A stretch of 64,000 nucleotides of DNA from Diphasiastrum complanatum. Taxonomy: Eukaryota > Streptophyta > Lycopodiopsida > Lycopodiales > Lycopodiaceae. Both the position numbers and the translations under genes were made by a program. The notes under the pieces were generated by a model. That model had not been told where the DNA came from, did no database searches, and worked only from the letters and a program-made list of their open reading frames with translations. Within the stretch, counting starts at the first letter, position 1, and the number at the start of each line of letters is the position of its first letter. Shown here piece after piece: positions 1-64,000 of the stretch. Location: assembly GCA_029204225.1 (NCBI GenBank), contig CM055107.1:44646044-44710043 (forward strand), given 5' to 3'.

Positions 1-138
1 TGTACAGATCTTGCTCTGTATGCTGTTAATTGAAGCCATTGCTTCTGAAGTGTGTTCTCTTGTTGATAGTTGTTTGTTTGAATGTTTGGCCTCCTGAATC
101 TGATAGCCTTTTGGCTATGTTAGATTATGACAAGGTAT

Positions 139-150
139 GCTCTAATACCA
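139..150 (-). other. primer-binding-site-like motif
   Basis: Read on the minus strand this is TGGTATTAGAGC, one base from the plant initiator-Met primer binding site TGGTATCAGAGC. It would place the 3' end of a minus-strand LTR just to its right, with the element body running off the left edge of the window. No matching second LTR is visible, so this is a lone motif. The leucine-rich ORF over positions 30-218 has no recognisable domain and was not called. Confidence 0.35.
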
Positions 151-550
151 CTGATGTGAAAAATGCGCGACGCGTGCAGTCGCAGACGCGAAACAATTCA
201 GATGGATTTCAGATATGATTGCTGGTCACTACCAGTTGTATCATTCCTACAATCCTCCAGAATCATGTAGACAGACATTGTTGATCTATGTTTTGATTAA
301 CACATCATTCAACAAAATTCAACGAGTGTGCGAAATTGATAAAACGAGTAAATGAGATACACAAATGATGGCAAACAACAATTCATTCAAGATCAGAAGA
401 GATAAAAGAGATATGTGCGTAATGGCTACAATATCATCTATTGATATTCTCATTTTTCGTGCACTGTATGACAGACCCACACATCGTGTTGCCAATTAGG
501 GTCCTTTTTGGACTCAAAAAGGGCCTCCTGCTGGCGCACACACACCCCAG

Positions 551-685
551 GCTAGCACACTCCGGGCCGCTAGCCCGACTCGATGCCCAGCGCGCTGGTT
601 GCGAGTAGTGACTGAAGCCGACCATGTGGCTGAATCTGGGTAGCTGGGCATCGAGCCCGAGCTAGCGGCCCAAAGTGTGCTGGCT
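551..685. repeat. large imperfect inverted repeat (foldback)
   Basis: Positions 551-591 and 643-685 are reverse complements over about 41-43 bp with a few mismatches, around a loop of about 51 bp. Both arms carry GGGCCGCTAGC and CTCGATGCCCAGC. Part of the arm recurs directly just downstream (GCTGGGCATC near 729-738). The arms are far more GC-rich than the flanks. It could be a foldback transposon or a rearranged repeat; no TSD was found. Confidence 0.7.
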
Positions 686-739
686 CGGAGTAGCGCCCTG
701 GTCGAATGTAGTGGCTGAAGCATCGAGCTGGGCATCAAG

Positions 740-1265
740 CACACTTCCAACCATCACATTAGCATCCAATTTGATTAACCTCCCTTTCTTGAAACCACTA
801 GCAACACATTTTTCATCTTTCAAGATAGAACATGCTCTATGCTGGAAATGTACATCTAATCCACTTTTTTATAAGTTGTTCTACACTCAACAAGCTCTTT
901 GTAATTGAAGGTACATAAAGAACATTGTCTAGATCTACTTTTTTAGATGATCCTAGACATAAAGGAATTGATCCAACACCTACAATCTCACATTCTTGAT
1001 CACTTGCCATGAAGATAAATCTCTTAGAACTATTGTAAGAAAGTAAATTGGAAAAGTAGTCTGTTTGGTGAGTCATGTGAGAGCTTGCCCCACTATCAAT
1101 CCACCAAGTGTCTTGATTAGATGTTTGTGGTGAGGATACCATCAAAGATAGATTGCACTCTTCCTCCTCCTCAAGAACAAGATTTCCTTGATTGTCCTTC
1201 TCTTAAGCATTCTTCTTCTTCTAGCACTCGGATGCAAAATGTCCCTTTTTCCCACAAAAGTCGCA
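740..1265 (-). pseudogene. Ty1/copia gag-protease fragment
   Basis: Read on the minus strand it starts near 1265 with the end of a CCHC zinc knuckle (FCGKKGHFAS), then an acidic linker, then the aspartic-protease motif WWIDSGASSHMT. It ends in the pre-integrase region (GFKKGRLIKLDANV) near 740. A frameshift lies near 868, in a run of A/T. The closest relative in the window is the copia pol at 56459-59990. Integrase and reverse transcriptase are absent. Its right edge abuts the DUF2921 copy at about 1264. Confidence 0.8.
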
Positions 1266-3502
1266 TCCTTCTGGATCACCCACGTGAATCAGAGCTTACC
1301 AGGATCTCGACTATTTGATCGGCAATAACATTGACGAATTTCTTTTCGACCCGGGCTCCTCCGTACTCACCATCTTATTGGAAGGGTTGTACACCGAGAG
1401 CGAAGCTAGTAGATCTCTTTGCATGCTCGGATGCACTGTTCTGCCCCATGGGAGCTCAATTGTCTCCAATCCTTGGTCAGATCTTCCACTCCATCCAATA
1501 CAATCCCCAACAACAAGTAGAACTTGCAACCTGATGCTCCAGTTAGATTATCCAATAGAAATGTCCCTCACAAGCCGCGCTATTAGAGGCGTCCTCAAAA
1601 GCCTATCAAGCCCTGAAGAGTGGAGTTATTTTGATCCCATCAGGGTTGTGTCTCAAATGGGGGCCGATGCAAGCTATGAGTTCAGAGCTGGAGGACTTGT
1701 AAAGGAAGCTTGTAAGGGTGCTGCCCCAAGTGCGGAAGATACGGAAATTAGTCGTGGCTATCACATCTGTACTATAGTGAGGGAGTCGCTGAATGGGCAA
1801 CAGTTGGAGCCACTTTTCAACTGGAAATGCATTAAGTCTGAGGAATATTGCGCCAAGCTTGGTCCTTTCAAGAGCAAAGGGGGTTTACCTGTGCCAAGAA
1901 ACGGCTCGAAGATTTTGATTCAAGATGTCAGGTGCGTCGAGCTGGAGGATGAACGTTCAGGAAAAGTTGCAAATATAAGTGCTGTCTTCAGAGCAATTCC
2001 TCCAAGTCAAGATCAGAACCTTGTCTTTCGGCACATGGGCCTGGATGGGCTTACTCTTGTGGCAGAGGGCATGTGGAGCTCAGGGAAACTCTGCATGATT
2101 GCTTGTGCCGATGGCTCTCAGACGGATTGTAACATTAGGATCCGTCTTTACATCCCAACTGAACTTTCAATCACTCAAAGGAGCGTGCTTGTTGGCACCA
2201 TTTCCAGCTTAGATGGAAATGATGCTATTTCCTTTGATCCCTTGTCATTCCATCAGCCGGTTTCTCCCGGTTTTCGTTCAAGTATTCTAGGCATGCACTA
2301 CAAGTATACCAAAATCAACAATGTAGGTGCCATTATGAAAAGAGAAGAACCTCTTGGCCAAAGCCAAAAGATCGGATCCTCATTGCTGAAGTATCCCTCA
2401 ACTCGCAGCTACTATTCATTGAGTGAGGACCTTAGAGTGCGTTCACCTATCATTTCACAGAAAAGCTTTCACTCACCAAGTTATTTCGGCTTAAACATCA
2501 TTGCCATAGAGAAATTTGTGATTGACTGGACCCGTTTATCCAACTTTTCTACGGAGGTTGCTGTAGAACTATCACCCCAAGCTGGCCATGTGGGTCCTAA
2601 AGAAGAGGGGAAATTTGTGAAGGTAGCTGCTCAATTGGTGGTAAGCCATCCTGAAATCCCTGAAACTAGGTCTCCGGTGATTCATGGAGAGGGACTCTAC
2701 AACCCTAGAACAGGTAAGATGTATCTCGTGGGCTGTAAATAGGTAGCTGCAGCATGGCAAGTATTGCAAAACAACAAGTTTAATTTGGTTGATGGGCTGG
2801 ATTGCAATGTTGAAGTCATTGATCGATTCCCTCCAAAGAATGCTGAATTGCTGGTCAAACCGACAGTCAGTGTACAATCACTAGTCGCCGTACCAAGGAT
2901 GATCCTTTTTTCTCTCCTCAGGTCAGTTTGCAAACAAGTCAGCATCTTTATCAACGGCAAAGGAAGGGGATCGTCACTAGAAAGAGCCTAGAGGCTGGCC
3001 TTCGTCTGGTGACATTGTCCTTAATGCCGATGTGCATTGCCAGCGAACTCATCTATATTATAAAAAACAAAGATTCAGCTCCTTTTTCTCTCTTGTCATG
3101 CTCGGCGTTCAGGCAATGAGCTATGGGGTCTCTTTAGTAGGTGATGAAGCTTTTTATGCAAAGCGTCATTTTAATAGGCATGAAGCCAGGTTTTCAGAGT
3201 TGGGAGAAGGTGAATGGACTCAGGAAATCATGTTTCTTAGTAAGCTTCTCCTTTTGGTCACCTTTCTTTTTAGTATACATCTTTGTCAAAAGGTTGTCAA
3301 GGCACGTATTCAACTATGTACCCAACGCCCATTGGAGCCCGGAAGAATCCCAAGCGAAAGAAAAGTTTTCCTGATCTTTCTTCTCATTCATGCAATGGGC
3401 TTTCTGTTAGTGCTTACTATGAATTCTTTGTACAACAGAACAAGCCAGGTCATAGTCAGATCTGTTGAATGGCAACAACATGTCAAAGAGCAAAATGCAC
3501 AA
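1266..3502 (+). pseudogene. DUF2921 family membrane protein, copy A (decayed)
   Basis: This is a truncated copy of the gene at 37044-40240. It starts inside the N-terminal extracellular domain and keeps the signature GLYNPRTGKMYLVGC. It continues through the transmembrane region to the VEWQQ segment, where it stops matching copy B at about 3502. Lesions: an internal 5' deletion of about 60 bp at a shared AAT (near 1286), an in-frame TAG at 2740-2742 where copy B has GAG, a 1-bp deletion near 2870, and later frame changes. DUF2921 proteins are plant-specific, with a signal peptide, long extracytoplasmic domains and C-terminal membrane spans; their biochemical role is not established to my knowledge. 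The 5' edge is fused to a copia zinc-knuckle sequence, so no native promoter is attached. Confidence 0.85.
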
Positions 3503-3922
3503 AAACAGCTATATACTGCAACTTTTCCAATGGTTTTACAGAAGAATCCAAATTCGTCATAATACAAAATCGACGGATTATAAAAAATTTCAAAAAGCAT
3601 GCAAATTTATACAAGCCAGTAGGCTATAGACACACAATAAAATTTTGTATATTAGATAAAAATATTTACAAAGTACAATTCAGCAGTATCTAATCTGCTT
3701 CCGATATTTTTTCCAATGAAAGTTGCAACTTAGAATCATGCAACAATTTTCTTCTTTCATATGGATCCAATAGCTCATAGTTTTCATGCTTACTCAGATC
3801 AACGTAAGCAACATACACTACAAAATGAGATGATCTGAACATGGAATTCACTAGTCCATATCCTAAAATTTTAACCGCAATAGTTTTCTTTACAAAAATT
3901 GTTTTATGCACCTTATTAAAAT

Positions 3923-4196
3923 AGTTAGAATTAAAGTAGAATCATTGTGTTACTGTACTGTGGGTCCTATCAGTTGATAAGGATCAGTTGGCCTCGCCAC
4001 GAGGCAAGTCGACGAGACACGCGTCCCGCCAACGGCAACCTGGGTCATGCATGGGTTGTCTGAGTGAACAACTATATGTACAGTGTAATTTCATTTTGAG
4101 AAATACAGTTGCTATGTTGGCTTGCTGTGGAGAGTGTTTTTTGTCTGTGTTACTATGTAGCATGATCTGTGTTCCTGTGTAAAGCAAATTCTAAGT
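3923..4196 (+). repeat. 5' LTR of copia element
   Basis: This 274-bp repeat starts AGTTAGAATT and ends AATTCTAAGT, a near-perfect short terminal inversion without the usual TG...CA ends. The limits are set by the AAAAT TSD, by the adjacent PBS, and by two further copies with the same ends. Confidence 0.88.
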
Positions 4197-4208
4197 TGGT
4201 ATCAGAGC

Positions 4209-5270
4209 CATACAGGGAGTGGACACAATACAACATCGCCGTTGAAGAGAGCTTAGGAAGAACTGTCTTCTGAGCGGCAGGTTGAAGACGAAAAGAGAAG
4301 CACTGGTGCACGGTTTCTAGTTTATAGAGGCTTGCCAAGCTCAAGAGAGTGATTAGTAGCCTGTGCATAGCATCAGACATGGTAAAAACTTGGTGAAAAA
4401 TTGACAATTTTGAAGCCAGTTGAAAATTGAAACCGGGTTTGGGATTACGGTTTTCTACACATAATTGGTGATTTCTTCGCTGTTTGTGCACCGTTTTGAA
4501 TGCCGTAAAAACAGGAAGGAAGCTAATTATATTGTCAACCAGCCATGGAGAGATTCTGAGGTTTATGTCAGAGATTTGTCTACAGACAGTTAACCTAGCA
4601 GATTTACGGTAAAAGATGAAAAAAAGCCACTTTGTCAAGTCGAGCTAAAATCACTGTTTCTCCACGAAATTTCATGATTGAACACTCTACAGATTTGGTA
4701 TCAGTAGGGCGACCCTGCTCCAGGCCTCAGAACGTGCTCAAATTGATCTGAAGGCGAGTTTGATCAAGCAACAGGTAGCTTGGGGAGGCACGGCCGTAGA
4801 CAGGGAGGTCGCAGATATGTTCGCGCGTGGAACCAAGGCAAAACTGTAGTGTTTTGAAGTGGACAACGCTTGCAAGAGTCTCCATTAGTGCACAAAAGTG
4901 CTGAGAACCGTTAAATAGAGAATTTACAAGATCGACGGCTCAGATCATGTTACCTAGGAGGGATATCCACAGTTGGATCAGAATTGACCATTGGATGGAG
5001 TCTGAAGGGTTTTTTGAAGAGGGCCCTGAAGAAGTGAAGTGCATTTTGGCCTTCAACTTTATTAAAAAATTTCATACTGAAATTGGACTTGGGTCCCTTT
5101 ATAAGTGAAGAGCGAAGTTTCTTCAAAGTGAAGAAACAGTTCAAAAACAAAGAAAATCCTTATTTTTGGGTCCTTTGCCCGTTTTGACCCAAACGAAAGG
5201 CTATAACCTCCAAACGAAGGGCACCGGGACTGTACCTGCAAGTACGGTACGACTCTAGCATCTTCATATC
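4209..5270 (+). other. copia internal leader with no recognisable gag
   Basis: This stretch lies between the PBS and the protease. In no frame do I see a UBN2/gag-like region or a CCHC zinc knuckle. The ORF on the opposite strand at 4153-4638 has no recognisable content. It is either a gag deletion or replaced sequence. Confidence 0.6.
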
Positions 5271-5274
5271 TGCA

Positions 5275-8200
5275 TTGTCATCTAATCAAGATGATCAAGC
5301 ATGGTATATTGACTCGGGAGCCACAAGACACATGATAGGTAACAAGAATTGGTTCAGTAGCTTGAAAGTGTTGCATAATGGAATGTCCGTTTCACAAGCA
5401 AATGGTAAGGTGTGCAAGATCAAGGGGATAGGCACTGTTTTAATCCAACTACCTGATGGCAAAAGCAGAATGATCAGGGAGGTACTTTACGTACCAGGTT
5501 TGAAGAAAATCTACTTTTTGTTGGAGTCATTACTGATCAAAAGTTGAAAGTAGAATTTGCCCATGATCGCTGCTTTGTGAAGGATGTGAACCAAAAGTTC
5601 AAAGTTATTGCGGATGGAGTAAGGGAGCCCAATACAAAATTGTACAGATTGAATGCTACAATCAAGGGGAACATAGACTTGTATCGTCCATTCCATCACA
5701 AACTAAGTTGTGGCATAAGAGGCTTGGTCACTTGAACTTGAAAAGCCTCAATTTGATGAGGAAATTGGAGATGGTAATAGGATTGCCTACCATTGAAGAC
5801 CACTTGAAATTGATGTCGAATCATGTGTATATGGGAAGCAGCATCGAGAGAAGCTCAATAAAGGTGGTGTTTCAAGAGCAAAGAACATCCTGGATTCAAT
5901 CCACATAGATTTATGCGAGCCTATGAGGACCATGTCCTTAGGTAAAGGCTTCTATTTCATGACCTTTTATTGATGATATGTCACGTAAGACATGGATCTA
6001 CTTCTTGAAGAAAAAATCAGATGCATTTGACAATTTCAAGAGCTTCAAAGCATTGGTCAAAAGTCAGACAGGTAGGAAGATCAAAGTCCTAAGATCAGAT
6101 AGTGGAGGTGAGTACAAGTCTAATGACTTCAATGATCTTTGTGATCAATGTGGGATTAAAAGACAATTTACGCAAGCTCATACTCCTGCTCTCAATGGTG
6201 TAGCTGAGCGCAAGAATCGTACGATTGTGGAAAGTGCCAAATCTATGCTAGCTGAGATGAAACTATCAAAAGAATTTTGGTCAGAAGCATGCAGTACGGT
6301 AGTCTATCTTCAAAATAGAAATCCTACCATTGCCATACCAAAGATAACACCTAAGGAAGCATTCACGAAGAAGAAGCCAAAGGTGAACCACTTGCGAATC
6401 TTTGGATGTAAGGCCTTTGTACACATTTCTAAGGAAGAGAGATGTAACCTTGATGTAAAAGCTATCAAGTGTATATTCCTAGGATATGATGATCGTGTGA
6501 AGGGCTGTAGATATTTTGATCCAGTGGAAAACAAAATCCATGTAAGCCGTGATGTTATCTTTGATGAATCCAAGATGTATGAGACGAGAATGCTGAGAAG
6601 ATAGATACATCCAGTGGGAAAGATGGTATAGTGAGGATATTACCTAATGATGATCCATTCATTGACCTTCCAAGTGATGAAAAAGAGGATACATCTCAAG
6701 ATACTACTACTCAACCTCAAGAGACAGGTTGGAGAGGTAGGAACAAACCTTTGGTGCAAGAAGGATTAAAATTGCAGGTGACAAACGCAGGGAGAAGGAT
6801 GTTTTGTGGCATACATTTTCACCAAGAAGCCAATCACCTGACAGGAAGCTCCCTAAGTGGTTTGAGAGATTGTTGGAGACCCGTGATATGGATGACTTTC
6901 CTAGATCATCTAGCCAGGGAGAGCTACGAAGATTAACAAGAGAGAAGACACAACCTGAAAGATATGAAGCAAATTGTGCTCTCTTATCTAGCATTATTCA
7001 AAGCAAAGAACCTTTGACTTATGGTGAAGTGAAGGATGATGACATTTGGGTCAAGGCCATGGGAGAGGAGATGGAGTCAATTGCTAAGCATAGCACGTGG
7101 GACTTAGTAGAACCACCAGTTGGCAAGAAACCCATTGGTTGCAAATGGGTATACAGGACTAAGTACCATGCAGATGGAAGTATAGCAAAGCACAAGGCAA
7201 GATTGGTGATCAAAGGGTATGCACAAAGTAAAGGCATCGACTATGAGGAGACCTTTGCGCTGGTATGTAAGTGGAATACTCTACGTCTACTTGTTGCTTT
7301 AGCTTCACATTTTGGTTGGCCTTTGCATCAGATGGATGTGAAATCTGCTTTTCTAAATGGTGAGCTAGAAGAAGAGGTGTTCATGGATCAACCTGAAGGC
7401 TTTGTAGCAAAGGGACAGGAAAATAAAGTATGTCACTTGAAGAAAGTGCTTTATGGTCCTAAACAGGCACCACATGCGTGGTATAGCAGGACTGATGCCT
7501 ACTTTCATTCAAAGGAGATGGTGAGAACACACTCTGATCCAAATCTATATGTCTTATGCTTTGATGGTATGGTTGCTTTGATTGCTCTTTATGTTGATGA
7601 CTTGATTATTACGAGAAATAATCAAGAGATGATAGATATGATCAAGAAAGACCTCATGGAACAATTTGAGATGACAGATCTCAGCCTAATGCATTATTGC
7701 CTTGGTGTAGAAGTGTGGCAAAAAGAACACGAAGTGGGTTTAACACAGGTGAAGTATGTCAAAGAGTTGCTGCACAGGTTTAGGTTGCAGGATTGCAAAC
7801 CAGTGAATACTCCTATTGAACCAGGTAAAAAGCTTTCTAAGCTTGATGAGTCACAGTCATTTGATGCTATGCTATATAGGCAGTTAGTAGGGGGCTTGAT
7901 TTACCTTACCACGACTAGACCAGATATATGCTATGTTGTTGGCATTGTAAGTCAATTTATGGCAGCACTACAAAAACGCATTGGAAGGCAACTAAACGCA
8001 TTTTGCATTATGTGAAAGGCACTTCAAATTATGGCTTGATTTACAGGAAGCATGATGGGTTACTTGAGTTGTGTGGTTATGTGGATGCGGATTGGGGAGG
8101 TGACTATGATGATCGTAGATCCACCACAGGGTATGTATTCCAGTTTTGTGGTAGTTTCTTTTCCTGGTCTAGTAAGAAGCAAAGCACAATTGCTCTATCC

Positions 8201-8540
8201 ACCACAGAAGCAGAGTATAAGGCAATGTGTAGTGCAACACAGGAAGCTATATGGTTGAGACAAATCTTGGAAGAAGTTGGCATGAAGCAGAAAAATCCCA
8301 CGACATTACATAGTGACAGTCAGAGTGGCATTCAGCTAGCAAAGAATCCAGTGTTCCATGAGAGAACTAAACACATTGAGATTCAGTATCACTTTATACG
8401 TGAGAGGCTGCTGAGTCGTGAAATTCATGTTGTTCATTGTAGCACATAAGAACAACTAGCTGATATTCTCACTAAGCCACTTGTTGGAGAAAAGTTTGAT
8501 AAGTTTAGATCAAAGCTTTCTATACTGAAAGTTTGTTGAC
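5275..8540 (+). pseudogene. copia pol: protease, integrase, RT, RNase H (decayed)
   Basis: The protease holds WYIDSGATRHM (5275-5547). Integrase spans about 5708-6600 and includes WHKRLGHL, VLRSDSGGEY and NGVAERKNR, the last with the catalytic Glu. Reverse transcriptase runs from about 6950 (CKWVYRTKYHADG) through QMDVKSAFLNG and the active site YVDDLIIT (near 7590). RNase H begins at GYVDADWGGD and includes SSTEAEYKA-like ALSTTEAEYKA. Lesions are frame changes near 5540, 5700, 5960, 6590, 6800 and 7976, and an in-frame TAA at 8447-8449 where the related copy at 49.9-50.2 kb reads GAA (STEEQLAD). These enzymes copy the element RNA into DNA and insert it; this copy could not make an intact polyprotein. 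Confidence 0.9.
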
Positions 8541-8593
8541 TTTAAAGCTATGTATATGACTCTATAAAAAGTAGACTCTACTTTAAGGGAGAG

Positions 8594-8867
8594 AGCTAGA
8601 ATTAAAGTAGAATCACTGTGTTACTGTACTGTGGGTCCTATCAGTTGATAAGGATCAGTTGGCCTCACCACGAGGCAAGTCGACGGGACACGCGTCCCGC
8701 CAACGGCAACCTGGGTCATGCATGGGTTGCCTGAGTGAACAACTATATGTACAATGTAATTTCATTTTGAGAAATACAGTTGCTATGTGAGCTTGATGTG
8801 GAGAGTGTTTTCTGTCTGTGTTACTATGTAGCATGATCTGTGTTCTTGTGCAAAGCAAATTCTAAGT
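8594..8867 (+). repeat. 3' LTR of copia element
   Basis: This is the 274-bp partner of the 5' LTR, starting AGCTAGAATT directly after the polypurine tract and ending AATTCTAAGT before the AAAAT TSD. Confidence 0.88.
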
Positions 8868-10102
8868 AAAATTATGTCCTCCAAGAAAATGAGATAGTGC
8901 CTTGATTGCCATAATCATAGTTTCACCATGTTGATGAAACTTTGAATGGGCAACACTTATCTCATTATTCTTGAAGGACTTTAGATAGTGCCCGAGTGCG
9001 TGATCTCTTGAAAATTCTCCCGCAGAAGGTCTCTGCCCTCCTCGACGAATTGCGAAATCATCAAGGAAAATTGTTTCCTGAAATGATAAAAAACAAAGTA
9101 AGCTCCAGTATATAATCTGACATAACAAATCTACTAGTACTTGATAAGAGACAAAAACTTATGCATTCGGCTTTGTCTTCTCTGATTACTGTCTCTCCAT
9201 CAATATTATGTCCACCTTTCGATGTCAATATTGTTGGTGAATAGACAGTTGGCTATGGAAAACCAAGTTGACTTTGGATTCTAAGAAACTCCTCCTCAGA
9301 AGGTAGATCATCTTCTTTGTTGCGCATTTCCTCCACAGCCATTTTCAAGAAATCTTTCCCTGAATAGAACTTATCATTATGTACATCGTCAACACCAAGG
9401 AGAAGGTCGTCATCATCAAAATCAATTATATCTGAAAATTCATCAAGCCCTTTGTTCAAAATGCAAAGAGTCTTAGCTTCAGTGAAGTCAAAAGATCCGA
9501 TATATCTGATATTGTCAAAAAGGAATTATTATCTATATTATAAGTAGGCAAAGTGATCAAAGATTTATCAGAAGGAGAAAGCGTAGTGGGTGTTCTAGGG
9601 CCTATAAAAGTAGCCCTATTTCGAGCATGATCAAAATCAGAACAATCATCTAAATTAACACTCGTGTCAATAAAAAAAGGTATCTATATCTACAATCTTT
9701 GACTTTTCAGACTTTGTACCACTAGAAGAAGCTGCTTCAGAAGTGGAGGGCGCAAAGTTCGAATCTTCGGAAATATTTAACAAAAAGAAAAAAACAAAAG
9801 CAGACTGAAAATCAACAAATCTACATTTTTTTATTATGAATTGGGCACTCATCTACCTACTTGAAATCATTATGTAACTTGGTAAACATTCTGTCAAGCT
9901 TAGCTTTGTAGATATGCTTGTCGAGTGCCACCAGGTCCTGATAATGAATCATGTCTTTATTCTGAGACCTGAATAATGGAGTACTGAGCAGGGACTTAAA
10001 TTTGAGATATATCTCAGAAAATGCCTCCACACCAGGGCCCTCAGTTATAAAAGGTAGAATAAAAAGAAAAGGAGAAAAAAAAGATTTGAAATAGTCCAAC
10101 AT

Positions 10103-11404
10103 ATGAGTAATACCAAATTCATTAAAAAAGAAAGCAAACTGGATTCAAAATTAGACATTTTAAATAAAAATAATAGAACTGAAGTTACAAATATTACTCT
10201 CAGGCGCAAACTCCAGGTCAAACAAGCACGTCAAGGCAACGTGCGCGCAAGAGAGATATTGCAAGCTGGAGTATCGGATTCGAGCGCAAGAACAACGAGC
10301 AGAAAAGAAAAGGGATACGAAACGTGCTTGAATGCGATATCGGGGGATGCAGTGTCGGATCCAGGCGCATAATAGTCAACGAGACGTAATGAGAGCAAGC
10401 GACGCTCTTGAAATCGATATCCGACAAAGCAATCGTAAATTTTCATGAAAATTCGAGCCAAAAAGAACCTATTTATATAAAAATTTTTGCACGTGTGGAG
10501 GAGTGACGAAGGAACACGTGTTGACATGTGATTGGCCAAAATAAATACACCGTACCTTGAATGATTGATCTGACATCTGTCACGTGCGAGAATGACACAC
10601 GTCGATAAGGGATTTGCGCATGTGTCTCAACCCACGTGTCCCCGTAATTGGGTCATCATTATCAGTATGGACATTCCACGTGGTCTAATCATCTGACGAC
10701 ACGTGTCTCGACCGTCTTTTCACACGTGCGAAAACTTGCAAAAATTCAAAAAAAAAAGAAAGCAAACTAGATTCAAAATTAGACATTTTAAACAAAAATA
10801 ACACAAGTGAAGTTCCAAATATCACTCTCAGGCGCAAACCCCAGGTCCGACCAGCACGTCAAATCAACATGCACTCGAGATGCAATATCGGATCCAAACG
10901 CATAATAACCAACGAGATGTAATGAGAGCAAGCGACGCGCTTGAAATCGATATCCGGCAAACCCATCGTGAATTTGCATGAAAATCTGAGCCCAAAAAGA
11001 CATATTTATAAAAAAAAATTTGCACGTGGTCTAATCATCCGACGACACGTGTCTCGGCCGTCTTTTCACACGTGCAACAATTTCGTATATATAAGTCCTC
11101 GAAATTTTCATTTTTTTTGGCAAAATTTTTGCTTTTAGCTCCCGATATCGCTCTCAAGCGCGCTCTTTCACTTTTCAAGCTTCTGCTTTCTCACAGTGCG
11201 CTCGAGTCCGATACCGCCTGCTGTGCAATATCGCTTTTGAACGCGCATCTCTTTTTTGCAAATAACCTCTGTAGATCTTGTGCTCAAAATCGATATTCAG
11301 TGTTGGTATCGATCTCAAGCGCCCTTTCATTGCAATGTTTTTTGTTTTGATGCACTTTTGTTTTGTTCAAACTTCTTTTTGTTAATTTTTTTCTTCCGAG
11401 AATG
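10103..11404. promoter_or_regulatory. divergent promoter region with duplicated G-box array
   Basis: This region lies between the unknown minus-strand gene and the plus-strand H3-like gene. A block at about 10128-10740 is repeated at about 10757-11077; the second copy lacks an internal stretch, apparently lost between two CACGTG motifs. Ten perfect CACGTG boxes start at 10490, 10515, 10581, 10633, 10677, 10700, 10723, 11023, 11046 and 11069. The last three in each block are exactly 23 bp apart. A TATA box TATATATAAG (11086-11095) lies about 310 bp before the plus-strand ATG. TATATAAATAG on the minus strand (10470-10480) could serve the minus-strand gene. G-boxes bind bZIP and bHLH factors in plants; use here is inferred. 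Confidence 0.6.
10128..11077. repeat. direct duplication of promoter block
   Basis: Two diverged copies (about 10128-10740 and 10757-11077) share AGAAAGCAAACT, CACTCTCAGGCGCAAAC-type sequence, a TATA-like stretch and the G-box triplet. The second copy is shorter by about 280 bp because the part between TTGCACGTG and GTGGTCTAATC is missing. Confidence 0.75.
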
Positions 11405-11914
11405 ATGGCTAGGACCAAATCCATTGCCCATGCCATCACCATTGTACAGCCATCCCATTCTCGTGTTCCCCTTGATATTGGTCGTAGGCATGGCAGGAAG
11501 CAGGTCTGGCTGAGGGAGATCAGAAAGCTCCAGAGATCAACTGAGTTGTTGATCCCTAGAGCTCTTTTCGGCCGATCTGTACGGAATGTCACTCTGTCAC
11601 TTGGGCTGGATGTTCGTTTTGCCGTGACAGCCATGCAGGGCGCTACAGAAGTTTTTCTGTCTCAGTTTTTTGAGGATACTTGTCTTTTGGCAGTGCGTGG
11701 TAAGCATGTCACCATCATGCCAAAGGACTTCGTCATTCTCAAAAGGCTTCGGGAAAGATATTCTGGTCTGCATGTTGATAATGCCAGCACCTTCAGAGAC
11801 CTGCCTCTGGATAGAACGAACGTGCCTACTACCTCTAGGAGGAAGAGAAAGCAGGCTGTCCCCAAAAAGGCTGGATCTCGAAGGCCAGCTGCTTCCCTTC
11901 CTCCTAGAATCTGA
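11405..11914 (+). CDS. histone H3-like protein (N-terminal part of a larger gene)
   Basis: The 169-codon frame starts MARTK, identical to the start of histone H3 after Met; an ATG directly upstream would add one Met. The tail is short (about 33 residues) and lacks the ARKS contexts of K9 and K27. The H3 fold follows in order: alphaN LREIRKLQRSTELLI (36-50), alpha1 RALFGRSVRNVTLSLG (52-67), alpha2 RFAVTAMQGATEVFLSQF (71-88), FEDTCLLAVRGK (89-100), and VTIMPKDFVILKRLR near alpha3 (102-116). STELLI, FEDT and VTIMPKD match canonical H3; alpha1 and alpha2 are strongly diverged. A basic C-terminal extension (SRRKRKQ...KKAGSRR) looks like a nuclear localisation signal. This frame ends at 11914; an acidic, Pro-rich segment continues in the next frame. 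It is a divergent H3 variant, perhaps CenH3-like, in a repeat-rich context. Deposition or function is unknown. Confidence 0.8.
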   Translation: MARTKSIAHAITIVQPSHSRVPLDIGRRHGRKQVWLREIRKLQRSTELLIPRALFGRSVRNVTLSLGLDVRFAVTAMQGATEVFLSQFFEDTCLLAVRGKHVTIMPKDFVILKRLRERYSGLHVDNASTFRDLPLDRTNVPTTSRRKRKQAVPKKAGSRRPAASLPPRI

Positions 11915-12125
11915 CTCAGATCGAGAATCTTCACCCAGTCCTCCTCCTGTTATTCGTCCAGCTCCTCAGCAGGTTTCATCACCAAAAGTGTTGATTACCC
12001 AAGAGGAGCTAGACAGAATAACAGAGAAATCTGTAAATATTCTTTCCACTTCTGTTTCTACTCCTGTATATAATATTTTTGTGAGAATTTTATACGATCC
12101 AGCCCAGGTTTTTTTTTTATTCTGA
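11906..12125 (+). pseudogene. linker of the H3-like gene, shifted frame
   Basis: Immediately after the H3-like frame the neighbouring frame stays open and protein-like: ESDSDRESSPSPPPVIRP, then TQEELDRITEKSVNIL. The composition suits a disordered acidic/Pro linker followed by a helix. A one-base frame change or a short unseen intron near 11905 would join it to the H3-like part. A further fragment (DHYNQYEAYLANKIDLLGN) follows at about 12122-12180. Confidence 0.5.
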
Positions 12126-12203
12126 CCATTATAATCAATACGAGGCCTACCTAGCTAACAAAATTGATCTTCTCGGCAACTTTTTTGATTTTTTTTCTTC
12201 CAG

Positions 12204-13445
12204 ATATACGTAGAAGCTTTAGATTAGGTCCCAAATTTTGTGTCGAGCTAAAAGATAAGACCTCAGAAATTTCAGATGCAATAGTAGAGGCTGGAGTTTC
12301 TTTTTGCAGAATAGTATTAGTCTCGATTCTCATGGTACAGTTTTTGTAGTTAGTCCATTTTTCATGGGAGTGGTAAAGGCGAAAGAAGCCAATTTTGAGA
12401 AGGCTATCTATTTTATCGAGTGCAGTCCTATGGCGAAATTTTATTTGATTCCATATGAAAATAATTAAGGTCTCTTTTGTTTTTGTTGCTTTAATCTGGA
12501 TTGTTACATGCCTCATTGCTTTAATAAGAACAGAATTTTTTCATAAATATGAATTTAACGATATTTGTATCTTGGTTGTTGCAGTTGACATTGGAGCCTA
12601 AACATTCTTTTTATAAAGATAAATAAGGAGGGAGTATCAAATTTTCTATGTGTAAAATTAAACTCAGCTGCAAATACACATAGAGAATTTGATTTTCTAC
12701 TTCATGATGCCATTCGAGAAATACCGACAATGGCAACTTCAATTGGAGATATAAATATTAAATCTCTCAAGGTATATTCAATTTATCTATGATATGCATG
12801 TATTCCTTTTTTAATTCAAATGTATTGTCATAGCATAAATAAAATTTCTATCATAATATTACTAATTTTTGTTCTATATATGTAGTGTGTACAACAAAAT
12901 GACGCTTTTAGTTGTGCATGGTTCATCCTGTACAATACGAAGCTATTTTTTGAATGGTATAATTTACAAGTGGATGTAGATATTGAAAAGGTAATATCCA
13001 ATTCATTTGTAGTTCCTTTCATTCTGATTCAAATTTTTTTACTATCATTGTTTGTAATTTGCCAATTCTCGTGTTTTGTGATGACAGTTCACTCTTGAGC
13101 CATATACTCCTGATGGTGTATATAGATTTCGGCAAGAGTTGATCAGAACCTTTGTCCAATATGGTGTAAGTGTTGCACCTGCAATCGAGGGCCCTCAAAA
13201 GGAAGCTGCTCCTGCCTTAACATCCTTTCAGGTTGTTCAGGATGCAGATCTTATTTTATATGATAAAAAAAAGAATAAAAGTCCTTCGTAATACAGAGGA
13301 AGGCAATTTTGTAGCAGATATTCCTCTTGCCTTAAAAGGCATTGAGGCCCTTCTCGTAACAGAGGAGGGCGAGATTATAGAAGGAGCTGTTGCTTTATCA
13401 GTTCCTAATACTGATATAGAAAATATAAAAAAAATGATTGAATAG
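12204..13445 (+). pseudogene. Ulp1/C48-like cysteine protease domain, C-terminal part of the gene
   Basis: Conserved pieces lie in exon order. KFYLIPYEN (ends about 12465) precedes an intron; then HWSLNILFI has the catalytic His-Trp at 12589-12594, and VKLNS replaces the usual LDS, with Asn at the catalytic Asp position (12661-12663). After an intron at 12772-12885 comes CVQQNDAFSCAWFI, with the catalytic Gln region and Cys (12913-12915). After an intron at 12991-13087 comes YTPDGVYRFRQELI. A poly-A frame slip near 13264 leads into EGNFVADIPLALKG, ending at 13445. C48 proteases cleave SUMO/ubiquitin-like tags and are often carried by plant transposons. A TGA directly before the His codon, the first intron's TAA-containing donor side and the Asp-to-Asn change suggest inactivity. 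Confidence 0.65.
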
Positions 13446-13784
13446 AGATCTATTTGTAAATAGAGAACATAAAAAAAGAAAGATACAATAATTATACTTG
13501 TAAACAACCCGTTCATTTGTTTTTTTTTTATTGATATCACAATAGATTCTTACAATCAGCTTGTGTCCATAGTCTAATAATGGAATGCAATTTTTCTATA
13601 ATGATAAAAAGACATTGGCATGTATTTGCTGATAGGGAATCTCAATGTTCTTCCATAAGTTGGATTGTTTCGCCAATATCTCTGCATTTGATCTCGAGCT
13701 CATGTCTTTTACGTACTTGCTTAAAACTAATACAAAGTTAGTTAGAATTAGTATGGAGTTTGTATTAGAAAGTTTTGATTGAAA
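13446..13784. other. intergenic stretch between convergent genes
   Basis: AT-rich and contains no clear gene. A minus-strand frame ending at about 13641 (KQVRKRHELEIKCRDIGETI) is protein-like and could be a last exon of the minus-strand gene on the right, but no splice phase could be fixed. Confidence 0.3.
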
Positions 13785-14045
13785 CTATTCATAAAGGATC
13801 GAGTGTTTACAGTTACTTACGAGTTTACCATTGAAAATGAATCTGAAGTCTGAAAGTACATCATCTTGTAGGAGCAATAGTTCCCGCCGGATGTAGTTTA
13901 GACTCCAATCTTTTTCCACCTCAACACATGTCAAAACGTCATCATTGTATATAATTTCAATATTTTTTTGTTTTGAATGTCCACTGGCTTCCAAGTCTTG
14001 ATCGAGTGGCACCCATTTACCTTTATTTTTTTTCATCTTTGACAA
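13785..14045 (-). pseudogene. ubiquitin-fold-like ORF, possible C-terminus of the DUF7869 gene
   Basis: The frame reads KGKWVPLDQDLEASG, then EIIYNDDVLTCVEVEKDWSL and RRELLLLQDDVLSDFRFIFNG. The pattern of two strands, a helix and 'FRFIFNG' resembles a small beta-grasp domain, but I cannot assign a family. It follows the DUF7869 frame after an A-rich run where a frameshift is likely, so it may be the same protein. A GTAAGT donor-like site follows NGKL. Confidence 0.35.
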
Positions 14046-15540
14046 TGGAAGTATAAGCTCAACATTTGTTTTTCAATTTGATAACGGAAGCACATGGAAG
14101 ACATTTTAATTCTGCATTCTATTTCTCCATCTGATCTTTTGTCCCGGTATCTGATAAATTTTAGCATACAAACATCGTTGGGGTTTTGTGTTCCAAAGCT
14201 GTTCAGCAACCATTGTGGCCAAAAAGCTTCTTGTGTGTATGTTGATGCCAACAAATTCTTCTATTTAGAAAGATATTCAAGAAGATTTATACTTTCAACA
14301 GCACACACATCATTTCAATCTTTTTCTAGAAAGTTTTTACTCATATATCGGGCATACTCAATGAAAGATATTGTTCCTTTTACTTCATCTTGATCTAGGT
14401 TCTTTCTGGGAGCTAGAAATATTGCTTCATCTTTTGACGGTATAGACTGCAAGAGTTTGAAAGGTTCACTCCATGAGTTTTCTCCATCATTGGAATAGTA
14501 CTTCCATTGCATGATCGGCTCACCATTTGACATTTGAAAATGAAAGTAATGAGGATTAATATGTCCTTCCAAGCCATCGTTTCCATGAACAATATATGGA
14601 TCTATAAATCCTTTCCAATCTATCATTCATTCTAATAACTCAACCTCGGATGTTTCAATACGATCACCACCTATCTTTTGACCAATTCGTGCTAGCATAT
14701 CTGGCATTATAAGAATAGAATTAGATTTCAATTCTCTGGATATGACATTGAAAACTTGGTCAATGTCTTCATGTGTGTGGCCAACCATTAGAACTCCCAT
14801 CTCAACCATTTGAAAAATGTTATGTGCCACTAACATAGAACAAAGACCAAATATAAATCTGTTCTTGTTCTCCCTCCAACCGTTGTCCGCTTGAATGCGC
14901 AAGATCGGTGCCAAACTACCGCGTGATGCATGCAACTTCCTTATTGCTCCCATTACTGATGTGGCAACTTGGTTACTATCATGAAGATGCAAGGTATCAA
15001 TCCATACATCATCACACAACAATTTGTATCCATGAAACTAGCACTCCACAAACATGAGTTTTTAAAAAATGCTTGCCCTCCAATCTGGGAGGCGTCCTCT
15101 TGAAACGGGATAATGTTGTTGTATTTTGATCCATACAGTCAATGATAAGGCACACTGATTGGTCGGGATGCAATCTTGACTCTTCTTTCCAATACACATA
15201 TAGCTTTCTTGAATAAAAAACGTGTTGCAAGTATCAACCTCTTAGTCCAATGTAGCGATCACGGATCCTATTGTCCGTAGTCTTCTCTATCACATTTTTG
15301 AGGTCATCGCATGTCTTGCATTTGGGAATTCTTTGTTTTTTTTTGGAGTCTTTACATGTCGAAACTCTCGTCTCCACATTCGATAAAGTGTGGGTTTGGA
15401 GATTGTGGACATGCCACTGTCTATAAGTCATGTGTTTATTGTTTTGAAAACATCACCTTTATGCATGCTGAGAGATCCTCGAAAATATTAGAAGGTGCTG
15501 CATTTGGCTTATCTTGTTCATTAAGAAAACATGAAAACAT
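14046..15540 (-). pseudogene. DUF7869-domain protein (DDE-transposase-like), decayed
   Basis: Read right to left: KCKTCDDLKNVI, then YWKEESRLHPDQ and IIDCMDQNTT (15230-15040). Next come KTHVCGVLV, then after a one-base frame change DDVWIDTLHLHDSNQ, QADNGWRENKNRF and VGHTHEDIDQVF (15022-14627). An in-frame TGA at about 14627-14629 is followed directly by DWKGFIDPY...INPHYFHFQ, which also fits the family. More stops follow near 14310-14260. Proteins with these IDGMDQ, DN..RENKN and VGHTHEDID signatures are numerous in non-seed plants, fungi and invertebrates. They look like an RNase H-fold (DDE) enzyme, which I infer rather than know. At least three lesions make this copy inactive. Confidence 0.75.
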
Positions 15541-16400
15541 CTAATAGAGCAATTCTATTATGGTTGAATTTGTGTGCGGATATGTGTGCAGAAATATATG
15601 CACGAGTGTGATAGACAATTTAGATAATTAGATAAACAACTGAACTTTGATCAAAATAAATTTTTATTATTTCGAATCTCAATCAGTATACATTTCTTGC
15701 TGTCTTGTTGTATCTCTTACAAAGAATATGTAAGTGCGCAAGTGCATAAGTAAATAAGTCAGTCTGAGCTTGAATTTGAAAGTGTGTCTTATTACAATAA
15801 GTGCACATGTATTTATATTGTTACAGGATAGGTCCTTTGGCATTTGTCCTTCTGTAACAGAATCCATTCGTTTTGACGGTTGATATTCAACAACGTTTTG
15901 TTTTTCAGAGTCGAAAGATTCTCAAAAGATTCACGATAGATTCTTGTTCATGACAGATTCTCAAAAGATTCTTTGTTCGTGGCAGATTTGCTGTTCTCAA
16001 AATATTTTCAAAAGATTCTTGAATGATTCTTGTTCACGAAAGATTCGCAACAATATTTTGTTTGCGACATTATCTTTGAGAGTTTCTGCCTCGCGACAGT
16101 TTTCTTGATCTTTTGTTCGCGAAGGTCGAACGAGAACAATTCGCGAAAGTCAACGTCCCTTGACTCGAAGCACGAACGATTCGCGAATGATCAAATCATA
16201 AACATACTTCCAAAACCGCAAACCGCAAAGGGACGCAAAACGAAAAGTTACAAAAGAAACGAAAAGAACGAAAGCAAACAAAGGAAATGAAACAAACGAA
16301 AGGGGAACCTTTCACGTTGCCAGCTGGCAGCTCAATGGGCTTGGAGTCGTAGACTTCACGCCCAAGTGAAACGAGAGGCAACGACGGAGGCTAACTGAGA
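15541..16400. repeat. non-coding DNA with short imperfect AAAGATTC and TTCGCGAA repeats
   Basis: From about 15905 to 16060 the word AAAGATTC (and TCAAAAGATTC) recurs about eight times at irregular 15-40 bp spacing. From 16030 to 16190 the palindrome-like TTCGCGAA recurs. From 16200 to 16300 the strand is A-rich with repeated GAAACGAAA-like words. No gene is evident. Confidence 0.45.
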
Positions 16401-18225
16401 ACCTAATCAATAGCGATGTTTATGCACAAAAGATTCCCGATTCAAACCTTCTATACTCACATGACATGTTTGTGAGTTGTAAAATATCTAGATTTATATG
16501 ACAAATTCCAGAGTCCAGGGTGCCAAAAAAGCTAAATCAAATCGTTAGGGCTCATAGAAACTGGAATTTAGAATCACAAGCAATAGGTGTGATGTGGCAG
16601 AACTCAGAAGGAGCAGTAAAATTTTGTAGTTTACAATACCATACTGTTTGAATGTAGTACAGACTAGTCTGCAGATACCAGTCTCAGTAAGTTAGAATGG
16701 CATACTGTTTGAATGTAGTATAGACTGAGATCAGGTTTTACTGCTTAGTATCTACATAAAGCTCCAGACAGCCAAAAGATTGAAGATTAACCCAAAGAGC
16801 CAAAAGATTTGAACCTCAAAAGGGATCTGCTGGAAGATTCAGTCCCCAGAATATTTGAGTTGATTAGGGTTATGATTATGCAGTATTTCAGTGAACCCAT
16901 ACACAATAGTACCCACTTTCATCAAGGAGCTGAAACTTCTTAAAACGTTAACTTCCAGTAGGCATTAATCACAGAATCCCAACTTCGTATATGTACAATA
17001 TTTACTGTAGTACTCAGCTTTCTTAAACATATGTTTAAAGTTGGAGATTACATCTTGCAGAAAATCAGCAAACTGCACAGCGAGATAGAATGACAACTTT
17101 CTCATGATTCCTAAAGTTTGCAACAAATCCCCACTTAATGTGTTGCACTTCTAACTAGCAGTATGTCCTCATGCATAATGACATGAATAATTTCTCACAT
17201 TCCACTTATTGCTTGGGGAGTTAAGGACCTGCACGTCAATAACAAGAAGTGCTGTTTTTTTCCATATAATTTCCTCCTCCAAACCGTTCGTTATCCCCTA
17301 TGTTAATTGTAAATTCTCTGGCCATTGCAACTTATATACGTCACCGAGAATTAGTGAAATCAGCATATCGAATAGGTCTACTCGTGACAGATAGTCAACG
17401 CACGCCATTGAAGACATCACAATCCTCATCTATTTGCAGATCCTCAAGCTTATCCACCAGACTAGCCATAAAAGCTATGAACAAGCAAAATCATGCGGTG
17501 ACGGAATACACTGGCAGAGCAGTACAGATCGAAATTTTGTTGCAGGGAGGGGATTGGATTAATGCCCTAAATAAGCAAAAAATTGCAGCACCTACTAACT
17601 TTCAAAAAGTGCAAAGTCAGTTTTCCTGTCATCTGTTACAGATACACACGATTTGAAGTTTTAGTCGATAAAACTCTTTTCCAACTAGCAAATTATAGTT
17701 ATAGTTATCAGCAGTTATACTTCGCTGGCCCAAGTACGTATATTATCAGCATTTTGAGTTGCAGTTTGGATAGAAGACAACTTTCATTCCTCCAAGTGCA
17801 TCTAGGGACTTGATGGGTCTAACTTAACACTTTTCCACGCAAATGAAACTGCACTTGGGAGATCCACAATCATTTTGCTGAACCTTGATGCAAATTTTAT
17901 AGCATCAATTTTAAAAGGAAGAGGGTGAAACTGAAGCAATGTCATATAGCGCCCAAAGTCAAAGGTGCTATGGAATCTTTGACCTTATTGAATCCTCCTA
18001 GTCTCAGACCACAACTTCATCATGCATAGCATTGACCAAACACTATGAGATCCCTTACACACTTTGTCTGTGCCCAAGAGTAAGACTAGGATTAGTAGAA
18101 CCAGTAAGACTTTTTGTGTGCCAATTGTGTTCTATAGAAGTCATGGAGTCTTGGTGACTATTTTGCCCATTTTTAAAAATAGATTAACAAGCTAAATAGT
18201 CATCTTTTTAGAAACAAAAAAGATA
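16401..18225. other. non-coding, no recognisable gene
   Basis: Only short frames of low coding quality are present. One short tandem is visible: CATACTGTTTGAATGTAGTA occurs at about 16639 and again at about 16702. The frames at 17209-17813 show no domain. This is probably old repeat DNA. Confidence 0.5.
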
Positions 18226-18231
18226 GTGCGG

Positions 18232-18366
18232 ATTCTGCTTGCGCGCCAGGTTGTCTGCCATGTGGTAGCGTCGGATTGGTCTAAAAATTTTTTAGCGCTG
18301 ATATTGCTTGCGCGTCAGGCGTTAGCCTGCGCCTGCCACGTGGCAGCGTCGGATTGGTCTAAAAAG
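18232..18366 (+). repeat. tandem duplicate of a short GC-rich unit
   Basis: GCTTGCGCG...GCCACGTGG-like...AGCGTCGGATTGGTCTAAAAA occurs twice, at about 18237-18290 and 18307-18366. The second copy has an internal extra segment. It directly precedes the foldback element. Confidence 0.6.
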
Positions 18367-18386
18367 GTGCAAGTATCCATTACGCA

Positions 18387-18509
18387 ATGGAAGGAGCCAG
18401 GCACGGGCCATTCTGCCCAGTTCGGCTTTCCAAAAATTTTAAGGCTCGGCCCCTCGGGTCCTCGCCGAATTGTTTTTGGAAATCCTTACCTGTGCCCGGC
18501 TCCTTCCAT
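18387..18509. mobile_element. foldback MITE-like element
   Basis: A 123-bp unit is bounded by 21-bp inverted ends: ATGGAAGGAGCCAGGCACGGG on the left and the reverse complement of ATGGAAGGAGCCGGGCACAGG on the right (19 of 21 match). A second inner inversion surrounds the middle (TTTCCAAAAA and its complement). There is no coding capacity. A clear TSD was not identified, so assignment to a transposon superfamily is not possible. Confidence 0.55.
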
Positions 18510-19141
18510 AATACGAAGCATATCTCCACTAGTCACAGTGGTACATCTACTTGAATGCATGTTTGGGAAAAGAAACTACATGCCTGGGTGGTGTCCATTG
18601 TCTGAGCTCAACATCATGATCGACGTACATCTTGCAATAAGTACCTCTCATTGGAGTCTCTTGTTTTGATTCTCCATCACAAGTTCTCAGTTCTGAGTAT
18701 GATTTAGCTGTTGGAAATCCAGTTTCCAAGCATTTGCTGGGAATGAAGAGGGTATGCAACTACCAGCCATGGACTTTGTAGCTATCAATCAAACTTTGAA
18801 AGAGTAAGTGGGATTGTTTTTGGTCAAAAGAAGAAGTTTCCCATCTATTGGCACTCTAAGATAAATTGATCTTTTAGCATTGTCTTGATTCTTGAGGCTT
18901 GCAAGCATGTTGCCAATGTACTTCCATATGTCCTATATCAATGTCCTCCCATACGGGTAATTGAAGTATTCAAAAAGTTTTTGAGACCCATATACCACAA
19001 AAATACATCCAATTTTCCCATACAACTATGTTTTTACATGTAACACTTGGGCTATTTTCGAGAATGACTTGGTAAGGTTCTTTTATATCATAAAGGAGTC
19101 TTCATCCATCTTTGTTTTTTTCTCAATGTTGTCTAATACAC

Positions 19142-19866
19142 TTGTCATCCGAACCCACTCGATATACAAGCAACCAACTTGCCAACAAAGATTAAACTTA
19201 ATCAACTTGAAGTTCCGGAACCAACATTGAGAGCCAACCTGGCGCCATGCCAGATCGGGGGTCCCAACGTGGGTAACTTTCCTCCAAGTAAGTCGCTCGA
19301 CTTACATCAAATTTAACCAACTCGAAGCTTTGTTACAAATGAGTAACATCCATTCCAAGCAAGTCGTCTGACTTAACCAACTAGCTTCGTCACAAGTGCT
19401 AGAAGCCAACCTGGTGCCACACCAAAATGGACAACCATAAACAAGTAACTTCTACCCAAGCAAGCCATCCCAACTTAGCGAAAGGTTAGAGCCTGTTCCC
19501 CAAGAGCTTAACCAATTCGCATTCATGCAAGTAACACTCAGTTCCACAAGCCGTGACAAATATGACGACAACTAGTTTTTGACCATGTGCCAGATCAAAA
19601 AGGTTAAAAGCGGCCTAACAACTAGCGCTTTTACCGAACATTGAAACCTAGAAGGTAATTAGAGCTAGTTTGAGAAAAAGCTCACTTTATTAATAAATCT
19701 GAGAAGATTACATTTCAAGTGTGTGACCGACCCTATTCTCTTGGGGGGATGCTCGCATGCCAAGGCGGGCGCCATGACAGGCGCCATGACAACATTCCAA
19801 CATGGGGAGCTGACACTTGGTTGGAGCTCACCCCTGAGTTGCAACCTGCATCCCCTGGACTTATCT
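19142..19866 (+). repeat. dispersed repeat R, copy 1
   Basis: Matches the two copies at 46.9-48.6 kb through most of their length: AACTTGAAGTTCCG, AACCTGGCGCCATGCCAGA, CCAAGCAAGCCATCC, ACTTTATTAATAAAT and CATTTCAAGTGTGTGACCGA. The 5' start (GGCATCCCAAAGGGAG) is missing. No coding content; perhaps a solo LTR or another non-autonomous element. Confidence 0.7.
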
Positions 19867-20169
19867 TCACCCGTACCAGTGGAGGAAAGTAACACAATTG
19901 TTTTTGAGGAAAAGCTAAATGTATTGTGCTCATATATGAAGGTCATTGAAACATATATATTGCAATATGTCATTTCTAACTTTTGTGTTAGCAAGGGCAA
20001 AATGACTCCTTTGATTCCATTATGTCGTCTTGAGATCAATGACACAATATGCACAGTAAGGGACAAGGTCTCTAGCCTTGAAGAGAAGTTTGTGGTCTTG
20101 TTGAGTAGACCTAGTGAGCAAGAACTAGATGTGAGCCAAGATGATATTGAAGCTTGGAGAAATGCATGA
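19867..20169 (+). CDS. hypothetical exon-like ORF
   Basis: An open frame runs on from the R repeat and ends at 20169. The part after the repeat has a protein-like heptad character (DKVSSLEEKFVVLLSRPSEQ) and an acidic end (DVSQDDIEAWRNA). No family is recognised. The start codon at 19723 lies inside the repeat, so the native start is unknown. Low confidence that it is a real gene. Confidence 0.2.
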   Translation, partial: SPVPVEESNTIVFEEKLNVLCSYMKVIETYILQYVISNFCVSKGKMTPLIPLCRLEINDTICTVRDKVSSLEEKFVVLLSRPSEQELDVSQDDIEAWRNA

Positions 20170-22584
20170 ATATGAGCTAACAAAGTTTCCTCGATGGGAG
20201 CACCTATCTATGAAGAAGTGGTTTGGGATGGTCATGGATGTCAACCATCAGATCATGTGAGTATTTGTGGCAATTTTGTGCAAATGGTTTGTGATTGCTT
20301 AATTATTTGTAATTTTATTGTGCATTATGCTATGTTTGTCTTCAATTTATTGTGTTCATCTGGAAACCAATCTTCCAAATTTTTCAAGCATTAAGAAAAT
20401 GCACGTTTATGTCCATTGCACATTTTTGGAAGTAAACAAAGCACAAAAAGTAGAATCGATTCTTGCCCTTAGTTCTATCAATAGGTTGGTTTCACAAATA
20501 GGTTCTAGTTTTAAATTTGTCTGTCATTTATGGCTTTTTTACGATTTTAGGACTTATATTTATTAAAGGGGTCCACACTAGTTTCTTTCAAGTGAGTGCA
20601 ATCTAGAAAAATGTGCTCAAGTATCACACTTACTGGCATCATTTAAAATAAGTTATATCTAGAAATGAAACATGATGTCATAGTGAAGGCTCGTTAATTA
20701 CTTAACTTTATTTTGAATTATCTCATTTCTATGCACAACAATTTCTAACATGATTGCATGCATGGTTTGTTTAGGTGGGGGAATCGTCTTTAACGCAAAG
20801 AGCACATAGAATATCTATGGTAGCTAGTCCTCACAATGGTCTAGGATTGTTCTACATCATGTTCAACATAGACTAGGTGCCAAGGGGCTTGTGGTCACCA
20901 AGGACAACTTGCAAACCTTGGAATCCTATGCTATTAGGCCTGCCAAGTATAATGCTTTCACTGTTATCCATTTCTTTTTTTCAAACATTGTTGTAGTCTT
21001 AATTTCAAGTGTTGATCCTACTTTGTTTCTCATGAGCAAGAAGAAAGAGTTCCTTGGCATACTTGCAAGAGAGAAACAAAAAAGAGATTACATGAGCTCA
21101 CACAACAAAGGATTTCGTATGTTCATGGCAAAGGAATGTATTGGTGGTAGACCATAGAGGAACCAAAGCATGTTGTACTAATTTCTCTCAGTACAACGAT
21201 GATCCATTGCCTCCAGGCCATGAGAAATTTTTTAGGAAGCAATGCCAACTTTATTTCCAACAAGCCTTTGCAAACCTATAAAAGGAGATAAAAATTTTAC
21301 GACACCAAACAAGCAACCACAACTAAAGATTTTTGCTAGAAGACTATTCTATAGGTAACATATGAACTCTATTTTGGTTGCACCTACTAAAATTGAATTG
21401 TGATAAAATCCATTGTTCCACATCTATTGCAGACTCTTACATGGTGCATCAAATTGTAGATGGTTGACCTCTCTTGCGGTGGAGATATCCAAGATTTCTT
21501 TTGTTGTGTAAGATTGAATAGACATGGATAACCCCATGTTAGTTTATCCACTTGAATAAAAGAACTTGGACATCAGCCAATGGGAGCTAGCAAACTATCC
21601 TTGGTGGCTGGATTATCCCCAAGGGCAAAGACATCCAAGTAAAAAAAATTGTTCCTACAGTAGGAATCGATACAAAACTTGAAATCTGACATTGATACTC
21701 CTCCACTCCTCAACCCAAAAAATGATTTTTGTGCTACTCTTAGATGACATGACATGACATGACAATTTTCAGATGAATTCTTTTCTTCTAGCATAGTTTT
21801 TTGTGTGGATGGGTATAGGTGAGTTTACTCCTCTCAACTTGGTGATATTTGTGAATTGGTTCCAATTTGGTTACTTCCACTAGAGTATAATGAAAATATG
21901 AGGATTTTTCTAATAGTCTCTTGCTATTAAGAAAAATCATCTCCTCGATACAAAAAGGTTGACTCAACTAATGTTTCCTATGCCATGTTATAACCTATAG
22001 ACTATTTTGTAAAATTTGCATGTATTTGCTATGTTAAATATACAAGGACTTTTTGAGACATGATGTGTGCACATGTCATTTATGAGACTATATGCAATGA
22101 TTTGTCTACACACACACACACATGTTTATTCATCTATCTAATTTAAATAAGCAAATGCACATAGTGAATAATCATAAAACATAAATAACAAGCCTACACC
22201 TTTATTTAGTTATTGTGTCCATGTATATGAATTAAATACAAATAAATAAGTCTAACACAATGTGAAAGACTAAAAAGGATCATGTGCAAGTGTTTTCATT
22301 GAGCTCTTGTTGTAGACGATGTTGATCCAACAAGATAAGTCAATAAGAGCCTTTATTGTGTTGAGATTAGGTTTTTAACACATGTTCTTTATGTGCCTAA
22401 TCCAATTAACATAGCAAAATCCAAGAAATGATACCTAAGAAATTTAATGTACCAATGACAATTAACAACACAAAAGAAGCAAAATCCTTTAACTATCATT
22501 GAATTACAAGAGAATGAGATAAAACCATTGATAATTTCCACCAATTATCATTGATATGCAAGATAATAAAGTACAAACCATTGC
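20170..22584. other. non-coding or unrecognised
   Basis: Contains scattered short frames only. The frame at 20891-21157 (MSKKKEFLGILAREKQKRDY near its end) shows no recognisable domain. A short CA repeat lies at about 22110. AT-rich and probably old repeat DNA. Confidence 0.4.
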
Positions 22585-22600
22585 CAAATATGCATATATG

Positions 22601-22686
22601 CTTCTTGGTTTCCAAGGGGAGGCTCGAACCTGGGACCAAAGAAACTTTGGATGCCAAGCTAATCAGTTGAGCCAACCCCGTTGGGT
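22601..22686 (-). mobile_element. tRNA-derived retroposon (SINE or tRNA retropseudogene)
   Basis: On the minus strand the 86-bp insert carries an A-box-like TGGCTCAACTGATTAGC and a B box GGTTCGAGCCT, the internal RNA polymerase III promoter elements of a tRNA. It is flanked by a perfect 16-bp direct repeat CAAATATGCATATATG (22585-22600 and 22687-22702), the mark of target-primed reverse transcription. There is no intact anticodon arm or long 3' region, so it is a very short SINE or a reinserted tRNA fragment rather than a working tRNA gene. Confidence 0.75.
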
Positions 22687-22702
22687 CAAATATGCATATA
22701 TG

Positions 22703-24187
<1,485 letters not shown>

Positions 24188-24592
24188 TTGATCACTTTCC
24201 TTATTGATCACGACTACATACCAAGCTCTTTAGATTCCATTATTTACTTCAATGCAGTGCAACAGTCTTTTATCATTATCACTTTATATGTGAATGATAC
24301 ATTGCTTTTCAACAACAGCACCGATTTGATAAAAGAGGCCAAGACAATGCTATCTTTCGAATTCGACATGATCGATCTGGGTGAAGCTCATTTCTGCCTT
24401 GGTATTCAAATCCACAAAGACAGAAAACAGAAGTTGATCTACATTACTCAAAAGAGGTACATCTACAACATGTTAGTCAGATATAATCTGATTAATTGCA
24501 AGTTAGCTCTCTCACAAGTCTCAAATTGTCAAAGGACCAATGTCCCCAAACAATTCAAGAGAAGCAGCGGATGCATGAGTATCCTTGAGTAA
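24188..24592 (+). pseudogene. Ty1/copia reverse transcriptase fragment
   Basis: Contains the RT region around the active site in altered form (LYVNDTLLF, where the family has YVDD) and the following DMIDLGEAHFCLGIQI and ITQKRYI segments. Both ends are lost. The Asp-to-Asn change in the catalytic pair and the truncation show it is dead. It belongs to a different copia lineage from the others in the window. Confidence 0.75.
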
Positions 24593-26095
24593 AGGCAAGC
24601 AATTGATGAATTGTTGCATCTCTGAGTACTTATTCTGATGTAAAGAACAGACTAAGAATAATGATTCATGGGAAATGCTGAAAGCTTAAAGAATAGTTTC
24701 ATGTATTCTTTTTATCGTTCTGAGGACAGAACCTGTTCAAGGTAGGAAAAATGTTATGGCCATATTTGGTTAAGGACCTGGAATAGTCATAATATGGTAC
24801 GGCCCTCCAGTGTTCGAGAGTATTACTCACGCCTAGATTTTACATCGAGGCCTGTTGGTGACTAATGACCTTGAGAGGACCCAGACACTCTAATTGAGAC
24901 AAATGGAGTAGTGCATGTACGTGTGACTGATATAGGCAGGATATATGCATGAAGAGCTGTGACCTATTTCTAGTTGACTTGCATGGGGATTGCATGGACT
25001 CATGCACAAGATCCTATTCTTTATATATTGAGGTAGTGATTATTCCGTTGACGACTTGGTCTAGGTTACCCGATGAGCTCTTCTCCTCTTGCTATCACAT
25101 TGGCATAGCTTGGGGGCTGGATCCAGGAGGATTCTCTAGGAGGATTGGTTGGGTGGTTTTGCTCCACAGTCTCTCTTGTGTTTTCCTATCCTCATCTTAG
25201 GGGATTGCCCCTAGTGGTCTTTACAAATATGGTTTAAGCCTTTTTTCAGTGATTTCCGTAAATGAGTACTATTGATGATATTGCAATCTGTACATATGAC
25301 ATGATCAAATTTTCTGAAATGACGTTTTTGAAATGCTTAAAACTATAACAATGACTGGAATGCAGGTTATCTATATCAAATTAACAAAAACCGTCATAAG
25401 GGAAATACCATTTGCATTTAACACTTGGTAGGTCTGACCAACCAAAGTTAATATCATAAAAGAGATCGTGTACAGTACCAAAAAATTTGCGTAAAATGTG
25501 CAGATAAAAGTTCTTCACATGGATAACTTCAAAACTCTATTCCGGTAACATAAGTGCAAAAAAATCTAGAATGAAATATATCATGGCTCAACATTTTTTC
25601 AAAGAAGTTGATTTGCGATTTAGCCTACAACAGGTTTAAATCTCCGATCATGGTACAAACTTATATTAAGCAAAATGCAATTTTTTTTTAATGCAAAACA
25701 ATGTGGACAGTCATTATGGTGAAAGTGAATCACTTTGAAGACGTGCTACATTATCCTATGCCATGAAGTCTTCGCAATGGTTTGTACCATCAACAAAAAA
25801 AGGTTCATACAAAGAAATCAAAGGCATATTTCTACCCCTACTTAGAATCTGGAAGAGCTCCATGAGTGAAAAATGTGGCTGATGGATGCACATGTTGTTG
25901 TCAATGTCCAACCCCAAAACAACTATGTAAACAAAGTACATGTGTTTGCATGGAGTAAACTGCCCCTTTGCCAACATGCACTTGAAATCCTCACAAGTAT
26001 ATGTTAGAGAGTCACAAATTTTGATTATGTAAATGGTGTCATGTCAGAGGATGGGGAAACCCAGCTTCGTGACGCATTGGCTGCTTACTCCAATC
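24593..26095. other. unassigned, possible retroelement remnant
   Basis: No domain recognised. A purine-rich stretch before TGTTATGGCC near 24752 looks like a polypurine tract plus LTR start, as expected downstream of an RT fragment, but no second LTR was found. The frames at 24949-25200 and 25756-25977 are unsupported. Confidence 0.3.
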
Positions 26096-26990
26096 ATTCC
26101 CTTAGCACATTTTGAGAAGTGGGGGACAGATTTTGTAGGTCCTATCAAACCGATCACGCGTAAAACTCGTCAACGTTACATTCTTGTTGCTACGGACTAT
26201 CCAAGATGGTAGAGGCCAAAGCCACAGTTAAAACTGATGTTAAGACTGTAGCAAAGTTTTTATTCCAAAACATTATTACATGTTATGGATGTCCCTTAGA
26301 ACTCATGAGCAATAGAGGAACCCATTTCCTTGATCAGACCATCGAGGTCATGTTCATACTTTTTCATTACACATCGCCAAACCACTCCATATAATCCGAA
26401 AGCGAATGGGCTTACGGAGCGGGCAATCAGAATTTTGTGTAAAATTTAGAATAAAGTAACGGAAACACATTCTTCTGATTGGGATCAAAAGTTACCATCT
26501 GTCTTATGGGCATATAGAACTTTCAAAAAGATCACAACTAGGCAGAATCCATATTATCTTGTGTATGGAATGCATCCCATATTACCAATAGAATTCGAAG
26601 TTCCGACATTTCGCATTAGTAATGAAGAGCAAATGGATGAACATGATAGTCTCCAAGAGCGGATGATAGCTTTGACGCAACTGGAGGAGGATCGTCGTCT
26701 TTCATTAATCGAGACTGAACGAGTTCAGAATAAAAGAAAAGAAAATTTTGATCAATCTATTAAAAAAATAAAAATTAAATGAGGGGATTACGTGCTTCTG
26801 TATGATAACAGACACATGTTGTTTCTCGGGAAATTACATACCAGATGGATGGGACCTTATAAAGTCATAGAAGTTTTTAACAATGGATCACTTTAGTTAG
26901 CCGATCTTGAAGTACATTTACTTGATACTCGAGTAAATGGCTCAAGAGTGAAGCGCTACTATTTTCTGCCAAGTTTAGAAATTTGTGAAA
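26096..26990 (+). pseudogene. Ty3/gypsy integrase fragment
   Basis: Pieces in three frames give the integrase core: [13 protein letters not shown] (first Asp), [21 protein letters not shown] (second catalytic position changed from Asp to Asn), ANGLTERAIRI-like sequence (Glu), WAYRTFKKITT, YGMHPILPIEFEVPT, then GDYVLLYDN and RWMGPYKVIEVF, and VNGSRVKRYYF at the end. The ending resembles Athila/Tat-type gypsy elements. It has several frameshifts and stops and no RT upstream. Confidence 0.8.
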
Positions 26991-27435
26991 CATGCAAAAT
27001 CTCCGATACTATTCATATTTTATCCAGTTTGAACAACTGGTCACCTTTGGTCCAATAATTTCCACTGTAGTTTGCAAAACTTGCGACACTTGCACCTTCA
27101 CATTCTTCGCCCATATGTTGTAACGAAATTTGCGACACTGTTCACATTGCATTCAACTGATCGTCAATCCATCACCTTCGTGAAATGTGCAAAAAAGGCG
27201 ACACCTTCACTACATTTGTATTTTTTGCTGTATTTTTTGCGAAAATGCCAACACCTTCGCTTCATCATTGTCACTATATTCCTTGCAAAAAATGCAACAC
27301 CAAAAATTTAATATGTGCCTTGGTGTCTTCGACTTTCATCTCACATACAGCAATCAACTACAAGCTTTGTATACTTAAAGTAATATGTAAAAGTTAGTCC
27401 ATGTCTCTCTCATTCAAATGATGAATAAACAATGA
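26991..27435. other. non-coding with short repeated words
   Basis: Words such as TTGCGACAC, CACCTTC and TTTTTTGC recur several times between 27070 and 27300. No coding domain. Confidence 0.3.
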
Positions 27436-27639
27436 TTGAACAAAATCAAAGCTATGGATATTAGTTTAACCTGGGATCATAAACATGGGCAGCCATCATG
27501 TTCTAGTCTCTCACTCTTCTCACATGATCAAAACATATCTACGATTGCTCCAAATCATTTCCTTATCCTCATTTACAACCGCTACATTATAAAGAACGTG
27601 TCCTTGTGTTTGAAAGTAGACGACCCTTTGCCAATAGTA

Positions 27640-27783
27640 TCAACAGTCCAAAGGAAGAGGTCTGTCAATTTTTGGCATTCGCAACCTTTTAAAGTAAAAC
27701 ATGTGCTTGGTGATGTCTACTTTTTGGAGATTCAAAGGGTTTATCGGTGGACGAACCTTGAGTTGAACCATTTGAAAATATGA
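27640..27783 (+). pseudogene. possible gypsy integrase C-terminal fragment
   Basis: The segment PFKVKHVLGDVYFLEI...LNHLKI matches the general pattern of the gypsy integrase C-terminus (P-KV--V---G-Y-L------W----N--LK-Y). It is short and isolated from the integrase remnant 650 bp upstream, so the call is weak. Confidence 0.3.
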
Positions 27784-27837
27784 AAAACAAAGAGCAAGGA
27801 TATAAGATAAAAAGACACAAAACTTTACCTAACAAAG

Positions 27838-28570
27838 CTCTCTTGAGTTATGCTAAGCATAAGTCAAGAGCCAGCATAGTCGGCTCCTGACTAATGTTGA
27901 GCATAAGTTGGGAGATGAGCTATGTTGAGCATAGGTCGGCTCTCGGCCTATGCTCTCAGCATAAGGCAAGAACAGACCTATGCCGAGCTATGTCGAGCAT
28001 AGGCTCACTCCCGACCTAATTCTTGAGCATAAGTGGGGAGAGGACCTAGGCTCGACATAGCTCTATGTTGAGCATAAGTCGACATCGGTCCTATGATCAA
28101 CATAGGCCGGGTCATGACTTATGTTGAGCATAAGTTGGGAGCCGTCCCATGCTCAACATAGGTCGGCTCCTAACTTATGCTAAACATAAGTGGAGAGACG
28201 AGCTATGCTCAACATAGATTGGCTCTCGACCTATGCTCAACACAAGGCAACAACAAACCCATGTTCAGCATAGGCCCTCTCCCGACTTATGCTGAGCATA
28301 AGTCGGGAGAGGGCCTATGCTGAACATAGCTCGTCTCTCCACTTATGCTCAGCATAAGTCAGGAGACGACCTATGTTGAGTATGGGTTGGCTCCCAACTT
28401 ATGCTCAACATAAGTCAAGAACCAACCTATGCTAAGCATGGTCCTCTCCTGACTTATGTTCATCATAAGTTGGAAGTGAACCTATGTCGCGGGTCGTGAC
28501 TTATGCTGAGCAAAAGTTACTAGCAGACCTATGTTCAACATAGGTAGACTCCTACTAAGCAAGGGTCTTC
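27838..28570. repeat. array of imperfect palindromes (TATGCTNAGCATA type)
   Basis: About twenty variants of TATGCTGAGCATA or TATGTTGAGCATA occur in roughly 730 bp. They are spaced about 30-45 bp apart, with recurring linkers such as AGTCGGGAGAGG and GGTCGGCTC in both orientations. Each unit is itself a short palindrome. Another unit lies at 28688. Nothing in it is coding. It could be a decayed foldback element or an expanded transposon subterminal repeat. Confidence 0.85.
28261..28327. repeat. 67-bp palindrome with 33-bp perfect arms
   Basis: Positions 28261-28293 and 28295-28327 are exact reverse complements around a single central G (28294). The arms read ATGTTCAGCATAGGCC outward-in and end in CGACTTATGCT at the centre. 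Such a sequence can extrude as a cruciform. Confidence 0.95.
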
Positions 28571-28835
28571 AATAGAAATCACATTCAAAAATGTGAAATA
28601 TGGAAAGATTTTTTGCAATGCTAAGACGCCTAATTTAAAACTATATCTTACCTTATTAAAATCTGAAGATGTCAAGATCTGTCAACCTATGCTGAGCATA
28701 GAAGTCGCCTCAAGCTTATGCTAATTTTAATAGAAAGCAACAATCACCAAAAATGAGAGCCAGAGAGCGCGAACTGAGAAAATGAAAAGGCAAAGGCGAG
28801 TTATGTCACGCCCGTGTTCCCTTAGATATTATATG

Positions 28836-28912
28836 GGAACTGGGTGAGTGCCATCCTTTAAGTTTTTAAGGCTACAGGAACTGGGTGTGTGCCATCCTTT
28901 AAGTTTTTAAGG
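28836..28912 (+). repeat. 41-bp tandem duplication
   Basis: GGAACTGGGTG(A/T)GTGCCATCC plus TTTAAGTTTTTAAGG occurs twice back to back, with one difference in the shared part. Confidence 0.85.
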
Positions 28913-30073
28913 TGGCCTATCCTCCTTTAACCTCCATTTCAATCACATGAAGTGAATTCATCTCAAACGCTTATAACTTTTTCGTTGTAACTCGGATTGG
29001 GACGATGTAAAAAGCAAAATTATTAAAAAAATTATGCCTTTTTCAATTGTGCATTGTAAACAAGAATATGAGTAACAATAAAGAAATTTTCAAGGAACTA
29101 CTGTTAAAATATGAAAATGATCTTAGAAATTTCATATTATTTTTACTTGGGTTTTCTTGAGAAATTGAAAACAGAATGATAATATGCATGTGACCTTGGC
29201 TAACAACCAAAGATGACATGCTCGTAAGTTTGGCATGCCAAAACATTTGGAAAATAAGAACATTTATCTCTAAATCCTTAAAATTCTATAATGAATTAAA
29301 ACAATGCTGAATTGGTAGGGTTGAGTCCAAAGAGGATAACAAGGCTAAGCCCACCATTCCGCTTAATACTAGTCAATGCCTAGAATTTTACCCCAATCGT
29401 AACATTGGCCTAAAATTTTATCTTAATCCTAAGCATAATTTTCTCTGTCCTTCTTGTAGACCATGAACTTGTCACATTTGGCATTCAACTTTAAAAAAAG
29501 TGAAAGTGAAAATCAAGAGTGGGACCCATTTTGAGTAATGTAAGGAAATAGTTGTCAGCCACACACTTGTTTGTGGGATTGAACCATAATTTTGATGGAG
29601 ATTTTTTGCTATTACCTAGGCTTAGTCCTAAGCTTTTTAGCTTGAATTAAAAGCCTCTTGACAATTATTAGCTTTTGCGGGTACGATTTCCATTCTTCAA
29701 TGAATTTTTTGGCGAGATTGGCTCCCGCTTGAATCATCCTAGGAAAAGCCCCAGCACCGTGAGTGCCCATTTTACTTGTGTAGCAACACAACTTCATGAG
29801 ACAACTTGGTCGTGACCACGACCAGAATTGAAAATTGTTTATCCATTTCACATGACATGGAGCTGGCCATTGATTTTTAGTTACATTGGGGTTTGAACTT
29901 AAAAAACTAACAAGCCCTCTCTCAATTCAAACCCCTTTAATTTCTGAAACTTAGCCTCACTCCTATTCTTTCCCTCTACATTTTGAACCTTTCTCTATTG
30001 AGAATTTTAGTCATAAGATTTGCCAACATTTCTTTGGCGGGACAATGATCCGAGATGATTTTCCCTAATTGCA
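28913..30073. other. non-coding, nothing recognised
   Basis: Only short unsupported frames. It is the left flank of the copia element that starts at 30079. Confidence 0.4.
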
Positions 30074-30078
30074 CCAAG

Positions 30079-30373
30079 TATTGGAATTTCCAATTCCGAT
30101 AGCTTTCACAGGACGATGGCAACGATTATAGAGAATTAATTACAGAGAAATCAGACTATCGAAAAGATGACAGATGCTTGAACAATAGCGCAAGAAACAA
30201 AAAGCGTACATACTCATTAATTAAAGCTTATACATATAGTAGCTTGTTTCACATGTCAAGAAGACTGTGATTCACATACTTGCCACGTAGCCTATGCCAC
30301 GTCAGCATTATCCTAGCTAATTGAATCCGCTCATATGACATGTGCTTTTGCATATTGGATGTCTATTCCAACA
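30079..30373 (-). repeat. 3' LTR of minus-strand copia
   Basis: A 295-bp LTR matching both halves of the split right-hand LTR (shared GATGACAGATGCTTGAACAA and CACGTCAGCATTATCCTA). Ends are TGTTGGAAT and ATTCCAATA on the minus strand. Confidence 0.85.
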
Positions 30374-30555
30374 AACTCCGACTCATTCAACTATGTCAAA
30401 GCATCATCTACATTTTCAAGTCCCATTTGGTTTCTCAATCTTATGAACATATCTCTACTTAAACACTTAGTCATTATGTCTGCTATCATATCCTCAGTTC
30501 TACAGTAATTCAAATTGACAAAACCAGATTGAACCAAGTCTTTGACATAATGGTA

Positions 30556-32400
30556 CTATAGACTGGTATGTTTGTTGCGCTTATGACAACCTCCGTTCCT
30601 ACATAAATGGATTGATCCTTGGTTGTTAGTGAATATGGTGAAACCTTTCTCACTGATCCCTGATTCTTTGCACATGCTGATTATCCAGATGTATTCTTTA
30701 GTGGCTTGGCATAGTCCCACAAACTCCGCCTCTGTAGAGGATAGGGTCACTGATCTTTGCTTCAAGCTTGCCCAAGTGATTGCTCCACCAGCTTTCATGA
30801 AGACATATCCACTGGTGGATTTGTGGTTGTCAATATCTCCCCCTCAATCACAATCTGTATAACCTGTGGTTTTAGTTATGCTCCCTCTATAGATTGTCCC
30901 CAATCCATCGGTTCTTTTTAGGTAGTGCAAACTCTCTTTGCTACGTTCCAATGTTTCTTTCTTGGATTTGACTTGTACTAATTGAGTTTTCCAACATCAG
31001 TAGCTATGTCTGGTCTGGTACGGACCATAATGCACATTAATGAACCTATTAAACTGCTATATGGACAATTGCGCATTTCATCTCTCTCGTCCTCACCTGT
31101 AGGACACATGTCCTTGCTTAACCTTATTCCAAGTTCTAGAGGTGTGCTCACAGGATTGCAATCCCCCATCTTGAATTTCCTAATCACGTCTCTGATGTAT
31201 TTTCCTTGACTAATGCCAATCAGCCCTTTTTCTATGTTTCTTTTAACTTCTATCCCTAGACCGTAGTGTATGTCCCCCAGATCTTTTATTTCAAATTTAT
31301 TTCTTAACTTCAATTTACAATCTGCCATCATTTCTAAGTCATTATTGAACATAATCATGTCAGCTATGTATAATGCTATGATGATGACAGATCATGAACA
31401 TGACTTATAAAAAATGCTGGGATCAGAAAGACATTTCAAGAAACCATCTTTTCGAAAGAAAACTTCAATTAGCTCATATCTCAAAGATTGTTTTAGCCCA
31501 TATAAATAATGTTTCAGCTTGCATACCAGTCCTGCTCCTTTATCATAGCCTTCGGATTGCCTCGTGTATACTTCTTCAAAAAGCCCACCATTGTCTTAAC
31601 GTCCAACTGATGTATCTCCAGGTTTTCCAATGATGCCCATGCTAACAACATTCTTATTCATCCTATGCGTGCTACTGGAGCGAAGGTCTCTTCGTAGTCC
31701 AACCCCTCAATCTATGCACATCCCTTGGCCACCAACCCGGCCTTGTATCTGACGATTTTTCCATCTACTCCATATTTGATATTATATACCTAGTTGCACC
31801 CAATGGCCTTCCTCCCTTGTGGTAATGGGACCAGCTCCCATGCTTCATTTTTATTCATGGCTTCCATATCCTCGTCCATTGCCAACTTCCATTTATTCCA
31901 TTCTGCTGCATCTCTGGCCCCCTAGTATCCCTGAGGTTCTGATGCTTTGTCTTCTGTCATGAAGATCATCTCATCAAACCTCTGAGGGGTTCTTCTGATC
32001 TGTTCTGACTGTCGAGCCTCTTCTAGTAGTCTATCTTCCACTTGAAGGTTGTCCTCTTGCATCCCTGTTTGGTCTTCCAGTTGCACTTGGCCAGCATTTC
32101 CCTGTTCCATGACTTGTGGTCGTGCTGCAACTATCTGGTTCATTCCTTGTTCAGTAGCTCTGATGACTATGTTAGGTGCATTGACTATTGTCTCTTCCTT
32201 TTGCAGGTTCAACTCTTTGATGCAATCATCCTCAAAGAATATAACATCGCGAGAGTGGGACGTTTTCTTGCTCTCAGGGTCGTATAGCTTGTAGCCCATC
32301 TGTTGTTCTACATACACCCTACAAAAATGGATTTCCGCCCACGCTAATCCAACTTTACTCTCTTCTCTTTGGGGACATGGACATAAGCCATGCATCCGAA
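30556..32400 (-). pseudogene. copia integrase end, RT and RNase H (decayed)
   Basis: From right to left: the integrase C-terminal linker (KKTSHSRDVIFFEDD), WNKWKLAMDEDMEAM and AWELVPLPQGRK, an RT core with deletions and frame changes near 31600 (QLDVKT then a frame break), the altered active-site region ALYIADMIMF, DLGDIHYGLGIEV, and RNase H VTLSSTEAEFVGL at 30556-30798. The YVDD box is changed to YIAD. Inactive. Confidence 0.8.
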
Positions 32401-33563
32401 AACCCTTAGGTGACTCACATTGGGCTTATAATTATATCACAGTTCATTTGGAGTTTTATCATTGATCATCTTAAAAGGTGTCCTGTTGAGTATGCAGACT
32501 ACTATCTTGGCAGCTTCAGCCCATAAAACTTTCGGCAGTCCTTTATCATGGAGTAGGCATCTCACTAGTTCCATAATGATCCGGTTCTACCACTCTGCAA
32601 TCCCATTTTGTTGGGGGGTGTATGGATTGTGAATTCCCTTCTGATTCCCTACTCATTGCAGTATGTATCAAATGCCTTGCTTCTGAATTCACCTCCATTG
32701 TCACTCCTCAGACATTTGACCTTTCTTCCCAACTGGACTTCAGCTATCTGTTTGAACTTCTTAAAACACTCCAGTGTTTTGTCCTTGCTTTTGATTGCAT
32801 CCATATGGATCACGCGGCTCATGTCATCTATAAAGGTGACAAAATACTTTGAACCTCCAATTGACTCCACTGCCATGGGGCCACACAGATCACTATGGAT
32901 CAATTCCAGTATGTCTCTAGTATTTCCATGATCCAACTTCAGAAATGCCTCACGATGTTGCTTTCCAATGATGCATGCTTCACAAGGGGCTTTCTCTGCC
33001 TGCAGGTCATAGTCGTACCCTCTCAACATATTTTCCTTTGCTAGTCTTCTCAGGTTGTCAGAGCCAAGATGGCACATCCGCTTATGCCACAACTCATTCC
33101 TTTCGGATTTACTGCAGACTATATATGTCGACTCCCTTTGACTGCTCTTTCCTTGTAGTTGGTATAGTCCTCCGACCCTTGATGCAACAGCCAACGTTTC
33201 ACCCTTTGATTTGATCACACATCCGTTGTTGATAAACAACACCTCCAGTCCATAATGTGCAATCCTGCTCACCGACACCAGATTTTTTGCCAATTTAGGT
33301 ACATGCAAAACATCTTTGAGAATTGTCGTTCTACCTTTTCCCATCCACAAGGAAACAGATCCTCTACCAACAACATTCATAGTTCTTCTGTTACCAATCA
33401 TGACTTCTTTGTCATTTGGAATCAAGTGGTAACTGATGAATGCTTCTCTGTCTGGTGTCATATGCGAGGTAGCACCTGAGTCCAGGTACCACCCGTGGCC
33501 AGGTGATATCCCTTTAACTCCCACGTGCTCCAAGCCCTCCTCTTTCATTTCTTGATCCTGCAA
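32401..33563 (-). pseudogene. copia protease and integrase
   Basis: The frame at 33563-32649 holds protease GWYLDSGATSHMT, then LWHKRMCHLGSDNL (integrase zinc binding), ELIHSDLCGPM (first Asp), and CLRSDNGGEFRS (second Asp). It then meets a stop, and the catalytic Glu region (NGIAEW-NR) continues in frame with further stops down to 32401. The 304-residue open stretch is the best preserved part of the element. Confidence 0.88.
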
Positions 33564-34465
33564 GTTTGGAATTGACGAGTGTTTGGCTCTAATTGCATAT
33601 TCGTAGCCATGAATGCCACTGACACCTCAGCCTCTTCTTCCTCTGCTACGTTCGCTTGAGCCATCCCCTTGTTCTTCAAATATTCAGCCTTCTTGTAATA
33701 GTATTTCACTATGTGCCCCACTTGATCGCAATAGCAGCATTTGACAGAGTTCTTTCCGCCTTCTTTCCAAGCCTTTTTCTTCATTCCCTTGCTCACAGGG
33801 CCATGCTAGAAAGAACTTTCAGCCTTTTCTTGAGTCTTGAGGTCTTTTAATTTGCTAAGCAATGCCACTTCATCATGTGAGTTATCCATCTTCCTCCGTA
33901 TCTCCTCCTCGAGAAGCCTTCTTGTGACGAAATTTGCATCTAGCTTTTCTTCCATGATTTCTAATGACATCACGAGTGGATCATAGCTTCTTGGAATGCT
34001 ATTGAGGATGGTGTATACGAATTGGTATTTCTCCACAAGTGCTCCAGCTGCCTGCAACTGCCTGGCTATGCCTTTCAACTTCTGCAAATGGCTAGCCATG
34101 TCATCACCTTCTGACATTCTCAAGCTAGACAATTGCCTCTGCAGCAAGAGGATTTCCGCAGTCCCTTTCAGTTCGTAAAAAGATTTCAACAGCCCCCAAA
34201 CCTCCTTCTCTGTTGTGGCACCCTGAACCTGAGGGCATATCATCATGTATGTCTTTGCTTCCTTTGAAGCTACTTGAGCTGCAACCACTTTGTCCTTCGG
34301 TTGACCCTCTTCATCGACCTCCACCACTTCAGATCCGCTGACGACCCCCCACAGGCCACGCTCCTTCATCACCATAGCCATTTTCCAGCTCCATGTGCTG
34401 TAATTCCCGGTTTCTAGCCTGTCAATGATGCGTGGATCGATCAAGGAGCCCGCTTCAAAATCCAT
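33545..34465 (-). pseudogene. copia gag with zinc knuckle
   Basis: Begins MDFEAGSLIDPRI...GNYSTWSWKMAMVM, the UBN2-type capsid region, and ends at a stop at 33806 (KTQEKAESSF). After the stop the frame continues to the zinc knuckle CCYCDQVGHIVKYYYKK, where the last Cys of CCHC is replaced by Tyr. The Met start at 34465 is about 160 bp from the LTR, as expected for gag. Confidence 0.85.
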
Positions 34466-34842
34466 TTGTGTTCAGAAAACTGACTTGGCCCTTTTTGCTT
34501 CACGATTTGAGTCCCTCTCACAGTGTTGTCACGTTTGGATCTGGAATTCTGAGTATCCAACGATGTTGGCGCATTCAATCTCTGTATACAATAGCTGTCT
34601 AAAATAGAAACGAGCTATGCGCGATGTGGGCCCATAACCATTATCGAAATTTCCATTCCTGATAGCTTTCACAGGACGATGGCAACGATTTAAAAAAAAT
34701 CAGACTATTGAAAAGATGACAGATGCTTGAACAATAGCGTAGGAGACAAAAAGCGTACATACTCATTAAATTAAATCTTATACATATAGTAACTTGTTTC
34801 ACAGGTCAATAAGACTATGATTTGCATATTTGGCAAGAAATC

Positions 34843-36354
34843 ATCTAACCATGTAACCTATGTGAAAATTGTTAACATTTTTTAGTTAGTTTGAGGTCTA
34901 AATTGGCAAGTTTTGTACATAGTTTTGAATCTAACCTTTCACACATGTGAAAAAGGCTTAGATACTTTTATTTTAGTATATATTTCATATTGAAGAAGTC
35001 TCAAACTTCAGGGTTACCAATGAACTTCTCAAGGAAGTTGGTAAATGTTAAAGTGCAAGAGAGACATGGAATGCCTTGAAGAAACTCTTTGAATCAAAGT
35101 CCACATCTAGGGTATTGACCCTAAGGAGGCAAATATTTTCTAGTAGACAAAGAGAGGGAGAAAGTGCTCATGCATTTGTCTTGATGATTCAGTCAAGTGA
35201 TGATCTAGCATGCATTGATGAAAGCATACAAGATGGTGAAATAGTCCACGTTATGTTGAATGGTTTGCTAGATGAACATGCTAACCTTGTGCAAAGTTTT
35301 TCCATTCAAAGAGTCTTGCCAAGTGTGGTTGACTTGCAAGAAATCTTATTGGCTGAAGAACATAGGTTGCAATCAAAGCTTGATGGTACATCCTTGCAAG
35401 GTGGAGGTGAAGAGGCTCTCTTCACAAAAGGAAAAGTCACAGGCAAATGTAAAGACAAAGGGAAATGGTCCAAAGGTGGTAACTCGGATCATGATGATCA
35501 CTCTTTCTCCTCCTCGTCTACTTCTTTTAGAAAGAAAGATAAGTCAAAGTTCAAATGCTTTTATTGTGGGATAAAAGGTCATTTTGCAAATAAATGTCAT
35601 AAGAAGCGAAGTAATGAAGGTAGCAAGCAAAACAACTTTTGTACTTCTAATGAGGATCTAGAGATTATTGTGATTCTCTCACGATGTGTTCTTCAAGTCT
35701 AATGTCAAGTGGAAGTAACAAGGATTCATGGTGGATAGATAGTGGATCTAGTTCACACATGACTAGTCACAAGGAGTTCTTTACTTCTTTGATCTCTTAT
35801 GTTGGAACCAAGAAAGTGGTTCACATGCCAAATGGTGGTGAGTGTACGATCAAATGTATTGGCTCAATTCCTATTTGTCTTTCTACTAATAGGAATGCAA
35901 GGCTTGATGGTGTTCTTTACATTCCTTCACTTTCAAGGAATTTGCTAAGTGCTGGTCAAATGTTAAAGAAAGGGTACAAGACAAAGTTTGTTGGAGATGT
36001 TTGCTTCATTACTAAGGGAGATGTCTTGATTGCTAGGGGCAATAGACAAGGTAGACTTTACAAACTTCTTCCATTGTGAGCATTGCTTTGTGTATTGTCT
36101 TTAAGCTCTTGTGTATGATCTTAGGTGATATCCAAAAGTGGTAGGTTGCTGTTCCACGACCTGTTTACTGTTATTTTTGGCCACCATCAATATCTTTCAT
36201 AAGTGTCTTTTGTCTCTTGAATGCTTTGTCAAGTTCATGTGTATCAAAGGTAGCATTATGATGCTTTGCCATTTCTAGCTTTTGTAGCTTGTTGTGCAAA
36301 GATCTTAGCCAGAACATTTGGGATCTTAGATCCATTCAAGATCCATTTTTTTCA
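34843..36354 (+). mobile_element. copia gag-protease fragment nested in an LTR
   Basis: Foreign DNA of about 1.5 kb splits the 5' LTR of the surrounding copia. It carries gag from about 35060 (ARETWNALKKLFESKS-like, MLNGLLDEHANLVQSF), a good zinc knuckle CFYCGIKGHFANKC, and a protease region with WWIDSGSSSHMT (35684-36079). The protease signature is SGSSSHM rather than SGASSHM. It ends after RQGRLYKLLPL with no integrase or RT. No LTRs or certain TSD were seen, so how it was inserted is open. Confidence 0.8.
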
Positions 36355-36445
36355 CAGCCTATGCCACGTCAGCATTATCCTAACTAATTGAATCCGCTCA
36401 TATGACATGTGCTTTGGCATATTGGATGTCTATTCCAACACCAAG

Positions 36446-37043
36446 TCTCTCTCATAGTCATATTGCGAGATGATACGCTTGCTCCGTCTATGAAATTTCT
36501 GCACAGGGGCATGCATCCTTGATTGTCACTACGTCATATTGAGACCATTGTGTGCATTTATGCTTTCACATATTGAGATTTGTTGAATGGTGTGAAATGT
36601 GCCAAATGCCTATACATTTTATTTGTATTATATGCTAAATATATGATTAAGCCATTGTTCTCATTCTATGATGAATGTATGAGGGCATCAAGACCAATCT
36701 TCCAACATCATATCACAATTTTCATTAGAAAAGCTCATGTGATAAAGCTCTCTCAACTCAGCTCGCTCCAACTTTTTACTCGTTAGTTAAATACTACAAG
36801 AAATGACCATCCAATGGTTACATCAAAATGACAAATGCATTAGGCATGATGATATTGATGACAAATATATAACAACTTCAGGTCTATATGTTTTTCTTTA
36901 TTTCTTTAGCACACCTTTCTAATTTGCAAATCCTCATATATATGGCTTTAGCTCTCTAGTTTGGTTTATGCTAGTCATCCACGCACATTTGGGGTATAAC
37001 ACGAACTAAAAGTATAGTAATTTGTGCAAGTTTCTATGTGTCT
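36446..37043. other. non-coding between copia and DUF2921 copy B
   Basis: No gene recognised. The part near 37043 would be the 3' flank (possible 3' UTR) of the minus-strand DUF2921 gene. Confidence 0.4.
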
Positions 37044-40000
37044 TTATGATGTGCTTTCTTGGAGGAGACCATTACCTTTTTCTGAGTCATGATTAGAACT
37101 ACTTGGAGGAACGTTTGGTATAAGATCAACCTCAAAGAGCTTTGAAGGTAGTCTCTCAAGCATATTGGATGCATGACACTCCATCAGCTTGCTCGAATCC
37201 TTTTGAAAAATTTTCCATCTTTGTTGATCGTAGAGAGCAAAAGCAAGAACCAAAGTTAGGAGTGGCATTGCTATATTAGCCTTAAAAGTGAGGTCTGAAT
37301 TAAAATAGATGGGTTCTCTTGAACTATCATATGCATGGGGCAACATGCATAAAATGGTCAGTCCTATGTAATAAACAGGTCCAAGAGGTTTCCCTTCGAC
37401 ATCCCAGATAGCTCCTCCAAGGACTTGTGGTAGGAGAAAGAGATCCTGAATTACACCTCCATACCCCATCAATATCTCTTTCACCCATATTGCATTTTGG
37501 TTTTTGGCAGGTTGTTGCCATTCAACAGATCTGATTGTTACCTGGTTTGTAAGCACTAACATAAAAAAGCCCATTGCATGAATGAGAAAACTCATTGCAT
37601 GAATGAGAAGAAAGATCAGTAGCACTTTTCTTTCGCTTGGGATTCTTCCGGGCTCCAATGGGCGTTGGGTACGTAGTTGAATACGTGCCTTGACAACCTT
37701 TTCACAAAGATGCATATTCAAAAGAAAGGCGACCAAAAGGAGAATCTTATTAAGAAACATGATTTCCTGAGTCCATTCACCTTCTCCCAACCTTGAAAAT
37801 GTGATTTTCCGAGTCCATTCACGTTCTCCCAACATTGGCAAGGCTTCATGCCTATTAAAATGACGCGTTGCATAAAGAGCTTCATCACCTACTATGAAAG
37901 GGACCCCATAGCTCATTGCCTGAACGCCGAGCATGACAAGAGAGATAAATGGAGCTGAATCCTTGTTTTTCCTAATATAGATGAGTTGGCTGGCAATGCA
38001 CATCGGCATTAAGGACAATTTCACCAGACGAAGGCCAGCCTCTAGGCTCTTTGTAGAGACTATCCCCTTCCTTTGTCGTTGATAAAGATGCCGACTTGTT
38101 TGCAAACTGACCTGAGGAGAGAACAAAGGATCATCCTTTGTACGGCGACTAGTGATTGTCACATTGACTGTTGGTTTGACCAGCAATTCAGCATTCTTGG
38201 GAAGGAATTGAACAATGACTTCAACATTGCAATCCAGCCCATCAACCAAATTAAACTTGCTGTTCTGCAATACTTGCCATGCTGCAGATACCTCTTTACA
38301 GCCCACGAGATACATCTTGCCTGTTCTAGGGTTGTAGAGTCCCTCTCCATGAATCACCGGAAACCTAGTTTTAGGGATTTCAGGATGTCTTACCGACAAT
38401 TCAGCAGCTACCTTCACAAATTTCCCCTCTTCTTTAGGGCCCACATGGCCAGCTTCGGGTGATAGTTCTACGGCAACCTCTGTAGAAAGGTTGGATACGC
38501 GGGTCCAGTCAATCACAACAAATTTCTCTATGGCAATGATGTCTAAGTCGAAATAACTTGGTGAGTAAAAGCTTTTCTGTGAAATGATAGGTGAATGCAC
38601 TCTAAGGTCCTCACTCAATGAATGGTAGCTGCCAGTTGAGGGATACTTCAGCAATGAGGATTTGATCTTTTCGCTTTGGCCAAGAGGCTCTTCTCTTTTC
38701 ATAATGGCACCTACATTGTTGATTTTGGTATACTTGTAGTGCATGCCTAGAATACTTGGACGAAAACCGGGAGAAACCGGCTGATGGAATGACAAGGGAT
38801 CAAAGGAAATAGCATCATTTCCATCTAGGCTGGAAATTGTGCCAACAAGCACGCTCCTTTGAGTGATTGAAAGTTCAGTTGGCATGTAAAGACAGATCCT
38901 AATGTTACAATCCTTCTGAGAGCCATCGACACAAGCAATCATGCAGAGTTTCCCTGAGCTCCACATACCCTCTGCCACAAGAGTAAGCCCATCCAGGCCC
39001 ATGTGCCGAAAGACAAGGTTCTGATCTTGACTTGGAGGAATTGCTCTGAAGACAGCACTTATATTTGCAACTTTTCCTGAACGTTCATCCTCCAGCTCGA
39101 CGCACCTGACATCTTGAATCAAAATCTTCGAGCCGTTTCTTGGCACAGGCAAACCCCCTTTGCTCTTGAAAGGACCAAGCTTGGTGCAATATTCCTCAGA
39201 CTTATTGCATTTCCAGTTGAAAAGTGGCTCCAACTGTTGCCCATTCAGCGACTCCCTCACTATAGCACAGATGTGATCGCCACGAATAATTTCCGTATCT
39301 TCCGCACTTGGGGTGTTGCACCCTTACAAGCTTCCTTTACAAGACCTCCAGCTCTGAACTCATAGCTTGCATCGGCCCCCATTTGAGACACAACCGTGAT
39401 GGGATCAAAATAACTCCACTCTCCAGGCCTTGACAGGCTTTTGAGGACGCCTCTAATAGCGCGGCTTGTGAGGGACATTTCCGTTGGATAATGCAACTGG
39501 AGCATCAGGTTGCAAGTTCTACTTGTTGGTGGGGATTGTGTTGCATGGAGTGGAAGATCTGACCAAGGGTTGGACACATTTGAGCTCTGATGGGGCAGAA
39601 GAGTGCATCCGAGCATGCAGAGAGATCTACCAGCTTCGCTCTCGGTGTAGAACCCTTCCAATAAGATGGTGAGTACGGAGGAGCCCGGGTCGAAAAGAAA
39701 TTCCTCAATGTTATTGCCGATCAGATAGTCGAGATCCTGGTAAGCTCTGATTGCTAGCTGCAAAACTGCACTGACCTGCAGTGCTTCCTGTTTTCCATGT
39801 CTCTTTTTATTCACGTGCGTGATCGAGAAGGATGAGAACTGAATTGGATCAAAGCTTGATTCGGTCACTCCATCTATGGACAAGTGGGATGACCAACTGA
39901 AACTGTCGGGCCGCAAGGGCAACAGTGGAGGGCTCCCAGCTGCTTGCTCCCATTCACCATTCCGAAATGAGAGCTCTTTCTCTATGGGCCATTTTAGAAG

Positions 40001-40240
40001 TGGTCCATCGTGCGTGGATGAAGAAGAGGAGCTGCGTCTGCCACGGTCACTCCTGCCGCTTGATGAGGCATTGCATTTCTCCTCTACCTCGTCGCTTCGC
40101 CTGTAACTGGATCTGTAATTGCCATTACTCCTGGTAGTTGCTCTAATGACTTTCCGATGTCTTTCTTCATACGGCTGACCGAAGGCTGCGCTTGCAAGAA
40201 TGAAGAGTAAAGCAATCACGATCTTCCATAACATCCACAT
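37044..40240 (-). CDS. DUF2921 family membrane protein, copy B (nearly full length, one frameshift)
   Basis: About 1,060 residues in two frames (40240-39260 and 39260-37044), the usual family length. It starts MWMLWKIVIALLFILASAAFG, a clear signal peptide. A long extracytoplasmic region with paired DUF2921 repeats follows (SFDPIQFSSFSI; ISFDPLSFHQPVSP), then GLYNPRTGKMYLVGC, and C-terminal membrane spans (SLVMLGVQAMSYGVPF, KILLLVAFLLNMHL, LIFLLIHAM, YYIGLTILCMLPHAYDSS). Relative to copy A there are 2 extra bases near 39315 (after EACKGA) that break the frame; without them the protein is open throughout. In-frame tandem duplications absent from copy A are a 14-residue unit at 37759-37839 and an LIHAM unit near 37590. 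Role unknown. It may be a recent pseudogene, or the frameshift may be a sequence error. Confidence 0.85.
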
Positions 40241-40588
40241 AACTGCAATGAGTATTGATGAGCAATGGAATTGATCTGAAGCTTACAACAACAGATTGCT
40301 TTGCCCCGCTTTTCTGATCCCAGGTGCTACGCGCATTGGATGCTGTAACAGAAATCAGAAAGCCCAATCCAAAAGAGAGCAAGAAAAAGAAATGCAGCAG
40401 ATAGGTCATTGGTCAAGTCTATGTATGTACATATCTTATAGAGAGAGAAAGGAGGCACACAGCACGGAGACAGAACGAGTGAATAGAAAGGAGACACGAA
40501 GACGGATCAAGTCAAGAGAAAGAGAGGGTCAAGTAGAGACAAGATCAAGTCAAGAGAAAGAGAGGGTCAAGTAAAGACAATCAAGTCA

Positions 40589-40619
<31 letters not shown>

Positions 40620-40620
40620 G
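40241..40620 (-). promoter_or_regulatory. upstream region of DUF2921 copy B with GA-rich minisatellite
   Basis: Upstream of the minus-strand start codon. A 38-bp unit beginning GATCAAGTCAAGAGAAAGAG is repeated about 2.4 times (40505-40596) and runs into a GA tract to 40620. GA/CT-rich leaders are common in plant promoters and 5' UTRs. No clear TATA box was fixed. Confidence 0.5.
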
Positions 40621-40703
40621 CATATTATTTTATTGGCACGGGTCATTTGGCCGCGACCCAGTTTAAGGCCCGACATTTGTGCCCAGGTGGCCAATTGACA
40701 TTG

Positions 40704-41611
40704 TGTTGTAAAGCTAACTCAGGTGCATCAAGGTGCCATGTAAGACTCTAAGGGGTGACACTCCCTACAAGTCCCAGAGCGAGTTAGGAAGTCAAAGACT
40801 GAGCCTCCGACTTGCGGTGAGCCAGCCAAGTAGTTACAAGTCATGAGCTAGCTTTGGAGCTCGAGTCATAGCTTAGTCAGGAGCCAAGTTGATTCTGCCG
40901 ACGGGATGGCTCTCACGACCCATGTCCGGGAGCCAGACTTGATTCTGTTAGGCTTAATCAGCAAAATAAAGACTAAGTTCTAAAAAGCGTGCTTTACTAG
41001 AAAGCACTATATTCCATGACAGAGAGGGTGCGCCAAATCACACCAGAACTATAGAGGGAGTCCGGCGACAGACAGAAACTTGGGCAGCTCAACCAACGCC
41101 AAGTTTCCAATTACTAGGTATCAGCTCCCTCTACTAGCACGAGTCAGGCACAATGCCATGCACATGTTGGTGGCCCCGAGACCAGTCAGTCTATGTATGA
41201 ATGTAACCTCTTCCAAATTTAATAAAGTTGATCCTTGCGGATGATTACCATTTCGGTTTCGCCTCCGGGACTGGTCCAAGTGGAAGGACCCTTACTACAA
41301 CATTTTTGCGTCGCCGGCACCTAAGGGTCCACGTCACCGATGTGTGGCTCGCCACTATGCCATTTGGTCAGTTTGGCGACCACTATGCCTTGAGTTTCAT
41401 GTGTGCTTTGTCTTTGGTTACCTTTTGGGGAAGGATTCTAAGTTAGCTTTCGGGTTGGTTTGGATTCCAGTTTTCTTAAAGTCTGAATGGTTAAGCTTGT
41501 TACGTTTTCAAGTTGGCTTTTACGTAAGTGCATGATGGATGAATGTTAGACTCGAGCGCGTGTTGGGGAAACTGCCCAAGTCCCAGCGCCCTTTGAGGTG
41601 CCGGCGCAACA
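40704..41611 (+). repeat. 5' LTR of gypsy element
   Basis: A 908-bp LTR starting TGTTGTAAAGCTAACTCAGG and ending GGCGCAACA, followed by the PBS two bases later. A polyadenylation-like AATAAA and a CT-rich region lie near 41220. Confidence 0.9.
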
Positions 41612-41625
41612 TGTGGTATCAGAGC

Positions 41626-42380
41626 CGGCCAGCTACGCAAATCTCACAGGGATGCCCACTTTTTGGGATTTGTCAGGACAGCCGTTGTGCAAAGTGTTGC
41701 CCACAATGTAAGCACGGGTGCGTCCACGGTCGGGGTGTTCGGCAGAACGAGGGACTTGATGAGGCAAGGTGTTGCCCTTGAGGTGTAAGCACGGTCAGTT
41801 CCCGCGGTTCGGGCATGGCGCCGTCTACACGTAAGACAGATGAGGCAATGTGATGCCATTAGGTTGGTGAAAGCACGGTCTATGCCTTGTGGGGTGCAGG
41901 TGACATATTTGAACTGTACCGGTTAACCATTGATACAGAGATGCTACTCGAATTTGGGTGTAAAGCACGAGTGGTTAGCTGCTAGTGCGGGATAGCTGCC
42001 GATCATTTAGTTATAAGGGCTATCGACCAGAGTTGGTGGGGCGTGATTGAGGCAATGTGTTGCTTAATGGTGAAAGCACAGATGGTTGGATGGATGTTTC
42101 CTCGTGGGCTAATTCTGTGATAGATTTGTGTGGGCGCGGCTAGGCAAAGGTCCTACGTCCGGTCTCAAGGGGAATGTGGCTTGAGAGGGATCCTCTGTGT
42201 TTGCTTTGGTTGGTATGTTCGTTTGTGGTGTGCTTGTTTGGACCTAAATAACCCCTGGTTGCTTAATTTGTTCCAGGTGATTTGATCTAGTTGGGAGTTG
42301 AGAGAGGAATGTACACACATTTGTGAGTGGACGACACACAAGTATGGAAAGGAGCTTCCATGGGGCAACCCCCAAGATTG
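41626..42380 (+). other. gypsy leader with degenerate repeats, no gag
   Basis: About 750 bp with no capsid or zinc-knuckle coding. A repeated motif of the form GAGGCAA-TGTG(T/A)TGCC-TTAGG-GTGAAAGCACGG occurs at about 41760, 41844 and 42049. This replaces the expected gag. Confidence 0.55.
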
Positions 42381-42381
42381 G

Positions 42382-42580
42382 TTCGATATTATTATTCCTA
42401 TCCGGAAAGATCGCGAGGAGGAAGTCAGATTTCATGATCGACTCCGGAGCTTCGCATAACTACATTTCAAGGAGCGTAGTCAAACAGTTCAGTTTGCCGA
42501 CCAGGAATGTGACATAAATGCTCAAGGTAGAAACAACAAAGGGAGCACCAGACGCAGACAAAGCAACATTGAACATTAAT
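42382..42580 (+). pseudogene. gypsy protease, first half
   Basis: Plus-strand FMIDSGASHNYISRSVVKQF is the retropepsin-like active site of gypsy elements, continuing after a stop as LKVETTKGAPDADKATLNIN. The second half of the protease (EMDAFDVILGLPSLNEHC) is found only on the minus strand at the far end of the inverted block. Confidence 0.8.
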
Positions 42581-43499
42581 GTGATCTTTGAGGCTACGAC
42601 TAAACACCAAGATGTTGTCGATGTACACAATGACAAATTCATCTAAGCAGCCTTGAAAAATGTTGTTCATCAACATGCAAAAAGTGTCTAGTGCGTTTGT
42701 TAGACCGGACGACATCACCTTGAATTCGTGACTCTCGTACCGTGTTCGAAAAGCCGTTTTGTGCTCATCGCCTTTAGCTATTCGAATTTGGTGATATCCA
42801 GATCAGATTTGATAATCTATTTGGCTAAAATATTTGGCATGTTTGAGCTGGTCGAACAGGTCATCAATTCTAGGCTTGGTATACTTGTTCTTGATGGTAC
42901 CTTTGTTGAGCATGCAGTAATCCACACACATCCGAAGGGTCTTGTCCGCCTTTTCCACGAATAACAATGGGGCTCCAAAAGGTGAAGCACTGGGTCTAAT
43001 CCTTTGTCTATCAATTCACCAAGTTGTCATTTCAGTTCCACCAACTCTTCTTGTGACATCCTATAGAGTGCTCGTGAAGTTGGTTCTGTTCCTGGTACCA
43101 ACTCAATTTTATGGTCCATTGGTCTTCAAGGAGGTAACTTAGCTGGGAGTTCTTCCGGAAACACATCGCTAAATTCCTCTAACAAATCTGCCACCTCCTT
43201 TGGCAAGTTTTCCTATTGTGTGTTTTTCCCTTCTGGAACCTCTCGGCAGATACAAAAAAAGCACTTTGACCTATTTTCTTTCGCCATTCTTTTTATCACA
43301 GATGCAACAACCAGATTTTGTTCAATATCTGTACCCTTAGCAAGACCTCCAGGCGGGGCTTTTTTCATACAAATTTGTCCCTTGTAATCTAAGAGGACCA
43401 AGTTTGAGCTCCTACCCAAAACTGCAATACAATGTTCATTTAATGAGGGGAGGCCCAAAATCACATCGAAGGCATCCATCTCTAAAATCAGAAAGCTAA
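42581..43499 (-). pseudogene. inverted block: protease second half and RT palm
   Basis: On the minus strand, from 43499 down: MDAFDVILGLPSLNEHC (protease end), DHKIELVPGTEPTSRALYRMS and ELIDKGLD (RT start), [10 protein letters not shown]-type sequence, then MSSGLTNALDTF and the active site VYIDNILVFSRSLKDHIN (second catalytic Asp changed to Asn), ending near 42581. The rest of RT resumes on the plus strand at 43502. Both joins fit exactly if the block is flipped, so it is an inversion within the element. The left breakpoint lies at ATTAAT (42575-42580). Confidence 0.85.
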
Positions 43500-43501
43500 G
43501 G

Positions 43502-44290
43502 ATGGTTCTCCAACGACTGAGGAAGAACTGCTTGTTTGCGAAAAGAGAGAAATGTGAGTTTGTGGTAGAAGAAGTTGATTTCCTTGGACATGTTATAGGC
43601 TACGGACGAATTCGGATGGATCCTACGAAGATCAAGACAATCTTGGATTGCCTAGTTCCTAAAACTGTTCATGGCATCAAACCCTTTGTGGGGCTATGGA
43701 ACTTTTACATGAGATTCATTGAGACATTTAGCAAAATTGTGGCACCGTTGTTGGAGCAGACAAAGACTCATCTAAAGATGACATGGACACCGGAATGTGA
43801 AGCAATGTTCCAAAAACTAAAACGACAGATCACTCAAAAACGCATCCTTGCGCTACCAGACTTTAGCAAACCTTTTGAAATACATACAGACGCGTCAAAC
43901 TTTGCTATTGGGGCTGTGTTTATGCAAGAAGGAAAACCTATTGCATATTTTTCAAAGAAATTGAGTGATGTAGAGTGATGATGGCCAACTTCTGAAAAGG
44001 AAATGGTCACAGTAGTTCAAGCAGTGGAGCATTGGAGACATTATGTGGCAGGAAAGCCCTTTAAGGCGTTCACTGATAACGTATCACTCAAGTACTTCTC
44101 ATCCCAAGAAGGTATGCTCACGTCAAAGCAAATGCGATGGAGAAACTTTCTCTCAAAATTCAATATAGACATTGTACATACGGCAGGAAAGAACAATGTG
44201 GTAGCAAGCGCACTAAGTAGACAAGAGCACTTGATGGCAATGGTAACAACTCAAGTTGAGGCCTACTCCAAGAAATCAAAGAGAACTATG
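43502..44290 (+). pseudogene. gypsy RT thumb and RNase H
   Basis: Starts MVLQRLRKNCLFAKREKCEF, then VDFLGHVIGYGRI, FYMRFIETFSKIVAPL, and RNase H PFEIHTDASNFAIGAVFMQ and VQAVEHWRHYVAGKPFKAFTDN. A TGA at 43976-43978 interrupts the frame and a frameshift follows near 44290. The coding direction agrees with the LTRs. Confidence 0.88.
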
Positions 44291-45528
44291 GTGCAGATGC
44301 GTTGGCGAAGGACTTAATGATCGAATTCCAGCTGGGAAAGCCTCATAAATATTTCACTTGGAAGGATCAAATGGTTGTTTATAAACAACGCATAGTATAT
44401 GTCCCAGACAACATCAACCTGAGGAAGAAAGTCTTGTGGAAACATCATGACGTACTAGCTTCCGGACATCCAAGGGTGAATCGCATGTATGAAGTTCTCA
44501 AGAGAGGCTTCTATTGGCCAGATATGTGGGCAGACATTGAATCCTATGTGCAAACATGCCCTACATGTCAACAAGTGAAGGTGGAACCACTAGCCGCAGC
44601 AGGACTAGGGCCAGCCATTACCAATACTAGCATACCCTTGGGATTCTGTGAGCATGGATTTTATTGTTCAACTACCACGATGCCAAGGTTTTGACTCAAT
44701 TTATGTGGTGGTTGACCATTTTTCAAAGCAAGCTCATCTTGTACCAACTAAAAATTCAGTGACATCCGAAGAAGTAACAAGGTTATTTTTCAAATGTGTC
44801 TTCAAATACCATGGCCTATCTAGAACGATTATTTATGACTGAGACACCAAGTTCGTAGAAAAATTTTGGACTTGTCTATTTCACCTCGTGGGAACTGGAC
44901 TGAATTTCAGCACTGCATATCACCCTCAAACAGATGGGCAAACTAAGCGAGTCAATCGACAAATTGAACAATATTTACAAAATTATGTCGCTTGGGACCA
45001 ATTTGATTGGGTCAGCTACTTGGATATCCTCGAGTTTGCACATAACAACCAAGTGAACAGATCTACTGGAAAGGCACCCTTTGAGATAAGCAATGGTCGG
45101 TTACCGATTGTTCCGAGCTATTTCTTTATAGGCGTGCAAGAAACTCCGATATCCACTGTGGAGGAATTCATCAATGAGTGGCACACAAAGTTGACAGAGG
45201 TGAAGGCATTTTTAGAGCAATCACAACGAAGCATGGCAACTGATGTATACCCACATCGAGGAGAACTGGAATTCAAGGAAGGTGAGATACAAGGAGACAG
45301 TTTGTACCAAAACAAATATTGGCACATAGAAAGCGAACTGGCATTCAACGCGAATATCTAGTGAAGTGGCTACGGGCTCCACTCATTGAGACTTCTTGGG
45401 AGTACGAAGACAAACTTAAGGAGGGAGCCTCTGAAGTACTGACAGATTACCTACAGAACAATCAACGCAACAACCGTTTTCCCAGATCGGCACACAAAGC
45501 ATTACCTGGAGGCATGCCTCTTGTATGA
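44291..45528 (+). pseudogene. gypsy integrase and chromodomain
   Basis: The zinc-binding part HHDVLASGHPRVNRM...CPTCQQVK is followed by SMDFIVQLP (first Asp), a TGA in place of Arg before DTKFVEKFW, and HPQTDGQTKRVNRQIEQYL. In the last motif the catalytic Glu (normally QTER) is Lys. WAYRT-like DILEFAHNNQVNRSTGKAPFE follows. The end YLVKWLRAPLIETSWEYEDKL (45355-45420) is a chromodomain. Several frame changes. Chromodomains of such integrases direct insertion to marked chromatin. Confidence 0.88.
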
Positions 45529-45768
45529 ACACTCATGACCACTCTGAAGTTCAAGGAACTTCCAGGTATCTTTCTTAAGTTTGTCAATAAATCACTTGCA
45601 TCTTTACACAAGTTTTACATAAGTGAACTTGATCTACACTTTTTCTGTGCTACTACTAATGTATTTTTAATTCAAAGTTGTTAAGGCCAGTGAATTAAGC
45701 ATGTGCCATGTGTCCTAGGTCTAGTCTGGCCCTGATGAGGGCATTAGCTTTTTCAAACGAGAGGAGGA

Positions 45769-46679
45769 TGTTGTCAAGCTGACTCAGGTGCATCAAGGTG
45801 CCCTGTAAGACTCTAAGAGGTGACACTCCCGAAAGGTCCCAGAGCGAGTTAGGAAGTCAAGGACTGAGCCTCCGACTTGTGGTGAGCCAGCCAAGTAGTT
45901 ACAAGTCATGAGCTAACTTTGGAGCTCGAGTCATGGCCTAGTTAGGAGCCAAGTTGATTATGTCGTCGAGACGGCTCCCGAGACCCATGTCTAGGAGCCA
46001 GACTGATTCTGCCAAGCTTGTCAAGATTAATTAGCAAAATAAAAACTAAGTCCAGAATAGCGTGCTTTACCAGAAAGCACTATATTCCAGAATAGAGGGG
46101 GTGCGACGAATCACACCGAAACTATAGAGGGAGTTCCGTAGACAAAAACTTGGGTAGCTCAACCAGTGCCATGAATCCAGTTGCCAGGTCTCAGCTCCCT
46201 CTACCAGCACGAGCCAGGCACAATGCCCAGCATGTGTTGGTGGCCCCGAGACCAATCAGTCTATATATGAATGTAACCTCTTCCAAATTTAATAAAGTTG
46301 ATTCTTGCGGATGATTACCATTTCGGTTTCGCCTCCGGGACTGGTCCAAGTGGAAGGACCCTTACTACAACCTTTTTGCGTCGCCGGCGCCTAAGGGTCC
46401 ACGTCACCGATGTGTGGCTCGCCGCTATGCCATTTGGTCAATATGGCGACCACTATGCCTTGAGTTTCATGTGTGGCTTGTCTTTGCCTTTGGTTACCTT
46501 TTGGGGACGAATTCTAAGTTAGCTTTTGGGTTGGTTGGGATTCAGGTTTTCTTAAAGTTTGAATGGTTAAGCTTGTTACATTTCTAAGTTGGCTTTCATG
46601 TAAGTGCATGATGGATGAATGTTAGACTTAATGGAAAAACTGCTCAAGTTTTAGCGCCCTTTGAGGTGCCGGCGCAATA
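45769..46679 (+). repeat. 3' LTR of gypsy element
   Basis: A 911-bp LTR starting TGTTGTCAAGCTGACTCAGG after the polypurine tract, ending GGCGCAATA just before the TSD CATTG. Confidence 0.9.
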
Positions 46680-46879
46680 CATTGTCTGTCGTCGCTCTGC
46701 CTGAGCGCTACTCAACTTTTGCTTGCCACCTGACCTGATGCGCCAGTGGTCTCGGTGCCATGTGGTTCCGGGCCGGACCAACGCCAGTGCGACGCTCTCA
46801 ATCCGACGCCTAGTGAATCTGGCGCTGGCGCCTTGGTCCCGCACTGTCGGGCCCCCGATGCCTGCCGCCGTGTTGCGTA

Positions 46880-47760
46880 GGCATCCCAAAGGGAGCCAAG
46901 AACCACGACTTAGCTTCCCAGCCTTCAACTCTTGCCGTCCAAACCCACTTGACATACAAGCAGTCAACTCGCCAACAACAATCAGACTTAACCAACTTGA
47001 AGTTCCGAAACTAACATTGAGATCCAACCTGGCGCCATGCTAGATCTGGGGTCCCGATGTGGGTGACTTTCCTCCAAGCAAGCTGCCCGACATACATCAA
47101 ACCTAACTAAATCGAAACTTCGTTACAAACAAGTAACATCCATTCCAAGCAAGTCGTCTGACTTCCATCAGACTTAACCAACTAAAAGCTTCGTCACAAG
47201 CATTGGCAGCCAACCTGGCGCCACGCCAAACTGGACAGCCATAAACATGTAACTTCTATCCAAGCAAGCCATCCAACTCAGCCGACAGGTTAGAGCCTGT
47301 TCCCCAAGAGCTTAACCCATTCACGTTCATGCAAGGAATATTCAGAATCACAAGCCGTGACAGATATGGAAACAACCAGTTCCTGGACCGAATGGTTCCA
47401 ACAGCATACCGCTGGCGCCTTGGACCGAATGGTCCCAACGACATACCATTAGCATCCCGGCATACCATTGGCATCCTGGGATACGACCCTTAGCTATGTG
47501 CCAGATCAAAAAGTTTGAAGTAGCCTTACAACTGGCGCTTTTACCGAACACTAAAACCCAGAAGGTAATCAGAGTCAGTTTGAGAAAAATCCCACTTTAT
47601 TAATAAATTTGAGAAGGTTACATTTCAAGTGTGTGACCGACCCTATTCTCCGAGGCGCTGGCATGCCAAGGCGAGCGCCAAGACAATATTCCAGCAAGGG
47701 AGACTAAGACTTGGTTGGAGCTTGCCCTGAGTCGCAACTCGCACTCCCCTATAGTATTGT
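46880..47760 (+). repeat. dispersed repeat R, copy 2
   Basis: Begins TAGGCATCCCAAAGGGAGCC and ends near GCACTCCCCTATAGTATTG. It includes the segments found in all R copies (AACCTGGCGCCA, CACTTTATTAATAAAT, TTCAAGTGTGTGACCGA). Non-coding. Confidence 0.75.
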
Positions 47761-47812
47761 TGGGATTCGCCACCTCCTCTCACAACAAGTACTCTACCCA
47801 GGCTGGTTGTAG

Positions 47813-48625
47813 CGCAGGTATCCCAAAGGGAGTCGAGAACCACGACTTAGCTTCCCAGCCTTCAACCCTTGCCGTCCAAACCCACTTGACATACAGGCAG
47901 CCAACTCACCAACAACGATCAGACTTAACCAACTTGAAGTTCCGAATCCAACAGCCAGATTGGGGGTCCCGATGTGGGTGACTTCTTTTCAAGCAAGTCG
48001 TCCGACATACATCAAACTTAACTAAAACTCGAAGCTTCATTACAAACGAGTAACATCCATTTGCCGTCTGACTTACATCAGACTTGACCAACTGAAAGCT
48101 TCGTCATGAGCACTAGAAGCCAACCTGGCGCCATGCCAGACTGGACAACCAGAAACAGGTTCCCCAGCAAGCCATCCAATTCAGCCAACAAGTTAGAGCC
48201 TGTTCCCCAAGAGTTTAACTCATTTACGTTCATGCAACGAACACTCAGAATCAGAAGCCGCGACAGATATGAAAACAACCAGTTCCTGGACCGAATGGTC
48301 CCAACAGCATACCACTGGCGCCTTGGACCACATGGTCCCAACGATATATCGCTGGCGTCCCGGGATACGACCCTCAGCTATGTGCTAGATACAACTAGCG
48401 CTTTTACCGAACACTAAAACCCAGAAGGTAATCAGAGTCAGTTTGAGAAAAATCCCACTTTATTAATAAATCTGAGAAGATTACATTTCAAGTGTGTGAC
48501 AGAACCTAGTCTCCAAGGCACTGGCATGCCAAGGCGGATGCTAGGACAACATTCCAGCAAGGGAGGCTAAGACTTGGTTGGAGCTCGCCCTGAATCGCAA
48601 CCCGCACTCCCCTATGGTATTGGTG
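47813..48625 (+). repeat. dispersed repeat R, copy 3
   Basis: Begins TGTAGCGCAGGTATCCCAAA and runs to GCACTCCCCTATGGTATTGG. It follows copy 2 after a spacer of about 55 bp. The spacer (47755-47809) resembles the reverse complement of 63484-63535. Confidence 0.75.
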
Positions 48626-48814
48626 GGATGTCCTCATCAGATGTCAGATTAAAGTAAAGATGTCTCCCAAATAAAATCAACTATACATTTAAGCTACTTG
48701 GCACAATACTCAATTTACTGGCCACTTTTTATTAACATGGTAGCTGGGACACCACAAGTCGGAGGCTCAGCTCTTTCTTTGAGAAATTACATAACTTAAA
48801 AATATCCATAAGAA
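48626..48814. other. short unassigned spacer
   Basis: No recognisable feature between R copy 3 and the GGCGCC-rich block. Confidence 0.4.
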
Positions 48815-48930
48815 CTTGGTGCCGACTGGATTCTGGTCACAGTGGTGCCCGTAGCGGCACCGGCGCCGGTGGCGCCAAGAGCAACAGTGGCGCTGCTGGC
48901 GCCAGGGGATATGCTGGCGCCAGTGAAATT
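48815..48930 (+). repeat. GGCGCC-rich block
   Basis: Dense in the palindrome GGCGCC and its variants. It shares GATTCTGGTCACAGTGG with the reverse complement of the block at 63185-63305. The Gly/Ala-rich frames through it are repeat artefacts. Confidence 0.7.
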
Positions 48931-49528
48931 TGGCGACATTATATGTATGGAGCCAGATTTGAAGTTTTGACGGATCATCAGACTCTTCGATATTTCTGTG
49001 ATGCTACAAATTTAAAGGGGAGGCAAGCTAAATGGGCTGAGCTAATGCAAATCTTTGACTTTTCTATACGTTATTGTAAAGGAAGTCAAAATACTCCAGC
49101 GGATGTTGTGAGTCGGTTACTAGTTATTAATTAGTTGTGCTTTACTGTTATAGAACCGGAGTTGTTTCAGTCTCTTCAAGGACTATATGAGTCTGATCCT
49201 TTTTTTGGAAAGTATTGGCAACAGGTACTGTCGGGGTTTGGTTCAAGTTTGCGAGATTCCTCGAATTAGAGAAAGACTGAAACGAATTTTCTAATTCAAA
49301 ACAAGATTTTGTTTCGTAAAGGAAAGGTGTGTGTACCAGAGACTGACATTGTAAGGGCCCAAATCTTGCATGAGTGTCATGATAGTCCATGTGCAAGACA
49401 TCCGGGTATACAAAAAACACTTGACTTAGTTCGAAGGCAATTTTGGTGGCCTAAGATGAAAAGTCAGGTAGAGGCCTATGTACTTAAATGTACTAAGTGC
49501 CAGTTAAATAAAGCAGAGAGGCTAAAAG
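48931..49528 (+). pseudogene. Ty3/gypsy RNase H and integrase zinc-finger fragment
   Basis: Starts WRHYMYGARFEVLTDHQTLRYF, includes NTPADVVSRL (RNase H end), and after stops and a frame change VCVPETDIVRAQIL, HPGIQKTLDLVRRQFWW and CTKCQLNK (HHCC zinc finger of integrase). It is cut sharply at 49528 by a copia LTR. Its left edge joins the GGCGCC block. Confidence 0.85.
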
Positions 49529-51850
49529 ACTTAGAATTTGCTTTGCACAGGAACACAGATCATGCTACACAGTAACACAAACAGAAAACACTCTCCAAAG
49601 CAAGCTCACATAGCAACTGTATTTCTCAAAATGAAATTACACTGTACATATAGTTGTTCACTCAGGCAACCCATGCATGACCCAGCTTGCCGTTGGCGGG
49701 ACGCGTGTCTCGTCGACTTGTCTCGTGGCAAGGCCAACTGATCCTTATCCACTGATAGGACCCACAGTACAGTAGCACAATGATTCTACTTTAATTCTAA
49801 CTCTCTCCCTTAAAGTAGAGTCTACTTTTTTTTTTTTATACAGTCATATACATAGTTTTAAAGTTAACAAACTTTAAGTATAGAAAGCTTTGATCTAAAC
49901 TTATCAAACTTTTCTCCAACAAGTGGCTTAGTGAAATTATCAGCTAGTTGTTCTTCTGTGCTACAATGAACAACATGAATTTCACGACTTAGTAGCCTCT
50001 CACGTATAAAGTGATACTGAATTTCAATGTGTTTAGTTCTCGCATGGAACACTTGATTCTTTGCTAGCTGAATGCCACTCTGACTGTCGCTATGTAAAGT
50101 CGTGGGATTTTTTTGCTTCATGTCAACTTCTTCCAAGATTTGTCTCAAGTAGAGTATTCCACTTACAAACTGGCGCAAAGGTCTCCTCATAGTCGATGCC
50201 TTTACTTTGTGCATACCCTTTGATCACCAATCTTGCCTTGTGCTTTGCTATACTTCCATCTGCATGGTACTTAGTCCTGTATACCCATTTGCAACCAATG
50301 GGTTTCTTGCCAACTGATGGTTCTACTAAGTCTTATGTGCTATGTTTAGCAATTGACTCCATCTCTTCTCCCATGGCCTTGACCCAAATGTCATCATCCT
50401 TCGCTTCACCATAAGTCAAAGGTTCTTTGCTTTGAATAATACTAGATAAGAGAGCATAATTTTGCTTCATACCTTTCAGGTTGTGTCTTCTCTCTTGTTG
50501 ATCTTCGTAGCTCTCCCTGGCTAGATGATCTTGGAAAGTCATCCATGTCACGGCTCTCCAACAATCTCTCAAACCACTTAGGGAGCTTCTTGTCAGGTGA
50601 TCAATTTCCTGGTGAAAATGTATCTCACGGTACATCCTTCTCCTTGCATTTGTCACCTGCAACTTCAATCCTTCTTGCACCAAAAGGTTTGTCCCTACCT
50701 CTCCAACCTGTCTCTAGAGGTTGAGTAGTAGTATCTTGAGATGTATCCTCATGTTCATCACTCAGAAGGTCAATGAATGGATCATCATCAGGTGGTATCC
50801 TCACTATACCATCTTTCCCACTGGATGTGTCTATCTTCTCAGCATCCTCGTCTTCATACATCTTGGATTCATCAAAGATAACATCACGTCTTATATGGAC
50901 TTTGTTTTCCACTGGATCAAAACATCTATAGTCCTTCACATGATCATCATATCCTAGGAATATACACTTGATAGCTTTTACATCAAGTTTATGTCTCTCT
51001 TCCTTAGGAATGTGTACAAAGGCCTTACATCCAAAGATTTTCAAGTGGTTCACCTTTAGCTTCTTCTTCGTGAATGCTTCCTCAGGTGTTATCTTTGGTA
51101 TGGCAATGGTAGGACTTCTATTTTGAAGATAGACTGCTGTAGTACATGCTTCTGACCAAAAATCTTTTGGTAGTTTCATCTAAGCTAGCATAGATCTGGC
51201 ACTTTTCACAATCGTACAATTCTTGCGCTCAGCTACACCATTGAGAGTAGGAGTATGAGCTTGTGTAAATTGTCTTTTAATCCCACATTGATCACAAAGA
51301 TCATTGAAGTCATTAGACTTGTACTCACCTCTACTATCTGATCTTAGGACTTTGATCTTCCTACCTGTCTAATTTTTGACCAATGCTTTGAAGCTCTTGA
51401 AGTTGTCAAATGCATCTGATTTCTTCTTCAAGAAGTAGATCCACGTCTTACGTGACACATCATCAATAAAGTTCATGAAATAGAAGGCTTTACCTGAGAA
51501 CATGGTCCTCATAGGCCCGCATAAATCTGTGTGGATTAAATCCAGGATGTTCTTTGCTCTTGCAACACCTCCTTTATTGAACTTCTCTTGATGCTGCTTC
51601 CCATATACACAAGATTCGTACATTGATTTCAAGTGGTCTTCTATGGTAGGCAATCCTATTACCATCTCCAATTTTCTCATCAAACTGAGGCTTCCCAAGT
51701 TCAAGTGACCAAGCCTCTGATGCCACAACTCAGTTTGCGATGGAATGGACAATACAAGTCCATATTGCCCCTTGATTGTAACATTTAACCTGTACAATTT
51801 TTATTGGGCTCTCTTACTCCATCCGCGATAACTTTCAACTTTTGGTGCTT
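49529..51850 (-). mobile_element. truncated copia of the 3923-8867 family
   Basis: The 3' LTR is 49529-49802 (274 bp, ends as in the 3923-8867 family). Next inward are RNase H (STEEQLADNFTKPL, 49864-50150), the end of integrase and RT start (50160-50683), integrase (50625-51370) and the protease end (to about 51850). A deletion near 50150 joins RT VCKWNTL directly to RNase H LRQILEEV, removing about 0.95 kb of RT. The element stops near 51850, so the protease, leader and 5' LTR are missing. Confidence 0.88.
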
Positions 51851-52209
51851 TGGTGTGGAAAATGTCTTTTTTTTTTTATGGTACGAACCATTGTGAATAC
51901 TTCTCGGTATTTGAAAATATAACGCTTTTTCAAAGTGATTTACTACACCATTAACATTTGTTTAGCTCTTGAAGAATTTTCAGTATCAACGAAGTTGGCA
52001 TGATTTTGACATAATTGGACTTTAAATTGGTTTGTGTAGTCTTTCTTGGGCATTTGCTAAATTTATAACATATAAAGTGTTGCTTCTTTTAAATTCCAAA
52101 TCCGACCTAAATCCAACTCCATGATGGCATCTAGCAAAAACAATGACTAGTCTAATTTTACCAACTTTCTCTCTCCTCCTTAAAATAGAACTAGTTATGC
52201 AACAGTTTA
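51851..52209. other. non-coding spacer
   Basis: AT-rich with no recognised feature, between two copia fragments. Confidence 0.4.
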
Positions 52210-52680
52210 CAAGATAGATTTGCTAATGAATCCACAAGGTTAATCTATGCTTAATAAATGAAGCCTCAAACAAAGGCTTAGTGAGAAGATCAGACACACA
52301 TGATGAAGTATCATCATGCTCCGAGATGATGTCCTTTGCTTGAACTTTCTCTCTTGCAAAGTGATGTGCCACATGATATGCTTGCTCCTTGTATGAAAGA
52401 TGGAATTTGAAGCAAGGCCTTGGGCTGAAATGTTGTCACACTTGATTATGGGAACATCTTCACTTGTGATGCACTTTAGCTCCTCCAAAAGTTTCTTGAT
52501 CCCCAAAATCTCCTTGGTAGTCGTGGTGAGTGCTTTGTATTTAGCCTCTGTTGATGACAGTGAGATAGTGACTTGCTTCTTTGAGAGCCAAGAGATGATT
52601 CCACCTCCGAGATATATTAAATATCCACTCAATCTATTGACACAACTTGAACAACCGTCAAGAGAAAGGAGCAAGTTTTA
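52210..52680 (-). pseudogene. copia RNase H fragment
   Basis: Contains GCSSCVNRLSGYLIYLGGG, WLSKKQVTISLSSTEAKYKA (RNase H) and SIFHTRSKHI near the end. This is the standard copia C-terminal order, with the first catalytic Asp region lost. It is a different family from the adjacent element. Confidence 0.8.
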
Positions 52681-52891
52681 GCCATGTTTCTCTCCAAAAA
52701 TTGTAAAAATTGACTTGATGTGATAGATCTTGGATAGAATCTTATCTTATCTTCATTTCATTTTTGTGAGGGAGTGTAAGAACCATGGATAGAAGTCCAT
52801 TGTGAGGGCTAGAAGCCAAATTTGAGATAATCTAGAAAAGTGAGACTTTTGTGAGTTTCTAGGTTCAAATCAAATCCAATTTTTTGAGCCT

Positions 52892-54768
52892 TTGTTTGAA
52901 GAATTCATTAGGAAGATGAGAACTATTGGAGCTTTCTTGCTAGAGCCTAGTGAAAGATTGAACTCTACAAACTATTCCATATGGAAGGTAAGAATGGAGT
53001 CACTATTGGTACTCCAAGATCTCTTTGATTCAGTCCTTCAAGAAGAGGATGAACCTCTTGGAGGACATAAATTGGTTAGATATAAGAATAAAGCTAGGTT
53101 AGCACTTCATTGCATTAATAAAATGAATGTTAGTAATGACCTTTTGAAGGAGGTATCTTCTTGTACATCGGCCAAAGAAGCATGGGATTCACTAAAATCA
53201 ATTTATGAATCCAATAACACTTTTAGATTTCTCATGATTCTAAGTCAAATTTTGCAAAGAATGGAGAGAAGTGGGAAAAATGCACAAGATTATGTGCTTA
53301 GAATCAAGTCTCTCAACAAAGAGTTAGCCTCTATTGGGGAGAAGATTCAAGATAATGAGCTAGTCCAGGTGATCCTAAATGGCCTAGTTGATGAATTCAC
53401 AAATTTGGTCCAAAGCTTCAAGACACTTTGCCATCAATTGATAAACTTCATGGTGTGCTTGTGGCTGAAGAGTGTAGGATGATCCATACAAAGGCTAGGA
53501 TGAATTTCTTGTCATTGGAAGATGGAGATGAGAAGACAACTTCTCATTCAAAGGCAAGAAGAAGACCAATGGAGCAAAGAAGAATTATCAAAAGGAGGCC
53601 GAGGAGGAAGATGCATCATCAAGCTCAAAGAGAAAAGGCAAGAAAGACAAATCCAAGTACAAGTGCTTCTTTTGTGGAAAGAAGGGGCACTTTGCATCAT
53701 AATGCTTTAAGAAGAAGAAGGCACAAGAAGACAAGCAAAGCAACATTGCACATCAAGAGGAGGAGGATGAAGAATCATCATCCTTAATGGCATCCATCTC
53801 ATCACCATCATCCAAATCCAACACAAGTGAAGCTTGGTGGATTGGGCTAGCTCCCACATGACTTTCCAAAAGGACTACTTTTCCACTCTACTCTCTTATA
53901 ATGATGTAAAAAATTCTATTTTTTATAGCTAGTGATTAAGAGTGTACGATAAGTGGTGTAGGTACTATTCCATTGTACTTGGGATCATCCAAAAGGATGA
54001 ATATTGAAAATGTCCTTTATGTACCATCTATCACTAAGAATTTGTTGAGTGTTGGCCAATTGAAGGTGGACAATGGCCTTGATGTACAATTTAAGCATGG
54101 AGTTTGTTCCATATTTAAGAATTATGATTGCATAGCTAAAGGATTTAAACAAGGTAGATTGTTTAAACTAGATGCTAATGTGGCAATGGAGAGTGTTAAC
54201 ATGACAAAGGAGGAGATCACCAAGGTGGAGCTATGGCACAAAATGTTGGGCCACCCCAGCTTCAAAGCAGTGGAATCTATGTGTGCAAAGGAGCTTGCAC
54301 TCATCCTCCCCAAGCCATTGTCAAGATGTAGTAAGCATTGTGAGGCTTGTAGCCTCTCAGCTTCCTCTTTCAAGATCCACCACAAGAGCAAACACTCCTC
54401 TTGAGATCATACAATCGGATGTGCATAGCTTCTCACAACCATCTATGGAGGTGCAAAGTATTATGTATCTTTTATAGATAATCATTCAAGATATGCTTGG
54501 ATTTATCTTTTTTCTACAAAAAATTTGGTGTTTGATTCATTTGTAATATGCAAAACTCTAGTAGAAAATCAACTTAATACCAAGATTAAGGTACTAAGAA
54601 GTGATAATGGAGCTTGAGTATAACTCCAATAGAATGATAGATTTTTTTTAATTCTAATGGCATTAAGATGGAGTTATCTCGTCCTTATACCCCTCAACAA
54701 AATGGAGTGGCCGGGAGGACAAATAGATCTAAATGTTAGTGTGCTAAAGCCTAGATGCTTTTCTACCA
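52892..54768 (+). pseudogene. copia gag, protease and integrase start
   Basis: Gag from 52892 (LLEPSERLNSTNYSIWKVRM; NELVQVILNGLVDEFTNLVQ). A frame change near 53430 leads into a decayed zinc knuckle. The protease is damaged (AWWIGLAPT in place of WWIDSGASS). LWHKMLGHPSF marks the start of integrase, with VLRSDNGA and QQNGVAGRTNRS before the coding strand flips at about 54768. The closest relative is the element at 56459-59990. Confidence 0.85.
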
Positions 54769-55328
54769 AAACAAGCATCTTCATAGCAAGTTGGTTCATC
54801 AAGCATTGTAGTAAGAAAAGTATAGAAAGTGCCTTCCCTTTGATCACCTTTGCCAATGTAGGTGAGCCTAGATGGCTCAGCCCTTGCTCGAGTGAATCTT
54901 CTTGGAGTCCTTGGATTTTGAGATGGATCCTCAAGTTCTTGATCACTTTGAAGGTCCTTCTCCATGCTAACATGATCTTTGACATCAAGGTGGTTAATAG
55001 CACTTTCATCCACTTTACAAGCTTGTCCTTCATCAAAATAACATCCCTACTCATTATGGCTTCCTTAGTGATGGGATTGAAGACTCTATATTCTTTGCTA
55101 TTTTCACTATAGCCCACAAATATACCTTTGATAGGGGTGGCATCATCATTCTTCCTTGTATCCAAGGATAATGAACATAACAAGTAGATACAAACATTCT
55201 TAGATATTTGAGATTTGGCTTCTCACCAAATAGAGCCTCAAATTGTGTAATTTTTTCAATGGCTTGATTGGGAAATCTATTACACAAAAATTTAGCACAA
55301 GTATTTACCTCACCCCGAAATGGAAAAG
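54769..55328 (-). pseudogene. inverted block of the same copia: integrase end and linker
   Basis: On the minus strand from 55328 down: FRGEVNTCAKFLCNRFPN, FEALFGEKPNLKYLRMF, TPIKGIFVGYSENSKEYRVF, then FYTFLTTMLDEPTCYEDA. In the relative at 58299-58900 these segments lie on the same strand as the rest. The preceding plus-strand part ends at LDAFLPK and the following plus-strand part begins at WMNAMQVEYDSLMKNHT. Both joins become continuous if this block is flipped. Confidence 0.82.
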
Positions 55329-55625
55329 GTTGGATGAATGCTATGCAAGTGGAGTATGATAGTCTCATGAAGAATCATACTTGAGAACTTGTTGATCTTC
55401 CTCAAGGGAAGAAACCACTTGATTACAACTGGGTGTATAGATTGATATATAACCAAGATGGATCAATAAACAAGTATAAAGCAAGGCTTGTAGCAAAAGG
55501 TTTTTTGCAAACTAAAGGCATTGATTATGATGAAATTTTTGTGAAGATTAGTAAAATAATATCTTCCTATCTCGAGTTTTGGGGCCATGACCATGTTATT
55601 TCCATTGTAAACTTTATTTTTACAT
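55329..55625 (+). pseudogene. copia RT start, truncated
   Basis: Resumes in plus orientation with MNAMQVEYDSLMKNHT, then VYRLIYNQDGSINKYKARLV and QTKGIDYDEIF. It ends soon after, within the RT fingers. The palm and the 3' end of the element are lost. Confidence 0.82.
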
Positions 55626-55629
55626 AAAG

Positions 55630-56283
55630 GTATGTGAATTGAGCACATAACCTTATAGAATAAGTTGAGTTTGAGTTAGGTAGATTCAAATTTGATGTCA
55701 TGCAAAAGTTTAGATAACATGCAATGTCATTCAGTGTGCATGCAAGCCACATGCAATCAGTGCATGCAACATGCAAAGTGGTTTTTCATGATCTACACAT
55801 GTCTAGGCAATTTTATGAGTTGACATGCAGTACATGCAATATCCATGCATGAAGTTACACATGTGGATCCTTGGTAGTTGAGTTAACTAAGTTAAGTGGA
55901 CTTTCCATGCAACTCCACTGTAGGAACTCGAGCCACTTTGATGTAGGGAAACCTTGGCATCGTTTGCCATATTGTGATTATTGAGATTTTGGTGTTTTGG
56001 ACTCATTCTCTCTCTACCCGAGTTGTAAAGTATTGATTTTCTCTCTCTACGTGAGAGCAGCCTGTTTTTCTCATACTGAGCACTTCGAATTATTTTTGAC
56101 ATTCATTCCTCATAGTGAGAAGTTAGTTTTTTCAGTCAGATGTATGCCATTTGTGCTCTTGCCATAGATTTTTCAAGTAATATGTTCTTTGATCAATCTT
56201 GTGCAATCACAACACCTTAGTAAGATCCTATAAGGTGTGTGGTGAAGTTGACATGTGCTAAAAACTTCACATGGTATCAGAGC
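55630..56283 (+). repeat. probable 5' LTR and primer binding site of a copia element
   Basis: A perfect PBS TGGTATCAGAGC at 56272-56283 precedes the gag start at 56459. The LTR should end at 56271 (ACTTCACA). Its left limit is not certain because no second LTR exists in the window; about 55630 is a guess from where the preceding element ends. Confidence 0.55.
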
Positions 56284-56458
56284 TTCATGCTTTAAAGAGA
56301 TGAGGGTGTATACATCAGAACATTAGTGCTTTTGCTTGCAAGAACTCGGATTTGGGAGAAGAATCCAAACTTGCTGACAAACAAGCCATATGTGGATCAT
56401 AAGTGGATCAAATCAAGCTTGATCTGCCTCAGTTGAGCCTTGTACGGTACTAGATAGA

Positions 56459-59400
56459 ATGGGTTTAATTGGAGTCTATCTTCTTGAGGCTAGTAAAAGG
56501 TTAAATTCTAATAATTTTTCAACTTGGAAAGTTAGAATGGAGTCACTACTTGTGCTCGAAGAAAGGTTTTATCTTGTCATAGGAGAGGAAGAAGAACCTC
56601 AAGGAGGGCAAGATCTAGTGAGGTACAAAAAGAGAGCTAGACTAGCATTACATTGCTTGAAAATGAATGTTAGTTATGAACTTCTAAAGGAAGTGGCATC
56701 TTGTACCTCGACAAAGGTGGCATGGAACTACCTTAAAGGGATTTATGAATCCAAAAATATCTCTAGAGTGCTTATGATAAGAAACAAAGTTCTTCAAAGC
56801 ATTAGAGGAAGTGATGAGAGTGCTCAAGAGTATGTCTTGAGAATAAAATCTCTCAACAATAAACTTTCCATCATTAGTGAGGGTATTCATGATGATGAAC
56901 TTGTTCAAATCATTTTGAATGGTCTTGGAGATGAGTTCTCCAATCTTGTACAAAGCTTTGCTATTCAAGATGCACTACCTTCCATTGACAAGCTCCATAC
57001 TGTGCTTGTGGCCGAGGAGAGTAGGATCCTTCATGTCAAGCAAAGAATTGGATCCTTGAAGTTGCATGATGGTGATGAGAAGACCAACTTCTCAAGCAAG
57101 GGGAAGGCAAAGTCAAAGAAGAAGATCCAACAAAAGGAGACCAAGAATGATGACTAACCATCAAGCTCCAAAGGTGAAAAGAAGAACAAAGCAAAACTCA
57201 AGTGCTTCTTTTGTGGAAAGAAGGGGCACTTTGCATCCAAGTGCTTCAAGAAGAAGAATGCACAAGGAGAGAGCAAACAAGACAACCTCACTCTTGAGGA
57301 AGATGAGGATGAAGTGGATTCATCCTTGATGGCTTCTACATCAACATCAAAGAGCTACTCCAATGACACATGGTGGATTGATAGTGGGGCTAGTTCCCAC
57401 ATGACATTCCAAAAGGATTTTTTCTCAACTCTTCTACCTTTTGTAGGTTGTAAAAAGTCTATTCTAACAGCAAGTGATCAAGAATGTAGAATAGATGGAG
57501 TGGGAACTATTCCCTTAAGTCTTGGATCCTCTAAAAGAGTAGATCTTGATAATGTACTCTATGTTCCTACACTCACTAAGAATTTGTTAAGTGTAGGACA
57601 ATTGATGGATGATGGCTTAGATGTCCATTTTAAGCAAGGTGTTTGCTCCATAATGATGAATAATACTTGCAGTGTAAAGGGATTCAAGCAAGGAAGGCTT
57701 ATTAAGCTAGATGCTAATGTTTTTCTTGGAAGTGTGAAATGGTGAAGGAGGAGCTCAATCAATGGAGCTTTGGCATAAGAGGTTGGGCCACCCCAACTTC
57801 AAATCTATGGAGATGCTATGCACCAAGGATCTTGCTCTCGGCCTTCCAAAGACACTCTCAAGGTGTGGAAAAGGTTGTGAAGCTTGTAGCCTCTCAAAGG
57901 CACACAAGCTACCTTTCGATATCTCTTCCACTAGATCTACAAAAGCATTAGATCTTATTCATAGTGATGTGCACTCTTTTTCTCAAGAATCTAATGGAGG
58001 TGCATCTATGTATGTATCTTTTATTGATGATTACTCTAGATACACTTGGATTGAACTTTTGGATTCCAAAAGTAAAGTGTTTGAAGCTTTTGTTAAGTTC
58101 AAAATTCTAGTTGAAAATCAACTTGATGCTAGAATTAAAAAATTGAGGAGTGATAATGGTGGAGAGTATATCTCCACCAAGATGATAGAGTTTTGTTAAT
58201 CCAATGGCATTAAGAGAGAACTTACATGTACTTATAGTCCTCAACAAAATGGTATAGCCGAGAGGACGAATAGAACACTTTGTGAGTGTGCTAAGGCTTT
58301 GAGATTAGATGCATCTCTACCTAAGTCCTTTTGGGGAGAGGCTATTATTTGTGCAACTTATTTGTGTAATAGATTGCCATGTAAGCCCATTGGAGGCATA
58401 ACATCATATGAGGCTCTATTTTGTAAGAAGCCGAATCTTAAAGATCTAAGAATTTTTGGATCTACTTGCTATGTTTTTCAAGCATTAGATACAAGAAAAA
58501 AAGATGATCCTACTTTTATTAAAGGGATCTTTGTTGGTTATACTGAAAATAGCAAAGGATATAGAGTCTATAATCCAATCACTAAGAAGATTTTAGTGAA
58601 TAGAGATGTTACTTTTGATGAAGGTAACTACTACAAGTTGAATGAGAAAGCTTCTAATCCATCTTATGTCAAGGATCTTGTAAGGTTTGAGGAGGAGCCT
58701 ACATTTGATCAAGATCTTGAAGATCCATCTCAAGATCCAAGGACTCCAAGGAGATCTACAAGAAGGAAGGCTGAGCCCTCAAGACTCACCTATGTTGACA
58801 AAGGTGAACAAAGGGAAGATCTTCATTCACTTACCTCTTACACTTTTCTAACTTCTATGTTTGATGAGCCAAGTTGCTTTGAAGAAGCTATGGAGTCACA
58901 AGAATGGAGGGATGCCATGCAAAAGGAGCATGATGCTCTTATGGAGAATCATACATGGAAGCTTGTGGATCTTCCTCATGGAAGAAAGCCACTTGAGTGC
59001 AAATGGATCTATAGATTGAAGTACAATCAAGATGGGAGCATCAACAAACACAAGGCAAGACTACTAGCAAAGGGGTTCTTGCAAACCAAGGGAGTAGATT
59101 TTGATGAAACTTTTGCTTTTGTTGCTAAGCTAGTTTCCATAAGGTTGATTATTTCTCTTGCAACTACTTTCAATTGGCCTCTATTTCAGCTTGATGTGAC
59201 TAATGCTTTTCTCAATGGATATTTGGAAGAGGAGGTTTTCATGAGGCAACCCGAGGGCTTCACCAAAGAAGATCAAGAGGAAAAAGTGTGTTTGTTGATA
59301 AGAAGCCTTTATGGGCTTAAGCAAGCACCTAGAGCTTGGTATTCTAGGTTGAATACTTTCTTGAACTCTATTAAGTTTGTTGTAAGTGCTTATGATCCTT

Positions 59401-59990
59401 CTTTGTACTTAAGATTTAATGATGATAAAATCATCATTCTCATTTTGTATGTTGATGACATTATCCTTAGTGGAAATGAACTTGATGGTATACAAGAAGT
59501 GAAAGTAGCATTGTTTAAGGAGTTTAAGATGGTGGATCTTGGAAATCTTCATTTCATATTAGAAATAGAAGTTTCAAGAGGCAAGGATTTGAGTTTTATT
59601 TGTCAATCCAAATATGATTCTTCTATCTTAGAAAAGTTTGAAATGAAAGATTGTAAAGGAGTAGAAACTCCTATGGAGAAAAATGTAAAAGTTTCCAATA
59701 GTGATGATGAAGCATCCTTTGAGGACATCACACTATATAGGAGACTTGTAGGCTCCTTGATCTACCTTACTATAACTAGGCCTGATCTAAGTTATAGTGT
59801 AGGCAAACTAAGCCAATCTATGCAAAATTCATTGGTTTGTCATTGGAAAAATGCAAAAAGGGTGTTGAGGTACATCTCGGCCACCAAGAACTTTGGCATT
59901 TTATATGATGGATCTAATTTTGCCTTAAGGGCATATTCTGATGCTGATTTTGCAGGTGATAAGGTGGATAGGAGGTCCACAAGTGCTTTT
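56459..59990 (+). pseudogene. copia gag-pol, best-preserved pol in window
   Basis: Gag is 56459-57157, ending at an in-frame TAA, after which the same frame gives zinc knuckle CFFCGKKGHFASKC. Protease WWIDSGASSHMT (57314-57745), integrase LWHKRLGHPNF with KLRSDNGGEY (57762-58199, then a TAA), then a 591-codon frame (58299-60074) with integrase end, RT (WKLVDLPHGRKPLECKW; QLDVTNAFLNG; YVDDIIL; GLKQAPRAWYSRL) and RNase H start AYSDADFAGDKVDRRSTS. It is cut at about 59990 inside RNase H; the last 28 codons are unrelated sequence. The 3' LTR is absent. Confidence 0.9.
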
Positions 59991-60890
59991 GTTACCTTCC
60001 TTTTGATAAATTTTACAGTTTTTAGGACAATAATGATTGTACTTAACAATCATAGAGAGTTATCGGTTGCTTAATCAATGGATCTGTCAAGTTCTACACA
60101 TTAGATCTTGATCTAGATTCACTACACATGGATTTAAGCAAGAGCAATGGATCAACACATCATAAATTAGTGAGAGCGGCCTCACACGTGCGGAGTACTG
60201 TCCACAATACGGCCTGCACCTGAAACAACAAGTACAATAGTCCTAGATAGCATTCACTCATAGAAATCACAAGAGAAATGACTAGAAATCTCACAAAAGT
60301 GTAGAATGCAAAAGTTTCATCAATCTTCTTAGCAAAATGATGATCCTTTTATGGATCAAGTACATCCACGAGTCTGGTGTAGTCCAGCAGGTCTTCACAC
60401 GTGTGAAGAGTGCCACATCACTCAGATCTATCCATTTGATCCATCCTTGATCCTTATCCAAAGTTGACCTTCTAGAATATGGCTAAAATCCAAAAAACTA
60501 GTCTCCTAGAATATAGAAATATTCCCTACAAAATAGGATTTAAGGAAAATGGTCAAATCTTATCTTCTAGTACTCTATACACACGTGTGAACATCCACTT
60601 GCCATGTGGGAGCATTTACTCATGCACATGCAAGGAAAAGCTAATTTCTAGGTGACTAGTCAACTTGACTAAAAACTAGTCATATCATGTTCACACTAAC
60701 TAGATTGATACAAAATCAATTTAGATATATACAAGTATGAAAAGTACGTCCTTTCGCACGTGGGAACAGGCTCCACACGTGTGAAATCAAATCATCAACA
60801 TTATTCTAATATTTGATCATTATTTACAATAACCGATGTCAAGTGAGAAGTGATAATTTTCAACATTTAATAGTTACAAACTTATCTACA
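59991..60890. other. non-coding stretch with several CACACGTGTG-type palindromes
   Basis: No gene. CACGTG boxes lie near 60185, 60398, 60582, 60757 and 60776. The site at 60393-60408 is a perfect 16-bp palindrome CTTCACACGTGTGAAG. It could be an LTR or promoter remnant. Confidence 0.45.
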
Positions 60891-62010
60891 GGTGCAAATG
60901 TTTCTTCATAATCCAATTCTTTTATTTGAGAAATCCCTTGGGAACAAGCCTAGCTTTGTAGTTACTGATAGATCCATCTTGATTGTACTTTATTCTATAA
61001 ATCCACTTACATGCAAGTGGTTTCTTCCCTCTTGGAAGACTTACAAGATTCCAAGTATGATTTTCTTCGAATGCATCATACTCTACTTGCATTGCATCTC
61101 TCCAAACTTTAGATTTATATGCTTTTTCAAAAGATGATGGTTCTTCAAGCAATGTAGCTAAGAAGGAGTAAGAGGTAGAAGGTGTAGAGTCTTCCTTTTG
61201 CTTTCCCTTGTCCACATAGGTGAGCCTTGAGGGCTCAGCCTTGCTTCTTGATGATCTTCTCAGCCCCTTCTGACTTGGATCCATGTCTCTATCCTCGGGT
61301 TTGTCAAGATCCTCCTCAGGTTTGTCAAGATCTTCAATGCACAATGGGCTAGATCCATTTGACAAGCTCTTAGCAAATTGTGACTCATCAAAAAGTATAT
61401 CCTTGCTTACCTTTACTTTCTTGGATATAGGATCATATATCCTATGGCCCTTGCTATTTTCTCCATAGCCAACAAAGATCCCTTTGAAGGAGGTAGCATC
61501 TTCCTTCCTTCTTGTCTCCAAAGGGATGTGAACATAACAAATACATCCAAAGATCTTAAAATCTTTTACATTGGGTTTTTTATCAAACAAGGCTTGATAA
61601 GGTGAGATCCCATCTATAACACTACTAGGAAGTCTATTACACAAGTAATTAGCACATGTTATAGCTTCTCCCCAAAATGAGATGGGAAGTGATGCTTCAA
61701 GACTTAAAGACTTTGCACACTCACATAGACTCCTATTTTTCCTCTCGGCCACCCCATTTTGTTGGGGAGTGTAGGAACAAGTATATTGCAACTTAATGCC
61801 ATTAATCTCACAAAAGTCTTTCATTTTATTGGAGGCGTACTCTCCTCCATTATCACATCTTAGTGCTTTGATGGAAGTACTAAGTTGTTTCTCTACTAGA
61901 GACTTGAACTTAATGAAAGCTTCATAAACAAGACTTTTCTTTGATAGTAACTCAATCCATGTGAATCTAGTACAATCATCTATAAAAGTTACATACATCA
62001 AAGCACCTCC
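60891..62010 (-). pseudogene. copia integrase-RT fragment with a 359-codon open frame
   Basis: The frame 62001-60922 is open and holds MYVTFIDDCTRFTWIELLS, LRCDNGGEYASNK, PQQNGVAERKNR (catalytic Glu), YLCNRLP, GIFVGYGENSKGHR, and the RT start LACKWIYRIKYNQDG. A TAA interrupts at FLK; ELDYEETFAP continues in another frame to about 60891. Both ends are cut; the right end joins repeat R at 62011. Well preserved but missing protease, RT palm and LTRs. Confidence 0.88.
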
Positions 62011-62365
62011 GTGGCGCCAGGTTGGCTTCCAGCGCTCGTGACGAAGCTTTCAGTTGGTTAAGTCTGATGTAAGTCAGACCGCTTGCTTGGAATGGATGTT
62101 AGTCATTTGTAACGAAGCTTCGAGTTGGTTAAGTTTGATGTATGTCGGGCGGCTTGCTTGGAGGGAAGTCACCCACATCGGGACCCCCGATCTGGCATGG
62201 CGCCAGGTTGGATCTCAATGTTGATTTTCGGAACTGCAAGTTGGTTAAGTCTGATCGTTGTTGGCGAGTTGGCTGCTTGTATGTCAAGTGGGTTTGGATG
62301 GCAAGAGTTGAAGGCTGGGAAGCTAAGTCGTGGTTCCCGGCTCCCTTTGGGATGCCTGCCCTACA
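62011..62365 (-). repeat. dispersed repeat R, copy 4 (5' part only)
   Basis: Reads on the minus strand from TGTAGGGCAGGCATCCCAAA at 62365 to CCAACCTGGCGCCAC at 62011, corresponding to the first 350 bp of copies 3 and 5. It bridges DUF2921 copy C and the copia fragment. Confidence 0.75.
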
Positions 62366-63158
62366 GAATACTTGGACGAAAATCGGGAGAAACTGGTTGA
62401 TGGAATGACAAGGGATCGAAGGAAATAGCACCTTTGCCATCTAAGCTGGAAATTGTGCCAACAAGCACGCTCCTTTGAGTGATTGAAAGTTCGGTTGGGA
62501 TGTAAAGACAGATCCTAATCTTACAATACTCCTGAGAGCCATCGGCACAAGCAATCATGCAGAGTTTCCCTGAGCTCCATATGCCCTCTGCCACAAGAGT
62601 AAGCCCATCCAGGCCCGTGTGCCCAAAAACAAGGTTCTGATCTTGACTTGGAGGAATTGCTCTGAGGACCGCACTTATATTTGCAGCTTTTTCTGAACGT
62701 TCATACCCCCGGTCGACGCACCTGACATCTTGAATCAAAATCTTCGAGCCGTTTCTTGGCATAGGCAAACCCCCTTTGCTCTTGAAAGGACCAAGCTTGG
62801 TGCAATATTCCTCAGAATTATTGCATTTCCAGTTGAAAAGTGGCTCCAACTGTTGCCATTCAGCGACTCCCTCACTATAGCGTAGATGTGATCGCCACGA
62901 ATAATTTCTGTATCTTCCGCACCCTTACAAGCTTCTTTTACAAGACCTCCAGCTCTGAACTCATAGCTTGCATCAGCCCCCATTTGAGACACAACCGTGA
63001 TGGGATCAAAATAACTCCACTCTCCAGGCCTTGACAGGCTTTTGAGGACGCCTCTAATGGCGCGGCTTGTGAGGGACATTTCCGTTGGATAATACAACTG
63101 GAGCATCAGGTTGCAAGTTCTACTTGTTGGTGGGGATTGTATCGAATTGAGTGGAGGA
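62366..63158 (-). pseudogene. DUF2921 family fragment, copy C
   Basis: A 0.8-kb internal piece of the DUF2921 gene, matching about 38755-39560 of copy B: MLQLYYPTEMSLTSRAIRG, DPITVVSQMGADASYEF, then QLEPLFNWKC-type sequence and ITQRSVLVGTISSLDG. A 1-bp deletion near 62876 breaks the frame. Beside the copy B frameshift site it lacks 12 bp relative to copy A (KGAEDTE), likely lost between repeated GTGC words. Both ends abut repeats. Confidence 0.85.
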
Positions 63159-63162
63159 TTTA

Positions 63163-63535
63163 TGTTGTAAACTACCTAAGCTTTACTTCCGGCGCCATCG
63201 GTGCCAGCTATGTCCCCAACGCCAGCATCGCCCTGGCTATTCCCGGCGACAATGGCGTCGGCGCCGCTCTCGGCGCCACTGTGACCAGAATCTAGTCGGC
63301 GCCAAGTTTCTATGCCTGAAAATCTTTGATCGGTTCTAGCGGAGTCCAGAGAGCTCAGATCGATGTGCAATCACCTCACACGATCTAGGCATGATTAAAG
63401 GAAGCCTGGGGATCAGTAAAATCTAGAGAGATAAAATGACTTTCTAGAAAGAGAAAATTCTAGAGAGAAAAAAATGTGCTTTACCAGCTTGGGTAGAGTG
63501 CTTGGTATGGGGGGGGGTGCCGAATCACACCAATA
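63163..63535. repeat. TGTTGTAAA-start repeat with GGCGCC-rich block
   Basis: Starts TTGTAAACTACC...AAGCTTTACTTCCGGCGCC; the same start appears at 63957, and the gypsy LTR also starts TGTTGTAAAGCTA. The core 63185-63305 is dense in GGCGCC and is the reverse complement of the block at 48815-48930. The end (GTGCTTTACCAG...GAATCACACC) resembles part of the gypsy LTR near 46055-46125. Probably a related LTR remnant. Confidence 0.55.
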
Positions 63536-63956
63536 CTGTAGCGCAGGCATCCCAAAGGGAGCCGGGAACCACGACTTAGCTTCCCAGCCTTCAACTCTTG
63601 CCATCCAAACCCACTTGACATACCAGCAGCCAACTCGCCAACAACGATCAGACTTAACCAACTTGAAATTCCGAAAACCAACATTGAGATCCAACCTGGC
63701 GCCATGCCAGATCGGGGGTCCCGATGTGGGTGATTTCCCTCCAAGCAAGCCGCCCGACATACATCAAACTTGACCAACTCGAAGCTTTGTTACAAACGAG
63801 TAACATCCATTCCAAGCAAGCGGTCTGACTTACATCAGACTTAACCAACTGAAAGCTTCGTCACGAGCGCTGGAAGCCAACCTGGCGCCATGCCAGACTG
63901 GACAGCCATAAACAGGTAACTTCCACCCAAGCAAGCCATCCAACTCAGCCGACAGG
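63536..63956 (+). repeat. dispersed repeat R, copy 5
   Basis: Starts TGTAGCGCAGGCATCCCAAA and matches copies 2 and 3 as far as CAACTCAGCCGACAGG. It is then broken by another repeat start. Confidence 0.75.
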
Positions 63957-64000
63957 TGTTGTAAAGCTACCTTTACAAGCTTTACTTGCGGCGCCATCGG
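63957..64000 (+). repeat. start of a TGTTGTAAAG repeat, cut by the window edge
   Basis: TGTTGTAAAGCTACC...GGCGCCATCGG interrupts R copy 5 at the point where copies 2 and 3 continue, so it is a younger insertion or rearrangement. It shares its start and GGCGCC end with the repeat at 63163. Confidence 0.6.

Follow-up and report, generated by a model that had tools for sequence, protein, structure and literature searches.

A diverged histone H3 fold and an Ulp1-like region in one gene of a repeated TIR transposon of Diphasiastrum complanatum

Introduction

Does the histone H3-like frame found in a 64,000-nucleotide stretch of Diphasiastrum complanatum DNA (hereafter, the window) form one gene with the Ulp1-like exons that follow it, and what might such a protein do for the mobile DNA in which it lies? 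The first-pass annotation of the window, made from the sequence alone, had proposed that the two parts are joined in a single repeat-borne gene. A search of the open-licence PMC literature turned up no description of an H3-Ulp1 fusion encoded by a transposon, and few systems are known in which a transposon makes an anti-silencing protein.

The gene as it stands in the window

Regarding the histone part, the open reading frame at 11405-11914, of 169 codons and beginning with MARTK as first noticed, is a real H3 fold: the histone profile PF00125 matches it with E=4.7e-18 and 66 bits, well over the curated cut-off of 26.4, and a PDB sequence search with the same frame returned histone H3 as its best matches, at E=3e-18. 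The domain (11405..11911, plus strand) has a short tail (ARTKSIAHAIT...) and is decayed; 9 nt, or three codons, of helix alpha2 are absent relative to 22 of 25 copies. The two motifs cited for the protease are both present as they had been written, on the same strand, HWSLNILFI starting at 12589 and QQNDAFSCAWF at 12886.

As for the rest of the gene, what remains of exon 1 lies in shifted frames at 11904..12464 (plus strand) and comprises a linker and the N-terminal Ulp1-like part (...FVVSPFFMG...FYLIPYEN), which is continuous with the H3 fold in another copy of the genome (L039:3843-4946); the stretch between the H3 and the Ulp1-like exons is exon 1 sequence in other copies and no intron. At about 11900 the window gene has lost about 57 nt and carries a frameshift, with more small frameshifts elsewhere. 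Copy comparison places a decayed splice donor at 12465..12470 on the plus strand (TTAAGG, against GTAAGG in L039 and L040). Translation together with copy comparison defines three further plus-strand exons: exon 2 (12585..12771) with the HW pair of HWSLNILFI, directly before which there is an in-frame TGA where L039, L040 and L042 have CGG; exon 3 (12886..12990) with QQNDAFSCAWF, which holds the presumed oxyanion Gln and catalytic Cys; and exon 4 (13088..13445), the C-terminal part (FTLEPYTPDG...KKMIE stop), with one frameshift, whose end at 13445 is the 3' limit of the gene. The H3-like and Ulp1-like parts of the window are kept apart by frameshifts, by the loss of a splice donor and by a stop and, because the gene is broken at several places, the window alone cannot prove that they belong together.

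One gene in the other copies

The same genome (a 1.745-Gb assembly in 5176 contigs) was searched with the H3-like frame, and the best 150 of 7343 first-look candidates were scored; these have 79-100% identity in alignments that cover the query wholly or for the most part. One of them, L039 (the same as L016), has a single open exon of 368 codons that runs from MARTK through the H3 fold (PF00125, E=2.1e-23), a basic stretch and an acidic/serine linker into the N-terminal Ulp1-like part; in the genome protein search, the open frame of this copy is 397. Copy L042 supplies the remainder, with GT-AG introns, exons bearing RHWSLNILFV and CV.QNDAFSCAWF, and then the C-terminal exon. The exon structure was thus pieced together from more than one copy: exons 1 and 2 are open in L039, whose exons 3 and 4 are broken, and exons 2-4 are open in L042, whose exon 1 is frameshifted. 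Among five long copies examined, not one is open in every exon.

The order of H3, linker and Ulp1-like part is retained in 23 of 25 aligned copies, a count of order and not of intact frames, made on copies that were chosen by H3 score, that include a few near-duplicates, and whose alignment to the reference register conceals frameshifts; the two exceptions, L013 and L017, are rearranged past the linker. The diverged H3 and the Ulp1-like region are one gene of a mobile element, and the fused architecture is established. The original proposal is supported in part: it stands as to the fusion, on the open exon of L039 and the shared order, and is still a hypothesis as to an altered chromatin at the element and a protease acting on SUMO, the C48 profile scoring below its cut-off.

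The element that carries the gene

The carrier is a highly repeated TIR DNA transposon with inverted termini and precise bounds, in agreement with the mobile element of the original proposal. The terminal inverted repeats read CATTAG...CTAATG; by copy comparison, the left end is CATTAGAGAAAATATGGGCCC... and the right end ...GGGCTCTAAGTTTCTCTAATG. When the left end was used as a query, all 40 matches scored (the best 40 of 1644 candidates) ran from base 1 to 299 or 300 with 97-100% identity, and the flanks of the fifteen left ends retrieved differ, except in three duplicated pairs. Seven of the 40 left ends have one of the 150 scored H3 matches 4.6-6.2 kb downstream of them, in the same orientation. 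The right end is present in three of four further copies examined for it, and the four copies with both ends measure about 8.9 (C1), 8.5, 10.2 and 10.3 kb. A target-site duplication is apparently absent: judged by eye, none of the four copies with two flanks repeats at least 2 bases. At one insertion site, within a copia ORF, the rejoined flanks match the copia of the window at 6083-6105 without gaps and with 2 mismatches; at a second copia insertion site, the reading frame continues from one flank to the other, as judged by eye.

In the window, the left piece of the element was located at 3497..3922 (plus strand) by self-comparison and copy comparison; a Copia element, with LTR copies at 3923-4196 and 8594-8867, splits the copy, and the right end was not found in the window. 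Beyond the Copia element lies a decayed opposite-strand neighbour, gene X (8862..10144, minus strand, defined by copy comparison), which has a relative in the second H3-like family described below. Between the divergent gene X and the H3-Ulp1 gene, direct repeats hold 10 CACGTG sites (10490..11074, within a stretch of about 640 bp at 10450-11090), and five other copies (L039-L042 and L044) have clusters of their own, with 4 to 16 such sites; the cluster may serve as a promoter or as an array of binding sites. Past the fused gene, the 3' part of an opposite-strand gene (13541..14191, minus strand) is common to L042 and L044 (to 14191) and to L040 (to 14145). A decayed DUF7869 gene follows at 14315..15472 on the minus strand, identified by a profile match; having no match in six 10-kb copies of the element, it is a candidate member at most. 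The protein closest to its ORF is P0121 (72%, 425 aa), from an ENA contig; a tblastn of the ORF against plasmids gave no match. In a separate pattern search of viral contigs, five stretches matched and none was confirmed.

Other repeats also occur in the window. A repeated protein-coding sequence, which we take to be of a DUF2921-type family, is present in three copies (1288-3562, 37044-40282 and 62361-63175), two of them inverted relative to the first, with aligned arms 93-97% alike; an array of short repeats of the AGCATAGG/CCTATGCT type, with inverted arms, lies at 27881-28563.

Regarding the transposition machinery, the long left gene of the element carries C(2)C and H(4)H residues, recognised by eye as PCLYC and HICTLH in L041:101-883, and gave no transposase profile match; no MULE transposase or VANC profile was found among the matches in the scanned parts. 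A C(2)C + H(3-4)H motif is described for CMCT transposases in the available part of one report (PMC12730594), and the CA..TG termini fit the CMCT clade (CACTA/EnSpm, Plavaka, Transib...). The 2-5 bp target-site duplication of that clade, seen by eye in 0 of the 4 two-flank copies, does not fit.

The H3-like domain and its relatives

Canonical H3 is near-invariant in sequence and has a tail with K9, K14, K27 and K36. In the element, K4 is kept in all 25 aligned copies; position 9 is A in 23 of them, with one K and one V, position 10 is I in 24, and position 14 is Q in 23 and a stop codon in the other two. The tail is shortened, and the counterparts of K27 and K36 are absent from the 25 copies. 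Copies picked by their 5'UTR agree with this pattern, with K4 in six and A9 in all of the seven that have a readable tail, two of which are near-duplicates. Within their H3 part, the 25 copies have 10 TAG, 6 TGA and 0 TAA stops, a bias that would be expected from the decay of methylated CAG and CGA codons (CHG and CG sites); a TAA stop is present in one 5'UTR-picked copy.

Ordinary host H3 was found at 13 places, scoring 163.7-165 bits versus at most 109.5 for the others (histone profile, best 150 of 6325 candidates), and the eight places retrieved all hold canonical H3; in the protein database, the 120 best of 6323 matches to the H3-like ORF are all of H3 type, many being tandem H3 annotations. 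With a fold about half identical to that of host H3 and with altered tail residues, the domain is ruled out as a canonical replication H3. Recent capture from host H3 is unlikely too, given this distance together with a clade of its own.

That clade comes from a small tree of 21 rows and 95 columns, which used the seven of eight first-family and five of six second-family rows that passed the pattern, with L013 untrimmed, and two CENH3 rows entered by hand; in it, two element families form separate, well-supported clades outside H3 plus CENH3 (support 89/87). The tree bears on the idea that the element H3 derives from CENH3 and puts the element into centromeric chromatin, for which speak the LIP.APF, AAED and KDF motifs, presumably resembling those of plant CENH3. 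Loop 1 is longer in CENH3 than in H3, as is also visible in the alignment made here, and the loop 1 of the element fold has no insertion relative to H3; moreover, the H3-like matches are spread over many contigs and positions (best 150 of 7343). With a tree that, small and with two hand-entered CENH3 rows as it is, lends no support to a CENH3 origin, this idea is highly improbable.

The second family in the tree is repetitive as well. A different H3-like fold (...KFLIPRAPFVRLVKEI...CAVHGKRVTILPKD...RRERN), 47-49% identical to that of the first family, is present in all six copies retrieved (L070-L075, 103-110 bits), which were taken from the top of the list. It stands at the end of a longer protein, whose longer N-terminal part is proline-rich in most copies; the ORFs reach 208-330 aa in three copies, for example L075:2-628. 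The opposite-strand neighbour of this family is related to gene X (E=1e-10, 32% over 65 aa), and no Ulp1-like part was detected in the 2.2-2.3 kb around each of the six copies.

The Ulp1-like region

As for the second part of the fusion, the profile check advised for it gave a mixed outcome. PF02902 matched the joined exons of the window with E=0.035 and 0.023 and exons 2-4 of L042 with E=0.015, in register for both; the bit scores of 14.4, 14.9 and 15.6 are all below the curated cut-off of 20.7, and the L041 version gave no match at E<=1. A PDB sequence search with the region returned nothing relevant (one chance match, E=0.8), and the non-histone part of the joined protein had no match at E<=10 among 2468 candidates of the protein database. 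Catalytic residues were surveyed in 24 copies, of which 22 have a readable exon 2 and 19 a readable exon 3: His is kept in 20 of 21, Trp in 20 of 21, Gln in 16 of 17 and Cys in 17 of 19, and the usual position of the catalytic Asp, placed by eye, is apparently Asn. Since every profile score is below the cut-off, the assignment rests on position and on the conserved catalytic residues; the region is likely an Ulp1-like cysteine protease, which is to say Ulp1-like and not proven C48.

Selection on the gene

Selection was evaluated on 22 copies picked by H3 similarity (L013, L017 and L032 were dropped), with the neutral mutation spectrum taken from the 5'UTR. On inner branches, N/S relative to neutral was 0.30 for the H3 fold, 0.65 for the linker and 0.45 for the Ulp1-like part; on end branches the values were 0.58, 0.90 and 0.71, respectively. 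In these H3-picked copies, the fold is under tighter constraint than the linker (Fisher p=0.059 on inner and 0.007 on end branches), and no difference from the linker was seen for the Ulp1-like part (p=0.73 and 0.77). Pairwise omega over the 25 H3-picked copies was 0.36 for the fold, 0.64 for the tail, 0.82 for the linker and 0.46 for the Ulp1-like part, and likelihood profiles of the 22 copies, with kappa fixed at 2.5, peaked at 0.5, 0.7, 0.8 and 0.5-0.6, respectively.

Other copies were picked by their 5'UTR, the best 40 of 1280 candidates being scored and eight of the 40 retrieved; two of the eight are without all or much of the fold, and a third is a near-duplicate. For the remaining five, all of which carry one stop or more, the N/S of the H3 fold, computed together with the reference, was 0.73 of neutral (bootstrap 0.4-1.32); a larger 5'UTR-picked set (n=9), which included two rearranged copies and a near-duplicate, gave 0.95 (0.75-1.17). 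Choosing copies by H3 similarity biases toward conserved ones and, given the 5'UTR-picked values, purifying selection on the H3 fold is suggested rather than shown, and the evidence for it is weaker in the copies not chosen by H3 similarity.

Proposed function and alternatives

The reading that we tentatively prefer, with somewhat less than even confidence, is that the fusion protein is an anti-silencing factor of the element. The H3 fold would pair with host H4 and then enter or disturb the nucleosomes on the element DNA; its tail could bear K4 marks and not K9 or K27 methylation, so that chromatin with the element H3 would resist H3K9-linked silencing, and the protease part might strip SUMO from nearby chromatin proteins. 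This role is favoured because of a tail that lacks K9 and K27 and keeps K4, and because of the analogy with the Ulp1-bearing VANC of VANDAL elements; in the available part of the source, hypomethylation of related elements is associated with VANC genes that include an Ulp1 domain (KIU; PMC13317346). The weak C48 scores, the Asn at the Asp position, the stops in 5'UTR-picked copies and the one copy with K9 count against it.

These stops, together with the stops or frameshifts of many other copies, suit instead a diverged H3 and an Ulp1-like piece that were captured long ago and are copied as decaying baggage with no function for the element, as does the fact that selection is not detectable in the 5'UTR-picked copies. 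Such baggage sits poorly with an order that persists in 23 of 25 aligned copies, with an H3 fold more constrained than the linker among H3-picked copies, with K4 and catalytic residues that are mostly retained, and with a second family that also has an H3-like fold and a related neighbour gene; we hold this explanation to be rather doubtful. The protein might otherwise serve targeting or transposition, its histone fold tethering the machinery to chromatin and its Ulp1-like region acting either on host SUMO at the site of insertion or on the transposase. The CMCT-like C(2)C and H(4)H residues seen by eye in the long left gene of the same element point that way (PMC12730594, as far as its available part goes); no contact with a transposase is known and the flanks, two copia ORFs included, have no obvious preference (by eye), and this role seems distinctly unlikely.

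Returning to the anti-silencing factor, a bolder form of it would be that plant transposons evolved their own class of "non-silenceable" H3, with K4 kept, K9 and K27 lost and a SUMO-protease-like domain attached, which blocks heterochromatin, the two families being branches of one old histone-bearing lineage; we consider this extension rather unlikely. If the anti-silencing reading is true, an H3 without the heterochromatin lysines, joined to a protease-like region, would give a parasite a direct way to rewrite its own chromatin, the escape of selfish elements from H3K9 methylation would become testable with one protein, and histone genes could turn into working transposon parts and not accidental passengers.

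Comparison with known systems

Several systems share one trait or another with this element, as described in the available part of each source. The VANDAL/KIU (Kaonashi) elements are likewise plant DNA transposons with an accessory gene that has an Ulp1-type domain; they are non-TIR MULEs with VANC, whereas the present element has TIRs and an H3 fold, and matches Ulp1 less well (PMC13317346). Oomycete Cryptons likewise bear a C48-type accessory protease in a mobile element, but they are tyrosine-recombinase elements and their account, in its available part, makes no mention of a histone, which is present here as an H3 fold (PMC3212892). Fungal DNA transposons with a TET/JBP dioxygenase likewise bear an epigenetic enzyme, with another protein and in another host kingdom (PMC12730594).

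As for histones in selfish DNA, a hAT transposon of Pseudocercospora fijiensis with a captured histone H3 is the case in which H3 was likewise multiplied to hundreds of copies by a DNA transposon; that H3 is a fungal housekeeping one, inactivated by RIP, whereas the element described here is from a plant and has a diverged H3 with an altered tail and a fused domain (PMC6710886). Finally, giant viruses likewise have histone folds in selfish genomes, some of them fused to unknown domains; these are viral and mostly doublets, with no protease mentioned in the available part of the source, whereas the gene described here combines an H3 fold with an Ulp1-like region (PMC9145170).
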